From a virus, in IMG/VR virus record IMGVR_UViG_3300011013_000010, positions 1 through 64,000 of that record: a DNA stretch of 64,000 nt; one strand, 5' to 3'. A program made the position numbers and the translations under genes. The notes under the pieces were generated by a model that worked only from the letters and a program-made list of their open reading frames with translations, was not told the DNA's origin and did not search any database. Of the stretch, positions 1 to 64,000 are shown piece by piece; the first letter of the stretch is position 1, and every line of letters begins with the position of its first letter.

Positions 1-105
1 AAATACAAAGCAAAAGATGGAAAAACAGAAAAAGAAATAGCAAGAGAGAACAAAGTTGCAAGAATATTTGGCTGTGGTTCTAATGTTTATTTGTTGTATT
101 TGTGA
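1..105 (+). CDS. 3' end of an upstream gene (partial)
   Basis: Frame 1 is open from the window edge to a TGA at 103-105 and would encode the last 34 residues of a protein, ending in VARIFGCGSNVYLLYL. The composition is Lys-rich and then hydrophobic. A rho-independent terminator follows within 30 bases, as expected for the end of a transcription unit. Too little is visible to name it; given the neck genes downstream it could be a virion protein. Confidence 0.45.
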   Translation, partial: KYKAKDGKTEKEIARENKVARIFGCGSNVYLLYL

Positions 106-131
106 ACCACAATTATATTTGGTTGCGGGAG

Positions 132-163
132 AGAGCTTAACAAAACGGTAAGCTCTTTTCTTT
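132..163 (+). terminator. Rho-independent terminator
   Basis: A perfect 8-bp stem (AGAGCTTA at 132-139 with TAAGCTCT at 149-156), a 9-nt loop and a T-rich tail. It separates the upstream partial gene from the neck/tail operon. Confidence 0.8.
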
Positions 164-172
164 TATCGTCTC

Positions 173-182
173 ACTATTTACT
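173..182 (+). promoter_or_regulatory. ACTATTTACT motif, candidate late promoter
   Basis: ACTATTTACT lies between a terminator and the first neck gene (start 201). The same decamer recurs before the sheath gene (2935), before 28546, before the scaffold-like gene (43279) and, with one change, before 56068. The position suggests a phage-specific promoter -10 element comparable in role to the T4 late TATAAATA; this is inferred from recurrence only. Confidence 0.4.
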
Positions 183-200
183 TAGAACCGAGGAATATTA

Positions 201-1490
201 ATGTCAACACCCACACTAACGCCACTTTCGCAAACAAGCAGAATAACTCTACCTGCTACAGGAACCATTACTAGTGTCGCGTCAAGCTTGCCGTTTGGCG
301 TTCCTCAATATACTTCGGACGTGTCGTTCCTTACAGGTGCAGCAGATCAGGTTAATTTCACATACAGAATGTTTGGTGGAGAAATTCTTGACATCGAGTT
401 GACAGAAAAGCAAGTTTATGCTGCTTACGAATATTCAGTGCTTGAATATTCTTCAATGATCAATAGTCATCAAGCAAGAAATGTTTTGTCAGATGTTTTA
501 GGTTTTCCAACAGGCACCTTTGATCAAGATGGTGAACTTAAGTCAGGAACAGCACTAAGTTCTAGTTTGAGTGGAACGAGTCTTGCAGTTATGTATCCAG
601 ATTTTAATTTAAGAGGAACACTAGACATAACCAGAGCTATATCAACAGAATCAGGACTTGGTGGAACTAAACCATTCTATTCAGCTTCAGTTAATATCAT
701 TTCAGGTGTTCAAGATTACGATCTTCAAGCAAGAGTAGAAACACTTGGAACTTCCAGCGTTGAACTTTTTTATAACAAAATTAACGATAATAGAATCACT
801 ATACGTAGAGTGTGGTACAAGACTCCAAGAGCTATGTGGAGATTTTATGGATATTACGGTGGCTTGAGTGCTGTAGGCAATATGTCGACATATGGACAGT
901 ATTCGGATGACTCTACGTTTGAGGTTATTCCTGCTTGGCAGAATAAACTTCAAGCTATGGGTTACGAAGATAATATTTGGACAAGAATCTCGCACTATTC
1001 ATTTGAGTTGAAGAACAATAAAGTAAGACTCTTTCCAAGACCACAAGGAACGACATTGACCAAGCTATGGTTTGAATTTACCGTCGACGATGGCGATGTT
1101 TTCAATATCCAAACTTCAGGAAGTTCAGGCTCTAAGAGAAACAGAGGAGTAAACAACTTCAATACTGTACCTTTTGCTAATATTCCATATTGTAATATTA
1201 ACTCTATGGGGAAACAATGGATTAGGAGATTTGCTCTTGCGGTTGCGAAAGAACAGCTTGGCTTGGTTCGTAGTAAGCTTGATAGCGTTCCGCTCCCAGG
1301 TGACAAAGTGACGCTCAATGGACCGGCTCTTGTAGACGCAGGAACTTCCGAGCAAGAAAAATTAAAAACAGAACTAAAAGAATATCTTGATGAAGTCACG
1401 TACAACGCTCTTGCCGAACAGAGAGCAGAGTTAGTAGAGAATGTCGATCGGGTTAATCAAAAAATAGCTCTAAGTATTTACGTAGGATAA
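201..1490 (+). CDS. Neck/head-completion protein candidate (gp13 position)
   Basis: A 429-residue protein, first of a compact set that runs neck, neck, terminator, sheath, tube, the T4 order 13-14-15-18-19. It is rich in aromatic residues and beta-prone stretches, has no signal peptide or membrane segment, and contains a helical segment near residues 60-90 (KQVYAAYEYSVLEYSSMIN). The assignment as a virion neck protein rests mainly on gene order. Translation starts at ATG 201 after CGAGGAA. It could equally be another head-tail joining protein. Confidence 0.55.
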   Translation: MSTPTLTPLSQTSRITLPATGTITSVASSLPFGVPQYTSDVSFLTGAADQVNFTYRMFGGEILDIELTEKQVYAAYEYSVLEYSSMINSHQARNVLSDVLGFPTGTFDQDGELKSGTALSSSLSGTSLAVMYPDFNLRGTLDITRAISTESGLGGTKPFYSASVNIISGVQDYDLQARVETLGTSSVELFYNKINDNRITIRRVWYKTPRAMWRFYGYYGGLSAVGNMSTYGQYSDDSTFEVIPAWQNKLQAMGYEDNIWTRISHYSFELKNNKVRLFPRPQGTTLTKLWFEFTVDDGDVFNIQTSGSSGSKRNRGVNNFNTVPFANIPYCNINSMGKQWIRRFALAVAKEQLGLVRSKLDSVPLPGDKVTLNGPALVDAGTSEQEKLKTELKEYLDEVTYNALAEQRAELVENVDRVNQKIALSIYVG

Positions 1491-1495
1491 TATAG

Positions 1496-2035
1496 ATGGC
1501 AAAAGACGACATAACTTGGAAACGCCCCGCGTCACCTCCTGCTCCACTTTTCTTTGGAGAGAAGGAGAGGAACTTCGTCAAGCAAGTTGTGGACGAAGTT
1601 ACAGAATGTGTTAACCCGCAAGTTGTCTTGTATTACCCTATTAGTGTTAAACACACCAATTTTCACCCACTCTATGGAGAGGCTATTGAGAAGACTTACC
1701 TGCCTCCTGTAAGGATTGCTGCGCGCGTTTATTGGGGTGATGGTAGGGTGACAACCACTGAAAAACACAACCTCGACTCAGAGTCTAAGATTACGGTAAG
1801 ATTTCAGAAAAGAAGAATAACTGAAGATCTTAACCTATTTGTTAGGCAAGGGGATGTTGTTTATTATGGTGATCAGTTCTATGAGATTCAAAAGACGGCT
1901 GAACCTGATGAGCTTTTTAGTCAATCAGATTTTAGATTCGAAATTACAGCAGAATGCTTAAGAGTAAGGGCTGGACAGTTTGATGAACCAGGATTAGTTA
2001 ATCAAGCAAGAACTTTGATTAGAGAAGGACCATAA
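1496..2035 (+). CDS. Neck/head-tail connector protein candidate (gp14 position)
   Basis: A 179-residue protein starting 6 bases after the previous stop. The segment around residues 45-80 (YYPISVKHTNFHPLYGEAIE, then LPPVRIAARVYW) resembles the conserved N-terminal core I associate with gp14-like neck proteins of T4-like phages. The rest is beta-rich, with YYGDQFYEI near residue 125. It probably joins the head portal complex to the tail. The family call is from memory and gene order. Confidence 0.55.
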   Translation: MAKDDITWKRPASPPAPLFFGEKERNFVKQVVDEVTECVNPQVVLYYPISVKHTNFHPLYGEAIEKTYLPPVRIAARVYWGDGRVTTTEKHNLDSESKITVRFQKRRITEDLNLFVRQGDVVYYGDQFYEIQKTAEPDELFSQSDFRFEITAECLRVRAGQFDEPGLVNQARTLIREGP

Positions 2036-2036
2036 T

Positions 2037-2909
2037 ATGGCAAACGGAAAAGATTTATTAAAAGGCTTGGTTAATGGTGGAGAAAATGGGCGCAAATCAT
2101 ATCCGCTCAAGCCCTCAACTATTGAGACTATTGATTTAGCTATGTATGACTGGGTCAATAAAGAGTTAGATTTATTCTCCGAAACCAACAAGGGATGGAA
2201 AAAAGCTCCTGTTGTATGGGTTTCTCACGAACGCTCTTTTGCTATTAAAAATGACAGAGATTTGAGAGACAGAACAGGAACATTTATTCTTCCAGTCATT
2301 ACTGTTGAAAGAACAGGTGAAGAAAAGAATCCTTCTAGAAAAGGTAGTGTTTGGTCTAATATCATTCCTCCTCAAGATGCTCAAGGTGGCTCATATGAAG
2401 TTACTCGTGTCATTAATCACGAAAAGACTTCGCAGTTCGCCAATGCTGATTCAAATCTTTTTAATCGTAATGATAAAGAATTTTCTTTGAAAGAAAACAA
2501 AAAGATTGTGTATGAGACAGCCACTATCCCTTTGCCTGTTTATGTTGTGTTTAGATATGAGATTGAGATCAAGACAGAGTTTCAACAACAAATGAACCAA
2601 CTTCTTCAGCCATTTATGACAACATCTGGCGGAATCAACAGGTTCACTATTAAGAGAGATGGTTGGCATTACGAAGCATTTTTTCAGCCAGATTTTTCAT
2701 CAGAAAATAATGGAAGCAACCTCGATAATGAGCAAAGATTGTTTATTACAAAAATCCAAGTAGAAGTATTAGGAAAGTTAGTTGGCGAAGGTTTAAACAG
2801 AAAACAACCTTTTGTAGCAGTTCGTCAAAATATTGTAGAAGTCAAAATTCCCCGTGAGCGTATAATGATAGGGGATTTGGACGATATCGACGTAAAAAAG
2901 ACTTTCTAG
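2037..2909 (+). CDS. Tail terminator/sheath stabiliser candidate (gp15 position)
   Basis: A 290-residue protein placed directly before the sheath gene. T4 gp15, which caps the tail tube and sheath, is of similar size (272 residues) and position. Visible features are a long central beta region (TATIPLPVYVVFRYEIEIKT) and a helix-rich QQQMNQLLQPFMTTSGG segment near residue 183, the kind of fold seen in tail terminators. No catalytic motif. Inference from order and size. Confidence 0.5.
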   Translation: MANGKDLLKGLVNGGENGRKSYPLKPSTIETIDLAMYDWVNKELDLFSETNKGWKKAPVVWVSHERSFAIKNDRDLRDRTGTFILPVITVERTGEEKNPSRKGSVWSNIIPPQDAQGGSYEVTRVINHEKTSQFANADSNLFNRNDKEFSLKENKKIVYETATIPLPVYVVFRYEIEIKTEFQQQMNQLLQPFMTTSGGINRFTIKRDGWHYEAFFQPDFSSENNGSNLDNEQRLFITKIQVEVLGKLVGEGLNRKQPFVAVRQNIVEVKIPRERIMIGDLDDIDVKKTF

Positions 2910-2934
2910 CTAATATCCTTTGGTACAAACCCGC

Positions 2935-2944
2935 ACTATTTACT
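2935..2944 (+). promoter_or_regulatory. ACTATTTACT motif within a hairpin before the sheath gene
   Basis: The motif sits in the 88-bp gap before the sheath gene and forms most of the left arm of an 8-bp inverted repeat (GCACTATT 2933-2940, AATAGTGC 2957-2964). A strong SD (AAGAGGAGAG) follows before ATG 2998. It could be a late promoter whose transcript starts with a 5' stem-loop. Confidence 0.4.
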
Positions 2945-2997
2945 AGGGAAAGCGCTAATAGTGCATAATCGTTAGTTATCAAGAGGAGAGACCAAGA

Positions 2998-5886
2998 ATG
3001 TCAATCAAGAAGTATAAGTTTGTTTCACCAGGCGTACAAATAAGAGAACTAGATCAATCACAACTTCCAAGAGTTTCTGATCCGATCGGTCCTATCGTTG
3101 TAGGTCGGAGCCGCAAGGGACCAGCCCTTATTCCAACTAAGGTGAATAGCTATCTTGAGTTTGTTGAGACGTTTGGTGCCCCTATCCGAGGAGCTGGTAC
3201 CGGTGATATCTGGAGAGATGGAAATACTACTTCTCCAACTTACGGTGCATATGCTGCTGAAGCATATTTGAAAAATTCAAGCCCTTTGACGTTCGTTCGT
3301 CTTTTGGGTGTCCAAAGCGGCGATGCTACTGCTGCTGATTCTGCTCAAGCAGGTTGGACAACAGAAAATACTTCTGCAACCACTCTTAACTCGACCAATG
3401 GTGGAGCTGTAGGTCTTTGGATTATTCCTTCGGCTTCTACGTACGCTTCTAATCTTACTGGCGCTCTTGCAGCTGTTTGGTACCTCAATAAGGGTTCAAT
3501 CCGCCTCGTCGGTGATGATCCTGTAGGAACCACTGTAGGCGGCAATGGTGCAGCTGTTTTGGTTAAGAACATTGGTTCTGGATTTGAGTTCCGTGCTCTT
3601 ATCGAAGATGAAACAGGTGCAACCATCAAGGACACCGCGTTTAACTTTAACCCTAACTCTTCGAAATATGTTCGAAAGGTTTTTAACACTAATCCAACTC
3701 TCATTAACGGCGATGTGACACCTGCTGCTTCCCTTGTAAACTATTTCCTTGGTGAAAGCTTTGAAAGTCACTTGAAAAATACTGTTAGTGAAAACAGCGG
3801 TAATATCGCTGGTAAAGTCCTTGGTTTTGTCGCAGCTATCGAAAATAGCTCAATCAATCAAGCAGACTTTAAGGGTGTTCAAGCTTCCGCAGCTAAAACT
3901 GGTTGGGTATTCGGTCAAGATCTTAATACCACTACTGGTAGCTACGTTGCTACTGATATGACCAAGTTGTTCCGATTTGTTGTAAACAAAGGTGACGGCT
4001 CAGGTGAGTGGGAACAAAACAATATTAAGATTTCGATTACTGATATCAAAGCTTCTAAAAGTGATTATGATCGTTTCGGTACTTTTACGGTAGAGATTCG
4101 TGCTATTGATGACACAGACTCTAACAAGAAAATTCTTGAAGTATTCCCACAATGTAGCTTGGACCCGAATTCGCTCAACTACATTGCTCGAAAGATTGGT
4201 GATAAAAACGTTGCTTGGGATGATGTTCAGCTTCGTCATCGTGAATATGGTGATTTTCCAAATGCTTCAAACTATGTTCGAGTTGAATTGAACACTGTTA
4301 TTGAGCAAGGTGGTATTGAGCCAGAGCTTCTTCCATTCGGTTTCTATGGTCCAACCAGATACAGCACTATTACTCTTACGAGTGGTTCGGCAGTTGCTTC
4401 AGCAGCTGTTATGAAGGGCTCAGGTTCAATGCCAGACGCTCCAGAATCTGGTGGTGGTACTATTGCTATGGGTATTACATCCGGTCAGATTACTGATTTC
4501 TCCGCTTCATTGAAGTTCCCTTCATTGCAAATGCGAGTTTCAAGTTCTGACGGTGGTGTCCTTAGCTCAAACCAAGCATATTTTGGTATTATTACTCAAA
4601 AAGTAGGTGCTCAGAAGTTTGACGAAGACGTTAGAGATTTGTTGAGGTCTAAGCCAGATGGTGTAAGTTCGCACGATTCTGCTACCTCTACAGAATATCA
4701 ATTTGTCTTCAGTCTTGACGATTTGGTTGCAGTGTCCGGTTCAAGCACAGAATCATACTGGCTTTCCGGTAGTCGCGCATCAGGCGCTTCTGTTACAGCA
4801 TTGTCGGCTTCTGTTACTGGTGCTCTTGAAGGATATCTTTCGGTTCTTTCTCGTGGACATGACAAGTTTACTATGCCACTATTTGGTGGACATGACGGAC
4901 TTGATATTACAGAGCGAGACCCGTTCAGAAACAACTTCCTTTCGAAGGGCTCAGCAACTAAAGATACTAACTACGGTGTAGCAAGTATTCGACGTGCTAT
5001 TGATACTTTCCGCGACCCAGAAGTTGTAGATGTTAATATCGCTACTGTTCCAGGTATTACACTTCCAGGTATCACTAATCACTTGATGGATACTGTTGAA
5101 GCTCGTGCAGATGCTCTAGCTATTATCGACCTTGAAAATGGTTATGTCCCTGCCCACGAAAACACTTCAGACGAATCATCGCGTGTTGGTTCGGTAGATA
5201 CGACTGTTACGGCTTTGAAAGCTCGCGCTCTCAATACAAGCTATGCTTGTTGTTACTACCCTTGGGTAAGAGTAAATGACTCAGAATCTGGTTCACCACT
5301 TTGGATGCCACCTTCTGTTGTCGCTCTAGGAACAATGGCTAGTTCACAAGAGAAATCAGACGTTTGGTTTGCTCCAGCAGGTTTCAATCGTGGTGGTCTT
5401 ACAGATGGTGCTTCTGGTCTTCAAGTTGTTGATGTACGAGAAAAACTAACTCAACCACAGCGTGATAAGCTTTATGAGAATAACATCAATCCGATTGCTT
5501 CATTCCCATCAGAGGGTATTGTAATCTACGGTCAAAAGACTCTACAGATTACGCCATCCGCTCTTGATAGAATTAATGTTCGTCGTCTTATGATTCACCT
5601 TAAGAAGGAAATCTCTGGAATCTCATCGAGAATCCTGTTTGACCAGAACTTGAAAGTAACTTGGGCTCGTTTCCTTGGACAGGTCCGTCCGTTCTTGGAA
5701 AATGTTCAAACAAACTTCGGTCTTGCGGACTTCCGTGTTGTTCTCGATGAGAAGACAACTACTGCTGATTTGATTGATAGAAATATTATGTATGCTCAGA
5801 TTTTCTTGAAGCCAGCTCGTTCAATCGAGTTCATTGCTCTAGACTTTATCGTCTCAAGAACAGGTGCTTCGTTCGAAGATCTATAA
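2998..5886 (+). CDS. Contractile tail sheath protein
   Basis: A 962-residue protein beginning KYKFVSPGVQIRELDQSQLP, the typical N-terminus of phage sheath proteins, followed by GPIVVGRSRKGPALIPTKV. The C-terminal third carries the other conserved sheath region (INPIASFPSEGIVIYGQKTL, then RINVRRLMIHLKKEI and ARSIEFIALDFIVSRTGASF). It polymerises around the tail tube and contracts during infection. It is longer than T4 gp18 (659 residues); the extra length lies in the central part (about residues 120-620), which probably forms surface domains. A strong SD precedes ATG 2998 and the tube gene follows. Confidence 0.93.
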   Translation: MSIKKYKFVSPGVQIRELDQSQLPRVSDPIGPIVVGRSRKGPALIPTKVNSYLEFVETFGAPIRGAGTGDIWRDGNTTSPTYGAYAAEAYLKNSSPLTFVRLLGVQSGDATAADSAQAGWTTENTSATTLNSTNGGAVGLWIIPSASTYASNLTGALAAVWYLNKGSIRLVGDDPVGTTVGGNGAAVLVKNIGSGFEFRALIEDETGATIKDTAFNFNPNSSKYVRKVFNTNPTLINGDVTPAASLVNYFLGESFESHLKNTVSENSGNIAGKVLGFVAAIENSSINQADFKGVQASAAKTGWVFGQDLNTTTGSYVATDMTKLFRFVVNKGDGSGEWEQNNIKISITDIKASKSDYDRFGTFTVEIRAIDDTDSNKKILEVFPQCSLDPNSLNYIARKIGDKNVAWDDVQLRHREYGDFPNASNYVRVELNTVIEQGGIEPELLPFGFYGPTRYSTITLTSGSAVASAAVMKGSGSMPDAPESGGGTIAMGITSGQITDFSASLKFPSLQMRVSSSDGGVLSSNQAYFGIITQKVGAQKFDEDVRDLLRSKPDGVSSHDSATSTEYQFVFSLDDLVAVSGSSTESYWLSGSRASGASVTALSASVTGALEGYLSVLSRGHDKFTMPLFGGHDGLDITERDPFRNNFLSKGSATKDTNYGVASIRRAIDTFRDPEVVDVNIATVPGITLPGITNHLMDTVEARADALAIIDLENGYVPAHENTSDESSRVGSVDTTVTALKARALNTSYACCYYPWVRVNDSESGSPLWMPPSVVALGTMASSQEKSDVWFAPAGFNRGGLTDGASGLQVVDVREKLTQPQRDKLYENNINPIASFPSEGIVIYGQKTLQITPSALDRINVRRLMIHLKKEISGISSRILFDQNLKVTWARFLGQVRPFLENVQTNFGLADFRVVLDEKTTTADLIDRNIMYAQIFLKPARSIEFIALDFIVSRTGASFEDL

Positions 5887-5938
5887 AAAACAAGCTAGCC
5901 CAATAGTTAGGGTATAGGACAAAAGGAGATAATAACTA

Positions 5939-6568
5939 ATGGCTAATAATGTTGAAGGATTTTGGACGCAACCCCAGCGTGACCCCAAGCGAGCGTATCG
6001 ATGGATTGTATACTTTCCAAATATGCCCAATGGCGCCACTTGGTATGCCAAAAAGGTCAAAAAACCTAAAATTAATGTCAGTAAGACAGAACATACGTAC
6101 TTGAACCACACGTTCAAATATCCAGGTCGCGTTACTTGGGATGATGTTTCTGTTACGCTTGTTGACCCCGTTTCTCCTGACGCGGCTCAACACCTTGCAG
6201 CAACACTCCAGGGTTCTGGCTATGTTGTTCCAAAGGATTTTAATAGCGTTACCACTATTTCAAAAGCTCGTGCTGTTGAGATGATTGGTGGACAAGTTGT
6301 TATTATTCAGATTGACGAAAGTATTGACTCTTCTGGATCACCAGTCGAAGGTGGACGAGCAGTTGAAGTTTGGACGCTCAAGAATCCTTGGATTATGGAC
6401 GCAGATTTCGGTGAGCTTGATTACGAATCCGATGATTTGACTCAAATTGAGTTAACACTTGCATACGATTATGCTACTCTTACTTCTCCTGATCAACTTC
6501 AGGAGCCACTAGCAGGATTGGTTGCAAATCTTCTACCAAATGGTAAAGATACTTTTTCTCTAGCCTAA
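5939..6568 (+). CDS. Tail tube protein
   Basis: A 209-residue protein immediately after the sheath gene, the classic myophage order. It has a gp19-like layout: a short N-terminal arm, FPNMPNGATWYAKKVKKPKI, a central TYLNHTFKYPGRVTWDDVSV strand pair and a C-terminal TLKNPWIMDADFGELDYESD segment typical of tube proteins. It forms the stacked hexamers through which DNA is ejected. SD AAAGGAG lies upstream of ATG 5939. Confidence 0.88.
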   Translation: MANNVEGFWTQPQRDPKRAYRWIVYFPNMPNGATWYAKKVKKPKINVSKTEHTYLNHTFKYPGRVTWDDVSVTLVDPVSPDAAQHLAATLQGSGYVVPKDFNSVTTISKARAVEMIGGQVVIIQIDESIDSSGSPVEGGRAVEVWTLKNPWIMDADFGELDYESDDLTQIELTLAYDYATLTSPDQLQEPLAGLVANLLPNGKDTFSLA

Positions 6569-6585
6569 TCTAAAACGAGGTAATA

Positions 6586-7437
6586 ATGACAAGAGATAAC
6601 GAAAAGCGCTCCGGTGCGGCAGCAATGCCACCCGTGGGCGCTTTACCTTCAGAAGGGGCAGGTGCTCCCCTAATGTTTTCAGCACCAACAGAAATAGTTG
6701 ATCTTCCATCAAAAGGTAAATTTTATCCAGAAGACCATCCTCTAAGGGATGTTGCTGAGATTGAGATTCGCCATATGACAGCAAAGGAAGAAGATATTCT
6801 AACAAACGTAGCGCTAATCAAAAAAGGTGTTGCTATTGACAGAATGCTTCAAAACATCATTAAAACTCCTAATGTAGAAGTTGAGCAGATGTTTTCTGGC
6901 GATAAGAATGCTTTAACCGTAGCAGCGCGGATTACAGGCTTTGGTGCAAACTATGAGCCAAAGGTGCGTTGTCCTGCGTGTCAAGCGACCACTGAGTTCA
7001 GTTTTGATCTTAATGAGCACAAAGTTATCGACGGCACAGAGCTTCCCGATAACGTAAAGAATACAGCAAATGGAACATTTATGATTTCAGATTTGCCAGC
7101 CTGCGAGCACGTTGTTGAAGTGCGCTTAATGACAGGACGAGATGAACGCGCTCTTGCCAAATCACAAGAACAAAGAAAGAAAAACAATTTGCCACCTACC
7201 TTGGTTACTGACCAGTTGAAGATGGTAATTGATTCAGTTGGGGGCTCAACTCAACCAGCAGATATTAATGCTTTTGTTGATACTATGCCGCTAAGAACAG
7301 CCAAAGCTCTTAGAAGAATCTATTCAGATATTACACCTAATGTCGATTTAACTCAAAACTTCGTTTGCAGCAAGTGTGAACACGAAGAGCAAATGGAGGT
7401 TCCGTTTAGTACGGAGTTTTTTTGGTCTAACAAGTGA
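6586..7437 (+). CDS. Tail assembly chaperone/gp26-like baseplate hub protein
   Basis: A 283-residue protein with a Pro/Gly/Ala-rich N-terminus, the motif EIVDLPSKGKFYPEDHPL near residue 33, and two CxxC pairs (CPAC near residue 128, CSKC near residue 263) that could bind one zinc. This layout matches the T4 base plate protein family (gp26-like), whose members sit between tube and tape measure genes and are thought to act as tail assembly chaperones. Its end overlaps the next reading frame, with a T7 run at 7417-7423 just before the stop. Confidence 0.72.
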   Translation: MTRDNEKRSGAAAMPPVGALPSEGAGAPLMFSAPTEIVDLPSKGKFYPEDHPLRDVAEIEIRHMTAKEEDILTNVALIKKGVAIDRMLQNIIKTPNVEVEQMFSGDKNALTVAARITGFGANYEPKVRCPACQATTEFSFDLNEHKVIDGTELPDNVKNTANGTFMISDLPACEHVVEVRLMTGRDERALAKSQEQRKKNNLPPTLVTDQLKMVIDSVGGSTQPADINAFVDTMPLRTAKALRRIYSDITPNVDLTQNFVCSKCEHEEQMEVPFSTEFFWSNK

Positions 7438-7606
7438 TTACATTCGGGGAGTGTATGACGAGTTCTTTGTGATGAAATATTATGGAAATTGGAGCTTTAT
7501 TGAAGCATACAATCTACCCATTACAATCCGAAGGTATTTTTTAAAGAAGTTGGAAGAACAAATAGCCAAAGAGAACAAAGCAGTAGAAGACGTAAGGAAT
7601 AAATGA
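7424..7606 (+). CDS. Downstream frame of the tail chaperone pair, probably made by +1/-2 frameshift
   Basis: The +1 frame relative to the preceding gene stays open through its end and to a TGA at 7604-7606. It encodes GLTSDYIRGVYDEFFVMKYY, then GNWSFIEAYNLPITIRRYF and a charged C-terminal helix. A fusion through the TTTTTTT run at 7417-7423 would append about 60 residues to the gp26-like protein, mirroring G/GT-type tail chaperones. Independent starts exist (GTG 7451, ATG 7472) but neither has a well-spaced SD. Coordinates give the part downstream of the slip. Confidence 0.6.
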   Translation, partial: GLTSDYIRGVYDEFFVMKYYGNWSFIEAYNLPITIRRYFLKKLEEQIAKENKAVEDVRNK

Positions 7607-7610
7607 GATG

Positions 7611-7636
7611 AGGGGCGTCAGCCCCTTTCTCTTTTT
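7611..7636 (+). terminator. Rho-independent terminator
   Basis: AGGGGC (7611-7616), a GTCA loop and GCCCCT (7621-7626) followed by a pyrimidine tail with TTTTT. It closes the neck-sheath-tube unit before the gene at 7666. Confidence 0.7.
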
Positions 7637-7665
7637 GTGGTCTACTTAGAAAGGAGGAATGTGTA

Positions 7666-8664
7666 ATGAAAGAAATGGATGAATCATCAGCTGGTCTGCC
7701 AAGGGATTTCTATAAGAGAGCCCAAACTGTCGTCCCAGGCAAAGTTTATACTTTGAGAGCAGTTCCAGACGATTCTCTTGAAAATGCTTTCAACGCGGCA
7801 AGAACAAGATTCAAGCCAAAGGTGAAAGTTTTGAAAGTAACTGGAAACACAGTTGTTTTTACTGGAATCGAAGGCGGCGCATCAACTGCTACAAATATTG
7901 AAAACTTTGAAGACAAATACGTAACCAATCTTAATGAATCAAATGCTCTTACGAGAATGTTTAAGCAAGATATTCAAAAAACAGGAGAAGAACCAGTATC
8001 TTCAAGTGGTCTTTCAAGAGATTTTTATAAGGCTAGCGATTTTGGAAAATATGAAAAAGTTGTCTCCTTTCTTGAAAAAGGAAAATATCTTTACAATGGA
8101 AGTATCCTAATCGACAAGGAAGGAACCAGATACGAAAAAAGAGGTCTTGGTAGTGGGATGAATCTGAGAGTAGCGCTTGTAAATTTGGAATCTGGAAAGA
8201 AAAAGAATGTTACCTTTGGAGATTTTCTCAAAAATTACTTTGTTTATAAGCCATCCAAAAAAAATATCCGCAACGAATCGCACAGAGCAGGCGGCATTGA
8301 AGCCTACATCGACCCAGAGCAGGGAGACGCAAGTCAAGTAGAAAGCGACTTGGTGCCTATCGTGCTCGATTTGGGGTCCTCTCGTAGAGGTGAGCTAGAT
8401 GAGAGTTTCCTCCATATGTTCGGGTCAGCCATCCAAGCCATCATGGGTAGAATGTTTGGTGGCTCAGCAGTGCCTGTTAAGGTCAAGGGCACAAAATCAG
8501 AGATTGACTCCTTTGCAAAAGTCCTTCAGAGAGAAAAGAAGTACCTCCAAACTTGGTCTGATCTTGGACTTGACAATCCTGCGACATACAAATCGAAGTT
8601 CAAGCTAGATACAGCAATAAAGCAGTTTGAGAGAAAGACAGGAATCAAGTACCCCATTAAGTGA
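7666..8664 (+). CDS. Putative virion protein with internal repeat
   Basis: A 332-residue protein not recognised as a known family. The N-terminal half has two related segments (SSAGLPRDFYKRA near residue 5 and SSSGLSRDFYKAS near residue 110), each followed by a beta-rich stretch, suggesting duplicated domains. The C-terminal 90 residues look like a separate module with ESFLHMFGSAIQAIMGRMFG and an amphipathic FERKTGIKYPIK end. It lies between the tail chaperone and the tape measure, so a tail or baseplate role is likely. SD AAAGGAGG precedes ATG 7666. Confidence 0.5.
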   Translation: MKEMDESSAGLPRDFYKRAQTVVPGKVYTLRAVPDDSLENAFNAARTRFKPKVKVLKVTGNTVVFTGIEGGASTATNIENFEDKYVTNLNESNALTRMFKQDIQKTGEEPVSSSGLSRDFYKASDFGKYEKVVSFLEKGKYLYNGSILIDKEGTRYEKRGLGSGMNLRVALVNLESGKKKNVTFGDFLKNYFVYKPSKKNIRNESHRAGGIEAYIDPEQGDASQVESDLVPIVLDLGSSRRGELDESFLHMFGSAIQAIMGRMFGGSAVPVKVKGTKSEIDSFAKVLQREKKYLQTWSDLGLDNPATYKSKFKLDTAIKQFERKTGIKYPIK

Positions 8665-8721
8665 GATGCTTATTTAATGGGGTGTCCTTAACGGACAATA
8701 AGATAGGGGAATTTAGTAAGT

Positions 8722-11247
8722 ATGGCTGACAATACAAGAGATGCTGAAGCCCGCGCCGCTGCTGAGAAGAAGGTAAACCAGACTCTCTCGCAGCGCAAGA
8801 CTATTCTGCGTGATGAACTCCTTGCGATTGAAGATACGCTCGGTGTTTATCAGTCCATTGAGCAGCAAATAAACATTCAAACTGATTTGATGCAGAAAGA
8901 AGCAGAGCTTGCTCAAGTCCTAAAGCAAGACGCTGTTGAACAATTAGCTTCAGAAAGACAAAAGGGGGTGATTCATCAAGGACGTGTTAATGACCTCCTA
9001 AAAGAAGTCAAGATTCAAGAAGACATCATTCAGCGCGTCAATGAACAGAACGCAGCTCTAAATAATGTCACCACTCAAACTGACAATCTAATCGGCTCTC
9101 TTACAGGTATTGGCGATCAATGGAAAAACACCATTGTTGGTAGTATTGTAGATGCAGCTGATAAGTCAGAGAACCTCGTTTCAGTTACCTCAAGGATTGC
9201 TGAGAGCCTAAAGAGAAACATCACCTTTTCGAATGTCTTTGGCTCTACGATGCTCAAAATTCAAGAGGCAACCCTCGCTGTAGTCCTCGCACAAGATGAG
9301 GCTACATCAGCCTTCGCTAAAGGAACAGGCACAGGCACTAAATACTTCTCAATGATTACTGATATCTCTGAGCAAAACAGAGTGTTTGGTATTTCAGCCG
9401 AAGATTCTGCTGCCGCTGTTGGAGTATTGTATAAAGATTTAAATAGATTCTCTGAACTGTCGCCTCAGGCAGCAAAAGAGATGGCTGGTTTGGTTGCTAA
9501 ACTAGATGCCGTTGGCATCAGTAGTGAAACGTCTGCTGCTAATATCGATATTGCAATGAACGCACTCGGTATGAATTCTAAGGCAGCTCAGAACTTACAA
9601 CTTGATTTAGTTGCCACTGCTGATGCTTTGGCTCTACCTCCACAGACTGTAGCTGAAGGTTTTGCACGCGCCGCTCCACAACTTGCTGCTCACGGCAAGT
9701 CAATGGTTGGCGTGTTTAAAGATTTAGCAAGACAATCAAAAGAAACAGGATTAGAGATAGAAACTCTGCTTGGCTATGCTTCTCAATTTAACACGTTTGA
9801 AGGTGCAGCCCAGCAGACAGCAGATTTGAATCATCTTTTGGGTGGAGCATATTTGAATAGTCTTGAGCTTTTGAACGCAACAGAAGCAGAAAGAATAGAA
9901 ATCATTCAGCAATCAATCAAGGCATCTGGTAAATCATTTGATCAAATGGATGTTCACACTAAGAGAGCATTTGCACATCAAATGGGTCTTCAGAGTGTTG
10001 CTGAAGCATCTAAACTTCTGACGCCTTTGACACTTGAGCAAGTTAAAGCCAATAAGAAAGCAGCTGATATTGAAGCAGAGCTTGCAGAAAAGGCTAAAGC
10101 TATGCAACCTATTTGGAAAGCAGCTCAAAGTGCTATTTCGTCACTAGCGATTAGTATGCTACCTTTCTTGAACTACCTTAAGGATGGCATTGTATGGATT
10201 TTAGAACTCAATGATAAAACGCGGGAGTGGTTCGGCGGCACGATGAGTCTTCTCCCAGCGCTAGCAATATTGGGAACCACTGTGCTTGGCATTGTTAAAG
10301 TAATGAAGATGGGCGCAGCATTGAAGGCTTTGTGGATTTCACTTACAGCAGCGTCCACTGCCGCTACGGTCAGTAAGACAGTTGCTGATGAGTTGAGCAC
10401 TGGCGCTTTGTTGAAACAGTCGATTGCTCAGAAGACAGCCAACAGTAAATCTGTTGGTGGAGCTAAAGCAATGATGGGTTATGCAGCTGCCGTAGCGCTG
10501 GCTGGTGTCGGTATCGCTGCTGCCGCTCTAGGAATGGCACAGTTTGTTAAAGCATTTAATGGAATGCCTCCAGAATCCATCTATGCAGTTGCAACTGCTA
10601 TTGGTGTCTTTATGGTAGGGATGATTGGTCTTTCTGTTGCAATGGGTGTCATCGCAGCTGCCTCCGGTGCTGCTGCTGTTCCTCTTTTGGCAGTTGGTGC
10701 CGCTGTTGCTTTAGTTGGCGTTGGCGTCGGGTTAGCAGCGGCTGGTATGTCGCTTTTGGCTGACTCTTTGGTTCTTGGGCTAACTGCTGTTGGAGCCAAC
10801 ATTGGTGGATTCTTAGCATTTGTCGGCGGATTGTCTATCTTGTCAATGCTTGGACCTGCTTTGGGTGTTACTCTTTTGGCGCTCACGCCAACCAGTTGGG
10901 TGATGGCAAGTATCGCAGAAAGCATTGGTGAAATGGTAGCAAATATCAATGAGCTAAATCTAACAAAGATACTTGAACTTAACAAACTTTTGGGCGTAAA
11001 AGTAGCTCCTGAGAGCGTCGAGTTTGCAGCCTCTGGTATTGCTGCATCAGTTAGCGCTGGAGGTGTTAGTCGCTCTCAGGCAAGCGCTCCTGCTCCCGTG
11101 CAGCCATCTAAGAATGCTGGCAGTGCGCAGGTGAAGCCAATCAACATCACACTTAAGATTGATGATAGAGAAATAGCTAAAATAGCTTGGAAAGAGATCC
11201 GAAAAGAGCTTGAACAGGTTGGTGGAAAAGGATTAATTCCAGCTTAA
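8722..11247 (+). CDS. Tail tape measure protein
   Basis: An 841-residue protein with a long charged coiled-coil N-terminus (about residues 1-130), a helical middle with TMP-like sequence (VAEGFARAAPQLAAHGKSMV near residue 312), then several Ala/Gly/Val-rich hydrophobic segments at about residues 500-740 and an Ala/Pro-rich linker before the C-terminus. This architecture and its place between tube/chaperone and baseplate genes are diagnostic of tape measure proteins, which set tail length and leave with the DNA. At the usual 0.15 nm per residue the tail would be near 125 nm. Confidence 0.85.
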   Translation: MADNTRDAEARAAAEKKVNQTLSQRKTILRDELLAIEDTLGVYQSIEQQINIQTDLMQKEAELAQVLKQDAVEQLASERQKGVIHQGRVNDLLKEVKIQEDIIQRVNEQNAALNNVTTQTDNLIGSLTGIGDQWKNTIVGSIVDAADKSENLVSVTSRIAESLKRNITFSNVFGSTMLKIQEATLAVVLAQDEATSAFAKGTGTGTKYFSMITDISEQNRVFGISAEDSAAAVGVLYKDLNRFSELSPQAAKEMAGLVAKLDAVGISSETSAANIDIAMNALGMNSKAAQNLQLDLVATADALALPPQTVAEGFARAAPQLAAHGKSMVGVFKDLARQSKETGLEIETLLGYASQFNTFEGAAQQTADLNHLLGGAYLNSLELLNATEAERIEIIQQSIKASGKSFDQMDVHTKRAFAHQMGLQSVAEASKLLTPLTLEQVKANKKAADIEAELAEKAKAMQPIWKAAQSAISSLAISMLPFLNYLKDGIVWILELNDKTREWFGGTMSLLPALAILGTTVLGIVKVMKMGAALKALWISLTAASTAATVSKTVADELSTGALLKQSIAQKTANSKSVGGAKAMMGYAAAVALAGVGIAAAALGMAQFVKAFNGMPPESIYAVATAIGVFMVGMIGLSVAMGVIAAASGAAAVPLLAVGAAVALVGVGVGLAAAGMSLLADSLVLGLTAVGANIGGFLAFVGGLSILSMLGPALGVTLLALTPTSWVMASIAESIGEMVANINELNLTKILELNKLLGVKVAPESVEFAASGIAASVSAGGVSRSQASAPAPVQPSKNAGSAQVKPINITLKIDDREIAKIAWKEIRKELEQVGGKGLIPA

Positions 11248-11273
11248 GGCTAGATATAATGCGAGGATGATAA

Positions 11274-12113
11274 ATGACAATATTTAACAACAAGATAGTT
11301 GAAAAGAAGATTGCCCCTGTAGTAGGCGGTCTTCAAGATGTTTCTGATAACATTGGGGGAACCGACTCACATTCAGGAAAGTTAAATCGCGATACTTCAG
11401 ATGGTCTTGTTATTCATTTTGTGCATATTCCTACTGGAAAGACTTGTCACTTTAAGGCTTTTCTAACCGCGTATGAAGATCATTATGATCCACAATGGAA
11501 TGAAGAAGAGCTTTTTGGTAGAATGGATCCAGTTTCTACCTTTAAAAGAACAGGCAGACGTATTACACTAGGGTGGGATGTTCCCGCTGCTTCTGAACAA
11601 GAGGCAATTTTGAATATGAAGGAGTCAGAGAAATTTCTCGCTATGCTTTATCCTGTCTATGAAGAAAGATCTGCTGCTAACTTCCTTGAAGGCGGCTCTC
11701 TTGGTGCTGTTACTAGCCCTTCTGCTAATCACAGAATGATTGGAACAATGGCAGCACCACCTTTGTTTAAGATAAAGTTCGCTAACCTTATTATGGATGG
11801 TGATACGGGTGCAGTTTCGTCGGGTGCTTCTAGAAGTGGATTGGTTGGAACTATGAGTGGGTTGAGCTATAAGCCTGATATCGAGCAAGGTTTTTTTGGT
11901 GCAGGAGCTGGCTTAATAGAGCCAGGCGCTTTAATTCCACAAACCATTATCTTTAATATCGAGTTTGTAGTTCACCATCAGCACGGTTTGGGATTTTCTA
12001 AAAAATCACTTGAAAGAGAGAAGTCTCTTCAAGTTGCCAATGCTAGAGGAAACAAACTTACTGGTCGCAGAGCTAATGGATTTCCTTATCGTGGCGATAA
12101 GATTTTAAAGTAA
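11274..12113 (+). CDS. Baseplate/tube-initiator-like tail protein
   Basis: A 279-residue protein. Residues 45-110 contain FKAFLTAYEDHYDPQWNEE, then FGRMDPVSTFKRTGRRITLG and WDVPA, a pattern I associate with a widespread tail-tube-like protein of myophages that sits at the tube-baseplate junction. The C-terminus is basic and probably flexible. It is located just after the tape measure and before a gp53-like gene, consistent with baseplate assembly. The exact T4 counterpart is not clear. Confidence 0.6.
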   Translation: MTIFNNKIVEKKIAPVVGGLQDVSDNIGGTDSHSGKLNRDTSDGLVIHFVHIPTGKTCHFKAFLTAYEDHYDPQWNEEELFGRMDPVSTFKRTGRRITLGWDVPAASEQEAILNMKESEKFLAMLYPVYEERSAANFLEGGSLGAVTSPSANHRMIGTMAAPPLFKIKFANLIMDGDTGAVSSGASRSGLVGTMSGLSYKPDIEQGFFGAGAGLIEPGALIPQTIIFNIEFVVHHQHGLGFSKKSLEREKSLQVANARGNKLTGRRANGFPYRGDKILK

Positions 12114-12122
12114 GGGTAAAAA

Positions 12123-12464
12123 ATGACTATTTCAAGATATGAACAAAGAAGAAAGTTTGTTAACTCTCAGCGAAAATATGAGCCGTTGTTCGAGCAACGA
12201 GATGTAAAATTCATCAGACATTTTGAGTCTGCTAAATTTAAGTATCCTACAGATGATCAGATTAATAGTCTAAATCTAGAAGATCATGTGTGGGCGCGAG
12301 GTGATAAGCTATCAAAACTAGCTGAGCAAGAATATGGCGATCCAAAGTTGTGGTGGATTATTGCTTGGTTTAACAAAAAGCCTACAGAAGCTCACCTTAA
12401 ATATGGAGATGTCATTCAGGTTCCTTCCCCATTGGAAAGAGTTTTGGGATTTATGGGGATTTAG
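12123..12464 (+). CDS. gp53-like baseplate wedge protein with LysM-type domain
   Basis: A 113-residue protein. The C-terminal half (HVWARGDKLSKLAEQEYGDP, then KLWWIIAWFN and YGDVIQVP) is a LysM-like fold as found in T4 baseplate wedge protein gp53: the DKLSKLAEQEYGD helix, WW(I)IAWFN and a final V-I-x-V-P strand. The N-terminus is basic. It probably works in baseplate wedge joining rather than peptidoglycan binding, because the neighbours are structural. Confidence 0.75.
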   Translation: MTISRYEQRRKFVNSQRKYEPLFEQRDVKFIRHFESAKFKYPTDDQINSLNLEDHVWARGDKLSKLAEQEYGDPKLWWIIAWFNKKPTEAHLKYGDVIQVPSPLERVLGFMGI

Positions 12465-12467
12465 TAA

Positions 12468-15191
12468 ATGAGTAATCATCAAGGTACTGGGGCTGAAGGT
12501 GAAGCGGCTGTAGCCGCTGGCATTCCTTCAAGCGCAGCCCAAAAACAAGAAAAACAAGAAAAACAAATAGAAGAAGACAGTAAGGGCTTTAAAAGTGAAG
12601 ATGAGCGTCAAGCAGCTCTTCGTTTCCAAGAGCAATGTCACCTTATGCTTAAGTGGGAAGAATTTACGAGTCAAAACCCTGGACGTCAATCAGGAGTTTA
12701 TTACAAGAATTTTGTCGCCATTGACCACGATACTCCTTTTGATTTTATTAACAAAATGTTTCATAAAGGAAAGGATGCAGACGTATTGTTTAATCTTAAT
12801 ACATCCCAGATGTCTTTGTTGGTTCCGCAGGTTCGATTGTTCAAGATTTATATTGATCCGATTACCAAAGAAGAGGCTTCAGTAGAACTCCCGTTTGATG
12901 ATTTTTTGAGCAAGCAAGATGTAGCTAATATCGTCAAATCTAACGCTGGACGCGGACAAGGCGCCGGTTTAAAATCTTTTTCTTGGAAAACGGTCGGAAC
13001 CTCGCCTGCTAATAGTTATCAATTTGTGGCTGATATGTCTTTGCACTTCCAAAGTATTGAAGATATTTTCAGCACTAGAATTGCTCGCACTATTCAATTT
13101 GGCGCTTCTAAGAAAAATGTAGAAGTTAGGTTTTCTGACTTGTTGTTTCCACAAACACAGTTTAGAAAAAGTGTTAAAGATGGACCACGTGTTTGGAATC
13201 CAGACTATTTTGCCATCAAAGCTATTGTTGGCTGGAAGGTGATGAAGCCTCGTGGTAGTCCAGGTTTTATTCCCAAAAAAGTGATAGATGTGATTGAGAG
13301 AACTCAAAACTCATTTGTGCTTTCTATGGTGCAACACGAAATAGATGTTCGAGATGATGGTTCTGTTGATCTTGATATTAAGTTTATGACTATGTCTGAG
13401 ATGCTTATTTCAGAACCACTTAGCGCTAATATTTTGTTTCCAAGCCCAGAGACTAAAAATGAAATAGAGAAACTACAGGAAAGAATTGATCGATTGGATT
13501 TCGAGATTGATAATCACGTTGATATTTCAAACAACGAAGAAGCACAAGAAGTCTTGGCTGGTGGGCAAACTCCAGTTCTAGCTTCGACTGGAATTTCCAT
13601 AGAAACTGATAAAAAAAAGGCAGAGTTAGAACAAACTCGTTTACAGCTTGAAAAATATGACAACTCTAAGAAATCTCAAGCTTATAGGAGAATTGTTGGC
13701 TCTCTTTATCGAAATAAGTTAATTTATCACACTCTAGTAAAGAAAGAATTCCTCGATAAAAGAATAAAGATGCAGACTCGCAAGATTTCAGATGATGGAG
13801 CAACTCCAGAGCAAATAGAACAGTCTAGAAACTTGTTCACAGAAACAAAAAATGCTGAAACCTCTATAGGAATATCAGATGGTTCTGACAACTTGCTGGA
13901 GCTTAACGAGAACAGTACTGACGCTGATTTCTCAAGAGATGTAAAAAGCCTTAGAGCCTTAGACGGCAGTAAGCTTGATAGCAAACATTATAAGGTGATT
14001 TATTTTTACTTTGGGGATTTAATGGATGCCGTTCTTGAAGGAATGTTTAAGAAATCATTGTCAAAATCAGATTCGTTTGATAACAAAAGGATTAAGGTTC
14101 TCCTTGGACCTCTTACGTTCTATGATTACGGCAATCTAGTTGACAACAATGTAGTTGGAAAAAAGAGTGGCGTTAAAAATGATATTGCTGAAGTTGATGT
14201 GCATTATACTGGAAAAATGTCTAGCGTCAATTTAGCTGATATCCCTATTTCTATGCGAGTTTTCACTAACTGGTTTAATGAAAAGATTGTCAGTCCTGGT
14301 CTTGAATCTTACACTTTTCAGGAGTTTGTTACAGATGCGATTAACGATCTTGTTTTAAGAGCTATTAAGACAGAGTGTTATGATTTCGCTCCTCGTCAAC
14401 AAGCAAAACTTACGTATAAAACATTTTCTGTACCAGAAAATAGAAAAAGAAATCAAATCTTTAAGCAAAGCACTAGAGTTGAGTTAAAAGACTTGCAAGA
14501 TACTCCTTTTATCTCTAAAGGGACACGTAGTTTGTCAGGCGATGTTGCTATGGAACAATATGTTTTGATACACGCTTCAGTAGACCACCCTTGGGAACTA
14601 ACTGGCGATTATGATATCGACAAGGAAAACGGAATATTTCACTTGTTTTTCGGCAACGAACGTGGAGTCGTCAAAAAGATTAAGTTTAAAAGAGCAGATA
14701 AACCCTATATTCGTGCAGCTAATATTGCGAACAACTTTAATGAAACACAAGGTTCTACCAAGGTGTTGAGAGAGGTTTACAACGCTACAGTAGAGATGTA
14801 TGGAAATAATCTTTTTGAGGTAGGAAATCAGGTTAGGCTTGTTCCTTCACTGGGTGGTGGCAACAATAGTTTGAGACTAATAGACAAAGTCGAAGAACTA
14901 GGAATAGGCGGATATTTTATGGTCCTCGAAAGGGAAGATCGTGTAGAATCTGGTTTATATCAAACAGACTTAAGTCTTGTTTGGACCAGTCCAGCCACAG
15001 GTAAAATAGACATTGGAGATGTTAAACTCCCCAACTCTATTAGGGCGAAGAGAACTAAGAAAAAGGTCGAGACAACAAAAGCTAAAAGTGATGAAGTAAA
15101 GCCTTCAGGTGGCGACATAGGGCAAAACACAGAAAGTTCAGCACTCGACACATTAAAATCTATTGTTGGATTTAAGAAGGTGGGATCATAA
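12468..15191 (+). CDS. Large baseplate/hub-associated virion protein candidate
   Basis: A 907-residue protein, not assigned to a named family. It starts with a low-complexity Gln/Lys/Glu linker (residues 10-50), continues with beta-rich segments, then a helical charged stretch (residues 325-420) and a C-terminal beta-rich region ending in a Lys-rich tail. Size, position after the gp53-like gene and translational coupling to both neighbours point to the baseplate or central hub. No lysozyme or peptidase motif was recognised. Confidence 0.5.
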   Translation: MSNHQGTGAEGEAAVAAGIPSSAAQKQEKQEKQIEEDSKGFKSEDERQAALRFQEQCHLMLKWEEFTSQNPGRQSGVYYKNFVAIDHDTPFDFINKMFHKGKDADVLFNLNTSQMSLLVPQVRLFKIYIDPITKEEASVELPFDDFLSKQDVANIVKSNAGRGQGAGLKSFSWKTVGTSPANSYQFVADMSLHFQSIEDIFSTRIARTIQFGASKKNVEVRFSDLLFPQTQFRKSVKDGPRVWNPDYFAIKAIVGWKVMKPRGSPGFIPKKVIDVIERTQNSFVLSMVQHEIDVRDDGSVDLDIKFMTMSEMLISEPLSANILFPSPETKNEIEKLQERIDRLDFEIDNHVDISNNEEAQEVLAGGQTPVLASTGISIETDKKKAELEQTRLQLEKYDNSKKSQAYRRIVGSLYRNKLIYHTLVKKEFLDKRIKMQTRKISDDGATPEQIEQSRNLFTETKNAETSIGISDGSDNLLELNENSTDADFSRDVKSLRALDGSKLDSKHYKVIYFYFGDLMDAVLEGMFKKSLSKSDSFDNKRIKVLLGPLTFYDYGNLVDNNVVGKKSGVKNDIAEVDVHYTGKMSSVNLADIPISMRVFTNWFNEKIVSPGLESYTFQEFVTDAINDLVLRAIKTECYDFAPRQQAKLTYKTFSVPENRKRNQIFKQSTRVELKDLQDTPFISKGTRSLSGDVAMEQYVLIHASVDHPWELTGDYDIDKENGIFHLFFGNERGVVKKIKFKRADKPYIRAANIANNFNETQGSTKVLREVYNATVEMYGNNLFEVGNQVRLVPSLGGGNNSLRLIDKVEELGIGGYFMVLEREDRVESGLYQTDLSLVWTSPATGKIDIGDVKLPNSIRAKRTKKKVETTKAKSDEVKPSGGDIGQNTESSALDTLKSIVGFKKVGS

Positions 15192-16432
15192 TGGTTAAAA
15201 TGGACCTTACAAAGGAAGAGCCTCTATTGACCAACACCGAGCCTGTTGGTTCAAACAGCCTTACCTCACGAGCTACCTTTTACCAAAGAAAGCTTTATGA
15301 AATGGTGGCATTCAAGTCACCCCTGATTGGTGATACTAAGCCTATTGATTTTTGGTATGAGAAAACCTTCTATGGACGAATCAATCCAGAATCTAAAGCA
15401 GTCCACGTTTCAGAAACTTATTTAAAGCAAATTCCTGGCACACCTGATTTGTTTTTGTTGAATTTTGTAGTAGATGCTTTTGAAGATTTGAGAGATTTTT
15501 TTAATGTAATGAGCGCGAGAGACGGTATTGAACCTGACAGTGTTTATGCGGTCATCAATCCGGTGAATGCTTGGACGAGCACTAATACTGCTTATCACGT
15601 ATTGATGACTACGCTTTATGAAAAGTTTAAAGTTTTTGTTTCTAGCCAGCGCAAAGAAAAGAAGATAAAAGATTTTCAAACCTTTATAGGCGTTTTTACT
15701 GAGTTCATTGATTCTGTTACTCCATTGTTATCGTTGACTCGTTCAAAAATGATTATTTCTCGCTTGGCTGATCCTAAAACATCTGGCTTGGTTGTGGAGT
15801 TGGGTGCTCGTTCTCACGCTAATGACGAACCCAAAGTGGAAGATTATTTAAAAGATCCTAACTTTCCTGTTTTTAAAGAAACGGCTCAGAGGTTTGGTTT
15901 TGTTGTAGACCGTCACGCTCCGTGGCGGCTTGTAGCTGATATTGGTTCTCCAGCGATGAAGCCTTATATGGACGCTTTCGAATTAAATACAGAAACTCTT
16001 TTTCAAAAATATTATTATACCTCCTTTGAGCTGGATTTAGCTGCTCTTAAGACTTATATTATTCAATTTTACAACTCTTACGTTTCTGGAAAGAAGATAT
16101 TAGTAGAGCCAGTGTTTTCTTATGATGAAGCAGGTCGCGTTGTGGTCCTTAATAACGAAATCGTTCGAGAGACCAAAACAGAGTTAGAAATAGACAAGCA
16201 ATATTCAGAAGAATTTTGGCTAAGGATGTATGCTTTCATTAGAGCAAGAGAGGAAAATAAAACTTGGAGCCAAGTTGAGTTCGAAAAAGTTGTTAGAAAT
16301 GCATTTTTGTACCTAAAAGGACTTGACAAAGAAACAGCTATAGAGTATCTTGAGCGTAGGACTCGTTTGGCGTCCGGTTCTAATCGCAAAGAGAGGAACT
16401 ATCATTTTATTAATCTACAGAGACTTACCTGA
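15191..16432 (+). CDS. Putative virion protein at the end of the tail operon
   Basis: A 413-residue protein of unknown family overlapping the previous stop by one base. It is helical and aromatic-rich, without membrane segments or recognisable motifs. It ends the structural block: the next gene is a DNA polymerase. Its final 110 bases also contain a good promoter match (16323-16351), so the 3' end of the CDS seems to double as the regulatory region of the replication operon. Confidence 0.5.
   Translation: MVKMDLTKEEPLLTNTEPVGSNSLTSRATFYQRKLYEMVAFKSPLIGDTKPIDFWYEKTFYGRINPESKAVHVSETYLKQIPGTPDLFLLNFVVDAFEDLRDFFNVMSARDGIEPDSVYAVINPVNAWTSTNTAYHVLMTTLYEKFKVFVSSQRKEKKIKDFQTFIGVFTEFIDSVTPLLSLTRSKMIISRLADPKTSGLVVELGARSHANDEPKVEDYLKDPNFPVFKETAQRFGFVVDRHAPWRLVADIGSPAMKPYMDAFELNTETLFQKYYYTSFELDLAALKTYIIQFYNSYVSGKKILVEPVFSYDEAGRVVVLNNEIVRETKTELEIDKQYSEEFWLRMYAFIRAREENKTWSQVEFEKVVRNAFLYLKGLDKETAIEYLERRTRLASGSNRKERNYHFINLQRLT
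16323..16351 (+). promoter_or_regulatory. Sigma70-like promoter inside the end of the preceding CDS
   Basis: TTGACA (16323-16328), a 17-bp spacer and TATCTT (16346-16351), about 75 bases upstream of the polymerase start. It lies in codons for GLDKETAIEYLE. It would switch from tail to replication genes. It lacks the AATGATCTGT spacer element of other promoters in the window. Confidence 0.45.
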
Positions 16433-17616
16433 CTACATTTGCAGCATTAGATGATAAAGAATCTTGCGTTGGCTATTACGCTGGCGGCGAGTTGATTTAT
16501 GAAAAAGAACTTCCACCGAATCTTACGAAGACGTGGAAGTTTTTGCCATTTTTGGAATCCGAAGATTGTACATATGCATTCCTTCTAGACCCACACGGAA
16601 TGGATTTGGACCGCTGCCCAGAAGAGCTGAAAGGGCGTTGGGAAAAGATGAGCACAAGAATGGCTGCTTTCTTACGTTCTTTCTCGGAAGCCAAAATTAG
16701 CCTTAAAGATAACTGTCTATATGAAATGGTACCAGATCAATTTCTCCTTGAATATTTTGATACACAGTGTAGGATTGTGGATTACATTTTTGAGAAGTTT
16801 GAAAAACCTAAGGATTATGACCACAGATTGGCTCTCCACAAAATGCTGGTACATATTTCTACCCTACCACTTACCCTAGATAAGCGCGCTTTGAAAAATA
16901 AGCTATCTAATGTTCAAGCGCGTAACTTCTTGAAAAAACTAAACGAATGGGAGCATATTGGATTTAACCAGTTCGGAACAAAGACTGGCAGACTGACTAC
17001 AGAGAAAAATAGCTTTCCCATCTTGACTATGAATAAAGAATATAGGTCAGTCTTAAAGCCGCAGAATCATTTCTTTATCGAGTATGATTTTAATGCAGCA
17101 GAACCACGAGTTTTTTTAGCATTGGCAGGTTGGGAGCAGCCAGCAGGTGATATTCATCAATGGAACGCTGACAAAATCTTTGAAGGCACCAAAACAAGAG
17201 ACGAAGCCAAGAAAGAGTTTTTGGCTTGGTTCTATAATCCTTCAGATGAACGTGAATTTGGTGTCTTTTACAATCGCAAAGATGTGCTTGACAAGTTTTG
17301 GGATGGGTGCTATATTGAGAACCCCTTCGGAAGAAGGATCGAAGCCGATCATCATCACGCTCTGAACTATATTGTTCAAAGTACTACATCAGATTTGGTT
17401 CAAAGGCAGGCAGTGAAGATTTTTGATTTACTCAAGGATAAAGTATCTAATGTGGCTTTTACAATGCACGATTCGGTTATTGTTGATTTGCACGTAGATG
17501 AAAAAGAAATGATTCACAAAATAGCTAAAGTATTTGGAGATACCCAGTTTGGTAAGTTCAAGGTGAGCGTAGCAGCTGGACAAGATTTTGGCAACTTGGA
17601 GGAGCTTGAAGTATGA
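16429..17616 (+). CDS. Family A DNA polymerase, palm/fingers only
   Basis: About 395 residues. Polymerase motifs are visible: motif A FIEYDFNAAEPRVFLALAG with the metal-binding Asp, a fingers helix resembling TRDEAKKEFLAWFYN, PFGRRIEADHHHALNYIVQS before the palm helix, and motif C FTMHDSVIVD. No 3'-5' or 5'-3' exonuclease domain is present. The first ATG-like start is TTG 16492, but the conserved-looking segment FAALDDKESCVGYYAGGELI lies upstream in frame; the only plausible start before it is CTG 16429, overlapping the previous TGA. It may serve gap filling or repair, because a DnaE is also encoded. Confidence 0.75.
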   Translation: MTTFAALDDKESCVGYYAGGELIYEKELPPNLTKTWKFLPFLESEDCTYAFLLDPHGMDLDRCPEELKGRWEKMSTRMAAFLRSFSEAKISLKDNCLYEMVPDQFLLEYFDTQCRIVDYIFEKFEKPKDYDHRLALHKMLVHISTLPLTLDKRALKNKLSNVQARNFLKKLNEWEHIGFNQFGTKTGRLTTEKNSFPILTMNKEYRSVLKPQNHFFIEYDFNAAEPRVFLALAGWEQPAGDIHQWNADKIFEGTKTRDEAKKEFLAWFYNPSDEREFGVFYNRKDVLDKFWDGCYIENPFGRRIEADHHHALNYIVQSTTSDLVQRQAVKIFDLLKDKVSNVAFTMHDSVIVDLHVDEKEMIHKIAKVFGDTQFGKFKVSVAAGQDFGNLEELEV

Positions 17617-17993
17617 GTAGGGTTCCAAAAGAGACCGTTTTGAATAAAGAGCTGAGGAGAAAAAGCACAATGGATAAACGCACTTGCTATGATAAGTTGG
17701 TTCGTGATAAGATTTCTGAACACTTGTGCAGAAAAAAACTCAAACACAAAGTGAGCCTAACGAAGGATCATTTTGAATATCAAGAGAGGCTAGAGACCAA
17801 GCTTCTTGAGGAAGTGAAAGAGTTTTTAGATGAACCTTGCAATGAAGAGGCAGCTGATGTACTTGAGGTGTTTGAGGCGCTTCTGAAGGCTCATGGCATT
17901 GCTTTGTCTAACGTCATTGACGCTCGCTTTAAAAAAGCAGAATCAAAAGGGCGCTTTAATGATGGCGTGGTTCTTGAATGGGTAGAGAGATGA
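17613..17993 (+). CDS. MazG-like NTP pyrophosphohydrolase candidate
   Basis: A 126-residue protein with YDKLVRDKISEHL (residues 26-38), the typical start of phosphoribosyl-ATP pyrophosphatase/MazG-like house-cleaning enzymes, then KLLEEVKEFLDEPCNEEAAD with the expected EE-x-x-E metal-binding pattern. It probably hydrolyses non-canonical or excess NTPs. Two starts have good SDs: ATG 17613 (GGAGGAG, overlapping the polymerase stop) and ATG 17670 (GAGGAG), the latter giving the usual family N-terminus. Confidence 0.72.
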   Translation: MSRVPKETVLNKELRRKSTMDKRTCYDKLVRDKISEHLCRKKLKHKVSLTKDHFEYQERLETKLLEEVKEFLDEPCNEEAADVLEVFEALLKAHGIALSNVIDARFKKAESKGRFNDGVVLEWVER

Positions 17994-18826
17994 ATGTTGT
18001 CGGATTAGGACACGCAGGTTGTGCGATTGCCAAACAGTTTGAGCAATTTCCGCAGTATTCTATCTATTTCATTGACACTGAAAGTTGGGCTCAAAGCAGC
18101 CGTTCTTTCGTTCTAAATGAGTGTCAAAAACCTGAGGAATATGAGGATAACTGCCCGGATTTAAAGGCTTTTCTTGCCGATTGCGAGGGCGACGTACTAC
18201 TTATAGTAGGTGGATCGGGAATGATTTCGGGCGCCTCTTTACGGATTTTAGAACAAGTTAATCACTGTAAAATCTCTGTCCTATATGTTCAACCAGATCT
18301 GGATTTCTTATTTGGTGATGACATTTTGCAAGAGAGAGTAACACTTGGAGTGTTTCAACAGTTTGCTCGTTCTGGTTTGTTTGAAAGATTGTATTTAGTA
18401 AATAACGTAAGTGTGGAAGAGAGTTTGGGAAAAATAACAGTAGCTGATTATTTTGAGAAAATCAATGAAGCGATTGCATCTACTCTCCATATGATTCATA
18501 TTTGGCAACACACTACTCCAATAATGGGGAATCTCAACAAGCCAGAAGAAATCGAAAGAATCACCACATTTGGAGTAATGGATGTAGAATCAGGAGAGGA
18601 AAAACTGTTCTTTCCTATGAATCACATCACTAGCAAAAACATTCTATACGCTATTAGCGATAAAATATTGAAAAATGAAGGACATTTGTTGCAGGATGTT
18701 CAAAAGCAGATCAAAAGCAAGATGTCTGATAATATTAAGGTATCATTTGGAATCTACCCTACAGATTATGAAGGTAGTCAAGTGTACACTCTTGCCCACA
18801 CAAAAATTGTTGATGAAGGTAGTTGA
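17990..18826 (+). CDS. Distant tubulin/FtsZ-like protein
   Basis: About 278 residues starting MNVVGLGHAGCAIAKQFEQF, which matches the first strand and nucleotide-binding loop of FtsZ/tubulin proteins. About 60 residues on, GDVLLIVGGSGMISGASLRI sits where FtsZ has its GGGTGTG signature loop, followed by a strand KISVLYVQPDLDFL. The canonical G-box is altered. Later segments (YLVNNVSVEES, INEAIASTLHMI) fit the FtsZ order. Start 17990 overlaps the previous stop as ATGA; the longer start at 17978 has no SD. A structural or GTP-binding role is inferred, not shown. Confidence 0.5.
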   Translation: MNVVGLGHAGCAIAKQFEQFPQYSIYFIDTESWAQSSRSFVLNECQKPEEYEDNCPDLKAFLADCEGDVLLIVGGSGMISGASLRILEQVNHCKISVLYVQPDLDFLFGDDILQERVTLGVFQQFARSGLFERLYLVNNVSVEESLGKITVADYFEKINEAIASTLHMIHIWQHTTPIMGNLNKPEEIERITTFGVMDVESGEEKLFFPMNHITSKNILYAISDKILKNEGHLLQDVQKQIKSKMSDNIKVSFGIYPTDYEGSQVYTLAHTKIVDEGS

Positions 18827-18851
18827 CAGAACAAATGATCTGTGCTATCAT
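18823..18851 (+). promoter_or_regulatory. Sigma70-like promoter with AATGATCTGT spacer
   Basis: TTGACA (18823-18828), a 17-bp spacer ending AAATGATCTGTGC and TATCAT (18846-18851), upstream of the gene at 18882. The spacer element containing GATC is shared with several other promoters here. Confidence 0.75.
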
Positions 18852-18881
18852 AGCCACACAATATAAGACAAAGGAGTAATA

Positions 18882-19169
18882 ATGTCTAAAATTAATTTTA
18901 ATACCCGCGCTCAAACTCAAAAAGGTTTTTTGAAGTTTGGAGATTTGAATACGGGAGAGACTTTTCGTTTTTCTAGTGGTCTTGATGATCGCGTTTATAT
19001 GAAGGTTTCTGATATTCGCAATGCTAATGTAAACTATGAGAACTTGCTTGATAGGTATACAGCTGGAGGAGTTTATGTTTCACTTGTTACTGGCGAACTA
19101 TACCAGCATTCGCAAGGCACTCAGGCACTCGTTGATCGCGTTAACGTAAACGCTAGCGCGAATAACTAG
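18882..19169 (+). CDS. Small conserved-type phage protein, unknown function
   Basis: A 95-residue protein with an N-terminal basic segment and a beta-rich centre (FLKFGDLNTGETFRFSSGLD, then RVYMKVSD), a layout seen in small phage proteins that describe a 'level of ... feature' SH3-like barrel. First gene after a strong promoter and preceded by AAAGGAG. No catalytic motif; function unknown. Confidence 0.6.
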   Translation: MSKINFNTRAQTQKGFLKFGDLNTGETFRFSSGLDDRVYMKVSDIRNANVNYENLLDRYTAGGVYVSLVTGELYQHSQGTQALVDRVNVNASANN

Positions 19170-19171
19170 AT

Positions 19172-19432
19172 ATGGCGTTGTTGAAAGTATACGAAGGTCA
19201 TTTTGAAAAGCAGGACGGCGATATTCGCAATATGCGATTCGTCAAGCTAAACGAAGTGCCTTCTGAACTTCTCCCAGAGTCTAAGACAAAGGGGGATTCC
19301 GCACCCAAGAACTTCTCTGAAGGTGTAGAACTAGTTTGGGATCTTGATAAAAAGGGATTCCGAGCTTTCAACTGGGGTACCGTTGTCGGTATTGTGGTTG
19401 AAAAAGAAGAAGAAATAAACCAACTGAGGTGA
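19172..19432 (+). CDS. Small phage protein, SH3-like, unknown function
   Basis: An 86-residue protein containing RNMRFVKLNEVPSELLP and VELVWDLDKKGFRAFNWGTV. The pattern is shared by small phage proteins of unknown role. It starts 3 bases after the previous stop and leads into the ssDNA-binding protein gene, so it probably belongs to the same early transcript. Confidence 0.55.
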   Translation: MALLKVYEGHFEKQDGDIRNMRFVKLNEVPSELLPESKTKGDSAPKNFSEGVELVWDLDKKGFRAFNWGTVVGIVVEKEEEINQLR

Positions 19433-19473
19433 TGTGAACAATTCCACATCATCATAACTAAAGGAGTTAAATA

Positions 19474-20226
19474 ATGGCTATTGATATGAAAAAAATGCGT
19501 GCCAAACTGGACGCAGCAAAAAACAAGGGTGGAAAGACCTGGAAACCGAAGATCGATTCGGAAACCAAAGTTCGTCTTATTCCTACCCCGGATGGAGATC
19601 CGTTCAAGGAGAAGCATTTTCACTACAATCTAGGCAAACAAAGCGTTCTTTGTCCAAAAAGAAACTTTGATGAAGATTGTCCAGTATGTGAGTTTGCTTC
19701 TTCTTTATGGAATGAAGGCGACGACGACAGCAAAGAGATGGCTAAGAAGCTCTTTGTTAGGCAGCGTTTTTACTCGCCAATCATTCTTCGCGATGAGAAA
19801 GAGCCTACTGTTAAGGTCTGGGCTTACAGCCAATCTGTTTACCAAGATCTTTTGAGTACGTGTCTCAATCCTGAATATGGAGATATTACAGATATTGAGT
19901 CGGGAACTGATTTTACTATCAAATATGAAAAAGGTGATGGCAACTTCCCAAGCACTAAGCTTGTTTATTCGCGTAACCCAAGTTCACTTTGTGGTGATTT
20001 GGGTAAGGATAAATGTGCTGAGTTGCTGAGCGATTTGCCTGATTTTGATGAGCTTTACGAACGTAAATCTACAGCTGAGGTTCAGGCGATGCTTGATGCT
20101 TGGATGGACTCAGAAGAAAACGAAGGTGCTGATGTTGAGAAATTCTCAGGCAGCACAACTGAGGAAACCAGCGTTGATGGCGCTCTTGATGACCTGAAGA
20201 AGGGTAAAAAGAAGAAGTCTGCGTAG
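19474..20226 (+). CDS. gp32-like single-stranded DNA-binding protein
   Basis: A 250-residue protein resembling T4 gp32. A basic N-terminus (MKKMRAKLDAAKNKGGKTWK) would mediate cooperative binding. The OB-fold core has PFKEKHFHYNLGKQ, a Cys-rich zinc site (CPKRNFDEDCPVC) and VRQRFYSPIILRDE. The C-terminal 55 residues are acidic, as in gp32, but end in a run of lysines. It coats ssDNA and interacts with the recombinase encoded next. A terminator follows directly. Confidence 0.85.
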   Translation: MAIDMKKMRAKLDAAKNKGGKTWKPKIDSETKVRLIPTPDGDPFKEKHFHYNLGKQSVLCPKRNFDEDCPVCEFASSLWNEGDDDSKEMAKKLFVRQRFYSPIILRDEKEPTVKVWAYSQSVYQDLLSTCLNPEYGDITDIESGTDFTIKYEKGDGNFPSTKLVYSRNPSSLCGDLGKDKCAELLSDLPDFDELYERKSTAEVQAMLDAWMDSEENEGADVEKFSGSTTEETSVDGALDDLKKGKKKKSA

Positions 20227-20241
20227 GAGTCTTGTGTCTGT

Positions 20242-20277
20242 GGGGAGATCCATTCATTTGGGTCTCCCCCTTTTTTT
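20242..20277 (+). terminator. Rho-independent terminator after the ssDNA-binding protein gene
   Basis: A 10-bp stem (GGGGAGATCC with GGGTCTCCCC, one G-U pair), an 8-nt loop and seven Ts. It would limit readthrough from the abundantly needed ssDNA-binding protein into the recombinase gene. Confidence 0.85.
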
Positions 20278-20297
20278 AATATCTAGGAGAAAGGATA

Positions 20298-21491
20298 ATG
20301 GTAAAAGGTAAAGAAAAACCAAATGCAGTAGATGCCGAAGCACGCCGCAAGATGCTTAACAAACTCGCAGGAGGCAAAGTTGCCTTCAATCTGATGGAGG
20401 AAAGTCCATCAGATGTTAAATATTGGATTCGCACTGGTTCAACGTGGCTAGATGCAATCATCGCTCGGGGGCAAATGGCAGGTATTCCAGGTGGGCGTAT
20501 CACAGAGTTTGCTGGATTGCAGTCTGTTGGTAAATCATACATGGCTTTGCAGATTGCAGCCAATGCTCAGAAAGATTTGGGAATGACTGTTGTGTATGCA
20601 GACCCAGAAGGTGGTATTGACCCACAGTTTATGCTCGACGCTGGAGTTGACCTTGAAGAGATCATCTACATTCAGCCACCCGACTTGGAAACGTGGTATG
20701 AAATGATAGAAGGAATGCTTAATACCCGCAGCGACGACGAGAAGTTTCTTTTTATTCTCGATTCTTTGGCTTCTCTTCCAAGCAAATCAGATAACGAAGG
20801 TGACTACAACCCCAATTCATCGGTTGGTGTTACAGCAAGGATTCAATCTAAGGCATTAAAAAAGCTTACTATGCCGCTGCAACAGGCAGAATCTACATAC
20901 GTTATTCTGAATCAACTAAAGACCAATATTACAGGTTTAGCAAGTATTCCAAATGCAAAATACGCTACAGACAGTCAGCGCTATATTGCTCCAGGCGGTA
21001 AAGCAGCTGAGTTTCATTGTAGCGTTAGAATCTGGCTTACTGGCTCTCAATCCAAGAAGTTGATTGTCTTGGACGACAACGGATTTAGAGTGGGTTCTTA
21101 TGTCAAAGCAAGAATGGAGAAATCTCGATTTGGCTCGCAGGGTCGTATTTGTGAGTTCAAAATTCTTTGGGGTGACAGGGTCGGGGTTATGGATGAAGAG
21201 AGTATTTTGGAAGCAATCAAAGGTGCCGATGAGGTTACTTTGGGATCTTGGAATAAGCTTGTAACTCCAGCTAAAACTTGGAAATGGCAGAAAGATGGTT
21301 TTGTCAAAAATATGAAAACTGATCCAGAGTTCAAGAAAACCGTAATGGATATTTTGATGCGTGACGTTGTTTTGGCTTTTGAACAAAAGACGGGAAATGC
21401 GAACGACTTCTACGATAAGACACCAGAAGATTTGAAAGAAGAAGATCGTCTCAAGCGCGAAGCTGTCGCAACAGAAAAAGATAAAGATTAA
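20298..21491 (+). CDS. uvsX: UvsX/RecA-like recombinase
   Basis: A 397-residue RecA-fold ATPase. Walker A is GLQSVGKS near residue 74, followed by YADPEGGID (catalytic Glu region) and a Walker B-like FLFILDSLASLPS. YVILNQLKTNITG matches the Q-containing loop that senses ATP. The N- and C-terminal flanks are those of UvsX-type phage proteins rather than bacterial RecA. It promotes strand invasion for recombination-dependent replication with the gp32-like protein just upstream. Confidence 0.88.
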   Translation: MVKGKEKPNAVDAEARRKMLNKLAGGKVAFNLMEESPSDVKYWIRTGSTWLDAIIARGQMAGIPGGRITEFAGLQSVGKSYMALQIAANAQKDLGMTVVYADPEGGIDPQFMLDAGVDLEEIIYIQPPDLETWYEMIEGMLNTRSDDEKFLFILDSLASLPSKSDNEGDYNPNSSVGVTARIQSKALKKLTMPLQQAESTYVILNQLKTNITGLASIPNAKYATDSQRYIAPGGKAAEFHCSVRIWLTGSQSKKLIVLDDNGFRVGSYVKARMEKSRFGSQGRICEFKILWGDRVGVMDEESILEAIKGADEVTLGSWNKLVTPAKTWKWQKDGFVKNMKTDPEFKKTVMDILMRDVVLAFEQKTGNANDFYDKTPEDLKEEDRLKREAVATEKDKD

Positions 21492-21508
21492 AGCTTAAAG
21501 AGGCAAAA

Positions 21509-22477
21509 ATGACTAAGAGAGTAATGATTATTGATGCGTTGAATCATTTTTTGAGATTCTATATCGTAGACCCCAGCTTGTCAACTAATGGTCAGCCACT
21601 CGGAGGGCTCAAAGGGTTCTTCAAGGGGATGCAGAAGTTATGTCGTGAAATCAAGCCAGATGCTATTGTTGTTGTGTGGGACGGCGCAGGTGGCAGCAAG
21701 AAGCGAAAAACAATGCATAAGGGCTACAAGGCAGGACGTAAGCCTATTCGACTCAACCGAAACATTGACTTGACAGATGAAGAAGAGAAGAACAATAAGT
21801 TCTGGCAGTTAAACAGAACAATGGAATATCTCAATCTTACCCCTGTGATTCAACTTATGGAAGATGGAGTAGAGGCGGATGATTTGATTGCTTTGACTTG
21901 TCAAATGCCTCGTTTTAAAGGATGGAACAAGATCATCGTTTCAGCTGATAAGGACTTCTTTCAACTTGCCGACGATGAAACGATCATATACAGACCAACA
22001 CAAAGTGAAGTGCTCAACAAGAACCACATCATAGAAAAGTTCGATATTCATCCTGTCAATTTCGCACTAGCACGCTCTATGGTGGGAGACTCATCAGACA
22101 ACTTGCCTGGAATCAAAGGAGTTGGCTTGCCTACGGTTGCTAAGCGTCTCCCTTTCTTGAGAGAAGAGAAAGAATATGAAATCAGTGATGTCGAGGAATA
22201 CTGTAAAAAAGTAGATAGCAAACTCAAGATCTATGAATCTATTTTGTCTAATCTTGATACGGTCAAGTTCAATCTGAAAATGATGCAGCTTAGCTCTCCC
22301 AGTATCTCCTTTCAAACTAAAGAGCGTGTCAACTATGTTTTCGACAATGCTTATTATGGAGTGAACAAAACTGATTTTGTAAAAAATGCTATTCAAGATG
22401 GCTTTGGTGTTGTTAAGTTTGATGAGTTGTTCGCTTTGTTTAACAGAATAGCTAACGACAACAAAGAGGTTGACTAA
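21509..22477 (+). CDS. 5'-3' exonuclease/RNase H-like flap nuclease
   Basis: A 322-residue protein starting KRVMIIDALNHFLRFYIVDP, the metal-binding N-terminus of the FEN/5'-3' exonuclease family. Further acidic motifs are VVVWDGAGGSKKRKTMHKGYK, EDGVEADDLIA and IIVSADKDFFQLA, then MVGDSSDNLPGIKGVGLPTV, the helix-3-turn-helix. It probably removes RNA primers and flaps, as T4 RNase H does. It lies between the recombinase and helicase genes. Confidence 0.87.
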   Translation: MTKRVMIIDALNHFLRFYIVDPSLSTNGQPLGGLKGFFKGMQKLCREIKPDAIVVVWDGAGGSKKRKTMHKGYKAGRKPIRLNRNIDLTDEEEKNNKFWQLNRTMEYLNLTPVIQLMEDGVEADDLIALTCQMPRFKGWNKIIVSADKDFFQLADDETIIYRPTQSEVLNKNHIIEKFDIHPVNFALARSMVGDSSDNLPGIKGVGLPTVAKRLPFLREEKEYEISDVEEYCKKVDSKLKIYESILSNLDTVKFNLKMMQLSSPSISFQTKERVNYVFDNAYYGVNKTDFVKNAIQDGFGVVKFDELFALFNRIANDNKEVD

Positions 22478-22498
22478 GAAAAAAGTCTGTACTATACT
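22470..22498 (+). promoter_or_regulatory. Sigma70-like promoter before the helicase
   Basis: TTGACT (22470-22475), a 17-bp spacer and TATACT (22493-22498), overlapping the exonuclease stop. SD CAAGGAGA and ATG 22523 follow. Confidence 0.6.
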
Positions 22499-22522
22499 AA
22501 CCAACTCAAGGAGATTCCCTAG

Positions 22523-23899
22523 ATGAATAAAGAAAAGACAGGATTTGCAAGTTTTGGCAAATCTTTTCAAGAACGCCTTGCGCAGCTGATCTTAGATGAC
22601 GCCCCGTTCGCAAACCAAGTAGGAGAAGTTCTTGATTTTAACTTTTTTGAACTAAAATACTTACAACTATTTGCAAAATTGGTTTACGACTTTAAAGAAA
22701 GTTACGGTAAACATCCGAATCGCCCTTCTTTTGAAACCATCCTAAGAAACGATATCAAAGAAGAAAACGATTCTATTCAGAAGCAGGTTAGAGAGTTCTT
22801 TGCACGCATTTCGTCTGGTGCGGTGAAGAGTGTTGATGAAGATTACATTAAAGAAAAGTCTCTTGACTTCTGTCGCAAGCAGAAGTTGAGGGAAGCGTTT
22901 GTTCAAAGCATCGATTTAATGGAAGGTGCTGACTTTGATGAGATTAGTAAGATCGTTAACGATGCTCTGAAGCTTGGCTCTGATAACGATGTTGGTTATG
23001 AGTTCATCGATCAGTTTGAAGATAGATACTCGTTTAAGGCGCGCAATCCAGTTTCCACTGGTCACGATGTTCTTGATCGCCTAACTCAAGGTGGCGTTGG
23101 GTCTGGCGACCTTGGAGTTGTTATTGCTCCAACTGGCGCTGGTAAATCAATGTGTTTGGTCGACATGGGTGCAGCTGCTGTACTCGCAGGTAAGAACGTC
23201 GTCCACTACACTTTAGAGCTTGCTGACGAGATGGTTGGGCTTCGTTATGATGCTAGAATCACTGGCGTTGGACTCGACGCCTTGAGGGCAATGAAAGACG
23301 ATGTTTTCGACGAAATCAAAGATGTTCCAGGTAAGCTGATAATCAAAGAATATCCCACGAAATCAGCTTCTACAGAGACTATTAAGAACCATATTGAACG
23401 TTTAATACAAAGAGGCTTCAAACCAGATTTAATAATCGTTGATTACGGAGATCTTTTGAAGCCAAAAAGGTACTCAAAAGAGAAACGCAATGATCTAGAA
23501 ACTATCTATGAAGAGCTTCGTGGAATCGGGCAAACTTATAAGTGTCCAGTATGGACTGCGTCTCAAACTAATCGTTCTGGCTTAAACGCTGAAGTGATTA
23601 CGATGGAGGCAATTTCTGAGGCATTCTCAAAATGCTTCGTTGCAGATTTCATTTTTTCTTGCTCAAGGACGATTGCGGACAAACAAGCCAATAGTGGTAG
23701 ATACTTTATAGCCAAAAACCGATATGGACCTGATGGGGTCATCTGCCCAATTTTTATGGACACTGCTCGTGTAAAGATTGAGGTTTATGAACCAACTGGG
23801 GAAACAAAGGATGAGATTGAGAAAGCATCTGCTAAGGAACAGGAACTTCGTATGAAAGAGAAATACAAGAAGATTAAAGAAGCTAAAAACAAAGACTAG
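22523..23899 (+). CDS. DnaB-like replicative helicase
   Basis: A 458-residue protein with a helical N-terminal domain and a RecA-type motor: GVVIAPTGAGKSMCLVDMGA is Walker A (about residue 200), HYTLELADEMVGLRYDARIT follows, LIIVDYGDLLKP is Walker B, and VWTASQTNRSGLN is the H3-type motif. This matches T4 gp41/DnaB helicases that unwind DNA at the fork. The C-terminus is Lys/Glu-rich. It has its own promoter overlapping the previous gene. Confidence 0.88.
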   Translation: MNKEKTGFASFGKSFQERLAQLILDDAPFANQVGEVLDFNFFELKYLQLFAKLVYDFKESYGKHPNRPSFETILRNDIKEENDSIQKQVREFFARISSGAVKSVDEDYIKEKSLDFCRKQKLREAFVQSIDLMEGADFDEISKIVNDALKLGSDNDVGYEFIDQFEDRYSFKARNPVSTGHDVLDRLTQGGVGSGDLGVVIAPTGAGKSMCLVDMGAAAVLAGKNVVHYTLELADEMVGLRYDARITGVGLDALRAMKDDVFDEIKDVPGKLIIKEYPTKSASTETIKNHIERLIQRGFKPDLIIVDYGDLLKPKRYSKEKRNDLETIYEELRGIGQTYKCPVWTASQTNRSGLNAEVITMEAISEAFSKCFVADFIFSCSRTIADKQANSGRYFIAKNRYGPDGVICPIFMDTARVKIEVYEPTGETKDEIEKASAKEQELRMKEKYKKIKEAKNKD

Positions 23900-23914
23900 G
23901 GAGGTCTAAATTAA

Positions 23915-25828
23915 ATGCAAGTGTCTGACGAAATAAAAACACCTTGGGGCGAAATCGGTTACATTACTTATAAGAGAACATATTCAAGAAACTTGAAAGA
24001 AGGGACCGACATCAAAGAAGAATTTTCTGACACTATTGAACGAGTTTTGAAAGGGTGTAAAAAACAGTTAAAAACGAACTTTACCGAGGAAGAAGAGAAC
24101 GAACTAAGAGAGATATTTCTTTCTCTGAAAGGTATCGTCGCAGGAAGATTTCTTTGGCAACTTGGAACTAAGACAGTTGACAATCTTGGTCTATTAAGTT
24201 TACAAAATTGTGCCTTTACAACAGTAGACCATCCTATCGAACCTTTTACTTGGGCAATGGATGCTTTAATGTTGGGTTCTGGAGTTGGTTTCAATATTCA
24301 GAGAGAGTATGTTTATCAAATACCAAAGGTTCAAAAGAAAAAGATTGTCATAGAAAGAATAGAATCAAAAGATGCCGATTTTATTGTTCCTGATTCGAGG
24401 CAAGGGTGGGTGAAGTTGTTGGGTAAGGTTTTGAAATCATACTTTTTATCTGGTAGAGGGTTTTCTTATTCAACAATATGTGTCAGAGGTGCTGGAACTC
24501 CTATTAAGTCTTTTGGAGGAACAGCTAGTGGACCAGAGATTTTAGTCGAAGGTATCGCTAACATTTGCAAAGTATTGGATAATAGAAAGGGCAAAAAAGT
24601 ACGTCCTATTGATTGTTTAGATATAATGAATATCATTGGCAGCATTGTGGTTGCAGGAAATGTCAGAAGGTCGGCACAAATTGCTATTGGCGACATGGAT
24701 GATTTTCAGTTTTTAAATGCTAAGCGTTGGGATTTAGGTAATATTCCTAACTGGCGTTCTAATTCGAATAATTCGGTTGTATGTAATGATTTTAATGAAT
24801 TGCCAGATTTATTTTGGCAAGGATATCAAGGAAACGGAGAACCTTATGGGTTGATAAATCTTAAAAATGCAAGAAGAATGGGGCGTACAGGAGAAACAGA
24901 ATATGAAGATTTGGGAATAGCTGGATTTAATCCTTGTGCTGAACAAGGTCTTGAATCTAGAGAAACTTGTTGTTTGGCAGAGGTGTTTTTGCCTAATATT
25001 TCTTCTAAAGAAGAGTTGTTAAAAGTAGTTAAGTATTTGTATAGAATCAACAAACATAGCTTGAATTTAAAGTGCCATCAAAAAGAAACCGAAGACATTG
25101 TTCATAAAAATATGAGAATGGGGATTGGAATTACTGGTTTTTGTATGTCTTCAGAAGAACAAAAAAGTTGGCTAAATGAAACATATAAAAAACTTCGCAA
25201 GTTTGATGAAGAGTATAGTACACAGCACAATTTTCCAAGAAGTATAAAACTGACTACTGTCAAGCCAAGTGGGACTTTAAGTCTTCTTGCAGGAGTAACT
25301 CCTGGCGCCCACCCTGGGTATTCTACTTATCATATTAGAAGAATACGCATCGCTTCTGATAGTTCTTTAGTAGAGGTGTGTCGTAAAAATGGTTATAAAG
25401 TAGAATATGCTAAAAACTTAGACGGCACAGAAAATTACAATACTGTTGTAGTGGAATTTCCTTGTAGTTTTCCTGAATACACTGTAGTGTCTAAAGATCT
25501 TTCTGCTATTGAACAATTAGAAATAGTTAAAACTTTACAAAAAGAATGGTCAGATAATTCTGTATCAGTTACCATTTATTACAAAATAGAAGAATTGGAA
25601 GGTATTAAAGAGTGGATGAAAGAGAATTATAATTCTAAAATTAAGACTTTGTCTTTCTTGTTACACAAAGAACACGGTTTTGTACAACCTCCTCTTGAGG
25701 AAATATCAAAAGAAGAATATGATGATATGGTTAGCAAAACGATTCCAATCATTAATGCTTCTATCTTAGAAGAAGATATTTCAGAAGATCAGATTGGTTG
25801 TGATGGCGGCGCATGTCCTATAAAATAG
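23915..25828 (+). CDS. nrdJ: Class II (B12-dependent) ribonucleoside-triphosphate reductase
   Basis: A 637-residue protein. Signature segments are LQNCAFTTVDHPIEPFTWAM (first active-site Cys), GSGVGFNIQ, FNPCAEQGLESRETCCLAEV (NPCAE thiyl site and second redox Cys), VKPSGTLSLLAGVTPGAHPG and the C-terminal redox pair CDGGACPIK. This is the single-subunit class II layout that reduces NTPs using adenosylcobalamin, with no NrdB partner. It is somewhat shorter than the roughly 740-residue Lactobacillus enzyme. Codon use is more AT-rich than in upstream genes, suggesting recent transfer. The HNH gene overlaps its last 16 bases. Confidence 0.87.
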   Translation: MQVSDEIKTPWGEIGYITYKRTYSRNLKEGTDIKEEFSDTIERVLKGCKKQLKTNFTEEEENELREIFLSLKGIVAGRFLWQLGTKTVDNLGLLSLQNCAFTTVDHPIEPFTWAMDALMLGSGVGFNIQREYVYQIPKVQKKKIVIERIESKDADFIVPDSRQGWVKLLGKVLKSYFLSGRGFSYSTICVRGAGTPIKSFGGTASGPEILVEGIANICKVLDNRKGKKVRPIDCLDIMNIIGSIVVAGNVRRSAQIAIGDMDDFQFLNAKRWDLGNIPNWRSNSNNSVVCNDFNELPDLFWQGYQGNGEPYGLINLKNARRMGRTGETEYEDLGIAGFNPCAEQGLESRETCCLAEVFLPNISSKEELLKVVKYLYRINKHSLNLKCHQKETEDIVHKNMRMGIGITGFCMSSEEQKSWLNETYKKLRKFDEEYSTQHNFPRSIKLTTVKPSGTLSLLAGVTPGAHPGYSTYHIRRIRIASDSSLVEVCRKNGYKVEYAKNLDGTENYNTVVVEFPCSFPEYTVVSKDLSAIEQLEIVKTLQKEWSDNSVSVTIYYKIEELEGIKEWMKENYNSKIKTLSFLLHKEHGFVQPPLEEISKEEYDDMVSKTIPIINASILEEDISEDQIGCDGGACPIK

Positions 25829-26379
25829 AAGAATCCACCAGGAGTGTTATAGAAACAGTAGGAAAAAACAATACACGTAGAAGGGTTTATTTTTTCGTTT
25901 GTGACGAGTGTAAAGGAGAAGTAAAAGGGACAAAAAGTGAAATTGTAAAAAGAAAAAGTAGATTGTGTAGATATTGTTCTAATCAAATAAAGCTAAATAA
26001 AGCTCGTATTGTAGGAAATTGTAATAGAAGTAGACCGTATGAATCTCTTTATAAAAATGTAAAAAGTCTATCAATTAGAAAGGAAATTGTTTTTCTTCTT
26101 TCTTATGAAGAGTTTTTAGAATTTGTGGAAATAAAAAACTGTTTTTATTGTGGTGAGGACATTAAGTGGTCAAAATTTAACACTAAGAAAAATGGATATA
26201 AATATAACTTGGACAGGAAAAAATCTGATCTAGGATATGTTAAAGAAAATTTAGTTGTATGTTGTTGGCGATGCAACAATTCAAAAAGCAATAGATACAC
26301 TTACGAAGAATGGTACGGAATGACTGAGTATTTTAGACATCAAGCATCAGAGCTTGACAAACAGAATGACTTGACTTGA
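25813..26379 (+). CDS. HNH homing-type endonuclease
   Basis: A 188-residue protein. Residues 35-58 carry two CxxC pairs (CDEC, CRYC), probably a zinc finger. The nuclease core is CFYCGEDIKW, YNLDRKKSDLGYVKENLVVC and CWRCNNSK, matching HNH enzymes of the form LDR-x-x-x-x-x-GY-x-x-x-N-x-x-x-C. It is AT-rich, begins inside the nrdJ end and has no clear SD. It looks like a freestanding mobile endonuclease inserted after nrdJ. Its last codons (SELDKQND) overlap a promoter-like TTGACA. Confidence 0.8.
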   Translation: MSYKIEESTRSVIETVGKNNTRRRVYFFVCDECKGEVKGTKSEIVKRKSRLCRYCSNQIKLNKARIVGNCNRSRPYESLYKNVKSLSIRKEIVFLLSYEEFLEFVEIKNCFYCGEDIKWSKFNTKKNGYKYNLDRKKSDLGYVKENLVVCCWRCNNSKSNRYTYEEWYGMTEYFRHQASELDKQNDLT

Positions 26380-26399
26380 ACGTTTTGATGTGGTATCTT
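26371..26399 (+). promoter_or_regulatory. Sigma70-like promoter before the restriction-like gene
   Basis: TTGACT (26371-26376), a 17-bp spacer and TATCTT (26394-26399). A second TTGACA with an AACAGAATGA spacer start lies at 26354 but has no -10 at the right distance; it looks like a decayed copy of the 27703 promoter. Confidence 0.5.
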
Positions 26400-26428
26400 T
26401 AGTGTATCTCAAAAGAAGGACGACAACA

Positions 26429-27028
26429 ATGGTAAAAAAATTCATTGAGGAATATGGCACCCAAAATACCGCAGAGGGTCGTTTCGCCCTTTTGTATAAA
26501 GAAATAGTACGAGAATCATTGAAAAATGGGTGGGGAAATCCTTTCGCAAACGATCATGCTCCAGAGATTTTGATGGCAAACGCACTGGGTCATAAAATAG
26601 GCAAGCAAAAACAAGGTGCTGACGCCCTTGACGAAAACGGCGAAGATGTTGAATATAAAAAAACTTCAAACCAAAGTGTCCAGGGTACATATAATGGAGT
26701 CTCAATTCATCAAACTTGGAAAGAGCAAGTTGAAGGTCGCCCTGCGACCTTGGGTGTGCGCAAGCGCAAAGGCATTAGAGATAAAACACTTCATGCCAAA
26801 TTCCACTTTATTGGTATCCTACTGAAGGATAGATATGAATATGAAATAATCTATCGCCTAAGCGGAGAAGACGTTCACAACATTTTACTTCCAAAATTTG
26901 AGGAATCATATAACAACAAAAAAAATAGGGCAGACCAGCGACTCGGCGCTATCTTAAATGAAAAGGAAATTAAAAAATATGGAACCATTGTATACACTAG
27001 AAAACAAGGATTGCTTAGAACAAATTAA
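26429..27028 (+). CDS. Type II restriction endonuclease-like protein (PD-(D/E)xK)
   Basis: About 199 residues from ATG 26429, chosen for its SD (AAGAAGGA); an earlier start at 26390 lies over the -10 region. Segment KQGADALDENGEDVEYKKTS has the PD-(D/E)xK spacing: Asp, then Glu-x-Lys. It overlaps a DNA methyltransferase gene by 50 bases, the usual arrangement of a type II restriction-modification pair. Alternatively it is a phage nuclease that attacks host or rival DNA and uses the methyltransferase for self-protection. The specificity is not readable. Confidence 0.62.
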   Translation: MVKKFIEEYGTQNTAEGRFALLYKEIVRESLKNGWGNPFANDHAPEILMANALGHKIGKQKQGADALDENGEDVEYKKTSNQSVQGTYNGVSIHQTWKEQVEGRPATLGVRKRKGIRDKTLHAKFHFIGILLKDRYEYEIIYRLSGEDVHNILLPKFEESYNNKKNRADQRLGAILNEKEIKKYGTIVYTRKQGLLRTN

Positions 27029-27728
27029 GACAATCGCAAATAACTCAATTGATTTGATTTTAACAGATCCTCCATATTTGATTTCTAAAAAGACTGGTTT
27101 TCTTGATTCAAAGGGTGAAAACACCATAGATAGATTTAAGATGAGTTATGATTTTGGAAAATGGGATAAAGAGTCGTTAGATTTGAATGCTATTGTTAGT
27201 CAGTTTTACAGGATTTTAAAGCCTGGAGGAACTTGTGTAGTATTCTATGATATTTGGAAATTACAAGAATTGAAAGAAGAATATGAAAAAAATAAGTTTA
27301 AGCAAATCAGATTTATTGAATGGGTAAAAACAAATCCTGTTCCAATCAACTCAAAGATAAACTATCTAACCAATGCTAGAGAGGTTGCATTAACAGCAAT
27401 CAAAAAAAGTAAACCTGTTTTTAACAGTTCTTATGATAACGGGATCTATTCTTTCCCAATCTATCACAGTAAAGATAGGTTTCATCCTACTCAAAAATCA
27501 TTGGATTTGTTTGTAGAACTTGTAAAAAAGCACTCTAACAAAGGGGACACTGTTTATGATCCTTTTGCAGGCTCTGCTACAACTGGAGTAGCTTGCATTA
27601 GGACAGGACGTAGTTTCATCGGTGTGGAAAAAGATGATGTTTATTTTAAAAAAGCTAGAGAAAGGTTATTAAAAGAGGAGAAGAATATTTCTTCTCAAGA
27701 GCTTGACAAGCAGAATGATCTGTGTTAG
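26979..27728 (+). CDS. Beta-class DNA methyltransferase (probably N6-adenine)
   Basis: About 249 residues from ATG 26979 (SD AAGGAA); an upstream ATG at 26958 is also possible. Motif IV LILTDPPYLISKK comes first and motif I VYDPFAGSATTGVACIRTGR near the C-terminus, the beta-class order; FHPTQKSLDLFVELVKKHSN is the motif X region. DPPY favours adenine-N6. It pairs with the restriction-like gene upstream. Its final codons (QELDKQND) contain the -35 box and spacer of the next promoter. Confidence 0.85.
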   Translation: MEPLYTLENKDCLEQIKTIANNSIDLILTDPPYLISKKTGFLDSKGENTIDRFKMSYDFGKWDKESLDLNAIVSQFYRILKPGGTCVVFYDIWKLQELKEEYEKNKFKQIRFIEWVKTNPVPINSKINYLTNAREVALTAIKKSKPVFNSSYDNGIYSFPIYHSKDRFHPTQKSLDLFVELVKKHSNKGDTVYDPFAGSATTGVACIRTGRSFIGVEKDDVYFKKARERLLKEEKNISSQELDKQNDLC

Positions 27729-27731
27729 AAT
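27703..27731 (+). promoter_or_regulatory. Sigma70-like promoter with AATGATCTGT spacer
   Basis: TTGACA (27703-27708), spacer AGCAGAATGATCTGTGT and TAGAAT (27726-27731), overlapping the methyltransferase stop. SD GGAGG precedes ATG 27759. Confidence 0.75.
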
Positions 27732-27758
27732 GAGTAAAACCAAAGGCATGGAGGTAAA

Positions 27759-28031
27759 ATGTCTGAAGAACAACGTGGTGATGAAGAAGTGCTATCGGAA
27801 GAAGATCATCTGAAGAACTTCTTTAAGGAAATGGTAACCGTAGATCGAACTATGGAGCCATTGCGCGAGCATATGAAGGCTCTTAAGGCAAACTATGCAG
27901 AAAACAAGTGGCTTACTCGTGAACAGATGAGTATGGTCCTTAAAGCTTATCGTGCTCACAAGAACGATCTTGATCTTGAAGCTCTTCAAGATATGGTTGA
28001 TATGGTCCAAAAGGAAATCAACCGAGTATGA
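27759..28031 (+). CDS. Small acidic/helical protein, unknown
   Basis: A 90-residue protein, acidic at the N-terminus (SEEQRGDEEVLSEEDH) and then entirely helical with heptad-like spacing. First gene of a four-gene run leading to the GroES-like gene. It has no recognised motif. It may form a small coiled-coil dimer. Confidence 0.55.
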   Translation: MSEEQRGDEEVLSEEDHLKNFFKEMVTVDRTMEPLREHMKALKANYAENKWLTREQMSMVLKAYRAHKNDLDLEALQDMVDMVQKEINRV

Positions 28032-28213
28032 GAAAATCACGTAAAATCGCTCGCAACATTGTTCAAACCATTAACACGAGTGTGTTTGTGGGTGTTACTA
28101 CTGTTGCGAGCGGTGTACGTTTTGTCGCCGATTTAATGGAAGAGGGTGTTGAAGCTTTCGATTCTCTCGGACGTCACATTGAAGACAAGATTGAGGAGAT
28201 TGATAAACAATGA
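28028..28213 (+). CDS. Small protein with one amphipathic/hydrophobic segment
   Basis: A 61-residue protein: basic N-terminus (MRKSRKIARNIVQ), a Val/Ala-rich stretch (VFVGVTTVASGVRFVADLM) and an acidic helix at the end. It overlaps both neighbours by ATGA-type junctions. It could be membrane-associated; function unknown. Confidence 0.5.
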   Translation: MRKSRKIARNIVQTINTSVFVGVTTVASGVRFVADLMEEGVEAFDSLGRHIEDKIEEIDKQ

Positions 28214-28533
28214 AGTTTATACCGAAAAATAGACGTATTCTTTTAAAGTCGCTCGATAAAGATTCTGTTGAGGTACCTCAAGAAAGACCGGATGGTATTA
28301 TTTTACCAGACTCACCATTGTCACAAGCGCCTAAGTCAGCTCACGGTCTATATCAAGTCATCGACAAGGCAGATGATGTTACTGTAGGTTGTTGGGAAGA
28401 TGATTTGGTACTTGTGGAATCAAATATGGTTGAAGAATTTATTTGTCGTTCTGAGACACAGGAAGAACATTTTCTGACAATTCTTGAAAATTACATCATT
28501 GGAGTGGTCACTCTTGAAGAAGGGAACCAATAA
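28210..28533 (+). CDS. GroES-like co-chaperonin
   Basis: A 107-residue protein with MKFIPKNRRILLKSLDKDSV, then DGIILPDS and a flexible loop before YQVIDKADDVTVGCWEDDLV and a final VVTLEE strand. Size and strand order fit the GroES/T4 gp31 fold, with the RILLK and GIILPD segments as hallmarks (GroES: RVIVKR, GGIVLTGS). A GroEL homologue is encoded 19 kb downstream, so the pair probably forms a phage chaperonin, or this lid works with host GroEL. Confidence 0.7.
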   Translation: MKFIPKNRRILLKSLDKDSVEVPQERPDGIILPDSPLSQAPKSAHGLYQVIDKADDVTVGCWEDDLVLVESNMVEEFICRSETQEEHFLTILENYIIGVVTLEEGNQ

Positions 28534-28543
28534 ACTATTTACT
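28534..28543 (+). promoter_or_regulatory. ACTATTTACT motif
   Basis: Identical to the decamers at 173 and 2935. It overlaps the stop of the GroES-like gene and lies only 2 bases before the ATG at 28546, so if it is a -10 element the mRNA would be leaderless or the true start lies further in. Confidence 0.35.
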
Positions 28544-28545
28544 GT

Positions 28546-29280
28546 ATGAATAAAAAATGGGAATCAAAATGGAAACAATATCAGAGATTATCGGCGCAGC
28601 AAATGCTTGCCGAATCTTTGGTTGATCCACAAGCGCAAATAGAACAAGAGCCAGGCAGAGGCTCTCCTGCTGAATATGCAGAGAGATTCTTAGATCAGGA
28701 GTTGATGAAAGGTCTTACTCTTTTGGAAGAAGGCGATGATGATCCGAGTGCTATTGATTTAATATCTAAAGACATTTGGGAAGAAGGAGATCCGCACAGG
28801 TTTGCTGAATCTCTCTATTCTTCCAAAAGAGAATCAATGTTGACACCCTATGATTTGGGTGAGTTCGCTTCAATGAAGCTTTTTAAATTAAAAAACTATA
28901 ATATCGGGTTTGCCCTTAAGAGTGACGGTGATATTGTGGCAGTACACAACAACGCAGGCGTAAGAGGTGCAGGACCCGCTCTCATGACTGCTGCTATCAG
29001 AAATGGTGGCTCAAAGTTGGATCATTTTGATGGCTTTCTAACTGGTTTTTACGAAAGTAATGGTTTTGGAAAGGTCGTCGGTGTTGATGCTTGGAATGAT
29101 GAGTACGCTCCTGATGGTTGGCAATACGAGACTGTTAACATTTGGGATCCTCGCAACAGTGTCTATGCTAAAGAGTTAGCAAAATATAACAAAATGGAAG
29201 AAGTGCCAAAAGAATTGATGGCTAAAATCCAATCATACGAAAAGGGCAAGCCAGATATCGTGTACCGCGTAAAGGGGTAA
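28546..29280 (+). CDS. Putative acetyltransferase-like phage protein
   Basis: A 244-residue protein. The C-terminal half has NIGFALKSDGDIVAVHNNAG, VRGAGPALMTAAIRNGGSKL, DHFDGFLTGFYESNGFGKVV, which reads like a GNAT acyltransferase core (central strand, loop-helix for CoA, then the Y-x-x-x-GF motif). The N-terminal 80 residues are acidic and unassigned. The substrate is unknown; phages use such enzymes on host proteins. No SD is visible at ATG 28546. Confidence 0.5.
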   Translation: MNKKWESKWKQYQRLSAQQMLAESLVDPQAQIEQEPGRGSPAEYAERFLDQELMKGLTLLEEGDDDPSAIDLISKDIWEEGDPHRFAESLYSSKRESMLTPYDLGEFASMKLFKLKNYNIGFALKSDGDIVAVHNNAGVRGAGPALMTAAIRNGGSKLDHFDGFLTGFYESNGFGKVVGVDAWNDEYAPDGWQYETVNIWDPRNSVYAKELAKYNKMEEVPKELMAKIQSYEKGKPDIVYRVKG

Positions 29281-29354
29281 TGTCTGGTTTAATCATTTTT
29301 GGAAGTTTTTTGCTTATAGCTTTGGTGGCTAGAATAATAACTAAAGATCTGTAG
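29280..29354 (+). CDS. 24-residue membrane peptide
   Basis: Short ORF starting ATG 29280, overlapping the previous stop. It encodes MSGLIIFGSFLLIALVARII followed by TKDL: a single hydrophobic helix with a basic end. The tight overlap and its place before the thyX SD support translation, but the length makes it tentative. Confidence 0.45.
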   Translation: MSGLIIFGSFLLIALVARIITKDL

Positions 29355-29363
29355 GAGGATTTT

Positions 29364-30104
29364 ATGAATGAAGGAATTTCTGGAGAGAAATATAACAAGC
29401 ACATCGATCTATATGTTGATTACGGCGACGGCATCGGTGCTGTTGACTATGTCCAACATTGCGGCTCCGATCTAATGTTTTGTAATGCTGCTCGTGTCAG
29501 TTTTGGCAAACACAAAGAAATCTTTGACGCTTCAGATGAAAAACTCATCAGATATATGATTGAGCACGGACACACAAGTCCATTTGAACACGCTTCCGTT
29601 ACATTCAGATTCAAGGTACCTCTCTTTACTCGTTCGCAACACCACAGGCATCGTACGTGGTCTTATAACGAGATTTCCCGTAGGTACACAGATTTCAATA
29701 TTGAGTTCTATGAGCCAAACGCTTTCAGAACTCAACACAAAACCAACCGTCAAGCAAGCAATGCTGATGAGTTGATTAATCCAGAGATTTGGGATATCGA
29801 AGAAGACACTGTTGATGCTGCAACCGCTGTTAAGCTTTTTCATAAAGAGGCTCTTCATCTTTACCAAAGACTTCTTGAAGCAGGCATCTGCAAAGAACAG
29901 GCTCGTGGTGTACTTCCACAAAATATGTACACCGAGTATTACGGCACAGTCAATTTGGCAAATGCTTTGAAGTTCATCAATCTTAGAGACCACGATGGCG
30001 CTCAAGAAGAGATCGCTCGTCCAGCTAGAGCTATGTTGGAAATTGTCACTGACTTGTTCCCTGTCACTGTGAAGGCGTACAGAGAGATTCGTGAACACTC
30101 ATGA
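29364..30104 (+). CDS. thyX: Flavin-dependent thymidylate synthase ThyX
   Basis: A 246-residue protein with the ThyX motif RSQHHRHRTWSYNEISRRY (RHRx7S type, binding FAD and dUMP), preceded by GHTSPFEHASVTFRFKVPLF and followed by LEAGICKEQARGVLPQNMYT and a C-terminal FINLRDHDGAQEEIARPAR. It converts dUMP to dTMP with NADPH and methylene-THF. It works with the dUTPase at 38726 and NrdJ at 23915. SD AGGAGG precedes ATG 29364. Confidence 0.93.
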   Translation: MNEGISGEKYNKHIDLYVDYGDGIGAVDYVQHCGSDLMFCNAARVSFGKHKEIFDASDEKLIRYMIEHGHTSPFEHASVTFRFKVPLFTRSQHHRHRTWSYNEISRRYTDFNIEFYEPNAFRTQHKTNRQASNADELINPEIWDIEEDTVDAATAVKLFHKEALHLYQRLLEAGICKEQARGVLPQNMYTEYYGTVNLANALKFINLRDHDGAQEEIARPARAMLEIVTDLFPVTVKAYREIREHS

Positions 30105-30867
30105 GTATGAATACGATGAAATAGTAATAGGTGGTAGTCTCTCATCGTTGCTTTATGCTTACCATGAGTCAAAACCAATACTCTGGGTTGAACCACGCCT
30201 TCCCTATTTCTTCGATAAAACAACAAATGGAGAATCAAAGCTAGAGATTTGGAAGAGAATGGCATTCTTGCTATCTCTTTCAGGTCTTGCTCCATTTGGA
30301 GACAAGGTGACAAGTTATCGTGAAGATGACGGACTGCTCAAGGTTTTTGGCAAAGAGCCTTATTTTGTTAGAGTAAAAGCAAAGAAGATAAACTACTATG
30401 ACGAACCTCTTGTTGAGAAAGAAAATACGATTTTTGAGGTGGTTGATTGGATCAACGTTCGTCGTGGGATGTGTCATTCTTATGATTTTCTTGAGTCTAA
30501 GACTAGATTTGTAAAACACGTTTATTTTTATCGCTCTGATAGGATTGAGGGAGAACACGATAAAAAAGATGCAGTTGTACTTTCTTATTTGAAACAAAAA
30601 CAATTAAATGATGATGGATATTCTGAAACCTACGTGAGATTAAAACTTCTCAATATGATGAAAAAGGCTGGCATTCACGGGTGCAAAGATGGCTTCTACA
30701 AAGGAAAGCAAAGATTTTTATCTCCTAAAATAGAGCCTGTGCAGCGTGATATTCGCATATGCGACACCAAAAGAGAAGATCAACTCTTAATCAAATACAA
30801 CAAAAAAGATCCAAATCACGAACAGTTGGCAACTTGGGCTGACATATTAGGAGAGCCTTATGAGTGA
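30091..30867 (+). CDS. Rossmann-like phage protein, unknown function
   Basis: A 258-residue protein starting at GTG 30091 inside the thyX end. The N-terminus YDEIVIGGSLSSLLYAYHES resembles the first strand-loop-helix of FAD/NAD-binding Rossmann folds, but the later part is charged and has no second nucleotide motif. Because it is coupled to thyX it might handle a flavin or nucleotide. Function not established. Confidence 0.5.
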   Translation: MNTHEYEYDEIVIGGSLSSLLYAYHESKPILWVEPRLPYFFDKTTNGESKLEIWKRMAFLLSLSGLAPFGDKVTSYREDDGLLKVFGKEPYFVRVKAKKINYYDEPLVEKENTIFEVVDWINVRRGMCHSYDFLESKTRFVKHVYFYRSDRIEGEHDKKDAVVLSYLKQKQLNDDGYSETYVRLKLLNMMKKAGIHGCKDGFYKGKQRFLSPKIEPVQRDIRICDTKREDQLLIKYNKKDPNHEQLATWADILGEPYE

Positions 30868-31774
30868 TATTGAAGTAAAACATTCAAATAAGAGGGCTTT
30901 TCATCTCGCCGGTATTATACCCGTGGCTGCGCAGCCGTTGGACTTTAAAATGCCGTGGAACGATTGTCTGATGCCCGTGGCGCCTAACTATATGGCGATC
31001 GAACGCGCCGTGTATGAGTGCGCTAGTGCTGGTTGTGAAACCATATGGATTGTATTACACAAAGAAGCTCAACCTCTCATTCGCCACAGGTTAGGAGATT
31101 GGGTTAAAGATCCTGCTTGGCTCTATCAAGAGAGAAAAAGATTTGATTGGGATGCTAAAAATAATGAGAAAGAAATTCCAATCTATTATGTTCCTATTCA
31201 TCCTAAAGATAGAGACAAAAGAGATTGCTTACCTTGGAGTGTAATCTATGGTGCGAGTAGGGCTTACCATATCTCTAAGAAGATCAGTCAATGGGTCGTG
31301 CCAGATAAGTATTATGTAGCATTTCCGTATGGTGTGTATTCTTGTCAAAAGATCCGTAGAGAGTATAGAGAAAAGATTTCTTCGCATGAGAGATTCTTTG
31401 TACGTTGGAACGGCAAGACTGTAGCAGATGGAGAGTATCTTGGATTCACATTTAATGCAGAAGATTTTGTACGATTCAGAAGGACTATTCGCGAAGGAAC
31501 TGGCATTAGAATACCAGGAAATAGCTTTGAAGAGGGTTTTGAGAACCTACCGCCTGAACAAAGATGGAGCGCACGCCATTTTACTGTTGACAAAGTTTTT
31601 GGAAGTGCTATATTAGAGGGAGCGAACATTGGACCGGTAGAGTGGTACTACAATATCGGCGACTGGGATGGTTATTGCGATTATCTTGGTTCTAAAGAGA
31701 GAGAGTGGGTTAGAAGACCCAATAGCATTTTGAAATATAAAGAGTTTAACCCGATTGGAGAAGATGATGATTGA
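30860..31774 (+). CDS. Nucleotidyltransferase-like protein (GT-A fold)
   Basis: A 304-residue protein. FHLAGIIPVAAQPLDFKMPW, then NDCLMPVAPNYMAIERAVYE and GCETIWIVLHKEA follow the order of sugar-nucleotide transferases (strand-loop, K/W-x-L-x-P, helix, strand). The canonical GxGxR signature is degenerate. It may be a modified nucleotidyltransferase. ATGA-coupled to the gene before it. Confidence 0.5.
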   Translation: MSDIEVKHSNKRAFHLAGIIPVAAQPLDFKMPWNDCLMPVAPNYMAIERAVYECASAGCETIWIVLHKEAQPLIRHRLGDWVKDPAWLYQERKRFDWDAKNNEKEIPIYYVPIHPKDRDKRDCLPWSVIYGASRAYHISKKISQWVVPDKYYVAFPYGVYSCQKIRREYREKISSHERFFVRWNGKTVADGEYLGFTFNAEDFVRFRRTIREGTGIRIPGNSFEEGFENLPPEQRWSARHFTVDKVFGSAILEGANIGPVEWYYNIGDWDGYCDYLGSKEREWVRRPNSILKYKEFNPIGEDDD

Positions 31775-31928
31775 TAAAAAACTTCGCCTACCGCCACCTG
31801 ACGTTATGTTTGAGCTAATCAAAGCCCGCAGTGAAGAGATCCAGCGCATTGGGGTTTGTTGGCATTGTGATCAATGTCCGTGTGATTGTCGAGTAAAAAG
31901 AGAAACAATTCAAGAGGAGAGTAAATGA
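31767..31928 (+). CDS. Small Cys-rich protein before dnaE
   Basis: A 53-residue ORF between the nucleotidyltransferase-like gene and dnaE, overlapping both. Near the C-terminus it has CWHCDQCPCDC, five cysteines and a histidine in 11 residues, a likely zinc site. Its stop overlaps the dnaE ATG as ATGA, so translation is probably coupled. ATG 31764, in the same frame, is an alternative start. Confidence 0.55.
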   Translation: MIDKKLRLPPPDVMFELIKARSEEIQRIGVCWHCDQCPCDCRVKRETIQEESK

Positions 31929-33505
31929 GTAAAATACCTTTTGTTGGACTACATGCGCATTCTGCTTGTTCTGTGTATGATGGTTTGGGATTTCCAGATG
32001 AACATATTGACTTTGCGATTGAAAATGGTTCTGATGCACTAGCTTTAACGGATCACGGAAATCTAAATGGTTTGCCTTATCAGGTACTCCACTCTAAAAA
32101 GCTAGCAAAGGACGGCAAGAAGTTCAAACCAATCTATGGCGTTGAAGCATACTTCCATCCGTCTATTGAGCAATGGCAAAAAGACAAAGAACAGATTGAT
32201 GCAGAAAAAGCTGCTTCAAAAAAGAAGGGCAAGAAAGACACCGGAACGGAAGTGTCTGCTGCTACTGTTGAAGACGAAGGAGCATCTAAACAAGCAATCA
32301 AGAATATCATCAACAAGCGTCGTCATATGATTCTCTTGGCACAGAACCAAGAAGGACTTCAGAACCTTTTCAGAATGATCTCACAGTCTTACCAGACTCC
32401 AAACTTTTACAGATTTCCTCGCATTGACTATAAAATGCTTCAAGAGCATAACTCAGGCATCATTGCATCCTCAGCCTGTTTGGGTGGAGTGTATGCGGGG
32501 GATTTCTGGGAGCACCGAGACAATGGTGATGACGCAGTGTTGGAAGCAATGCGCGCTACCTCGCAGAATATGCTCGACATCTTTGGTGACAGGTGGTACG
32601 GCGAACTTCAATGGAACAACGTTGAGGAACAGCACCAACTTAATCAAATGATCATCAAGGTGTGCAAGGAATACAGCATTCCTTTGATCTCTACAGCAGA
32701 TAGCCATTACCCAAATCCTGATGCTTGGAAAGATCGCCTTCTTTACAAGCGCCTCGCGTGGGCAGGTAGCAAAGATGTTGATACCAATCTCCCTGAAAAT
32801 GTTGATGAGGTTGGTTATGAGCTTTACCCAAAGAATGGCGAACAAATGTGGGAGGCATACAAGAAGTATTCTGAAGCCCAAGGTGTGAAGTACGATGATG
32901 ATTTGGTTCGTGCCTCTTTGGAAGAAACTTGCAATATTGCACACGAGCGCATTGAAAGCTTCTATCCAGACAACAAGATTCGTCTTCCCAACTTTGTTGT
33001 TCCAAAGGGAACCACAGCAAAGGAAGAATTCATTAAGCTTGCCAACGAAGGTTTGCTTGAAATCAAGAAGCGCCTCAAACTGACTGGCAAAGAGTGGAAA
33101 GAATATAAAGATCGCCTTGAGTTGGAGCTTGAGGTGATTAACATCAATGGCTTTGCGAAGTATTTCCTCACTATGAAAGCTTTGGTAGATAGAGGTAACG
33201 AAGTAATGCTCTCCGGTCCTGCTCGCGGCTGTTTTCTGCCTGGGAACAAGGTTAAGATGGCAGACGATTTGTTTCTAAATATTGAAGAGATTCAAATTGG
33301 TGATATCGTTCTTGATGCTTTTAGTAACAAACGAGAGGTGATTGATACACTTTCTTATGACATAAACGAAGATATAATTGAACTGGAGTTTGAAGATGGT
33401 AAAAAAGTGAAATGTACGCTGGATCATAAGTTTCTAACTTCCAATAGAGGGTGGGTAGAAGCACAGAGTTTAACTGAAGATGATGATGTAGTTGAAGTTT
33501 CGTAG
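31925..33505 (+). CDS. dnaE: DnaE (Pol III alpha) N-terminal part fused to N-intein 1
   Basis: A 526-residue protein. Residues 1-435 are DnaE: the PHP domain starts with GLHAHSACSVYDGLGFPDEH and has ALTDHGNLNGLPYQVLH and GVEAYFHPS, and the polymerase part ends ALVDRGNEVMLSGPARG. DnaE normally continues G-SAAGS here. Instead Cys436 begins an N-intein (CFLPGNKVKMADDL, then IQIGDIVLD and VKCTLDHKFLTSNRGW) ending at an amber stop. The rest is encoded at 33687. A His-Lys linker-like insert (residues 90-120) is Lys/Ala-rich. Confidence 0.88.
   Translation: MSKIPFVGLHAHSACSVYDGLGFPDEHIDFAIENGSDALALTDHGNLNGLPYQVLHSKKLAKDGKKFKPIYGVEAYFHPSIEQWQKDKEQIDAEKAASKKKGKKDTGTEVSAATVEDEGASKQAIKNIINKRRHMILLAQNQEGLQNLFRMISQSYQTPNFYRFPRIDYKMLQEHNSGIIASSACLGGVYAGDFWEHRDNGDDAVLEAMRATSQNMLDIFGDRWYGELQWNNVEEQHQLNQMIIKVCKEYSIPLISTADSHYPNPDAWKDRLLYKRLAWAGSKDVDTNLPENVDEVGYELYPKNGEQMWEAYKKYSEAQGVKYDDDLVRASLEETCNIAHERIESFYPDNKIRLPNFVVPKGTTAKEEFIKLANEGLLEIKKRLKLTGKEWKEYKDRLELELEVININGFAKYFLTMKALVDRGNEVMLSGPARGCFLPGNKVKMADDLFLNIEEIQIGDIVLDAFSNKREVIDTLSYDINEDIIELEFEDGKKVKCTLDHKFLTSNRGWVEAQSLTEDDDVVEVS
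33230..33505 (+). other. N-terminal half of split intein 1 (DnaE PARG/SAAGS site)
   Basis: 91 residues beginning with the nucleophile Cys436. Block A is CFLPGNKVKM...IEEIQIGDIV and block B is VKCTLDHKFL, containing the TxxH pair needed for the first acyl shift. It stops at TAG 33503-33505. Confidence 0.85.
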
Positions 33506-33703
33506 AATGAGAATACAATTGTAGAAGTAAAGGGACGGGGCAGATGGTATGACAATAACAAGAAACAAGTTGACAAAAAGTTTTCAGTTTTAGAAGAGTT
33601 TTGTGAAGTAAATGGAATGATATCTAGAATGATATTTGACGATGAAATAGGGAAAGACTTGTGGAAAGAAGCAAAAAGGATTCATAATGAAAATTGTAAA
33701 TAA
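33506..33703 (+). other. Open frame beyond the amber stop of N-intein 1
   Basis: The frame of the N-intein stays open for 65 codons after TAG 33503-33505 and ends at TAA 33701-33703, 17 bases into the C-intein ORF in another frame. It reads like protein (WYDNNKKQVDKKFSVLEEFC, then EVNGMISRMIFDDEIGKDLW). It is probably the remnant of the central intein or endonuclease region lost when the intein split. Amber readthrough would give a longer N-half. Confidence 0.4.
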
Positions 33704-33791
33704 AAAAATAGTTCCCTATAAGGGAAAAGTTCACGATCTTACAGTTGAGATTTCTCACACATACAATGTGGAAGGTAAAGCTGTTCATAAT
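33687..33791 (+). other. C-terminal half of split intein 1
   Basis: 35 residues: MKIVNKKIVPYKGKVHDLTV, then EISHTYNVEGKAVHN. It has the block F pattern (V-x-D-L-x-V...HTY-x-V) and ends His-Asn, followed by Ser as the +1 extein residue. Length and start are typical of natural split C-inteins. Confidence 0.87.
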
Positions 33792-35363
33792 TCTGCTGCT
33801 GGTTCATTGGTGGCTTATGCTTTGAAGATTACACAAATCAATCCCATTCAATGGGATCTTCAGTTCGAACGTTTTATGACCAAGAATCAGAAAGACAATG
33901 GCTTTCCTGATATTGATCACGACGTTTCAGATCCAATGAAGTTGAAGGATATCCTCATCGACGCTTGGGGGGACAATGTGGTTGTTCCTATTTCAAACTG
34001 GAACACGTTACAACTGCGCAGTCTTATCAAGGATGTTGGTAAGTTCTATGGTGTTCCGTTTACTGAAACAAACGCAGTAACTAATAAAATGCTTTACGAA
34101 GCTACGCCAAAAGCCAAGGCTGCTCACGGCATCAAGGCAGGTCTCTATGTTCCAACCTTTAAAGAGGTGATGGAATATAGTGATAGTCTTCAAACTTTCC
34201 TTGCGAAATATCCTCACATTGAAACTCACGTTACCCGTTTGCACGGCTCTATTAAGAGTGCTTCACGCCACGCTGGCGGTATTGTGATTGCTGAAAACCT
34301 AGATGAGTGGATGCCATTGATCAACTCTAAGGGTGTCCGCCAGACTCCTTGGTCTGAGGGTATGAATGTTAAGCACCTAGAACCTTCAGGTTTTATTAAG
34401 TTTGATCTTCTTGGGTTAGCATCTCTTCGTATGATGGAAGTGGCGATTACTCACATTTTGAAGAGACACTATGACATTAAAGAGCCGACCTTTGCACAGG
34501 TTAAGGAGTTTTACGACACGAAACTACACCCAGACAACCTCGACCTCAACGATCAGGACGTCTACACTAATATTTTTCACGAAGGGCGTTGGGCAGGTGT
34601 GTTTCAATTTACGAATGACGGCGCTCAAAAACTTTGTTCCAAAGCTAAGCCAACAAACATTGTTGATATTTCAGCAATAACAAGCATTTACAGACCAGGA
34701 CCCATGTCTGCGAACGTTCACGTTGATTACATTAAGGCAAAAAACGACCCAAAAAGCGTTGAATATCCTAATAGATATTACCAAGCAGAGACGGAAGAAA
34801 CTTTTGGCTTCTTGATTTTTCAGGAACAGATTGCTAAGATTGCACATAGGATTGGGCAGGACTTGTCACTTGATGAAGGTAATAAGCTTAGAAAGGTAAT
34901 CATCAAGCGTGATGCTGCTTCTAAGAAGTTGACAGAAAAGTTGCACAAGAAGTTTTCCGATGGTGCAGCTAAAAAAGGCATTCTGCCAAGTGATGCAAAT
35001 GATTTGTGGGAGAAGTTTGAGTTCTTCTCAGGTTATGGTTTTAATAAAAGCTTGCACTTTTCCGAACTAGTGTCTATTTATGATGTAGAAGGAAATTTTG
35101 TAGGAGATAAACCAATCAAAGAAGTTGTTCCTGGCGATTATGTTCGCTCTAGGGACGAAGCAACAAAAGAAGATATTTTTGTGGCAGTAAAAGAGAACCA
35201 CAATCACGGTAAGTTAAAATTGATTGAATTTGAACTAGACACGGGAGAAAGGGTAAAATGCACAATGAATCACAAGTTTCGAGTAAGAGACGGAAGAATG
35301 CTTCCTTTGTGGAAAATTTTAGAGGAGGATTTGGATATCGTTGTGTCTGCGGAAAAGAAGTAA
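33687..35363 (+). CDS. dnaE: DnaE middle part, C-intein 1 at N-terminus and N-intein 2 at C-terminus
   Basis: A 558-residue protein in three parts. Residues 1-35 are C-intein 1 (ending VEGKAVHN). Residues 36-454 are DnaE palm and fingers: SAAGSLVAYALKI, the catalytic pair in FPDIDHD (Asp75, Asp77), SASRHAGGIVIAEN, the third catalytic Asp240 in FIKFDLLGL, ITSIYRPGPM and FLIFQEQIAKIAH, ending FFSGYGFNK. Residues 455-558 are N-intein 2, beginning with Ser. It therefore needs trans-splicing at both ends to become part of a continuous polymerase. Confidence 0.88.
   Translation: MKIVNKKIVPYKGKVHDLTVEISHTYNVEGKAVHNSAAGSLVAYALKITQINPIQWDLQFERFMTKNQKDNGFPDIDHDVSDPMKLKDILIDAWGDNVVVPISNWNTLQLRSLIKDVGKFYGVPFTETNAVTNKMLYEATPKAKAAHGIKAGLYVPTFKEVMEYSDSLQTFLAKYPHIETHVTRLHGSIKSASRHAGGIVIAENLDEWMPLINSKGVRQTPWSEGMNVKHLEPSGFIKFDLLGLASLRMMEVAITHILKRHYDIKEPTFAQVKEFYDTKLHPDNLDLNDQDVYTNIFHEGRWAGVFQFTNDGAQKLCSKAKPTNIVDISAITSIYRPGPMSANVHVDYIKAKNDPKSVEYPNRYYQAETEETFGFLIFQEQIAKIAHRIGQDLSLDEGNKLRKVIIKRDAASKKLTEKLHKKFSDGAAKKGILPSDANDLWEKFEFFSGYGFNKSLHFSELVSIYDVEGNFVGDKPIKEVVPGDYVRSRDEATKEDIFVAVKENHNHGKLKLIEFELDTGERVKCTMNHKFRVRDGRMLPLWKILEEDLDIVVSAEKK
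35049..35363 (+). other. N-terminal half of split intein 2 (DnaE GFNK/SHAV site)
   Basis: 104 residues beginning with Ser instead of Cys: SLHFSELVSIYDVEGNFV, PIKEVVPGDYV and block B VKCTMNHKFRVRDGRM. The insertion point is three residues downstream of the Y/CFNKSH site used by the cyanobacterial split DnaE intein. Confidence 0.82.
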
Positions 35364-36343
35364 AAACATCGAGTGGTTTGTATAAGCACGGTAAGAAATG
35401 TGAAGAATATTTAAAGACTGAAAGTGTTTTTCGAAATTCTATTCTAGCAGAGGCTAAAGAAAAAGCAGAACAAGAAGGAAAAATTAAATGTTTGAATTGT
35501 TCATACTGGGGACACAACTTAAAAGAACACATTAAAAACAATCATAATTTGACATTAGAGCAGTATTCTGGACAGACTTTATCGGAGCCGACGAAAGAGA
35601 ATTATTCAAACCAAAATAAAGAAAATGGGGACTGGATTACAAGAGAAAAAGAGAAAGGTACTGATTTGAAAGAATATTTTAAACACATGGGAGAAAGTGT
35701 TTCTAGGTCTATTTTAAACAATCCGAAAGAAAGAAAACGACGTTCACAACTTTTAGGAAATCTGAACAAGAGAGAAGATTTTCGTTACCGTGCTTCGGAA
35801 ACAGCCAAGAAAACTTCGAATAGAAAAGACATTCAAGAACAACGCGCGCTGCGTCTTAAGAAATGGAGAGAAGAAAATCCTGAAGAGTTTTATGAGAAGT
35901 GTATCAAGCAGATGCACAAATTCAAATCAAAACCAGAGAAAGATCTGTTTCGATACTTAATAGAGTTTTTTGAAGAGTTTGAATTCAAAAATAATCAACA
36001 GATTCAAGACAATTTGTTCTCTATGAATAAAACCAGAAGAAAACAAGTAGATATAATTTCTAAAGAGAACAAAGTGATCGTTGAAGTTGACGGACCTTAC
36101 CATTTTAAACCAATAAGAGGAGAACAGGTATTAAAAAACGTTGTACTGAAAGATAAAGCTCTAAATAAATATGCGTTTAAAGAAGAGTTTCTTCTTGTAA
36201 GAATATCGACTTCTCAATACGACTATCGTGGTGAAGGAGAGTTCTCAGAAAAGTGTCTTGACAAACTTAATGAATTGCTGTACAATAGACAGCCTGGTAT
36301 ATTTTTTTTAGGAGAAGAATATGGCGAAAATAATTGCTTATAG
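35258..36343 (+). CDS. Vsr-like (EDxHD-type) homing endonuclease inside the split dnaE
   Basis: A 361-residue protein starting within the end of the N-intein 2 ORF. The N-terminus has Cys/His fingers (YRCVCGKEVKTSSGLYKHGK and KCLNCSYWGHNLKEHIKNNH). The C-terminal third is a Vsr/DUF559-like nuclease: KSKPEKDLFRYLIEFFEEFE, KQVDIISKENKVIVEVDGPY, HF, then LLVRIS. This matches the endonuclease family described with fractured genes and split inteins (Dassa et al. 2009). ATG 35258 has AAAGGG upstream and no other Met occurs until the middle. Its 3' end contains a promoter and overlaps the next dnaE part. Confidence 0.8.
   Translation: MHNESQVSSKRRKNASFVENFRGGFGYRCVCGKEVKTSSGLYKHGKKCEEYLKTESVFRNSILAEAKEKAEQEGKIKCLNCSYWGHNLKEHIKNNHNLTLEQYSGQTLSEPTKENYSNQNKENGDWITREKEKGTDLKEYFKHMGESVSRSILNNPKERKRRSQLLGNLNKREDFRYRASETAKKTSNRKDIQEQRALRLKKWREENPEEFYEKCIKQMHKFKSKPEKDLFRYLIEFFEEFEFKNNQQIQDNLFSMNKTRRKQVDIISKENKVIVEVDGPYHFKPIRGEQVLKNVVLKDKALNKYAFKEEFLLVRISTSQYDYRGEGEFSEKCLDKLNELLYNRQPGIFFLGEEYGENNCL
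36258..36286 (+). promoter_or_regulatory. Promoter at the endonuclease 3' end, reading into dnaE part 3
   Basis: TTGACA (36258-36263), 17 bp and TACAAT (36281-36286), inside codons for CLDKLNELLYNR. It lies 35 bases upstream of the C-intein 2 start, so the inserted endonuclease could supply transcription to the dnaE fragment behind it. Confidence 0.55.
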
Positions 36344-36431
36344 AGAAAATGAAGAAGGAGAAACATTTGATCTCGAACTTGAGCATCAAGATCATCAATA
36401 TTATCTTGCCAACGGCGTGTTAACTAGTAAC
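36321..36431 (+). other. C-terminal half of split intein 2
   Basis: 37 residues, MAKIIAYRENEEGETFDLEL followed by EHQDHQYYLANGVLTSN. It has the F-D-L-x-L...H-x-Y-x-L-A-N-G block and terminal Asn; the penultimate residue is Ser rather than His. The +1 extein residue is Ser. Confidence 0.82.
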
Positions 36432-36542
36432 TCGCACGCTGTTTCTTATTCCGTACTCTCATATCAATGTGCTTGGTTGATGAACTATTATACTGTTGAG
36501 TGGATGGCAGCTTTTTTACAAATGGAGGAGGAAAAGAACTAA
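36321..36542 (+). CDS. dnaE: DnaE third part: C-intein 2 plus 36 extein residues
   Basis: A 73-residue protein. Residues 1-37 are C-intein 2 (ending YYLANGVLTSN); residues 38-73 are DnaE sequence SHAVSYSVLSYQCAWLMNYY followed by TVEWMAAFLQMEEEKN, the canonical continuation of GFNK. After two splicing events the product would be 435+419+36 = 890 residues. The SD is AGGAGAAG. It stops at TAA 36540-36542, where a normal DnaE would continue for about 260 residues. Confidence 0.87.
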   Translation: MAKIIAYRENEEGETFDLELEHQDHQYYLANGVLTSNSHAVSYSVLSYQCAWLMNYYTVEWMAAFLQMEEEKN

Positions 36543-36650
36543 GCTCTTCTGCTTATGAGACAACCAAAAGGTTGCTAAGAAATAATAAATGAAAGCAGCA
36601 TATAAGATAGAAAATATCGTAAATAACATTTCCTGGAAGGATAAAAAACT
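36543..36650 (+). other. 108-bp spacer breaking dnaE a third time
   Basis: Between two consecutive DnaE segments. It holds a perfect CAACC-AAAA-GGTTG hairpin (36561-36574), an ORF of 21 codons starting ATG 36589 (MKAAYKIENIVNNISWKDKK) that overlaps the next start as ATGA, and an SD (GGAAGG). No intein, intron core or endonuclease motif was seen. Confidence 0.5.
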
Positions 36651-37439
36651 ATGAGTAATATAGAAAAAGCCATCAGCATCGCTAAGGGGCAAGGGTTTGA
36701 AATAATGCCTTTGGATATCAACAAGTCTGGTGCGGTGTGGGAAATCTCTGAAGATGGAAAGACGCTCATTCAGCCCCTCACTTCGATCAAAGGATTCGGC
36801 GAGAAAGCAATGAAAGAAGTGGTAGACCATCGCCCATTCAATACAATTGAGGAGTTCTTGTTCCACCCTCGTGTGCTTTACAGTAAGTTGAACAAAAAGA
36901 ACCTTGATGTATTATGCAGGAGTGGTGCTTTGAAGTGCCTGCAAGATGAGAGGTTCACAGGAGATAAGCATTTTTGGACAGCTGTTGCAGTAATGCGTCC
37001 GCGCAAGCCTAAGGATTTGGAAGACAATATTACAGCAGAAGAGTTCCGTGAGGAAGGAAGCTTTAGTAAAGAGGAGCAAATCAGCAACCTTGTGGAATTG
37101 ATCGGTCAGTTTCCGATTAGACAAGTAATGCCAGATTCAACTATTCAGCGTCTTGAAGAGCGTGGTATTCCAGCTATTGGAGATTTTGATCCAGAGGAAG
37201 ATGATGTAGTATGGTTTATTCCGCGCAAACTAATCAAAAAGAAAACAAAGAGAGGAAGTACATACGTGATTATTGAATGTGTAGACAGTTCTAGCAAGAT
37301 TACGAAAATTAAGTGTTGGAACTTTAAAGATTCAACTAAGATTTACATTAATCGTCCATATGTTGGGCGTGTAGAGTATGATGAACAGTGGGGTTTTTCC
37401 ACTCGTTCAGCTTCTCATAACTTTAAGTTGGTGGGATAA
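36651..37439 (+). CDS. dnaE: DnaE C-terminal part (HhH and OB region)
   Basis: A 262-residue protein with no intein sequence. It continues DnaE: IEKAISIAKGQGFEIMPLDI, then NKSGAVWEIS, ITSIKGFGEKAMKEVVDHRP (helix-hairpin-helix) and LNKKNLDVLCRSGAL, followed by a domain with YVIIECVDSSSKITKIKCWN like the OB fold. With the 890 spliced residues the total is about 1150, the usual DnaE length. It has its own SD, so it probably joins the polymerase as a separate subunit. Confidence 0.82.
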   Translation: MSNIEKAISIAKGQGFEIMPLDINKSGAVWEISEDGKTLIQPLTSIKGFGEKAMKEVVDHRPFNTIEEFLFHPRVLYSKLNKKNLDVLCRSGALKCLQDERFTGDKHFWTAVAVMRPRKPKDLEDNITAEEFREEGSFSKEEQISNLVELIGQFPIRQVMPDSTIQRLEERGIPAIGDFDPEEDDVVWFIPRKLIKKKTKRGSTYVIIECVDSSSKITKIKCWNFKDSTKIYINRPYVGRVEYDEQWGFSTRSASHNFKLVG

Positions 37440-37630
37440 TGATTGTTGCTCATTGTATAGTATTGCTGGTAGCAGCGTTTTTTGTAGCCTGGAATGGTTC
37501 AAGTGCTTATGAATATTTCATTGCAGAAAAATACGTTTGGTTTGCCTTTAATGGTTTTATTATGATATGGATGTTGCTCATTTCTAAAAGTCATATTGAT
37601 GCTCTCACAGAAGATAAAGGAGAAAAATGA
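37439..37630 (+). CDS. Small membrane protein, two TM segments
   Basis: A 63-residue protein with two hydrophobic helices (IVAHCIVLLVAAFFVAW and VWFAFNGFIMIWMLLI) and a charged C-terminus. One-base overlap with dnaE and ATGA-type overlap with the methyltransferase. Function unknown; an inner-membrane location is likely. Confidence 0.6.
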   Translation: MIVAHCIVLLVAAFFVAWNGSSAYEYFIAEKYVWFAFNGFIMIWMLLISKSHIDALTEDKGEK

Positions 37631-38526
37631 AAGATAGAAAACACAAACCACTGTTTATGTGGGCTGGCGGAAAAAATAAGATGATTAAGAAATACCTTGA
37701 TTTTCTTCCTAATGATTTCAATGTTTACGTCGAGCCGTTTTTCGGCGGCGGCGCCCTCTTTTTATGGGCTTATGAAAAAAATCCAGAAGCAACCTTTATT
37801 TTGAATGACGTTAACGTTGATATTATGAATATTTACAAGTCTGTCAAAAACAATGTTGAAGATTTTACTACAGAAGTTGATTTACTCTCAGAAGAATACT
37901 TAAAGTTAGAAAAAAGTCCAGCCACCAAGGAGAATGGAATTAAAGAGTTTCATGGCAGAGCTAAATATTTTTATGATCTGAGGCATGAACATGCTTATCA
38001 TTATTCGGAATGGTCCAGTATCAAACAAGCAGCTGTTTTATACTTTCTTATGAAGACAGGTTTCAACGGCATATGGCAAATTAATAAAAACACCAATAAT
38101 AGGTTTGGTACTCCAGCTGGTCTTTTGAATCAGAAAGATAAAGTTTACAACAAAGAAGATGTTTACTATTGGAGCAAGGCTCTAAAGAACGCCATCATCA
38201 TAAATGAAGATTTCTCTTGTGTTGAAAAATATCTGGGTTCAGAAACATTCTTGTTTTTAGATCCACCCTACAGAAATTCTTTTACTCAATACAATGTTGA
38301 TTTTGATGATGAAGAGCAGAAAAGAGTTATTAACTTGTTGCATCTTGCAAAATCTAAAGGAACTAAAGCTTTTCTATCCAATAGAGACGGAGATGATTTG
38401 TTTTTTGAGTCTCTTTGCCAATACGATACAATACGCAAGTTTGATGTAACCTATACTGCTGGGCGTCGCAAGAAGACTGAAAACGGGTTTGAAGCCAAGA
38501 AGGCTAGAGAAGTTCTTATCTTTTAA
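37627..38526 (+). CDS. D12-class N6-adenine DNA methyltransferase (Dam-like)
   Basis: A 299-residue protein with the D12/Dam order: KPLFMWAGGKNKMIKKYLDF (motif X), VYVEPFFGGGALFLWAYEKN (motif I), FILNDVNVDIMNIY and the catalytic FLFLDPPYRNSF (motif IV). Such enzymes often methylate GATC, but the target cannot be read from sequence alone. It could protect phage DNA or tune phage promoters, several of which carry GATC in the spacer. Confidence 0.85.
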   Translation: MKDRKHKPLFMWAGGKNKMIKKYLDFLPNDFNVYVEPFFGGGALFLWAYEKNPEATFILNDVNVDIMNIYKSVKNNVEDFTTEVDLLSEEYLKLEKSPATKENGIKEFHGRAKYFYDLRHEHAYHYSEWSSIKQAAVLYFLMKTGFNGIWQINKNTNNRFGTPAGLLNQKDKVYNKEDVYYWSKALKNAIIINEDFSCVEKYLGSETFLFLDPPYRNSFTQYNVDFDDEEQKRVINLLHLAKSKGTKAFLSNRDGDDLFFESLCQYDTIRKFDVTYTAGRRKKTENGFEAKKAREVLIF

Positions 38527-38540
38527 CACAAAAGGAGAAA

Positions 38541-38729
38541 ATGAAGATGTCGAAAAAGATGCTGGAAATGAAGAGAGTTGAAATGTTTTTAGGAGATGGT
38601 ATGCGCGAAGTAGTTGTTGTTACTTCTCCTGTTGACCAGATGATTTTTAACGATGAACGCAAGTTTCACCTAAAGGTAACAAAAGAAGGCGAAGTTACTT
38701 TAGAAACTATTGAAGGAGAAGAGAAATGA
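38541..38729 (+). CDS. Small protein of unknown function before dut
   Basis: A 62-residue protein, Lys/Glu-rich with beta-type segments (REVVVVTSPVDQMIF). SD AAGGAG upstream and ATGA overlap with the dUTPase start. No family recognised. Confidence 0.5.
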   Translation: MKMSKKMLEMKRVEMFLGDGMREVVVVTSPVDQMIFNDERKFHLKVTKEGEVTLETIEGEEK

Positions 38730-39193
38730 TTTTAGAATACGCAAAAGTAAGAAAGAACGTTAAGACGCCAACGCGCAGCAACCCTAGTGATGCTGGAATG
38801 GATGTGTTTTATTGTCCTGACAAAGAAGAGACCATTTCTCTTCCTCCTCTAGGCAAAGTTCTATTGCCTACTGGTCTAAAGATTGCTATTCCTCACGGAT
38901 TTGCATTAGAAATAAAGAATCGTTCAGGACTAGCTTCTAAAGAAGGTTTGGTAGTTGGCGGGTGCTTGGTTGATCCTGGTTATGAAGGAGAGATTAAGGT
39001 CGATATTCACAACATTTCACAACACAATAAAATTATTGAACCAGGTGCCAAGATTGCTCAGTTTGTGATCTATCCTGTTGTACACGTTCGTATGACAGAG
39101 AAGTTTCCGAACGAACTGTTCAACGAACAAAAGCCTATCACGATGAGCAATCGTGGTTCTAGTGGGTTTGGGAGCACCGACTCTAGTGATTGA
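38726..39193 (+). CDS. dut: dUTP pyrophosphatase
   Basis: A 155-residue trimeric-type dUTPase with all five motifs: PSDAGMDVFY (1), NRSGLASKEG (2), GGCLVDPGYEGEIKVDIHN (3, uracil pocket with Asp and Tyr), GAKIAQFVIYPV (4) and RGSSGFGSTD (5). It hydrolyses dUTP to dUMP, which ThyX then methylates. The next gene starts inside its last codons. Confidence 0.92.
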   Translation: MILEYAKVRKNVKTPTRSNPSDAGMDVFYCPDKEETISLPPLGKVLLPTGLKIAIPHGFALEIKNRSGLASKEGLVVGGCLVDPGYEGEIKVDIHNISQHNKIIEPGAKIAQFVIYPVVHVRMTEKFPNELFNEQKPITMSNRGSSGFGSTDSSD

Positions 39194-39365
39194 GTATATC
39201 GCTAAAGCTGATACTTGGTTTGACGAAGGTACTAAAGCTGAAATGCTTAGTGGTCCGTGGGATGGTGAAATGCCCAAGCTTGGTTTGTTTGCTGGAATAA
39301 AGAATGGCAAGCCAGATGAGGAAGTTTGTAGTCTAGATGAGTTTGAAATAAGGAGTAAACTATGA
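39186..39365 (+). CDS. Small phage protein, unknown
   Basis: About 60 residues from GTG 39186, overlapping the dut stop; a longer frame opens at 39153 but runs over conserved dut codons. It contains IEYIAKADTWFDEGTKAEML and KLGLFAGIKNGKPDEEVCSL, a pattern I associate with small T4-like phage proteins of unknown role. Confidence 0.5.
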   Translation: MIEYIAKADTWFDEGTKAEMLSGPWDGEMPKLGLFAGIKNGKPDEEVCSLDEFEIRSKL

Positions 39366-39781
39366 GCTATGAGGAATACGCAAAAACTGCGAGAGCAATA
39401 AAAGAACATTCTGAAGAGATGAGAAAAGAGTTAAGCAAATACGGACCCGACTATTACTTTGAAAAAGTTGAAGGGTACATTAAAGTGCTGTTTGAAAGGT
39501 TTGCTCCTTTCAAAAAAGGGGATAGGGTGATTCTAACCAAGACCCCAGAAATCAATAAAGAAGAATCCTGGGGATGGATAGGTTCAAAGCATTTTCTCGT
39601 CAAAGGCGCTAAAGCGACTGTTTGCGAAGTGGACTATTACAGAGAGAAGTTTAGGTGTAGTGTGAAGTTTGATGATGATAGTCATATCAATCACGTAACG
39701 CAACAAGTTGAGCTAACTCCCCCAGATAGGCGTAGTTTTTATTCTTTCAACGAAGACTTTTTGGTGAAAATCGATGGATGA
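39362..39781 (+). CDS. SH3-like KGD-family protein, unknown
   Basis: A 139-residue protein: a helical N-terminus (about 60 residues), then APFKKGDRVILTKTPEINKE, KATVCEVDYYREKFRCSVKF and INHVTQQVELTPP, the KGDxV...C/V...V pattern of small SH3-like barrels also seen at 50608, 59382 and 61725. Overlaps both neighbours. Confidence 0.5.
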   Translation: MSYEEYAKTARAIKEHSEEMRKELSKYGPDYYFEKVEGYIKVLFERFAPFKKGDRVILTKTPEINKEESWGWIGSKHFLVKGAKATVCEVDYYREKFRCSVKFDDDSHINHVTQQVELTPPDRRSFYSFNEDFLVKIDG

Positions 39782-40283
39782 ATCAACAAAGAAAGTAATG
39801 TTCTCAAAGAAGAGCGACGAATGGGCTACGCCTCAAGAGTTTTACGATAAGCTGAATGAGATTTTTGGCTTCACACTTGATCCGTGCGCAACCCACGAGA
39901 ATCATAAATGTGATAAATACTTCACAATGGAAGATGACGGTCTTGCTCAGAGTTGGAGTGGAGAGACATCATTTGTAAACAACCCCTATTCAGCCAATAA
40001 ACAATGGTCTCAAAAATGTGTCGAAGAAGGGTTAAAGGAAGACACATTGGTGGCTATGTTGCTGCCTGCACGAGTTGAAACTAGGTTTTTTCAAGATCTG
40101 TTGTTTCCAAATTCTAGATATGTTCTCTTTGTTAAACGTAGATTAAAGTTTGGAGGACACAAAAACTCTGCTCCATTTCCGTCAGCACTTTGTATCATAA
40201 CAACTAGGGAGATTCTCCCTGAGCAATTACTTAAATTGAAAGAACTTGGGAGGGTTTTGATTGAAGAAAGGAATAATATATAA
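39774..40283 (+). CDS. Phage-type DNA N-6-adenine methyltransferase
   Basis: A 169-residue protein matching the phage Dam family: SKKSDEWATPQEFYDKLNEI, FGFTLDPCATHENHKCDKYF, then DDGLAQSW and the catalytic-type VNNPYSANKQWSQKC (NNPY in place of NPPY or DPPY). It probably methylates phage DNA against host restriction. It is the third adenine methyltransferase in the window. Its end overlaps the GIY-YIG remnant. Confidence 0.82.
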   Translation: MDESTKKVMFSKKSDEWATPQEFYDKLNEIFGFTLDPCATHENHKCDKYFTMEDDGLAQSWSGETSFVNNPYSANKQWSQKCVEEGLKEDTLVAMLLPARVETRFFQDLLFPNSRYVLFVKRRLKFGGHKNSAPFPSALCIITTREILPEQLLKLKELGRVLIEERNNI

Positions 40284-40449
40284 GGTTTCATCTCCATCTG
40301 GAAAGGTTTATGTAGGGCAAACCAAATGTTCTCTTAAAAAGAGAAAGAGAGAACATTTACAAAAGGCTTTTATTTCTGAGAGTACGATGTATAGAACGAA
40401 ATTTGCTCAAGCTGTTAGAAAATATGAAAATCTCTTAAAGGAAAAATGA
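40261..40449 (+). pseudogene. GIY-YIG homing endonuclease, truncated N-terminal domain
   Basis: A 62-residue frame from TTG 40261 with KGIIYKVSSPSGKVYVGQTK (GIY...YVG) and the catalytic-region Arg in KKRKREHLQKAF. It stops after AVRKYENLLKEK, where full-length enzymes continue with the catalytic Glu strand. The missing part is the centre of the nuclease domain, so it should be inactive. The DNA-binding half follows at 40446. Confidence 0.65.
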
Positions 40450-40889
40450 CTGGCGAGAAAAATCCAATGTTTGGGACCATTAAAACTGAAGAAGAGGTTA
40501 GAGAGCGCTCCAAAAAGTGGATTGCAATATCACCAGAAGGAAAAATGTTTGAATTTTACAGCTTGAGAAGGTTTTGTAGAGAAGAGAAATTAACATTTTG
40601 GCACATGAATAATGTTGCTAGAGGAAAAGAGTTGCATCACAAGAGGTGGCTTTGTTATTTGCAAGAAGATTTTTCTCCACAAAAGGTAAAAGAATCGAGA
40701 GAGCAAATAGAAAAGAATCAACCAATGTACGAATTGTATTCTCCAAGTGGAGAAAAGTTTGTTACAACAAATTTAAGAAAATTTAGTATCGAAAGAGGGC
40801 TCAACAACTCTTGTCTCATAGGGGTTGCTAAAGGGCAAAGAAAGCATCATAAAGGTTGGAAAGCTATTAAAACATTGGAGAGGAAATAA
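40446..40889 (+). pseudogene. DNA-binding half of the broken GIY-YIG endonuclease
   Basis: A 147-residue frame beginning MTGEKNPMFGTIKTEEEVRE, a NUMOD3-type motif, then two NUMOD1-like repeats (MFEFYSLRRFCREEKLTFW...KRW and KFVTTNLRKFSIERGLNN...KGW). These modules normally follow the GIY-YIG domain in homing endonucleases. Together with 40261 it looks like one gene with an internal deletion and frame break; it could still bind DNA. Confidence 0.6.
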
Positions 40890-41173
40890 TGGTAAAGAAA
40901 ATTAAGAAGAACACTTGGAAGAAAGCTCTCAAAGAAGTTCAAAAGGACATCACAAAGAAAGTTGGCTTGTTCAATCAAATGGGGGATGAGTGTCTCACCT
41001 GTCAAATGCCATTCGACAAGTCAAACATTGAAGAGGTTGCAAGTTGGCACGTTACAGTACGTAGAGAGCCAGATGTTGTTAATCTATACTGTCCTGACTG
41101 TTGGAAGGCAGCTCAAGAAACAGTAGAAGATTTTCACAAGCGAGTCGAGGAGCGAACAAATGAAAATAACTGA
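40889..41173 (+). CDS. Small zinc-ribbon-like phage protein
   Basis: A 94-residue protein: a basic N-terminal helix, then GLFNQMGDECLTCQMPFDKS, SWHVTVRREPDVVNLYCPDC. Two CxxC pairs (CLTC, CPDC) 40 residues apart would bind zinc. The family is common in T4-like marine phages without a known role. Overlaps the IMPDH-like gene. Confidence 0.6.
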   Translation: MVKKIKKNTWKKALKEVQKDITKKVGLFNQMGDECLTCQMPFDKSNIEEVASWHVTVRREPDVVNLYCPDCWKAAQETVEDFHKRVEERTNENN

Positions 41174-42203
41174 AGGTCTTACATATGATGACATTTCGTT
41201 GAAACCGAAATACAGCGAAATACCAAATAGAGATGAGAAGAATGTTTCTTTGCTTTGTAGTCTTGGTTCACATTCAATGAGATTGCCTGTAATCTCTTCT
41301 CCTATGGACACTGTGACTGAAAGTGATATGGTGATTGCGATGCAAAATCACGGAGGATTAGGTATCGTTCACAGATTCAATACGATTGAAGAACAAGTCG
41401 ATATTGTTTCAGAATCTGATGCTCAAGCTGCTGCCATTGGTATGACTGGTGATTACCTAGAACGCACGCACGCTCTTCTAGAGAATGGAGTAAAGATTCT
41501 ATGCATCGATACAGCACACGGACATCATTCTCATATGAAGACTGCTATCCAAGTACTCAAAAGACGCTATGGAAACGAAGTTCATATAATGGCAGGTAGT
41601 ATTTCAACTGCTGATGCTGCTCAAGACTTGTCGCGCTGGGGTGCTGACAGTTTGAGAGTTGGCATTGGTGGTGGCTCCATTTGTTCTACACGTTTGCAAA
41701 CAGGCTTTGGAACTCCTAACCTTACAGCAATCATTGATGCTAAGAGAGGTGTTGGGCAAGCTCAGTATATGGGATTGGCACGTAATGTTAAAATCATCGC
41801 TGACGGTGGCATTAGACAATCAGGAGATATGTTGAAAGCCTTCGCAGCTGGGGCAGATTTCGTGATGCTTGGTTCAATGTTGGCTGGAACTACAGAGACG
41901 CCTGGTATTGTTCATCAGTCCGGCAATGGCTTCTCCCGTGGGCGAAAGGTTTATCGTGGAATGGCTTCTCGTCAAGTTCAAAAAGAGAGAGGTTCCACTT
42001 CAGCCCCTGAAGGTATTTCAGTTGATATTCCATATAAAGGTGGTGTAGATAAGGTTCTTGAACCAATCCCAGGTTGGATCCGCAGTGGGTTTTCCTATGT
42101 TGGAGCCCGCAATATTATTGAGTTTAGAGAGAGAGTAGAGGCTTACAAACAAACACGCGCTGGTGTGTTGGAAGGGCATACACACATTGAGTATGTTAAA
42201 TGA
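41160..42203 (+). CDS. IMP dehydrogenase/GMP reductase family protein
   Basis: A 347-residue TIM-barrel protein: [46 protein letters not shown], the catalytic-loop Cys in [40 protein letters not shown] and the flap [13 protein letters not shown]. It has no CBS domain, so it resembles GMP reductase or a minimal IMPDH; the choice between them cannot be made by eye. It affects guanine nucleotide supply. The Cys loop, a known split-intein site in phage IMPDH genes, is uninterrupted here. Confidence 0.82.
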
Positions 42204-42535
42204 ATCCAGATCACATATATGGCAAAGAAAAGAGGATGATCAGTTTTGAAGATAAGGATGGCAACCTTGCTCGTTTGATTGTGAAATTGAGACACGAGAG
42301 CCTTAGCAGGGCTGAGTTTTATCGAGCAATCACACTGGGCTTCATTGAAGATAATCCTCTTTTGGATGATTTTGTTCTTGCATACAAAAAGAAGAAAGAA
42401 TATTTTCGTAAGAACAGACAAAAGATTCTCAATAAAGAACGTAAAGATTCTGATGAAACATTGGAAAGGTTTGGGTTAAATCCAAATGAAGTAGAAGATA
42501 TATTCGATATTATCGAAGAGGAGTTAAAGCTATGA
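42200..42535 (+). CDS. Helical acidic phage protein, unknown
   Basis: A 111-residue protein rich in Lys/Glu/Asp and helical throughout, with RHESLSRAEFYRAITLGFIE and a C-terminal LNPNEVEDIFDIIEEEL. Starts as ATGA with the preceding gene and overlaps the sigma-like gene. The pattern is seen in small phage proteins without known function. Confidence 0.5.
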   Translation: MNPDHIYGKEKRMISFEDKDGNLARLIVKLRHESLSRAEFYRAITLGFIEDNPLLDDFVLAYKKKKEYFRKNRQKILNKERKDSDETLERFGLNPNEVEDIFDIIEEELKL

Positions 42536-42801
42536 GATCTTGTACAGATTGTTGTAAAATATTAGAGGAGCCTTGTCCCTTTGAGGAATGTAGATATCAT
42601 ATAGATTATGAAAAGGAACTTAATTGCACTCTCATATCAATAGGGGTAAATGGACCTATGACGCTCCGCCAAGTTGGTGAACGTTTGGGTATTAGTTTTG
42701 TTCGCGTAAAACAGATCGAAGAGAAGACAAAAATAAAACTTGGTAAACGAATCCTTAATAAAAAACTATCGAGCATCTTACCCGATGCTCCGACTAGTTA
42801 A
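42532..42801 (+). CDS. Sigma region 4-like HTH protein
   Basis: An 89-residue protein. A Cys-rich N-terminus (CTDCCKILEEPCPFEEC) may bind zinc. Residues 40-75 (GPMTLRQVGERLGISFVRVK, then QIEEKTKIKLGKR) match the helix-turn-helix of sigma70 region 4, which reads -35 boxes. It has no region 2, so it is not a full sigma factor; it may be a co-regulator like a phage late-transcription factor. It is ATGA-coupled to the gene before. Confidence 0.6.
   Translation: MRSCTDCCKILEEPCPFEECRYHIDYEKELNCTLISIGVNGPMTLRQVGERLGISFVRVKQIEEKTKIKLGKRILNKKLSSILPDAPTS
42771..42790 (+). other. Hairpin at the 3' end of the sigma-like gene
   Basis: GAGCATC (42771-42777), loop TTACCC, GATGCTC (42784-42790). Perfect 7-bp stem without a T-run, within the last codons of the gene. 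It may stabilise the mRNA end or be incidental. Confidence 0.3.
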
Positions 42802-42824
42802 TGCATTACGTGAGGGCTCATTGA

Positions 42825-43250
42825 ATGGAAGATATAACAGCTATTGGATTAGTTTTGATGGTTTTCGGAATGGCGGCTAAGTCACTATTTGACTGGCTGA
42901 GGCAAAAGAATCTACAAAACTCTGAAGATAGGCTAAAAGCTGTAGAATCTAATATGAAAGAGATGAAGACTCTATTCATCAAACACGATGAAGATCATCA
43001 CTTTACCAATGAGCAAGTAAGAGAACTTCACGAGTGGCACGATAGGAAAGATGCCGACGGTGTCCCTGTTTGGTATGTTAGAAAGTCACTTGAAGAGATC
43101 ATTAAACAAAATGCCGAAGCTGTTGTTCTTTTAGCTCAACAAAGCTCCCTCCAGACGCAAGTATTGAAAGAAGTATCAGAAAATCAGAGAGATATGCTTG
43201 TAGAAATGCGCAGGCTACACGTTCAGCCCACTTCACAACTGACACAATAG
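42825..43250 (+). CDS. Membrane-anchored coiled-coil protein
   Basis: A 141-residue protein with an N-terminal hydrophobic segment (AIGLVLMVFGMAAKSLFDWL) and then about 110 charged residues likely to form coiled coil. Possible roles include a holin- or spanin-like lysis protein, as an amidase lies 3 kb downstream, but the topology (single N-terminal TM, long cytoplasmic or periplasmic coil) is not decisive. Confidence 0.5.
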   Translation: MEDITAIGLVLMVFGMAAKSLFDWLRQKNLQNSEDRLKAVESNMKEMKTLFIKHDEDHHFTNEQVRELHEWHDRKDADGVPVWYVRKSLEEIIKQNAEAVVLLAQQSSLQTQVLKEVSENQRDMLVEMRRLHVQPTSQLTQ

Positions 43251-43278
43251 AAGTTTTGGCGCTTTAAGCTATTTACGC

Positions 43279-43288
43279 ACTATTTACT
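43279..43288 (+). promoter_or_regulatory. ACTATTTACT motif (with a second copy GCTATTTACG at 43268)
   Basis: Two near-identical copies in tandem, 11 bases apart, in the 80-bp gap before the scaffold-like gene. The exact decamer matches those at 173 and 2935. An SD (AAAGAGGAG) follows. Supports a role in late, morphogenetic gene expression. Confidence 0.42.
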
Positions 43289-43330
43289 TGCAGATTCAAC
43301 ATTTTTTAACTAAAGAGGAGATTTAAAATA

Positions 43331-44305
43331 ATGTCAAAGAAAAACTTGATCGCGGAATCAACAGTACGCCAATGGGGCAAGCTTGCAAAAATTGCTCCTC
43401 TTACCGAAAGCTTCATTGAAGAGAGATCGGAACAATTCACTGAAGGCGAAGAGCTAGATGAGAATGAAGACACCTTGGAAGAGGATAACTTCGACAAGAG
43501 TGGTCCTGGTCCCCACCGTGAAGGCGCTGGCAAGGACGGTGAGCAGAAAGGTATTGCTTCAAACCAAGGTAAGGAACCAAAAGATTCCCCAGATGGTAAG
43601 CTTGAGATTCCTGGCACCGGTTACGCAGGAGACCACAAAAACACTAGCAAGGGTCCTCAAAAGGGCAGCACTGACGGCGGACAACAACTTCAGGGTAAAG
43701 GAAATGTTACAGAAGGTCTAGACAGCTTGGAAGATGAAGAAGAAGACGATATGATGGGCGAGCCAGCTGGTGATGCCGGTCCTGGTGGAATGGACGATAT
43801 GCCTCCTGCTCCCCCAATGGGCGACGAAATGGGTGGTCCCGAAATGGGCGGCGATGTAGATCTCGAAGGTCTTGTTGCAGCGATTGCTCAAGCAATCACA
43901 ACTTCGACTGGCGTTGAAGTAAGTGTTGCAGGCGGAGCCGAGCCAATGGGAGACGAAATGGGTGGCGAACTGCCTCCACCTCCAATGGGTGACGAGCCAG
44001 CTATGGGCGGTGGACTTCCAGCGGATATGCCAATGGACGACGATCCCGGTCTTGGCGGCGAAGAGGAAGAGGAAGTTGTAGAAAATCAATACAACCTCTC
44101 AGAAGTTGATGATGCATCTTTCCAACAGGAAGCTAATCGACGTGGCTACGCAATGCAGGAAGGTGCTGATGTTCAAGAAGAAGCAGCAGAAGTCCAGCAG
44201 GAAGATTTGGTTGAGAGCATCGCAAAAAAGGTTGCAGCTCGACTATCGAAGAAGTCAGCTAAGCGAGTACAGCGCCCACGCAAGCGCAGAGTAGCTAAGA
44301 AATAG
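43331..44305 (+). CDS. Acidic scaffold/prohead-core-like protein
   Basis: A 324-residue protein. The N-terminus KKNLIAESTVRQWGKLAKIA (then PLTESF) resembles a motif of phage head-associated proteins. The centre is low-complexity: Gly/Pro/Met/Asp with repeated MGDEMGG units (residues 155-245), and the last 40 residues are strongly basic (KKSAKRVQRPRKRRVAKK). Such acidic body and basic tail suit a prohead core or internal head protein. It is preceded by tandem ACTATTTACT motifs and followed by a terminator. Inference. Confidence 0.5.
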   Translation: MSKKNLIAESTVRQWGKLAKIAPLTESFIEERSEQFTEGEELDENEDTLEEDNFDKSGPGPHREGAGKDGEQKGIASNQGKEPKDSPDGKLEIPGTGYAGDHKNTSKGPQKGSTDGGQQLQGKGNVTEGLDSLEDEEEDDMMGEPAGDAGPGGMDDMPPAPPMGDEMGGPEMGGDVDLEGLVAAIAQAITTSTGVEVSVAGGAEPMGDEMGGELPPPPMGDEPAMGGGLPADMPMDDDPGLGGEEEEEVVENQYNLSEVDDASFQQEANRRGYAMQEGADVQEEAAEVQQEDLVESIAKKVAARLSKKSAKRVQRPRKRRVAKK

Positions 44306-44335
44306 TCTAACAAGTTAAAAATAAGAATCACAGAG

Positions 44336-44359
44336 AATCCGCCGAAAGGTGGATTTTTT
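44336..44359 (+). terminator. Rho-independent terminator
   Basis: AATCCGCC (44336-44343), GAAA loop, GGTGGATT (44348-44355, one G-U pair), then Ts. It ends the scaffold-like gene before the next promoter. Confidence 0.8.
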
Positions 44360-44379
44360 GTTTGTGCAGAGACAAAGGC

Positions 44380-44408
44380 TTGACAAACAGAATGATCTGT
44401 GTTACAAT
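44380..44408 (+). promoter_or_regulatory. Promoter of the small RNA cassette
   Basis: TTGACA (44380-44385), spacer AACAGAATGATCTGTGT (17 bp) and TACAAT (44403-44408). It is identical to the 27703 promoter at nearly every position. Confidence 0.8.
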
Positions 44409-44414
44409 GAACGT

Positions 44415-44519
44415 GCGCTCTGGTTGGAGCCTTACAATCGAATAAACTATAGTAGATGGATAAACTTGTGAAATCTACGAAGCCCTGGGTGTGCATCAAT
44501 CCCCCAGGGCTTTTTCTTT
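44415..44519 (+). ncRNA. Candidate small RNA between its own promoter and terminator
   Basis: About 100 nt from the predicted start to the T-run. Three hairpins are visible: GCTC/GAGC near 44417-44430, GTAGAT (44452-44457) with ATCTAC (44473-44478), and the terminator stem. The only ORF (ATG 44456, 21 codons) lacks an SD and runs through the terminator stem. A dedicated strong promoter and terminator without a convincing gene suggest a regulatory RNA or a leader/attenuator. Confidence 0.5.
44481..44519 (+). terminator. Strong terminator of the small RNA
   Basis: AGCCCTGGG (44481-44489) pairs perfectly with CCCAGGGCT (44503-44511), 13-nt loop, followed by TTTTTCTTT. The next promoter begins five bases later. 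Confidence 0.85.
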
Positions 44520-44523
44520 GAAC

Positions 44524-44552
44524 TTGACACTTAGAATGATCTATGGTAGGAT
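44524..44552 (+). promoter_or_regulatory. Promoter before the zinc-knuckle gene
   Basis: TTGACA (44524-44529), spacer CTTAGAATGATCTATGG and TAGGAT (44547-44552). The spacer keeps AATGATCT with one change in the shared element. Confidence 0.75.
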
Positions 44553-44579
44553 GTATGAAACCTGAACGAAGAGAGAAAA

Positions 44580-45158
44580 ATGACAATGGCGATTAAAGGG
44601 CAAGCTTGGAAAACCACAGTGGAAAAGAACGCATCTGAGTGTGTGTATCGTATTCAAGTAACTGGTATTAAAGGCGTGCGTGAAGAAGCCCGTGTTGATA
44701 AGGTAATGTCAGACTGGGAACAAGCTGGAGATGGCTACAATCGCAAAACTAATGAGACTACATTTTTCTTTCGTAAGGATTTTAAATCCGTAGAAAACTT
44801 TATCTCTTGGGGGAAAGCTTTCAAAGAGTTTCCTTTGATCGAGGTAGACAAAAACGGAAACGTTAAGAAATACGTCAAGATTGGTCCCAAGAGTGCCTCT
44901 GGCGGCTCTCAGCGCATTTGTGGCAAGTGTGGCACCCCTGGACACAATGCTCGCACTTGTGGCGTCAATCGGGTCGTGAAGAGCACTAAGGCTGGCACAC
45001 GTCAGTGCGGCAAATGTGGTGAGCGTGGTCATAATGCACGTACTTGTAAAAGTTCGGTAGCAATCGCAAAGGTTTCAGCTAAAAAGCCAAACAGAGGGCG
45101 ACAATGCGGAAATTGTGGCGAATATGGACACAACAAGCGCACTTGTCTTAGCAAGTAA
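44580..45158 (+). CDS. Protein with three CCHC zinc knuckles
   Basis: A 192-residue protein. The N-terminal 110 residues are an unassigned alpha/beta domain. The C-terminal 80 residues carry three CCHC knuckles (CGKCGTPGHNARTC, CGKCGERGHNARTC, CGNCGEYGHNKRTC; C-x2-C-x4-H-x4-C), joined by basic Ser/Lys linkers. Such retroviral-type knuckles bind single-stranded nucleic acid and are rare in phages. It is driven by its own promoter directly behind the small RNA cassette, so an RNA partner is conceivable. Confidence 0.78.
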   Translation: MTMAIKGQAWKTTVEKNASECVYRIQVTGIKGVREEARVDKVMSDWEQAGDGYNRKTNETTFFFRKDFKSVENFISWGKAFKEFPLIEVDKNGNVKKYVKIGPKSASGGSQRICGKCGTPGHNARTCGVNRVVKSTKAGTRQCGKCGERGHNARTCKSSVAIAKVSAKKPNRGRQCGNCGEYGHNKRTCLSK

Positions 45159-45178
45159 TTTTTTCAAAGGAGAAAAAT

Positions 45179-45853
45179 ATGAGTGATGAAATGATTGATG
45201 ATTCTGTTGCTTTTCCAACAGTTGACGAAGATAAATTCCGTATTGTTGGGTTGTATGGTGCCTTGACTGATAAGAAGGCGGCAGACATTGTATTTTCAAT
45301 GATGGGTCTTGCTCATACGGGTGAAAAAGTAAAATATAACCTAACTGAAGAGCAAGAACTTCAGCTAGAAGCAGCCCATAAAGAAGGGGATGAGACCTTT
45401 TCCTTTGAAGAAGAAGAACTTGAAAAAGAAACCATTTATGAGCCTTTTGATTTTTTGATTTCAACTCCAGGCGGCGTGGCAGTTGAAATGCTGGCTGTGT
45501 ATGACACGATGAGAGATATTCGTCAAAAAATGGATATTCATACGCTAGGGATTGGGAAAGTGATGAGCGCAGGTGTTCCTTTACTGGCAGCTGGCACTAA
45601 GGGCAAGCGTCGTATTGGGGCAAACTGTCGCGTAATGATTCATAGCGTCATTGGTGGTGTTGGCGGCAATATGCACGAAATCGAAGTTGAAGCCAAAGAG
45701 ATTCTTTTTATGCAAGAGCAATACAAGAAGATTCTAATGGAAGAAAGCTCAATGACCGAAGACCAAGTTTGTGACCTACTTAATACGAAGACAAACAACT
45801 ATTTGTCTGCTGAAGAGGCTGTTGAGTTCGGTATTGCCGACATCATCATTTAA
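45179..45853 (+). CDS. ClpP-like serine protease
   Basis: A 224-residue protein with the ClpP order: RIVGLYGALTDKKAADIVFS, STPGGVAVEMLAVYDTM (oxyanion Gly-Gly), GIGKVMSAGVPLLAAGTKGK (nucleophile Ser in MSAG), RVMIHSVIGGVGG (His) and a late NYLSAEEAVEFGIAD (Asp). An acidic insert (residues 55-90) lengthens the N-terminal part. Phage ClpP-like proteins can serve as head maturation proteases; the scaffold-like gene 1 kb upstream is compatible, but a regulatory protease is also possible. Confidence 0.82.
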   Translation: MSDEMIDDSVAFPTVDEDKFRIVGLYGALTDKKAADIVFSMMGLAHTGEKVKYNLTEEQELQLEAAHKEGDETFSFEEEELEKETIYEPFDFLISTPGGVAVEMLAVYDTMRDIRQKMDIHTLGIGKVMSAGVPLLAAGTKGKRRIGANCRVMIHSVIGGVGGNMHEIEVEAKEILFMQEQYKKILMEESSMTEDQVCDLLNTKTNNYLSAEEAVEFGIADIII

Positions 45854-45883
45854 GTGGCAACACCTCTTCTATGAGGTACTAAA

Positions 45884-46690
45884 ATGAAATGGATAATTGA
45901 TTTATTTAATAAGATTCTGGAAGCTATTCTAAATTCTCAAACGCAGAAAGCATTTCCAGAACTTGAAAGAAAAGAAAATAGATTTTCTATTACACAAGAG
46001 ATGATGAAAGAGGAAAGCTCTAATCATATTGTATGTAACGGCGAGCCAGTTGAGATAGACTGGCATAAAGTCGTTTTGTGGGATGAACCCGGTGGTTTGA
46101 TTTGTGAACCAAAACAATACAAAAAGAGAAAAGCCAACCGCACTGTCAAGATGTTTGTGGTTCATTGGGACGGCTGTCTATCATCCAAGATGATGGCAAA
46201 TGTTTTAAAGAATAGAGGACTTTCAGTCGCCTTCGCTATTGATAATGATGGAACAATCTATCAATTGATGGACACAAGACACATTGCTTGGCACGCTAGA
46301 GGAGTTAATACTCAAAGCGTTGGCGTAGAGATTGCTAATGCAGTAGACCTCAAGCATCAGAAGTGGTACATCAAGCACGGATTCGGTAAGCGTCCTGTTG
46401 TGAAGAATGTATATTTGGATGGCGTTAAGTTGCCTCCGATGCTTGGTTTTTATCCAATACAAATCAAGGCTCTCAAAGCTCTCACCAAATCTCTATGCAG
46501 TGCTCACAATATTCCATTGAAAGTCCCAACCGATATGGAAGGCAACCTTGTTATGAGACCTGATGAGCGTGTTACGGGTCGAGTTTTTAAAGGTGTTGTT
46601 GGTCATTATCACGTAACTAAGACAAAGTCAGATCCTGCTGGGTTGGCGCTTGATAAAGTAATCGAAGATGTGCTGGAAGGTGACTCATGA
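45884..46690 (+). CDS. N-acetylmuramoyl-L-alanine amidase endolysin
   Basis: A 268-residue protein. The amidase_2 core runs from about residue 85: MFVVHWDGCLSSKMMANVLK (zinc His), VAFAIDNDGTIYQLMDTRHI, AWHARGVNTQSVGVEIANA and GVVGHYHVTKTKSDPAG (second His and the Lys/Asp end). It cleaves the amide between MurNAc and L-Ala at lysis. The N-terminal 80 residues are helical and unassigned; there is no clear cleavable signal peptide, so a holin is expected. Confidence 0.85.
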   Translation: MKWIIDLFNKILEAILNSQTQKAFPELERKENRFSITQEMMKEESSNHIVCNGEPVEIDWHKVVLWDEPGGLICEPKQYKKRKANRTVKMFVVHWDGCLSSKMMANVLKNRGLSVAFAIDNDGTIYQLMDTRHIAWHARGVNTQSVGVEIANAVDLKHQKWYIKHGFGKRPVVKNVYLDGVKLPPMLGFYPIQIKALKALTKSLCSAHNIPLKVPTDMEGNLVMRPDERVTGRVFKGVVGHYHVTKTKSDPAGLALDKVIEDVLEGDS

Positions 46691-47904
46691 GTTGGGAAGC
46701 CGCAGTTAAAAAACATTTCAGCAAGATTCCTTTCTCTTTCCAAAGATTGGTAGAAACAGTTGAAAATGTTTTAGACGAAGGATTGTCTCCAACAGCTATC
46801 GAGACAGACAAGATCCTTGCTGCCATTGCAGACACTGAGAAAGAGGAAGAAAAAGAAGAACCCAAGCCTGAACTTCCTGAGCCTCCAAAAGAGTCAGAGA
46901 AAAATAAGAATAAAAACTTAGAACTGGTTGTCAAAATGCTTACCGATCTTAGTCTTGACATCAAAGTAAACAAAACGCAAGTTAAAGTTCTTGCTCCAGA
47001 TGTTGATCGCGGTGCATTGATGACTCAACTCAGAGACATCTTCGTTCCTTTGGGGTTTGAGTTTGATTCTCTTCGAGGCGGTACGTTTGGGATGCTCAAA
47101 AAACTTTCAAGAAAAGAAGGTTCAGCCTATATTGTCGTTAAGCCAGACAAAAGTACTGGTAGAGCAGCGCAAGTTGGTGCCGACTATGAGGAACAGCTTT
47201 CTAATCTCATTTCAAATAAATATGGCAAATATGGAATCACTGTAACTACAGCTGGGTCTGGTCACGGTTCTGATCTCACCATTACTGGACCAAATGGGGT
47301 AATGACGGTTGAAGCTAAAACTTCGTCAGGTGCAGATTTTGGTCAGTTTCGTATGATTTATAGTATCGAATTACAGAGGTGGGCACCTTCCCCGACGGTG
47401 AGCTTTAAAAAGAATGAAGCACTTTTTACGGGATTGTTTAAAGAATACCTAGAAGAGTATCTTAATGAGTTTGCCAAGTTCCCAGATGTTAATGATGAAA
47501 AAGTAAAACAGAAAAAAGGATTTGTTACTGGATTCAATCCTAATCTTGGCACTGGAGATTTTAAGAAAGAGATTCAGACTGCTTGGTTTGGAAATAGGAC
47601 CGACCTTATTGTCCCTGTAGATTTTAAGAGCATTGCGGATTATTATGAGCGCAAAGGCGATAAGTTTATTCAAATCGGTGGACGCGGTCTTTACGCTTTT
47701 GACGCAGAAGATTCTCAGAAGTTGGGTATTCCAATGTTCAGTGTTCTGGGTAAAAAAGCTAATATCCGTTTTAGAATTAAGCCAGAAATGGGATACAATG
47801 GACATCACAGTTTTACCGTTGCTGTCAAATTGACCATTGCAAAATCCAACAAAGACTTGACGAACGAAGAAGACCTAGATTCAATCATTGAAAAACTTCT
47901 TTAA
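46687..47904 (+). CDS. PD-(D/E)xK nuclease-like protein
   Basis: A 405-residue protein. Residues 45-75 form a Glu/Lys/Pro-rich linker. The nuclease-like core has GADYEEQLSNLISNKYGKYG, GSGHGSDLTITGPNGVMTVE, AKTSSGADFGQ: a Glu, an Asp in SDLTI and E-x-K in VEAKTS, the PD-(D/E)xK layout. The C-terminal part is beta-rich. It is ATGA-coupled to the amidase. Role unknown; host DNA degradation or phage DNA processing are options. Confidence 0.55.
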   Translation: MSWEAAVKKHFSKIPFSFQRLVETVENVLDEGLSPTAIETDKILAAIADTEKEEEKEEPKPELPEPPKESEKNKNKNLELVVKMLTDLSLDIKVNKTQVKVLAPDVDRGALMTQLRDIFVPLGFEFDSLRGGTFGMLKKLSRKEGSAYIVVKPDKSTGRAAQVGADYEEQLSNLISNKYGKYGITVTTAGSGHGSDLTITGPNGVMTVEAKTSSGADFGQFRMIYSIELQRWAPSPTVSFKKNEALFTGLFKEYLEEYLNEFAKFPDVNDEKVKQKKGFVTGFNPNLGTGDFKKEIQTAWFGNRTDLIVPVDFKSIADYYERKGDKFIQIGGRGLYAFDAEDSQKLGIPMFSVLGKKANIRFRIKPEMGYNGHHSFTVAVKLTIAKSNKDLTNEEDLDSIIEKLL

Positions 47905-47948
47905 CAAACCATTTTCAACTTGATACTGTCAAAAACAGTGAGGAACAA

Positions 47949-49538
47949 ATGAAAAAATATGCACATGGCTCTGGATTACACGAAAAGATTCTCTTGGGAG
48001 TAAATAAGTTAGCAGATAACGTTGCTTCTACAATGGGACCGCGCGGCAGAACTGTTATTCTCAATCAGGCTGGTCGAGCGCCTATCGTAACTAAGGATGG
48101 TGTTTCAGTCGCCCGCTTTGTCGAACTTGAAGAGCCATTTGAAAATGCCGCTGCCAACATTATCAAACAAGCAGCAGAACAAACAAACACTTCAGGTGGC
48201 GACGGTACGACGACCGCTACTGTCTTGGCACGTGCTATTCTTGCCAAGGCACATCGGCACTTGGTTGCAGGTAACTCTCCTATTGAGGTGAAGCGCGGCA
48301 TTGATATTGCAACCAAAGCCTTGGTCGCCGGTATCAAAAATATCTCACATCCAATTTCTAGTCTTGACGATATTATAAATATTGCAACAATCTCAGCCAA
48401 TGGCGATGAAGTTGTTGGTAGAATGATTGGTGAAGCGGTCGATTCCATAGGTAAAGATGGTTCAATCACCATCAAAGAGGGTGGAGCTATGGAGACAACA
48501 GTTGAAGTAGTGGAAGGATTTAGGATTGATGCTGGAGTGGCGTCGTCAAAGTTCATCACTAATGATCGCCTTAACCTTATGAAGTATGAAAATCCATACT
48601 TTCTTGTAACTGATGGAATAATCAATCAAGTGTCTCAAATCTTACCAGCTCTTCAGTTGGTTGCAAGAGAAAAGAAACCTTTGATTATTGTCTCGGAAGA
48701 GATTATGGATGAAGCGCTTGCGGCTCTTATTGCGAACGTATTGAGGGGTTCTCTTAAAGTGGCAGCTATTAAAGCTCCTGCATATGGCGAAGAAAGAAGA
48801 GAGATTTTGAGCGATTTGGCTCTCACAGTGGGTGGAACTTTCTTTTCAGAAAGCGCCAATGAACCTCGGGATATCGAATCGGTTAAATTAAGTGATTTTG
48901 GTAAAGCTGACTCTATTGAGTCGAGCAAATATAAGACAACTATCATTAATGGCGCAGGAAGTTCAGACAATATTCAGGTACGTTTGGATTCTCTTGAAGC
49001 TGAATTGGAGGAAGTAGATGATCTATACATTTGTGAAAAGATTCAAGCTCGCATTGCTCGGTTGGCTAGCAGCGTTGCTATTATTTTTGTCGGTGGAAAA
49101 ACAGAAGTTGAAATGATTGAACGAAAACATCGCATTGAGGACGCTCTAGAAGCCGTTCGTTCTGCTCAGGCTGAGGGAATGGTTGAAGGCGCTGGCGTGG
49201 CTCTCCTAGCCGCTCGCTTCGCCCTGGAGGACGTAGAAACTACTCACCCAGAGCAACAAGCAGGCATCCAAGTGATGAAGGAAGTTTGTGAGGCGCCAAT
49301 AAGACAAATTTTAGAAAATGCCGGTGCTGGAGCAGATGTGATTATTGATAAATTGAGGAATTTGTTGAGTGATACAGATAATGAACCTGTAGTTTATGAT
49401 TTGGTGAGCGAAGATTATGTCAATCCCTTTGAGAAGGGTATTATTGATCCTGCAAAGGTAACCCGTTGCGCTTTGGAAAATGCTGCCTCGGCTGCTTGTG
49501 CTTTGATTACAACGGACTACGCTGTTGTTGAGGTGTGA
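47949..49538 (+). CDS. groEL: GroEL-like chaperonin
   Basis: A 529-residue group I chaperonin. Hallmarks: NVASTMGPRGRTVILNQAGR, PIVTKDGVSVARFVEL, QTNTSGGDGTTTATVLARAI (nucleotide-binding GDGTTT), the apical domain with PLIIVSEEIMDEALAALIAN, APAYGEERREIL-type sequence, and HRIEDALEAVRSAQAEGMVE with the ATPase Asp. It lacks the GGM repeat tail. It folds phage or host proteins, probably with the GroES-like protein at 28210. No CIRCE element is seen; a short ACTGT-CAAAA-ACAGT hairpin lies before the SD (GTGAGGAA). Confidence 0.93.
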   Translation: MKKYAHGSGLHEKILLGVNKLADNVASTMGPRGRTVILNQAGRAPIVTKDGVSVARFVELEEPFENAAANIIKQAAEQTNTSGGDGTTTATVLARAILAKAHRHLVAGNSPIEVKRGIDIATKALVAGIKNISHPISSLDDIINIATISANGDEVVGRMIGEAVDSIGKDGSITIKEGGAMETTVEVVEGFRIDAGVASSKFITNDRLNLMKYENPYFLVTDGIINQVSQILPALQLVAREKKPLIIVSEEIMDEALAALIANVLRGSLKVAAIKAPAYGEERREILSDLALTVGGTFFSESANEPRDIESVKLSDFGKADSIESSKYKTTIINGAGSSDNIQVRLDSLEAELEEVDDLYICEKIQARIARLASSVAIIFVGGKTEVEMIERKHRIEDALEAVRSAQAEGMVEGAGVALLAARFALEDVETTHPEQQAGIQVMKEVCEAPIRQILENAGAGADVIIDKLRNLLSDTDNEPVVYDLVSEDYVNPFEKGIIDPAKVTRCALENAASAACALITTDYAVVEV

Positions 49539-49548
49539 TAATAAATAC

Positions 49549-49577
49549 TTGACAAAGAAATTTTACTATGGTAAGAT
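49549..49577 (+). promoter_or_regulatory. Promoter giving a leaderless mRNA
   Basis: TTGACA (49549-49554), 17 bp and TAAGAT (49572-49577). The ATG of the next gene is 6 bases after the -10 box, about where transcription should begin. Confidence 0.7.
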
Positions 49578-49583
49578 ACGATT

Positions 49584-50273
49584 ATGCCAAAACGACACTA
49601 TTCTAAAAAAATCCCTGCTCGTATTGATGCTCTTTTGACCGAAGATTTGGTTAAACTGGACCAATGGGCGTTCGGAACTTTTCTTCCTAGTATTAAAATT
49701 CAATTTGAACGAAAAGGCAACATTACTGATAAGCAATACGAACATCTTGCGAGACTTGAAGAGAAGTTTTCAGACACTAACAAAGAAATGATCATTGAAA
49801 AGCTCAAAGAAGCAAAGCTGTCTTTGGAAAAAGAAAGAGCCGAATGGACTAAAAAGTATTGTGGAACTCAAATTGAGAAAGATGCCAAACTTATAGCTGC
49901 TTACTATGAAAAGATTAATCTTAGTAAAGGGCAGCAGTATTATCACCACGCAGTAAGCGCTATTCTTCGTGACGAAACTCCTTCTGAGAAGCTCTGTATG
50001 AGAATGATTAATAATCAATATTCTCAGCGTGTTTTAGAAGAACACAAAAAGGCTCCTCTGTATCCGGTCAATTCATTGGTTCAACCTCGAAAGATGTACA
50101 CCAAAAGCTGGAACACTTTAAATGGTGTTGATTTCGCTTTTGTTGTTAAAGTCGACGTTGACATTCCCTCTGCCCGTAAGGGTGGTAAGAAATATCTTAT
50201 TCTACCTAAGGGTTATACTAAAGGTATTGTGGTTGAGGAACGAGAATTAAAACTTTATAGGAGAAAGAAATGA
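49584..50273 (+). CDS. Basic helical protein, unknown, probably leaderless
   Basis: A 229-residue protein with Lys/Glu-rich coiled-coil-like sequence (residues 50-95) and a C-terminal beta-rich domain (KKYLILPKGYTKGIVVEERE). ATG 49584 sits where the promoter predicts +1 and no SD is present. No family recognised. Confidence 0.55.
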   Translation: MPKRHYSKKIPARIDALLTEDLVKLDQWAFGTFLPSIKIQFERKGNITDKQYEHLARLEEKFSDTNKEMIIEKLKEAKLSLEKERAEWTKKYCGTQIEKDAKLIAAYYEKINLSKGQQYYHHAVSAILRDETPSEKLCMRMINNQYSQRVLEEHKKAPLYPVNSLVQPRKMYTKSWNTLNGVDFAFVVKVDVDIPSARKGGKKYLILPKGYTKGIVVEERELKLYRRKK

Positions 50274-50608
50274 CACAAACAAAAGTTACTCTTACTTTGG
50301 ATATGGAAGAATGTTTAGACTTTGTAAGAGATCGCCTCGCTGAAGCCGTAGATGATCTTGCTTCTGCACGAAATATCTTGGATAATGCCCACTCAGTCAT
50401 TTTTGAGGGTGATGATTCGCGACATGCGCTTATCCATATGGATGTTTGTCGCCAAGAACTTGCTAAAATTGATCGTCAAATCTCAGAGTATATGTCTATT
50501 GTCGAGGGTCACTACGATGCTGAAAATACCCCCGATTCAGCAGAACCTCTCAAAGAAGTGGGGAATATGATTGAGACGCTGCAAGGCGAGGCAAATAAAC
50601 TAAAATAA
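50270..50608 (+). CDS. Small helical protein, unknown
   Basis: A 112-residue protein that is mostly helical (VTLTLDMEECLDFVRDRLAE and later IDRQISEYMSIVEGH). Overlaps the previous stop as ATGA with an AGGAGAAAG SD. No recognised domain; it lies in a run of small genes. Confidence 0.5.
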   Translation: MTQTKVTLTLDMEECLDFVRDRLAEAVDDLASARNILDNAHSVIFEGDDSRHALIHMDVCRQELAKIDRQISEYMSIVEGHYDAENTPDSAEPLKEVGNMIETLQGEANKLK

Positions 50609-50880
50609 TGTACAAGAAAGGTGACTTAGTCTACATACCAGCTGATACTGCTTTAGAGAAAGAACAAAATGCGACAGCTTATTTTTCTGAGAACTATAGT
50701 CGATTAGAAGTTCCTAGTTTAGGGGTTATAATCGAGGATTGGCACACTTACGGGCTACAAAAACTATTTATCCCAAATAAGGGGTTCTGGTATGTTAATC
50801 CACGTAACATTTATGAATCAAAGACAAGGAGAGAAATAAATGAGATTTCAAGCAGTAGAGCAAACGAACAATATGCGTGA
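50608..50880 (+). CDS. KGD-type SH3-like small protein
   Basis: A 90-residue protein beginning MYKKGDLVYIPADTALEKEQ, with LGVIIEDWHTYGLQKLFIPN and WYVNPRNIYESK. This is the same KGDLV...GVV...W pattern found at 59382 and 61725, pointing to a paralogous family of beta-barrel proteins. Function unknown. One-base overlap with the gene before. Confidence 0.5.
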   Translation: MYKKGDLVYIPADTALEKEQNATAYFSENYSRLEVPSLGVIIEDWHTYGLQKLFIPNKGFWYVNPRNIYESKTRREINEISSSRANEQYA

Positions 50881-51121
50881 AGACGAACACGGACGACTCA
50901 CAGCACAAAAACATTCTTTTACCAAGACCATTGTGTTAAATCCTGAACATATTACAGCGGTTAAAAGCTTGCCATCACAAATTGTTGAAGGTGCTGGAAA
51001 TGCAGCTGTTCAATTATCTAAGTTAGTGACTCTAGCTGGAGAGTCTGTTGTTGTGGTTGGCTCTCAGCTAGAGCTAGAAAGAAAGATATTTGGTGATACC
51101 AGGGAGATTTTAAAAGGATGA
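50840..51121 (+). CDS. Small protein of unknown function before grx
   Basis: A 93-residue protein with FTKTIVLNPEHITAVKSLPS and ESVVVVGSQLELERKIFGD, which read as short alternating strands and helices. SD AAGGAGAG. It overlaps the KGD-type gene and the glutaredoxin start. No family recognised. Confidence 0.5.
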   Translation: MRFQAVEQTNNMREDEHGRLTAQKHSFTKTIVLNPEHITAVKSLPSQIVEGAGNAAVQLSKLVTLAGESVVVVGSQLELERKIFGDTREILKG

Positions 51122-51432
51122 AATATTTTCAAGCTTATGTGAAGACTGGGTGCCCATTTTGCAAAAAGGCACTTGACATTATAGAAAGACATGATAAGAT
51201 GGTTGTGGTGACGGTTTTGGATCGCGCCCCAGAAGAAGTGATCGCAGACATTAAAGGACAACTCAACCACCAAACAGTACCGATCATTTTAGAAGCAGAT
51301 ACAGAAATTGGCATTAGAATGATTGGCGGCTGTACGGAGCTTGCGGCTGAATTTAATGTTAAGGAGGCAGAGTTTGAAGAAATAGAGAGGAAAGTAGATG
51401 ATGAGTGGGACGCAATCCGAGGAACTGATTAA
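51118..51432 (+). CDS. Glutaredoxin
   Basis: A 104-residue protein with YVKTGCPFCKKALDIIERHD (CPFC active site), HQTVPIILEAD (cis-Pro) and MIGGCTELAAEF. It probably re-reduces the NrdJ cysteines or other phage enzymes. It extends about 20 residues beyond the minimal fold with an acidic helix. A promoter-like TTGACA/TAAGAT with a 16-bp spacer lies inside it at 51173. Confidence 0.83.
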   Translation: MKYFQAYVKTGCPFCKKALDIIERHDKMVVVTVLDRAPEEVIADIKGQLNHQTVPIILEADTEIGIRMIGGCTELAAEFNVKEAEFEEIERKVDDEWDAIRGTD

Positions 51433-51748
51433 GTCAGAAATCACTAAAGGCGCCCTCTATCTGTTTGATGATGCTTTTCGCAAAAGGGCGGGGTCGCCAG
51501 CTATACCTGGGATGCCGCGAGAGATGCGGGTGAAGATAATGGCGACGGTGTCGGAGACGGAACCGGTGATGGGGACCTATCTTCGAGAGTATAGATCATT
51601 TGAAAACGGTCTAGCGATTTTGGGCGAAATTGTTAAACATCCAGAAAATTCAATGTGGGATGTTTGCCAACTATTATTCAATAACAAAAATGGCATTAGA
51701 TATGTTTATCGTGATGAACTCGAACAAGCAAAGAAGATTTCAAAATGA
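51398..51748 (+). CDS. Modular repeat family copy 1
   Basis: A 116-residue member of a seven-copy family. The N-terminal module [20 protein letters not shown] and C-terminal module FENGLAILGEIVKHPENSMW, then [20 protein letters not shown] are conserved; the middle differs. Here the middle has only a short GGNGAY-like stretch (about 51539-51577). The start overlaps the grx stop and adds 10 residues not found in the other copies. No known domain; the conserved ends suggest a small folded protein that tolerates a variable loop. Confidence 0.6.
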   Translation: MMSGTQSEELIKSEITKGALYLFDDAFRKRAGSPAIPGMPREMRVKIMATVSETEPVMGTYLREYRSFENGLAILGEIVKHPENSMWDVCQLLFNNKNGIRYVYRDELEQAKKISK

Positions 51749-52077
51749 AGTCAGAGATCAAAAAAGGCGCCCTCTATCTGTTTGATGATGCTTTTCGAGC
51801 ACGGCGTGCGATGGCGACGGCGATGGCGACGGAGATGGCGATGGCGACGGAGATGGCGATGGGGACGGGGATGGCGACGGTGATGGTGACGCTGATGGAG
51901 ACGGTCTACCCTGTAAAATATAAAGCATTTGAAAACGGTCTAGCGGTCTTGGGCGAAATAACTAAACATCCAAGACAATCAGGTTTCGATGTCTGCCAAC
52001 TATTGTTCAATAACAAAAATGGCATCAGATATGTCTATCGGAATGTGCTTGAGAAAGCAAAGAAGATTTCAAAATGA
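51745..52077 (+). CDS. Modular repeat family copy 2 (16 hexamer units)
   Basis: A 110-residue member: conserved start [20 protein letters not shown], a variable middle of Met/Ala/Thr/Glu from a GAYGGN repeat (51810-51905), and end [20 protein letters not shown], then [20 protein letters not shown]. The repeat is read as (MAT/MAM/MET) in this frame, but as (Asp-Gly)n in the -1 frame. Start and stop overlap neighbours as ATGA. Confidence 0.6.
   Translation: MKSEIKKGALYLFDDAFRARRAMATAMATEMAMATEMAMGTGMATVMVTLMETVYPVKYKAFENGLAVLGEITKHPRQSGFDVCQLLFNNKNGIRYVYRNVLEKAKKISK
51810..51905 (+). repeat. GAYGGN hexamer repeat, 16 units
   Basis: Sixteen tandem six-base units of form GAY-GGN with one GCT. 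Differences fall at the Y and N positions only, apart from that change. Confidence 0.85.
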
Positions 52078-52355
52078 AATCAGAAATCACAAAAGGCGCC
52101 CTCTATCTGTTTGATGATGCTTATCGAACTAGACTTTGTGACAAACTCGGCGGAGCGCAATATGCATCCTTGGGAAAGGATAGTACAATGCGGTCTTATG
52201 TTAAATATGAGAACGGCATAGCTGTGTTAGGTAATATCATTCCAAATTCAAATGATTCAAGTTTTACGATTTGCCAGCTGTTGTTTAACAACAAAAATGG
52301 TATTAAATATCTTTATCACGATGAACTTGAGCTAGCAGAAAAGATAAGTAAATGA
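52074..52355 (+). CDS. Modular repeat family copy 3 (no hexamer repeat)
   Basis: A 93-residue member with the conserved start [20 protein letters not shown] and end [20 protein letters not shown], but a short ordinary middle (LCDKLGGAQYASLGKDSTMR) and YENGIAVLGNIIPN in place of the usual. It shows that the repeat is not needed for the fold. ATGA-coupled on both sides. Confidence 0.6.
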   Translation: MKSEITKGALYLFDDAYRTRLCDKLGGAQYASLGKDSTMRSYVKYENGIAVLGNIIPNSNDSSFTICQLLFNNKNGIKYLYHDELELAEKISK

Positions 52356-52753
52356 AATCAGAAATCACAAAAGGCGCCCTCTATCTGTTTGATGATGCTT
52401 TTCGAGAAAGGGCGACGCCGCTGGGGACCTATGCGACGGCGATGGAGATGGTGACGGAGATGGGGATGGCGCTGGAGATGGCGATGGCGACGGAGATGGA
52501 GACGGCGCCGGCGATGGAGATGGAGATGGTGACGGGGATGGAGACGGGGATGGAGATGGTAACGGGGGCGCCGTCGGTGTGTTATCTTGAAAAATATAAA
52601 CCATTTGAAAACGGTCTAGCGGTCTTGGGTGAAATCACCAAACATCCGAAATATCGGAAAAGTGATATTTGTCAACTATTATTCAACAACAAGAATGGCA
52701 TCAGATATCTTTATCTTGATCAACTTGAGAAAGCAGAAAAGGTAAGTAAATGA
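52352..52753 (+). CDS. Modular repeat family copy 4 (21 hexamer units)
   Basis: The longest member, 133 residues. Conserved start [20 protein letters not shown], a 21-unit repeat (52435-52560) read as Met/Glu/Ala/Thr, then [20 protein letters not shown] and [20 protein letters not shown]. The minus strand across the repeat also has an open frame of Pro-Ser repeats, rejected here. The segment from 52561 (AACGGGGGCGCC) on is nearly identical to copy 6 at 58642. Confidence 0.6.
52435..52560 (+). repeat. GAYGGN hexamer repeat, 21 units
   Basis: Twenty-one tandem GAY-GGN units, two with GCT/GCC in place of GAY. In the -1 frame this reads (Asp-Gly)n with two Ala-Gly units, and all other changes are synonymous. 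Confidence 0.85.
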
Positions 52754-53199
52754 ACAATGTAATCCCTTGTGAATGGGTCAAAGTAACAAAGACCCCTTTC
52801 AGTTCTCCTAAAGAAAAAATCCACAAGCGTTGTGGGCGTTATCACCAGTCAATGTTTCCTGATATTCCAGATTATGGAATGAAACGTTGGGTAGTATGTG
52901 GTTATTTGAAAATCAAAGAGCCCGAGAAGTTCAAGCATTTAACAGAAAACCAAATTGTAGAAGGCTGTGTTGCTTTTTTGAACCAGCCCCCGCCACGTAA
53001 GCGAAAGCCTCTTTATGGCAATCTTGCACCTGTCTTTGCCCACTGGCGAGGTGAGGGGAGGTATGATATTAAGGTTACCTCAGAGTATATGATTGTGTGT
53101 TTCTCAACTGACCAACGAAAGAACAAGAATTTTTGGGATGATGGTCCTGGGATGAGTTTAAAGGCGGATGGTCGAAAAACTAAAAACAAGAAGAAATGA
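52750..53199 (+). CDS. Cys/basic phage protein, unknown
   Basis: A 149-residue protein inserted between family copies 4 and 5. It contains [32 protein letters not shown] and PPPRKRKPLYGNLAPVFAHW, and ends in a Lys-rich tail (KADGRKTKNKKK). Its basic charge suggests nucleic acid binding. No family recognised. Confidence 0.5.
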   Translation: MNNVIPCEWVKVTKTPFSSPKEKIHKRCGRYHQSMFPDIPDYGMKRWVVCGYLKIKEPEKFKHLTENQIVEGCVAFLNQPPPRKRKPLYGNLAPVFAHWRGEGRYDIKVTSEYMIVCFSTDQRKNKNFWDDGPGMSLKADGRKTKNKKK

Positions 53200-53498
53200 T
53201 TAAAAAAGGTGCTCTTTATAAAATTGAATCAAACTTCCGCAGCAAAGCGGGCACAAGCTTTATGGCGACTGAAATCCGTTCGGGGAGTGCATTTTCAGAG
53301 GTAAATGGAATAGAGTATGGAGTAAAATATACTTCAAAACACCTCCTATATGAAGATGGTCTAGCAGTCTTGGGTGAAATCACTAAACATCCAAGACACT
53401 CAAAATATGATATTTGTCAACTATTATTCAATAACAAAAACGGCATTAGATATATCTATCGCAATCAATTTGAACTAGCAGAAAAGGTAAGTGAATGA
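53196..53498 (+). CDS. Modular repeat family copy 5 (divergent N-terminus)
   Basis: A 100-residue member. The N-terminus is shorter and diverged (MIKKGALYKIESNFRSKAG), the middle lacks the repeat, and the C-terminal module is typical ([40 protein letters not shown]). ATGA overlap with the preceding gene. Probably the oldest or most independent copy. Confidence 0.58.
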   Translation: MIKKGALYKIESNFRSKAGTSFMATEIRSGSAFSEVNGIEYGVKYTSKHLLYEDGLAVLGEITKHPRHSKYDICQLLFNNKNGIRYIYRNQFELAEKVSE

Positions 53499-53541
53499 GT
53501 ATATGTGGCATTGATTGTGCGATGAAGTATACACGTTTTGT

Positions 53542-53568
53542 AGACAGCTTTAGGGCTGTCTTTTTTTT
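53542..53568 (+). terminator. Rho-independent terminator after the repeat-family cluster
   Basis: AGACAGC (53542-53548), 6-nt loop, GCTGTCT (53555-53561) and eight Ts. It lies in the 5' part of a longer open frame (53495) which is therefore not the real start of the next gene. Confidence 0.85.
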
Positions 53569-53596
53569 ATCTACCTACTTATTTATGGATCAGCTA

Positions 53597-53625
53597 TTGA
53601 CAAGCTGCTTCAACTCTGCTAACGT
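53597..53625 (+). promoter_or_regulatory. Weak promoter candidate
   Basis: TTGACA (53597-53602), 17 bp and TAACGT (53620-53625), just after a terminator and before ATG 53639. The -10 box is poor. Confidence 0.4.
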
Positions 53626-53638
53626 GGAAGGAAGTATT

Positions 53639-53989
53639 ATGAAGAAGATCATTGAGAACTTTCGGCATTTTCAAGAACAAGAAAATACAGAACGAACATC
53701 AGACATTGAAAGCTATAAAATGATTGGCTTGCTTGTCATTGCTAAAAGAATGAGTCGCAATAAAAAAGACATCATTTCAGACATTAGAGCAATCGAAGGT
53801 GTTACGACGGTAACGCTCGATTCTCAAAGAGAGTCTGATTCATTAGGGTTTTCTGAAATAATGATCAAAATTGATACTACACCTTTTTCTACTGGTACAA
53901 AGCAAGGGCTTCTCAAAATCAAACACGAAATAACGCAGGTTAAAGGTGTTCAAAGTTTTAAGATTGTTTCAAAATCGGTAATTTCATAA
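53639..53989 (+). CDS. Ferredoxin-like-fold small protein, unknown
   Basis: About 116 residues from ATG 53639 (SD GGAAGGA, downstream of a terminator and promoter). DIISDIRAIEGVTTVTLDSQ and LKIKHEITQVKGVQSFKIVS give two beta-alpha-beta halves each with a GV-(T/Q)-x-(V/F) strand, typical of small ferredoxin-like or ACT-like folds seen in phages. Role unknown. Confidence 0.55.
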   Translation: MKKIIENFRHFQEQENTERTSDIESYKMIGLLVIAKRMSRNKKDIISDIRAIEGVTTVTLDSQRESDSLGFSEIMIKIDTTPFSTGTKQGLLKIKHEITQVKGVQSFKIVSKSVIS

Positions 53990-54184
53990 ATGGAACTCAA
54001 AGATTCAAAACTTTATGTTAGAATCACTTGCAGTATTTGCCGAGGTAAAAACGTTGGATGTGTCTATTGCGATGCAGAAGGAAAGCATTACATAGAGGCG
54101 TCGATTAAACGAATAAATGAATGGTTGAAAAATCAAAAAGAAGAAGATAAGATAAAATTTCGTGACACTTTGGAGGACACATGA
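53990..54184 (+). CDS. Small zinc-ribbon/DnaJ-like Cys protein
   Basis: A 64-residue protein. YVRITCSICRGKNVGCVYCD, then AEGKHYIEA, has CxxC...CxxC with glycines as in half a DnaJ zinc domain. The C-terminus is a charged helix. It is coupled to the lipoprotein gene that follows. Function unknown. Confidence 0.5.
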   Translation: MELKDSKLYVRITCSICRGKNVGCVYCDAEGKHYIEASIKRINEWLKNQKEEDKIKFRDTLEDT

Positions 54185-56049
54185 GATGCACAAGATTAAT
54201 GCTAACAGTAGTATTGATGGTTTTGACCGGTTGCGAATGCGACGAATCTTTAAATAAAATATGCCCCGCTCCCGTTTCTTGCTGGGTTGAGCAAACGGCA
54301 TTAAATGATCAAGACAACATAATGATAAGTCATTTTCCCGATATTGCTACACGTGGTGTGTGCGATTTGGGACAAACAGCTTGCGATGAAGAAGGGAATC
54401 TCTTCTGCGACGGTATTGTATATCGTACAGAAGAGATTTGTGACTTTAAGGATAATAATTGTAATGGTGAAATTGATGAAGGATACGATGTCGATGAAGA
54501 CGGATACACGGAGTGTAACGGTGATTGTGACGATAATGACCCAAATAGATTTCCTAATAATTTTGAATTATGTGATGGGATAGACAACAATTGTGATAAC
54601 TATATTCCACCAGATGAGATTATAGACAGCGATGGCGACGGCTCGATAAGATGTCTTGATTGCGATGATAACAATAATGTTGTCGCTCCAGGTCTAGTAG
54701 AAGTATGTGATTTACTAGACAATGATTGTAATGGTGAGGTAGACGACGATACTGTTGAAACTTACCAAACTTGCGGACCAATGACAGACTTAGGAGTTTG
54801 CACTCAAGGGACTGGAACTTGCATTGGAGGGGAAATTTTTTGCCCGGCAGCTACATTCCCAAGCGCTGAGGGGTGCGATGGTCTTGACAACGATTGTGAT
54901 GGACAAATAGATGAAGAGTTATTGAGAGAGTGCTATTCTGAATGTGGGTGGGGTTATGAATTTTGCGGCGGCGACGGTAAGTGGGTTGGATGCACAGCCG
55001 CTTCACCTACACCGGAAATCTGCGGCGATAGTATAGATAATAACTGTGATGGACAAGTAGACGAAGGATGTTTGTGTATTCCCACTACTTTGTCTCTTTG
55101 CGCTCAAGATGTTATCGATGAAGAAGGAAACTCACTCAACTGCGGAACAGGATTTCAAGAGTGCGATGAAACAGGACACTGGGGAGATTGTGTTTGGTTT
55201 ACTAATCAACCAGAAGCTTGCAACAACTATGATGATGATTGTGATGGCACTATTGATGGAATGATTGAAATTTGTGGTGATAGTGAGTTTGCCGGAATTG
55301 GTGAATGTAAGCTTGGTGAGTCGACGTGTGCTGAGGGCGAATGGTCTGAATGTGAAGGGTCTGTTGAACCTATAGAAGAGATTTGTAATGAACTTGATGA
55401 CAACTGTAATGGCGAAGTAGATGAAAATCTAAACTCTCACGATAAAGTGGATATGGTGTTTATGTTTGATGGTTCTGGTTCAATGTGCGGATATAAAGAC
55501 TCAATCATAGAAGGTCTAGGACAATATATTTCAGATTTTGAGAATTCTGAACATAGATTCGCTTTAGTTATTTTCCCTATTGTTGTTAGTCCATTTGGAA
55601 GTACACCTTGGGGCGTTATTATTGATCTTGTAGATGTAAATCAATTCATTGCTACGTTGGGCGCTATAGATTGCAACTACCCTGGTAGTGAACCAAATTA
55701 TGATGTAACATACGCTCTCGCTGATAACACAAACCCAGCAGGAATTAGTTGGCGTAATGATGCTTATCCATATTTGATTATGATGACGGACGAAAATCCT
55801 CAATCTTGGGCAGGATATACGGAATCAGAAGTGGCTACCAATGTAGCTGATTGCCAAGTGGGAAATTGTGAATCAGGTGATCCGTATGAAATATTTGTTT
55901 TTACACATACTGCTTTTTTTACTGGCTGGGATGAGATTACTTTTTTCGAGCCTGAACGGTTGATTTCTATTAATCCACCCATTGCAGGTGAATATGTAAA
56001 CAAGCTTCGTGGCGTTTTTCGAGACGTTTGCTTTAACGGAAGTGAATAA
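54181..56049 (+). CDS. Lipoprotein with MopE-type Cys/Asp repeats and a VWA domain
   Basis: A 622-residue secreted protein. It starts MRCTRLMLTVVLMVLTGCEC, a type II signal peptide with lipobox LTGC. Residues 85-420 hold at least seven MopE-type units of the form CDG-x-DNDCDGQIDE (for example CDFKDNNCNGEIDEG, CDLLDNDCNGEVDDD, CNELDDNCNGEVDEN), which bind calcium or copper in bacterial proteins. A VWA domain follows with the MIDAS motif FMFDGSGSM. This architecture is typical of deltaproteobacterial/myxobacterial surface proteins and very unusual in a phage, so host origin is likely. It may alter the host surface. Confidence 0.8.
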   Translation: MRCTRLMLTVVLMVLTGCECDESLNKICPAPVSCWVEQTALNDQDNIMISHFPDIATRGVCDLGQTACDEEGNLFCDGIVYRTEEICDFKDNNCNGEIDEGYDVDEDGYTECNGDCDDNDPNRFPNNFELCDGIDNNCDNYIPPDEIIDSDGDGSIRCLDCDDNNNVVAPGLVEVCDLLDNDCNGEVDDDTVETYQTCGPMTDLGVCTQGTGTCIGGEIFCPAATFPSAEGCDGLDNDCDGQIDEELLRECYSECGWGYEFCGGDGKWVGCTAASPTPEICGDSIDNNCDGQVDEGCLCIPTTLSLCAQDVIDEEGNSLNCGTGFQECDETGHWGDCVWFTNQPEACNNYDDDCDGTIDGMIEICGDSEFAGIGECKLGESTCAEGEWSECEGSVEPIEEICNELDDNCNGEVDENLNSHDKVDMVFMFDGSGSMCGYKDSIIEGLGQYISDFENSEHRFALVIFPIVVSPFGSTPWGVIIDLVDVNQFIATLGAIDCNYPGSEPNYDVTYALADNTNPAGISWRNDAYPYLIMMTDENPQSWAGYTESEVATNVADCQVGNCESGDPYEIFVFTHTAFFTGWDEITFFEPERLISINPPIAGEYVNKLRGVFRDVCFNGSE

Positions 56050-56052
56050 GAA

Positions 56053-56062
56053 TCTATTTACT
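56053..56062 (+). promoter_or_regulatory. TCTATTTACT motif
   Basis: One-base variant of the ACTATTTACT motif, 4 bases after the lipoprotein stop and before the start at 56068. Confidence 0.3.
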
Positions 56063-56067
56063 TTGTT

Positions 56068-56349
56068 GTGTGCCCTAAGGATTCACCTGAAGAAATAGCA
56101 CTTGGTTTGAGTGTAGGTGATCTAGTGCGCCTTAAAGACGATACTGAACTGGAAGTGGGATTGGGCTTGGTTACTAAAATTAACCGTGGTTCGGAAGACT
56201 TGATGGACTTGTTTGGTAGCATTGATTGGCTTGCTGGTAAACCTAGCATCTGTGTTTTGTGGACCAAGACCAATCAACATTCCAAATGGATGGATGCAGA
56301 AGAAGTGACGCTAGTGCAGAGCGTTGGTTTTTCGCCGTTAATACCCTAA
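56068..56349 (+). CDS. GD-type SH3-like small protein
   Basis: A 93-residue frame from GTG 56068; a later TTG at 56107 (MSVGDLVRLKDDTELEVGLG) would give the family-like start. GDLVRLKDDTELEVGLGLVT, then ICVLWTKTNQHSKWMDAEEV matches the KGDLV...GLGVV...W pattern of 50608, 59382 and 61725. Function unknown. Confidence 0.5.
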   Translation: MCPKDSPEEIALGLSVGDLVRLKDDTELEVGLGLVTKINRGSEDLMDLFGSIDWLAGKPSICVLWTKTNQHSKWMDAEEVTLVQSVGFSPLIP

Positions 56350-56358
56350 GAGGAAAAA

Positions 56359-57003
56359 GTGTATTTTATTATTATTATGATGGCACTTACTGAGGTGATT
56401 GAGCCATCTATTTGTATTAATAAAGCAAAACACAACAAAGCAAAAGAAGTGTGTGAAGCGTCTGAAGAAGATATTTGGATGCTTGAACATTATCGCCACG
56501 CTGAAGGTCTTTCTCAAGGCGAGAAGGTTTATTTTGTTCTAGAGAAAATACCATTTAAAAATGGAAACAAAGAGCAGATGTGGTTGCGCAGCGGAGAAGT
56601 GCAACAATCGTTTATGCAAATGACTAAAGCAGCCAAGACAAAAGGATTTAAGTTTGGAGTTAACTCTGCTTATAGAACAATAGAACACCAAAGACGATTA
56701 TGGCGTGAAATGCCTGGTGTAGCGAGCAACCCGAGTAATACTGGAAAACGTTCTCATCTAACAGGTTATGCAGTAGACTTCTCTGGGACATATGCTTTTG
56801 TTCCATTTGATAAAATTAACCCTAAATGGTTTTCAGAGAAATATGCAATACCAGTAGAAGGCGGCTTTAGGCTTCCGACGAGATTCTATTGGTGGCTCAA
56901 AAAAAATGCGTACAAATATGGATTTAAAAATACAGTAAAGAATGAGCCTTGGCACTGGAAGTTTGTGGCAAATGAAGGAGGTTCGATACTAGTTACAAAG
57001 TAG
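56359..57003 (+). CDS. VanY-like D-alanyl-D-alanine carboxypeptidase
   Basis: A 214-residue protein from GTG 56359 (SD AAGAGG). The N-terminus is hydrophobic and could be a short signal or anchor. The zinc peptidase core is GVNSAYRTIEHQRRLWREMP, SHLTGYAVDFSGT (H-x6-D) and NEPWHWKF (catalytic Glu and zinc His). It trims or cleaves peptidoglycan stem peptides, either in lysis with the amidase at 45884 or during cell-wall remodelling. Confidence 0.78.
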   Translation: MYFIIIMMALTEVIEPSICINKAKHNKAKEVCEASEEDIWMLEHYRHAEGLSQGEKVYFVLEKIPFKNGNKEQMWLRSGEVQQSFMQMTKAAKTKGFKFGVNSAYRTIEHQRRLWREMPGVASNPSNTGKRSHLTGYAVDFSGTYAFVPFDKINPKWFSEKYAIPVEGGFRLPTRFYWWLKKNAYKYGFKNTVKNEPWHWKFVANEGGSILVTK

Positions 57004-57018
57004 ACACGGAGACCTTTA

Positions 57019-57522
57019 ATGAACAACGAGATTAAGACTTTACTCGCTCAAGAACAATGGAAAAGATGGCATCACGCCCGCAATCTTCACCTTTTAGTCG
57101 AAGAAGAAGAGCTGACAAAGCCAGGGCGCCAAAAAACAGGCAAGACTCCTCGCCAAACTTCAAATAGTGTTTCAGCTGATCGCCGCCCCATCAAACCTGA
57201 AGATCTTCCAAATGGTGGAGAAGAAGAAACTCGAAGCAATGTCTTTGTTGATGGTAATGGGCTTTCTGATTTAGGTAAAATTGCAATAAAAGCAAACAGC
57301 ATTTGGACAAACAATCTCACACAAATGATCAATTTCCAGATGGGAAAACAACTATCTCAACAACTTGGTAGAAAACTTGCTAAACAAATAGGTATGGATG
57401 CTGTTACGGGTGAAAAAGTAGCAGAAGCTGTAATGAAGCAAGTTCTTGAACATTTGGATGAAATGTCCACTCAAGATATGGAGAAAGCTTTTCCAGGTAT
57501 TTTTGATCGCACAAGGGGATAA
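57019..57522 (+). CDS. Unknown protein with helical C-terminus
   Basis: A 167-residue protein. The N-terminal 75 residues are polar and probably disordered (Pro/Arg/Glu-rich); the C-terminal half is an amphipathic helix pair (MGKQLSQQLGRKLAKQIGMD and GEKVAEAVMKQVLEHLDEMS). No family recognised. A promoter overlaps its end. Confidence 0.5.
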   Translation: MNNEIKTLLAQEQWKRWHHARNLHLLVEEEELTKPGRQKTGKTPRQTSNSVSADRRPIKPEDLPNGGEEETRSNVFVDGNGLSDLGKIAIKANSIWTNNLTQMINFQMGKQLSQQLGRKLAKQIGMDAVTGEKVAEAVMKQVLEHLDEMSTQDMEKAFPGIFDRTRG

Positions 57523-57523
57523 T

Positions 57524-57552
57524 TTGACAAATCAAACATCACGTGATAAGGT
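57524..57552 (+). promoter_or_regulatory. Promoter giving a leaderless mRNA
   Basis: TTGACA (57524-57529), 17 bp and TAAGGT (57547-57552). The next ATG is 6 bases after the -10 box. Confidence 0.6.
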
Positions 57553-57558
57553 GAGAGG

Positions 57559-58122
57559 ATGACAGCCGAACGCTTTCTAAGCATTTTCATCATACTCTTG
57601 ATGTTTTTTATATCTTCTTGCGTAGCTGTTGGTGTTGGCAAAATGACGATACCAGGCACAGATACTCAAATCTTTCTTGAGATGGAGATTAAGCCTGTCG
57701 AAGATACTGAAACTTTTAAAAAGAAGGACGTAGATCGAGCTATACAAACTTTTTATACTGAATGGGCAAACGAGTTTGGAGAAGACTCAAAAGTACATTC
57801 AGCTTTAGAAGCAGTCAGGATTGAATTTACTAAAGACAAGATTTATGTTAAAAGTGGCTATTCAATAAACGGTAAACCTTTTAAATCGCGCTATTGCTTG
57901 GGTGTGACTAAAGATATAGACCACGCTCAAATTTGGGTGCGTAAGCCTCCTTATAAAATAAGTAAAACTTCACTGGTCCACGAGTTAATTCATATTTCCT
58001 TAAAAGCATCTACAGGAATGTATGATGTCGATCATTTGGGGAATAAATACAAAGCGTGGACCAGAAAGCATAATAAGTTTCTTATCAAAACAAGAGCTAT
58101 TTTGAAAAAGCGCTCTCTTTAG
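57559..58122 (+). CDS. Lipoprotein with HExxH metallopeptidase-like motif
   Basis: A 187-residue protein. It starts MTAERFLSIFIILLMFFISS followed by C, a signal peptide with lipobox FISSC. Near residue 140 is LVHELIHISLKASTGMYDVD, containing HELIH (zinc HExxH) and a downstream His/Asp. The middle is beta-rich. It could be a membrane-anchored zinc protease; a second zinc ligand is not certain. The start coincides with the predicted transcription start. Confidence 0.58.
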   Translation: MTAERFLSIFIILLMFFISSCVAVGVGKMTIPGTDTQIFLEMEIKPVEDTETFKKKDVDRAIQTFYTEWANEFGEDSKVHSALEAVRIEFTKDKIYVKSGYSINGKPFKSRYCLGVTKDIDHAQIWVRKPPYKISKTSLVHELIHISLKASTGMYDVDHLGNKYKAWTRKHNKFLIKTRAILKKRSL

Positions 58123-58172
58123 TCAAAAGAAATCAAGGATTTATAAAAAACCACTTTGCACCTTTAAATGTC

Positions 58173-58201
58173 TTGACAGAATCAAAATGATCTGTTAAAA
58201 T
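58173..58201 (+). promoter_or_regulatory. Promoter with AATGATCTGT spacer
   Basis: TTGACA (58173-58178), spacer GAATCAAAATGATCTGT and TAAAAT (58196-58201). Same spacer as 61961 and 62718 at 16 or 17 of 17 positions. Confidence 0.8.
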
Positions 58202-58246
58202 AGAATCACAGCGGAAATAAACCGCTTTTAACTTAAGGAGATTCTT

Positions 58247-58546
58247 ATGACTAACACAACTGACCTTCCTGTGGTTCAACAGGCAGAATACGACGCTTCT
58301 ACAGCGGTAACCCTTGAAGATCTTGCTAGCGCATTTTCGCTATCTCGGATCACTACTGATAAACGTCTTAAAGCAGCTAGCGTTGTGCCTGTTGCAAAGC
58401 TTTCAACTGGCAAAGCAGGTCGCCCGCCTTCGCTTTTTCCGCGTAATGCTGCAAATGAGGCTCTTGCTGTTTCTCGAACGCAAGCTCAGTCTCGTACAGA
58501 GAGTGATGCAGTCGCGCAAGCTGCTGCTGATGCTCTAGCAGAGTAA
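58247..58546 (+). CDS. Small protein with HTH-like N-terminus
   Basis: A 99-residue protein. VTLEDLASAFSLSRITTDKR resembles a helix-turn-helix, followed by a basic KLSTGKAGRPPSLFPR stretch and an Ala-rich tail. Strong promoter upstream and its own terminator downstream, so it is a single-gene transcript. Possible DNA-binding regulator. Confidence 0.5.
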   Translation: MTNTTDLPVVQQAEYDASTAVTLEDLASAFSLSRITTDKRLKAASVVPVAKLSTGKAGRPPSLFPRNAANEALAVSRTQAQSRTESDAVAQAAADALAE

Positions 58547-58573
58547 TTCTGCTACAAGAAGGCAAACGAAATT

Positions 58574-58598
58574 CCAGCCAGTAAAATGGCTGGTTTTT
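58574..58598 (+). terminator. Rho-independent terminator
   Basis: CCAGCCA (58574-58580), GTAAAA loop, TGGCTGG (58587-58593) and TTTTT. It ends the single-gene unit. Confidence 0.85.
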
Positions 58599-58606
58599 GT
58601 TTATGC

Positions 58607-58635
58607 TTGATAAAATACAAACATCTTGGTAAGAT
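58607..58635 (+). promoter_or_regulatory. Promoter giving a leaderless mRNA
   Basis: TTGATA (58607-58612), 17 bp and TAAGAT (58630-58635), immediately behind a terminator. ATG 58642 lies 6 bases after the -10 box. Confidence 0.65.
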
Positions 58636-58641
58636 AAGCAA

Positions 58642-58914
58642 ATGAAATCAGAAATCACAAAAGGCGCCCTCTATCTGTTTGATGATGCTTTTCGAGAAAG
58701 GACGACGGTGATGGTGAGGGTAACGGGGGCGCCGTCGGTGTGTTATCTTGAAAAATATAAACCATTTGAAAACGGTCTAGCGGTCTTGGGTGAAATCACC
58801 AAACATCCAAGACAATCAGGTTTCGATGTCTGCCAACTATTGTTCAATAACAAAAATGGCATCAGATATGTCTATCGGAATGTACTTGAGCGAGCAAGGA
58901 AGATTTCAAAATGA
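58642..58914 (+). CDS. Modular repeat family copy 6 (mosaic, 3 hexamer units)
   Basis: A 90-residue member. From the start through [13 protein letters not shown] it is nearly identical to copy 4 apart from a shortened repeat (three units from 58704, GACGGTGATGGTGAGGGT). After the shared AAACATCC it switches to the copy 2 sequence, about 75 bases almost unchanged through RYVYRNVLE. This is direct evidence of recombination between copies 6 kb apart. Probably leaderless. Confidence 0.6.
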   Translation: MKSEITKGALYLFDDAFRERTTVMVRVTGAPSVCYLEKYKPFENGLAVLGEITKHPRQSGFDVCQLLFNNKNGIRYVYRNVLERARKISK

Positions 58915-59063
58915 AAACTAAAATGCCCAAAAATCGAAATCCTTTTGCGCTCCAGGCACGATTGCGCAATGGCGCTGGTGTACACGAAAAGATCGGCAAA
59001 GCAAAGACTCGCCACGATCGCCGCAAAGCAAAGCAAAACTTGAAAGATTACAAAGATGGTTGA
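58911..59063 (+). CDS. Small basic conserved phage protein
   Basis: A 50-residue ORF, ATGA-coupled to copy 6. It encodes MPKNRNPFALQARLRNGAGV, then HEKIGKAKTRHDRRKAKQNL, a basic pattern (NPFALxARxRxGAGxHxxK) found in short proteins of many phages. Probably binds nucleic acid; role not known. Confidence 0.65.
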   Translation: MKTKMPKNRNPFALQARLRNGAGVHEKIGKAKTRHDRRKAKQNLKDYKDG

Positions 59064-59090
59064 AAAGTTGTTGTTGCCTTCGATAACATC

Positions 59091-59119
59091 TTGACTTTCA
59101 GTTTTAAACCTGTTATGGT
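59091..59119 (+). promoter_or_regulatory. Sigma70-like promoter
   Basis: TTGACT (59091-59096), 17 bp ending ACCTGT and TATGGT (59114-59119), in the gap before the TTG start at 59162. Confidence 0.55.
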
Positions 59120-59161
59120 TGGGCAGGAAGCAAGAAACTTCTTGTAGAAAAGGGTAATAAC

Positions 59162-59356
59162 TTGGAAAGAAACGAACTTGAGAAGTCCCTAGAGAAGGCT
59201 CTAGTTTATCTCAAACAGGCAGTCGCATCAAGTGACGAATGCCAACACAAGGCACGCGAGGCTCTCTCACAGGCAGATAGAGCTGCCCATCAAGTTGAAC
59301 TTGCCAAATACCTCATTGAAGGAATTCAAAAAGCCATCGGCGATCAGGAAACCTAA
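59162..59356 (+). CDS. Small coiled-coil protein (TTG start)
   Basis: A 64-residue protein starting at TTG 59162 with AAAAGGG upstream. ELEKSLEKALVYLKQAVASS and later DRAAHQVELAKYLIEGIQKA form one long amphipathic helix. No family recognised. Confidence 0.5.
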   Translation: MERNELEKSLEKALVYLKQAVASSDECQHKAREALSQADRAAHQVELAKYLIEGIQKAIGDQET

Positions 59357-59381
59357 TCTAGCAATCAGGAAAAAAGTAAAG

Positions 59382-59624
59382 ATGCCCATTGGTGTTCAAT
59401 ATACGCACCCTAAGTTTAAAAAAGGTATCTTGGTTGAGTCTACACAAGCCTACGAGCGTCAAAAGTATGGTATTGGTGTTATCCTTAAAAGACAACGATT
59501 TAAAGGACGAGATCTGCATTTATATACCATTTATTGGACAAAAACCAAAACAAAATCAAAATTTAGCGAGCCTATGTTAAGGCAAGTAAGGAGAAACAAA
59601 CAAAATGGAAAGCAATACAATTAA
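59382..59624 (+). CDS. KGI-type SH3-like small protein
   Basis: About 80 residues from ATG 59382 (SD AGGAAA); the same frame is open further upstream but runs through the preceding gene. KFKKGILVESTQAYERQKYG, IGVILKRQRF and LYTIYWTKTKTKSKFSEP match the family with 61725 and 50608 (KxGxLV...GxGVV...YxIYW). Function unknown. Confidence 0.5.
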   Translation: MPIGVQYTHPKFKKGILVESTQAYERQKYGIGVILKRQRFKGRDLHLYTIYWTKTKTKSKFSEPMLRQVRRNKQNGKQYN

Positions 59625-59802
59625 GGAAATTTTAGATAGTCTTACGTCACGCGGTGTCTTGTCGGCTGATAGTCGCAGGCAAGTGTTTGATATTCTTTTG
59701 AAGCAAGCAGGAGATTATGAGAAGAAAATCAGTCTTTTGGAATCAGATCTCAAGCGAGTAAGAGAATCACGCGACGCACTCTTGAATAAGCTAAATAAAT
59801 AA
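59605..59802 (+). CDS. Small coiled-coil protein
   Basis: A 65-residue helical protein: EILDSLTSRGVLSADSRRQV and YEKKISLLESDLKRVRESRD (heptad-like). Overlaps the KGI-type gene at its start and the next gene at its stop. No family recognised. Confidence 0.5.
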   Translation: MESNTIKEILDSLTSRGVLSADSRRQVFDILLKQAGDYEKKISLLESDLKRVRESRDALLNKLNK

Positions 59803-60377
59803 TGAAGCTTTTTGGTTCAAAATCTTCTGTATCGTTTAGGAATCAGGGGCGCTGTGAAACAATATATGGTCCACTGCCTCCTGTGCCCCTGTTTGATGTT
59901 GAGGCTGGAACTAAACAATCAATTGAACAATGTTTAAAAGAACATAAGGAGGAACATATGTCACTTTTGAAAGCCCTTGAAGCGCTCCCTTTGAATAAGG
60001 AAAACATCAACACCTTTGAAGATGCTATGGATAGCGTATATAAAAATATGCGTGAAATTATGATTTCAAAACAACTTTTGCGCGGTCCAGGCAACATTGA
60101 CAATCAGGGTTTGTTGGGTGTTGTAACACGTATGAAGGAAGACAAACTTGAACGCATTATGAAGAGTGTGAAAGGTCAAGCATTCCGCGATCAACTATTG
60201 AAGGACGGTGTACCACTTGTAGACGTAGATAAATGGTATCCTTCCCTTGAAGAATCAGAAAAGCACGCAGAAGATAGTTTAGAGGACGATCTACTCGATG
60301 TTGCCAACTACGCTATTATTTGTATTATGGTACAGCGTGGAATTTGGGGCAAACCAGTTGAAATTAAAGAAGGGTGA
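59802..60377 (+). CDS. Nucleotide-modification-associated domain protein (DUF1599-like)
   Basis: A 191-residue protein. The C-terminal half has GPGNIDNQGLLGVVTRMKED and DLLDVANYAIICIMVQRGIW, the core of the DUF1599 (nucleotide modification associated domain 1) family as I recall it, related in layout to MazG-type all-helical enzymes. It may hydrolyse or modify nucleotides. The N-terminal 60 residues are unassigned. Confidence 0.55.
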   Translation: MKLFGSKSSVSFRNQGRCETIYGPLPPVPLFDVEAGTKQSIEQCLKEHKEEHMSLLKALEALPLNKENINTFEDAMDSVYKNMREIMISKQLLRGPGNIDNQGLLGVVTRMKEDKLERIMKSVKGQAFRDQLLKDGVPLVDVDKWYPSLEESEKHAEDSLEDDLLDVANYAIICIMVQRGIWGKPVEIKEG

Positions 60378-60427
60378 TTTAGTCTAGTTTACTAATGCTT
60401 AAACGCTGAATATTCAGAAGGTCTAAA

Positions 60428-61724
<1,297 letters not shown>

Positions 61725-61732
<8 letters not shown>

Positions 61733-61964
61733 CAATGAACGTTCAGTTTATAATATCAAGAAAGGTGATTTAGTCGTACCTATTACACGTAGTTTAACTC
61801 GTAATCATAAAGGCGGACTTGGTGTTGTTTTAGAAGAGCCTCAAGTAGTTAGTCGTTCCCAAGGGGTAGTGATGAGTTATCTTATCTATTGGCAACAAAC
61901 AAGAAAAACAGCTGTTTGGGAGTTAGCTCACGGATATCTCAAACGTGTTGACAAGAAGTCTTGA
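61725..61964 (+). CDS. KGD-type SH3-like small protein
   Basis: A 79-residue protein: VYNIKKGDLVVPITRSLTRN, GGLGVVLEEPQVVS and SYLIYWQQTRKTAVWELAHG. Closest in pattern to 59382. Its final codons overlap the -35 box of the 61961 promoter. Function unknown. Confidence 0.55.
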
Positions 61965-61989
61965 CAAAATCAAAATGATCTGTTATAAT
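61961..61989 (+). promoter_or_regulatory. Promoter with AATGATCTGT spacer, leaderless gene behind
   Basis: TTGACA (61961-61966), spacer AAATCAAAATGATCTGT and TATAAT (61984-61989), a consensus promoter. ATG 61997 lies 7 bases after the -10 box. Confidence 0.85.
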
Positions 61990-61996
61990 GTTCAAA

Positions 61997-62323
61997 ATGA
62001 AATCAGAAATCACAAAAGGTGCTCTCTATCTGTTTGATGATGCTTTTCGAGCACGGCGTGCGACGGAGATGGGGACGGCGATGGGGACGGCGATGGGGAC
62101 GGCGATGGCGATGGCGACGGGGATGGTGACGGTGACGGGGATGGAGACGGTCTACCTCATAAAACATAAAGCATTTGAAAACGGTCTAGCGGTCTTAGGC
62201 GAAATCACTAAACATCCAGAAAATTCAACGTGGGATGCCTGTCAGCTATTGTTTAACAACAAAAATGGCATTAGATATGTCTACCGTTGTGAGCTTGAGA
62301 GAGCAGAAAAAGTCAACAAATAA
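61997..62323 (+). CDS. Modular repeat family copy 7 (mosaic, 15 hexamer units)
   Basis: A 108-residue member from ATG 61997 (an in-frame ATG at 61988 lies inside the -10 region). Start and post-repeat segment resemble copy 2 (DAFRARR, then the [13 protein letters not shown] region); after AAACATCC it follows copy 1 ([20 protein letters not shown]). The repeat (62062-62151) is read Met/Gly/Thr/Ala here. Probably leaderless. Confidence 0.6.
   Translation: MKSEITKGALYLFDDAFRARRATEMGTAMGTAMGTAMAMATGMVTVTGMETVYLIKHKAFENGLAVLGEITKHPENSTWDACQLLFNNKNGIRYVYRCELERAEKVNK
62062..62151 (+). repeat. GAYGGN hexamer repeat, 15 units
   Basis: Fifteen tandem GAY-GGN units with variation confined to the Y and N positions. 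Confidence 0.85.
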
Positions 62324-62376
62324 AGTTGGCACAAAATAAACACTAAACTGACTAAACAAGTCAAGAAAGATAAGTA

Positions 62377-62580
62377 ATGCGTGTTAATATTGTTGGAACC
62401 TTAGGTATTGTCGCTTTTGTAATCTTCTCTATTCTCGCTGTGTTTGCAGCATTTGAAACTAGCGCTTGTCAAGAAGCTGCTAAGGCAGAGTGTGTGATGA
62501 AGAAGTATATCCCATCGGAGTGTAAAGCGCATCGTGAAAACCAGTGTGGTCCTGAAGACTCGGTGGTTTACGTTTACTAA
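62377..62580 (+). CDS. Small exported/membrane Cys protein
   Basis: A 67-residue protein with an N-terminal hydrophobic segment (VNIVGTLGIVAFVIFSILAV) and a C-terminal part with four Cys (CQEAAKAEC, CKAHRENQC). It is likely anchored in or exported across the inner membrane, with disulphides. Function unknown. Confidence 0.55.
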   Translation: MRVNIVGTLGIVAFVIFSILAVFAAFETSACQEAAKAECVMKKYIPSECKAHRENQCGPEDSVVYVY

Positions 62581-62583
62581 GTT

Positions 62584-62715
62584 ATGGAACTTTTAGAACA
62601 TCTTTCAGTGTTGCTTATCATTTACTTTATGACTGAGGGAATGCACTATTATTGGTATGGTAGTACGATGATCAAATATATTGTGAAAAGTATTTTCAAA
62701 AAACATAACCCCTAA
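62584..62715 (+). CDS. 43-residue membrane peptide
   Basis: Short ORF starting 3 bases after the previous stop: MELLEHLSVLLIIYFMTEGM then a basic end (VKSIFKKHNP). One hydrophobic helix with positive-inside flank. Position between a coding gene and a promoter supports it; length makes it tentative. Confidence 0.45.
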   Translation: MELLEHLSVLLIIYFMTEGMHYYWYGSTMIKYIVKSIFKKHNP

Positions 62716-62717
62716 GC

Positions 62718-62746
62718 TTGACAGAATCAAAATGATCTGTTATAAT
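62718..62746 (+). promoter_or_regulatory. Promoter with AATGATCTGT spacer before moxR-like gene
   Basis: TTGACA (62718-62723), spacer GAATCAAAATGATCTGT and TATAAT (62741-62746), full consensus. Confidence 0.85.
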
Positions 62747-62793
62747 ATCTCCAGAACGATTTCTTAAATCAAAAATGAAAAGGAAAAAAACAA

Positions 62794-63999
62794 ATGTCTT
62801 CACCTGTTCTTGCAGTAGATTTTCCAACTTTTAAAAAGTATGCTCTACCCATTGCGATGGAGGGTTTCCCGGTAATGATTCGTGGTAATCACGGCATTGG
62901 TAAATCTCAAAGTGTTTATCAGCTTGTTGATGAACTTGGTTACGATGAAAAGACCAATAAGGTTAAATACTTCAGCGAACAAAAGGGCTTGGTACCTTAC
63001 ACTGTCGTTGAACGTCGAGTTTCTCAAATGACTGAGGGTGATCTTTTGGGCATCCCAGACCCTGAAGGATTTGACGTCAATGGAAAGCAGGCGAGCAAAT
63101 TTCGCCCCTTCACTTGGCTTGTCAAGGCTTGTACTGAGCCAGTCATTCTCTTTCTTGACGAGCTTGATCGTGGCATTGCTGAGGTCCGCCAAGGCTTTTT
63201 TGAGCTTGCTGACTCTCGCAAGATCGCTGGCTGGGAACTTCATCCTGGTACTCTAATCTTCTCTGCTATCAATGGCGGCGGCGAATACGCCCATCGCTAT
63301 CAAGTTAACGAACTTGGTCTTGCAGAGGCTGATCGCTGGGCAACCTTTGATCTTCGCCCGTCAGTTGAAGATTGGTTGAATTGGGGTAAGATTGAGAAAA
63401 ACGGTTCAACCAACGTGAACCATTTGATTTTGGAATTCATTCAAGTCAATCATTCTCACCTTGAACACGATGGTGACGTTGAGCCAGGCGCAAAACTTCC
63501 TTCTCGACGTTCTTGGAAGCGATTGAATGACTGTTTGGTTCAACGTGGAGTTTTGGAACAGAAGGGTATCGATCCTCAAGCAATCCGTTTTATGGGTGAT
63601 GCCTTTGTTGGTATTGAAGCAGCTGGCGAGTTTGCCGATTTTGTTGCAAACTATAAGTTTCAGGTTTCGCCTGAAGATATTATCGATGAGGGAAAATGGA
63701 AAGAAACTAAGGGCTGGACTATGAATCAGCATCTTTCTTTGGCTGATAAAATGGAGCGAAACAAAAGCTTTGCAACTGTCCTTGAGGGCGACCGCCTAGA
63801 AAACTTTTGTCGCTGGTTTATCACTCTCCCTTCAGAAGTCGCTATGAAAGTGTTCAACGCTTTGGCTGATGGTCCTCAAGAGAATACGATTAACGTCCAT
63901 AGCTTCGTTGTTAAGCCTGAAAAGGGTAGCAGAGCTAAGAAAAAGAGTGTCTCTGACTTTATCTGCACTTTGCTCACTGGCACTGACACTGAGCATTAA
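62794..63999 (+). CDS. MoxR-like AAA+ ATPase
   Basis: A 401-residue protein complete within the window. Walker A is MIRGNHGIGKSQSVYQLVDE, Walker B PVILFLDELDRGIAEVRQGF with the following ELADSRKI, then a sensor 1 IFSAINGGG and LAEADRWATFDLRPS. This is the MoxR/CbbQ class, which in bacteria and phages normally works with a VWA-domain partner encoded next door; the next gene is outside the window. SD AAAAGGAAAA and a consensus promoter lie upstream. Confidence 0.78.
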   Translation: MSSPVLAVDFPTFKKYALPIAMEGFPVMIRGNHGIGKSQSVYQLVDELGYDEKTNKVKYFSEQKGLVPYTVVERRVSQMTEGDLLGIPDPEGFDVNGKQASKFRPFTWLVKACTEPVILFLDELDRGIAEVRQGFFELADSRKIAGWELHPGTLIFSAINGGGEYAHRYQVNELGLAEADRWATFDLRPSVEDWLNWGKIEKNGSTNVNHLILEFIQVNHSHLEHDGDVEPGAKLPSRRSWKRLNDCLVQRGVLEQKGIDPQAIRFMGDAFVGIEAAGEFADFVANYKFQVSPEDIIDEGKWKETKGWTMNQHLSLADKMERNKSFATVLEGDRLENFCRWFITLPSEVAMKVFNALADGPQENTINVHSFVVKPEKGSRAKKKSVSDFICTLLTGTDTEH

Positions 64000-64000
64000 A

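What the first reader, a model, noticed from the sequence alone, without database searches (positions are those of the whole stretch)
31925..37439. DNA polymerase III alpha encoded in four pieces and rejoined by two different split inteins
Sequence shows PARG|Cys...amber; Met...VHN|SAAGS...GFNK|Ser...stop; Met...TSN|SHAV...stop; then a separate HhH/OB part. Extein lengths 435+419+36+262 add up to a normal DnaE. Two sequential trans-splicing events would be needed to make the palm/fingers, and both junctions are in highly conserved polymerase motifs. Split-intein fractured genes are known, but two in one phage polymerase, with distinct chemistry (Cys1 and Ser1), is rare. Orthogonality of the two inteins would be essential to avoid mis-joining.
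Basis: partly seen in the sequence, partly recalled or inferred. Interest (0 to 1): 0.95.

Follow-up and report, generated by a model that had tools for sequence, protein, structure and literature searches.

The report
Phage polymerase split by two inteins
A bacterial virus encodes its main DNA-copying enzyme in four separate genes, and two unrelated self-splicing protein elements, each cut in half, are predicted to stitch the first three pieces together around the active site, a natural counterpart of a three-part protein assembly that I otherwise found described only as an engineered method.

Summary
In a myovirus contig, the only dnaE gene (31925-37439) is broken into four ORFs. The extein pieces (435+419+36+262 aa) line up end to end with about 40 uninterrupted phage DnaEs (mostly 54-60% identity). 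Joints 1 (GPARG|SAAGS) and 2 (GYGFNK|SHAV) close without a gap.

Intein 1 (Cys1, TLDH, HN|Ser) and intein 2 (Ser1, TMNH, SN|Ser) belong to separate lineages; intein 2 is nearest the cyanobacterial split DnaE inteins. A Vsr-like homing endonuclease gene fills intein 2, its start overlapping the intein's catalytic block B. The gap in intein 1 holds the last 65 codons of a decayed endonuclease that is intact at the same place in other phages. The third break has no intein, so piece 4 (HhH/OB) is probably a separate subunit.

Both sites are intein hotspots; two other phage contigs also carry both split inteins, and others show mixed states. Best reading: a doubly fractured gene with tandem trans-splicing of three pieces, where cognate pairing must avoid cyclising or skipping the catalytic piece. 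Splicing itself is inferred, not shown. It is a new variant of the known 'fractured gene' kind (Dassa 2009).

The parts
31925..33229 (+). Extein 1 (435 aa): PHP domain and start of the palm, ends GPARG
   Evidence: PF02811 PHP 1.3e-29, TIGR00594 9.7e-56 over residues 6-435; seamless with relatives
33230..33505 (+). Intein 1 N half (91 aa, Cys1, block B TLDH) and TAG stop
   Evidence: PF14890 1.5e-6 and TIGR01445; 58-62% identical to N halves at the same site in L069, L071, L080, L086
33506..33703 (+). Remnant of a homing endonuclease gene (last 65 codons and stop), lacking the front of the nuclease
   Evidence: Matches the end of an intact endonuclease at the same place in L071/L074/L085 (33%, E about 5e-6) and L091 (9e-5)
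33687..33791 (+). Intein 1 C half (35 aa, ends VHN)
   Evidence: 47-72% identical to C halves at the same site in other phages; upstream AAAGGA
33792..35048 (+). Extein 2 (419 aa): catalytic palm (PDIDHD, KFDLLGL) and fingers, ends GFNK
   Evidence: PF07733 and PF17657; motif positions
35049..35363 (+). Intein 2 N half (104 aa, Ser1, block B TMNH) and stop
   Evidence: TIGR01445; 55-63% identical to L004-L009 and L084 at the same site; nearest PDB DnaE inteins
35258..36343 (+). Free-standing Vsr-like homing endonuclease ORF (361 aa) with N-terminal zinc-finger-like part; overlaps both intein halves in other frames
   Evidence: Same ORF in same place in L004, L005, L008, L009, L084 with invariant E276, D278, H282, D299; fold match 1vsr prob 0.98, E 0.02
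36258..36286 (+). Promoter-like site (TTGACA-17-TACAAT, 11 of 12) just before the C half of intein 2
   Evidence: Consensus scan only; total number of sites is not above shuffles
36321..36431 (+). Intein 2 C half (37 aa, ends LTSN)
   Evidence: TIGR01443; 51-77% identical to L004-L009, L084
36432..36542 (+). Extein 3 (36 aa) and stop
   Evidence: DnaE models match residues after TSN; seamless with relatives
36543..36650 (+). Spacer of the third, intein-free break
   Evidence: Stops in all frames; no Rfam match; fold z -1.6
36651..37439 (+). Extein 4 (262 aa): HhH and OB part, own Shine-Dalgarno-like sequence and ATG
   Evidence: PF14579 3.7e-14; model pLDDT 87.6; matches Pol III alpha structures

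Best explanation
A doubly fractured phage dnaE. Two unrelated inteins sit in two hotspots of one polymerase gene: the SAAGS motif of the palm and the FNKSH motif of the fingers. Each is split into separately translated halves, giving three precursors: e1-IN1, IC1-e2-IN2 and IC2-e3. Intein 1 (Cys1 to Ser+1) joins e1 to e2 and intein 2 (Ser1 to Ser+1) joins e2 to e3, giving an 890-residue PHP-palm-fingers chain. The 262-residue HhH/OB part has no intein half and is predicted to bind as a separate subunit. The central piece carries the palm catalytic motifs and an intein half at each end; cross-reaction of IN2 with IC1 would cyclise it, and IN1 with IC2 would give a dead e1-e3 product, so cognate pairing must dominate. 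The breaks were probably made by homing endonuclease genes: intein 2 still carries its Vsr-like gene, intein 1 keeps only the tail of one. Shown: anatomy, seamless joints, separate intein lineages, recurrence. Inferred: splicing, orthogonality, endonuclease activity, non-covalent binding of piece 4.
For: Exteins align end to end with uninterrupted relatives and close without a gap at both joints. Intein blocks and terminal residues intact, recognised by curated models and solved inteins. Two inteins separated 100/100 in the tree. Endonuclease gene in intein 2 conserved in place and sequence in distant phages. Endonuclease remnant in intein 1 matches intact copies at the same site elsewhere. 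Other contigs with both split inteins: L086, L089. Inteins about 50-70% identical to those of phages whose exteins are about 22-34% identical, while close extein relatives lack them. Shine-Dalgarno-like sequence before each piece. No other dnaE in the record.
Against: No splicing, protein or transcript data. One contig from a metagenome. Penultimate residue of intein 2 is Ser, not His (also so in cyanobacterial DnaE inteins, from general knowledge). L007, a relative of intein 2, has Thr at position 1, so not every member need be active. Piece 4 is not joined by any known means.
Confidence: 0.87

Rival explanations
1. The pieces work together without splicing: they bind each other non-covalently and the intein halves are leftovers.
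For: Piece 4 must already do something like this; intein-free breaks occur elsewhere, for example in e2 of L086.
Against: Intein catalytic residues are kept in both inteins. Both joints lie inside conserved motifs, where an unremoved intein half would be expected to block function.
Confidence: 0.07
2. The gene is a decaying wreck: selfish elements have broken the phage polymerase and the host Pol III does the work.
For: The endonuclease of intein 1 has decayed; four pieces in all.
Against: Every extein is open and keeps its motifs; every piece has a start and a Shine-Dalgarno-like sequence; the same double break persists in other lineages.
Confidence: 0.04
3. Assembly or sequencing error.
For: Single metagenomic contig; near-identical records may be left out of the searches, so no second copy was seen.
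Against: Breaks fall at intein half boundaries with start codons and Shine-Dalgarno-like sequences. The third spacer has stops in all frames. The same split points and endonuclease layout recur in independent contigs.
Confidence: 0.02

Closest known systems
Fractured genes (Dassa et al. 2009, NAR 37:2560, PMID 19264795; content from memory, full text not held)
   Same: Phage DNA-synthesis gene broken by a split intein with a free-standing, often Vsr-related, endonuclease gene in between
   Different: Two unrelated split inteins in one gene plus an intein-free break; one endonuclease intact, one reduced to a remnant. Whether that paper lists a DnaE with two breaks could not be checked
Cyanobacterial split DnaE inteins (Npu, Ssp)
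   Same: Split intein in the FNKSH region of DnaE; intein 2 is homologous
   Different: Insertion point about 4 residues downstream, Ser1 instead of Cys1, endonuclease gene between the halves, phage gene
Multi-intein DnaE of cyanobacteria (Trichodesmium, Liu and Yang 2003, title seen; here L092, L094, L102, L113, L119, L126, L127)
   Same: Several inteins in one dnaE; the same joint 1 site plus the split DnaE site
   Different: The joint 1 intein is contiguous in those loci, so one trans-splicing event; here both are split
Split PolB of Pseudomonas phage MIJ3 (PMC6892783)
   Same: Phage polymerase broken by a split intein with an endonuclease gene inside
   Different: One split intein, family B polymerase, HNH endonuclease
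Engineered tandem protein trans-splicing (PMC12707363, PMC7210297)
   Same: Two split inteins joining three segments, with cross-reaction to be avoided
   Different: Engineered; here the same topology occurs in phage genomes

Membership tests
Bacterial-type Pol III alpha (DnaE) | PHP, palm/NTPase, fingers and HhH domains in order, palm aspartate motifs | tested here: met
Split intein | Nucleophile at position 1, TxxH, C-terminal Asn, nucleophile at +1 | tested here: met
   Cys1/TLDH/HN/Ser and Ser1/TMNH/SN/Ser
Split intein | Halves encoded in separate ORFs with own starts | tested here: met
Split intein | Trans-splicing activity | not testable with these tools
   Needs co-expression or mass spectrometry
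Fractured gene (Dassa 2009) | Conserved enzyme gene broken by a split intein | tested here: met
   Both inteins
Fractured gene (Dassa 2009) | Free-standing endonuclease gene between the halves, intein 2 | tested here: met
   35258-36343, conserved in 5 other contigs
Fractured gene (Dassa 2009) | Free-standing endonuclease gene between the halves, intein 1 | tested here: not met
   Only the last 65 codons remain; intact in L071, L080
Vsr-related homing endonuclease | Vsr-like nuclease fold | tested here: inconclusive
   Best fold match 1vsr, prob 0.98 but E 0.02, model pLDDT 70; no sequence match of the nuclease part in the PDB
Cyanobacterial split DnaE intein | Insertion at Y|CFNKSH with Cys1 | tested here: not met
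   Inserted at GFNK|SH with Ser1; homologous to that lineage but a different site. The cyanobacterial +1 sequence is from general knowledge

The most novel reading that the evidence does not exclude
Phage DnaE is a natural multi-fragment assembly line: orthogonal split inteins at a fixed set of active-site motifs repeatedly break the replicative polymerase into three or more chains that must be spliced in trans, and the phage intein 2 lineage is related to, perhaps the source of, the classic cyanobacterial split DnaE intein.
Probability: 0.35. Interest if true: 0.8.

Novelty: new variant of a known kind. Interest (0 to 1): 0.62.

Why it matters
It is a natural case of three-segment protein assembly by two split inteins, a layout that the papers I could search describe only as an engineering method. 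It supplies new split-intein pairs, one with Ser1, that occur together in one cell and so may be naturally orthogonal. The relatives show several stages of gene breaking at the same site: contiguous intein, split with an intact endonuclease, split with a remnant, and halves far apart. That makes the origin of split inteins, including the widely used cyanobacterial DnaE ones, testable by comparison.

Tried and rejected
Third break as an intein, an intron or ribosome bypassing: no intein half at the break, no credible Rfam match in the region, fold not significant, stops in all frames. After the last sense codon AAC, the only AAC just upstream of piece 4 would land in the wrong frame (TAT GAG TAA). 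Its 108-nt spacer has no convincing relative in the fetched loci.

Second dnaE copy in the record: none. Other inteins in the window: none found with half-intein profiles. Inteins 1 and 2 as duplicates of each other: rejected by the tree.

Charge as the rule for orthogonality: it fits intein 1 (-13/+3 in the window, same signs in 8 relatives), but intein 2 relatives range from -6 to +7 in the C half, so it is no general rule.

Literature: no natural double split-intein polymerase turned up in the held library, but the key 2009 paper is not held. Endonuclease by sequence against the PDB: only zinc-finger regions matched.

Full report
What is there. The window is 64 kb of a 65.8-kb virus record with a tail-sheath gene, a UvsX-like recombinase, a DnaB-like helicase, a ribonucleotide reductase and a GroEL-like gene, so it is a contractile-tailed phage. 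One dnaE is present; nothing else in the record matches an uninterrupted DnaE. It is read as four ORFs. Piece 1 is PHP plus the start of the palm, piece 2 the rest of the palm and most of the fingers, piece 3 the next 36 residues, piece 4 HhH and OB. Joined in order, the exteins give 1152 residues that align end to end with about 40 uninterrupted phage DnaEs, mostly at 54-60% identity.

The joints. At joint 1 the relatives inspected read G[PA]GRG-SAAGS, and at joint 2 GYGFNK-SHAV. The window closes on both without an extra or missing residue. Intein 1 starts with Cys, has TLDH in block B and ends HN before Ser. Intein 2 starts with Ser, has TMNH and ends SN before Ser. Both are recognised by intein models and by solved inteins: intein 1 is nearest NrdJ-1 (E 3e-7), intein 2 nearest the cyanobacterial DnaE inteins (E 1.5e-11). 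In a tree, the inteins of joint 1, phage and bacterial together, are split from those of joint 2 plus the cyanobacterial split inteins by a fully supported branch (100/100). The two inteins are therefore not copies of one another. Placement within the joint 2 side is uncertain because some rows are long and the cyanobacterial rows are N halves only.

The endonucleases. Its first codons (MHNESQ) are written in another frame over block B of the intein (TMNHKF), and its last codons overlap the start of the C half. The same ORF in the same place occurs in L004, L005, L008, L009 and L084. Its best structural match is the Vsr endonuclease (prob 0.98, E 0.02, model pLDDT 70), which fits the Vsr-related family that I recall from Dassa 2009, but is not strong enough to be final. 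In the gap of intein 1, 65 codons in the frame of the N half, after its TAG, match the end of an endonuclease that is intact at this very place in L071, L074 and L085 (33%, E about 5e-6). L069 and L086 show short remnants at the same spot by eye. So intein 1 was probably once a full fractured intein that has lost its endonuclease, while intein 2 still has one.

Recurrence. A pattern for the end of any intein at joint 1 (HN-SAAGS-LV) found 24 phage loci, some of them near-copies, and about 36 bacterial ones after setting aside chance hits. In the bacterial loci where both ends are visible the intein is contiguous: 412-429 aa in cyanobacteria, Persephonella and others, 212-438 aa in Sulfurovum and relatives. 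In phages it is often split. Two contigs, L086 and L089, have joints 1 and 2 both split. L086 also has an intein-free break with an exonuclease-like ORF in it. L089 has a third, contiguous intein. Both have a LAGLIDADG-looking ORF (by eye) at joint 2 instead of the Vsr-like one. L071 has joint 1 split, a contiguous intein in the fingers, and an N half at joint 2 whose probable C half lies at the far end of the contig. L084 has joint 2 split with the same endonuclease and only a C half for joint 1. L070 and L082 have a contiguous mini-intein at joint 1 and a split one at joint 2. These states make a believable series from intact to broken.

Transfer. The inteins of the window are about 50-70% identical to those of phages whose DnaE is only about 22-34% identical, while the phages with the closest DnaE have no inteins. 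Both elements therefore probably arrived by lateral transfer.

How it most likely works. Shown: separate ORFs with starts and Shine-Dalgarno-like sequences, intact splicing residues, seamless joints. Inferred: two trans-splicing reactions make an 890-residue chain. The middle precursor carries an intein half at each end and both palm aspartate motifs (PDIDHD and KFDLLGL). If IN2 paired with IC1, the catalytic piece would close on itself; if IN1 paired with IC2, it would be left out. The N halves are weakly alike and the C halves share little. By charge, IN1 (-13) and IC1 (+3) attract, IN1 and IC2 (-6) should repel, and IN2 (-4) with IC1 (+3) is not excluded. These are predictions, not measurements.

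The third break. Piece 4 starts with its own Shine-Dalgarno-like sequence and ATG after a 108-nt spacer with stops in all frames. No intein half, intron or significant RNA fold was found there. Piece 4 is predicted to fold on its own (pLDDT 87.6) and matches Pol III alpha structures. It is best taken as a subunit that binds without a covalent bond. The title's 'rejoined' therefore applies to three pieces, not four.

Place among known systems. This belongs with the fractured genes and is a new variant of them: two unrelated split inteins in one polymerase. Papers describe the three-segment topology as an engineered method (PMC12707363; PMC7210297). I found no natural example in the held library, but the 2009 paper could not be read, so priority is not established.

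Noticed in passing
L052, L053, L054: 2814-4703 and 4690-6771: In relatives of this DnaE (47% identity) what looks like another split intein sits inside the catalytic motif: PDID|CLWSG... and MEIIKHHSFKESYKTVIVHN|CDFSR, with a C half of only 20 residues. Three contigs from three metagenomes share it.
   Followed up: partly
L071 with G016:C1:1667-2767: Phage DnaE with three inteins; the probable C half of the joint 2 intein lies at the other end of the 142-kb contig.
   Followed up: partly
L089: 2097-10332: Phage DnaE with three inteins: one contiguous in the PHP region, two split at joints 1 and 2.
   Followed up: partly
L086 (5287-6111), L071 and relatives: Intein-free break of DnaE before the fingers, with an exonuclease-like ORF inside the break by eye.
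   Followed up: no
L007: 7165-7482: Joint 2 split intein without endonuclease gene and with Thr at position 1, an unusual first residue.
   Followed up: no
L067 in G011 (51-52 kb and 67-70 kb): Pieces of one phage DnaE lie about 16 kb apart.
   Followed up: no
L070: 2036-3098: The joint 2 endonuclease gene is broken into two overlapping frames, an early decay state or a sequencing error.
   Followed up: no
L092, L094, L102, L113, L119, L126, L127: Cyanobacterial dnaE genes carry a contiguous intein at joint 1 as well as the N half of the classic split DnaE intein.
   Followed up: partly
L055: 3423-6787: Relative of the window's DnaE with many frame changes, one near the third break; probably sequencing errors in that contig.
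   Followed up: no
window 36258-36286: Strong promoter-like match (TTGACA-17-TACAAT) at the end of the endonuclease gene, just before the C half of intein 2.
   Followed up: no
window 2998-5886 and 47949-49538: An unusually long tail-sheath protein (962 aa) and a GroEL-like chaperonin gene.
   Followed up: no
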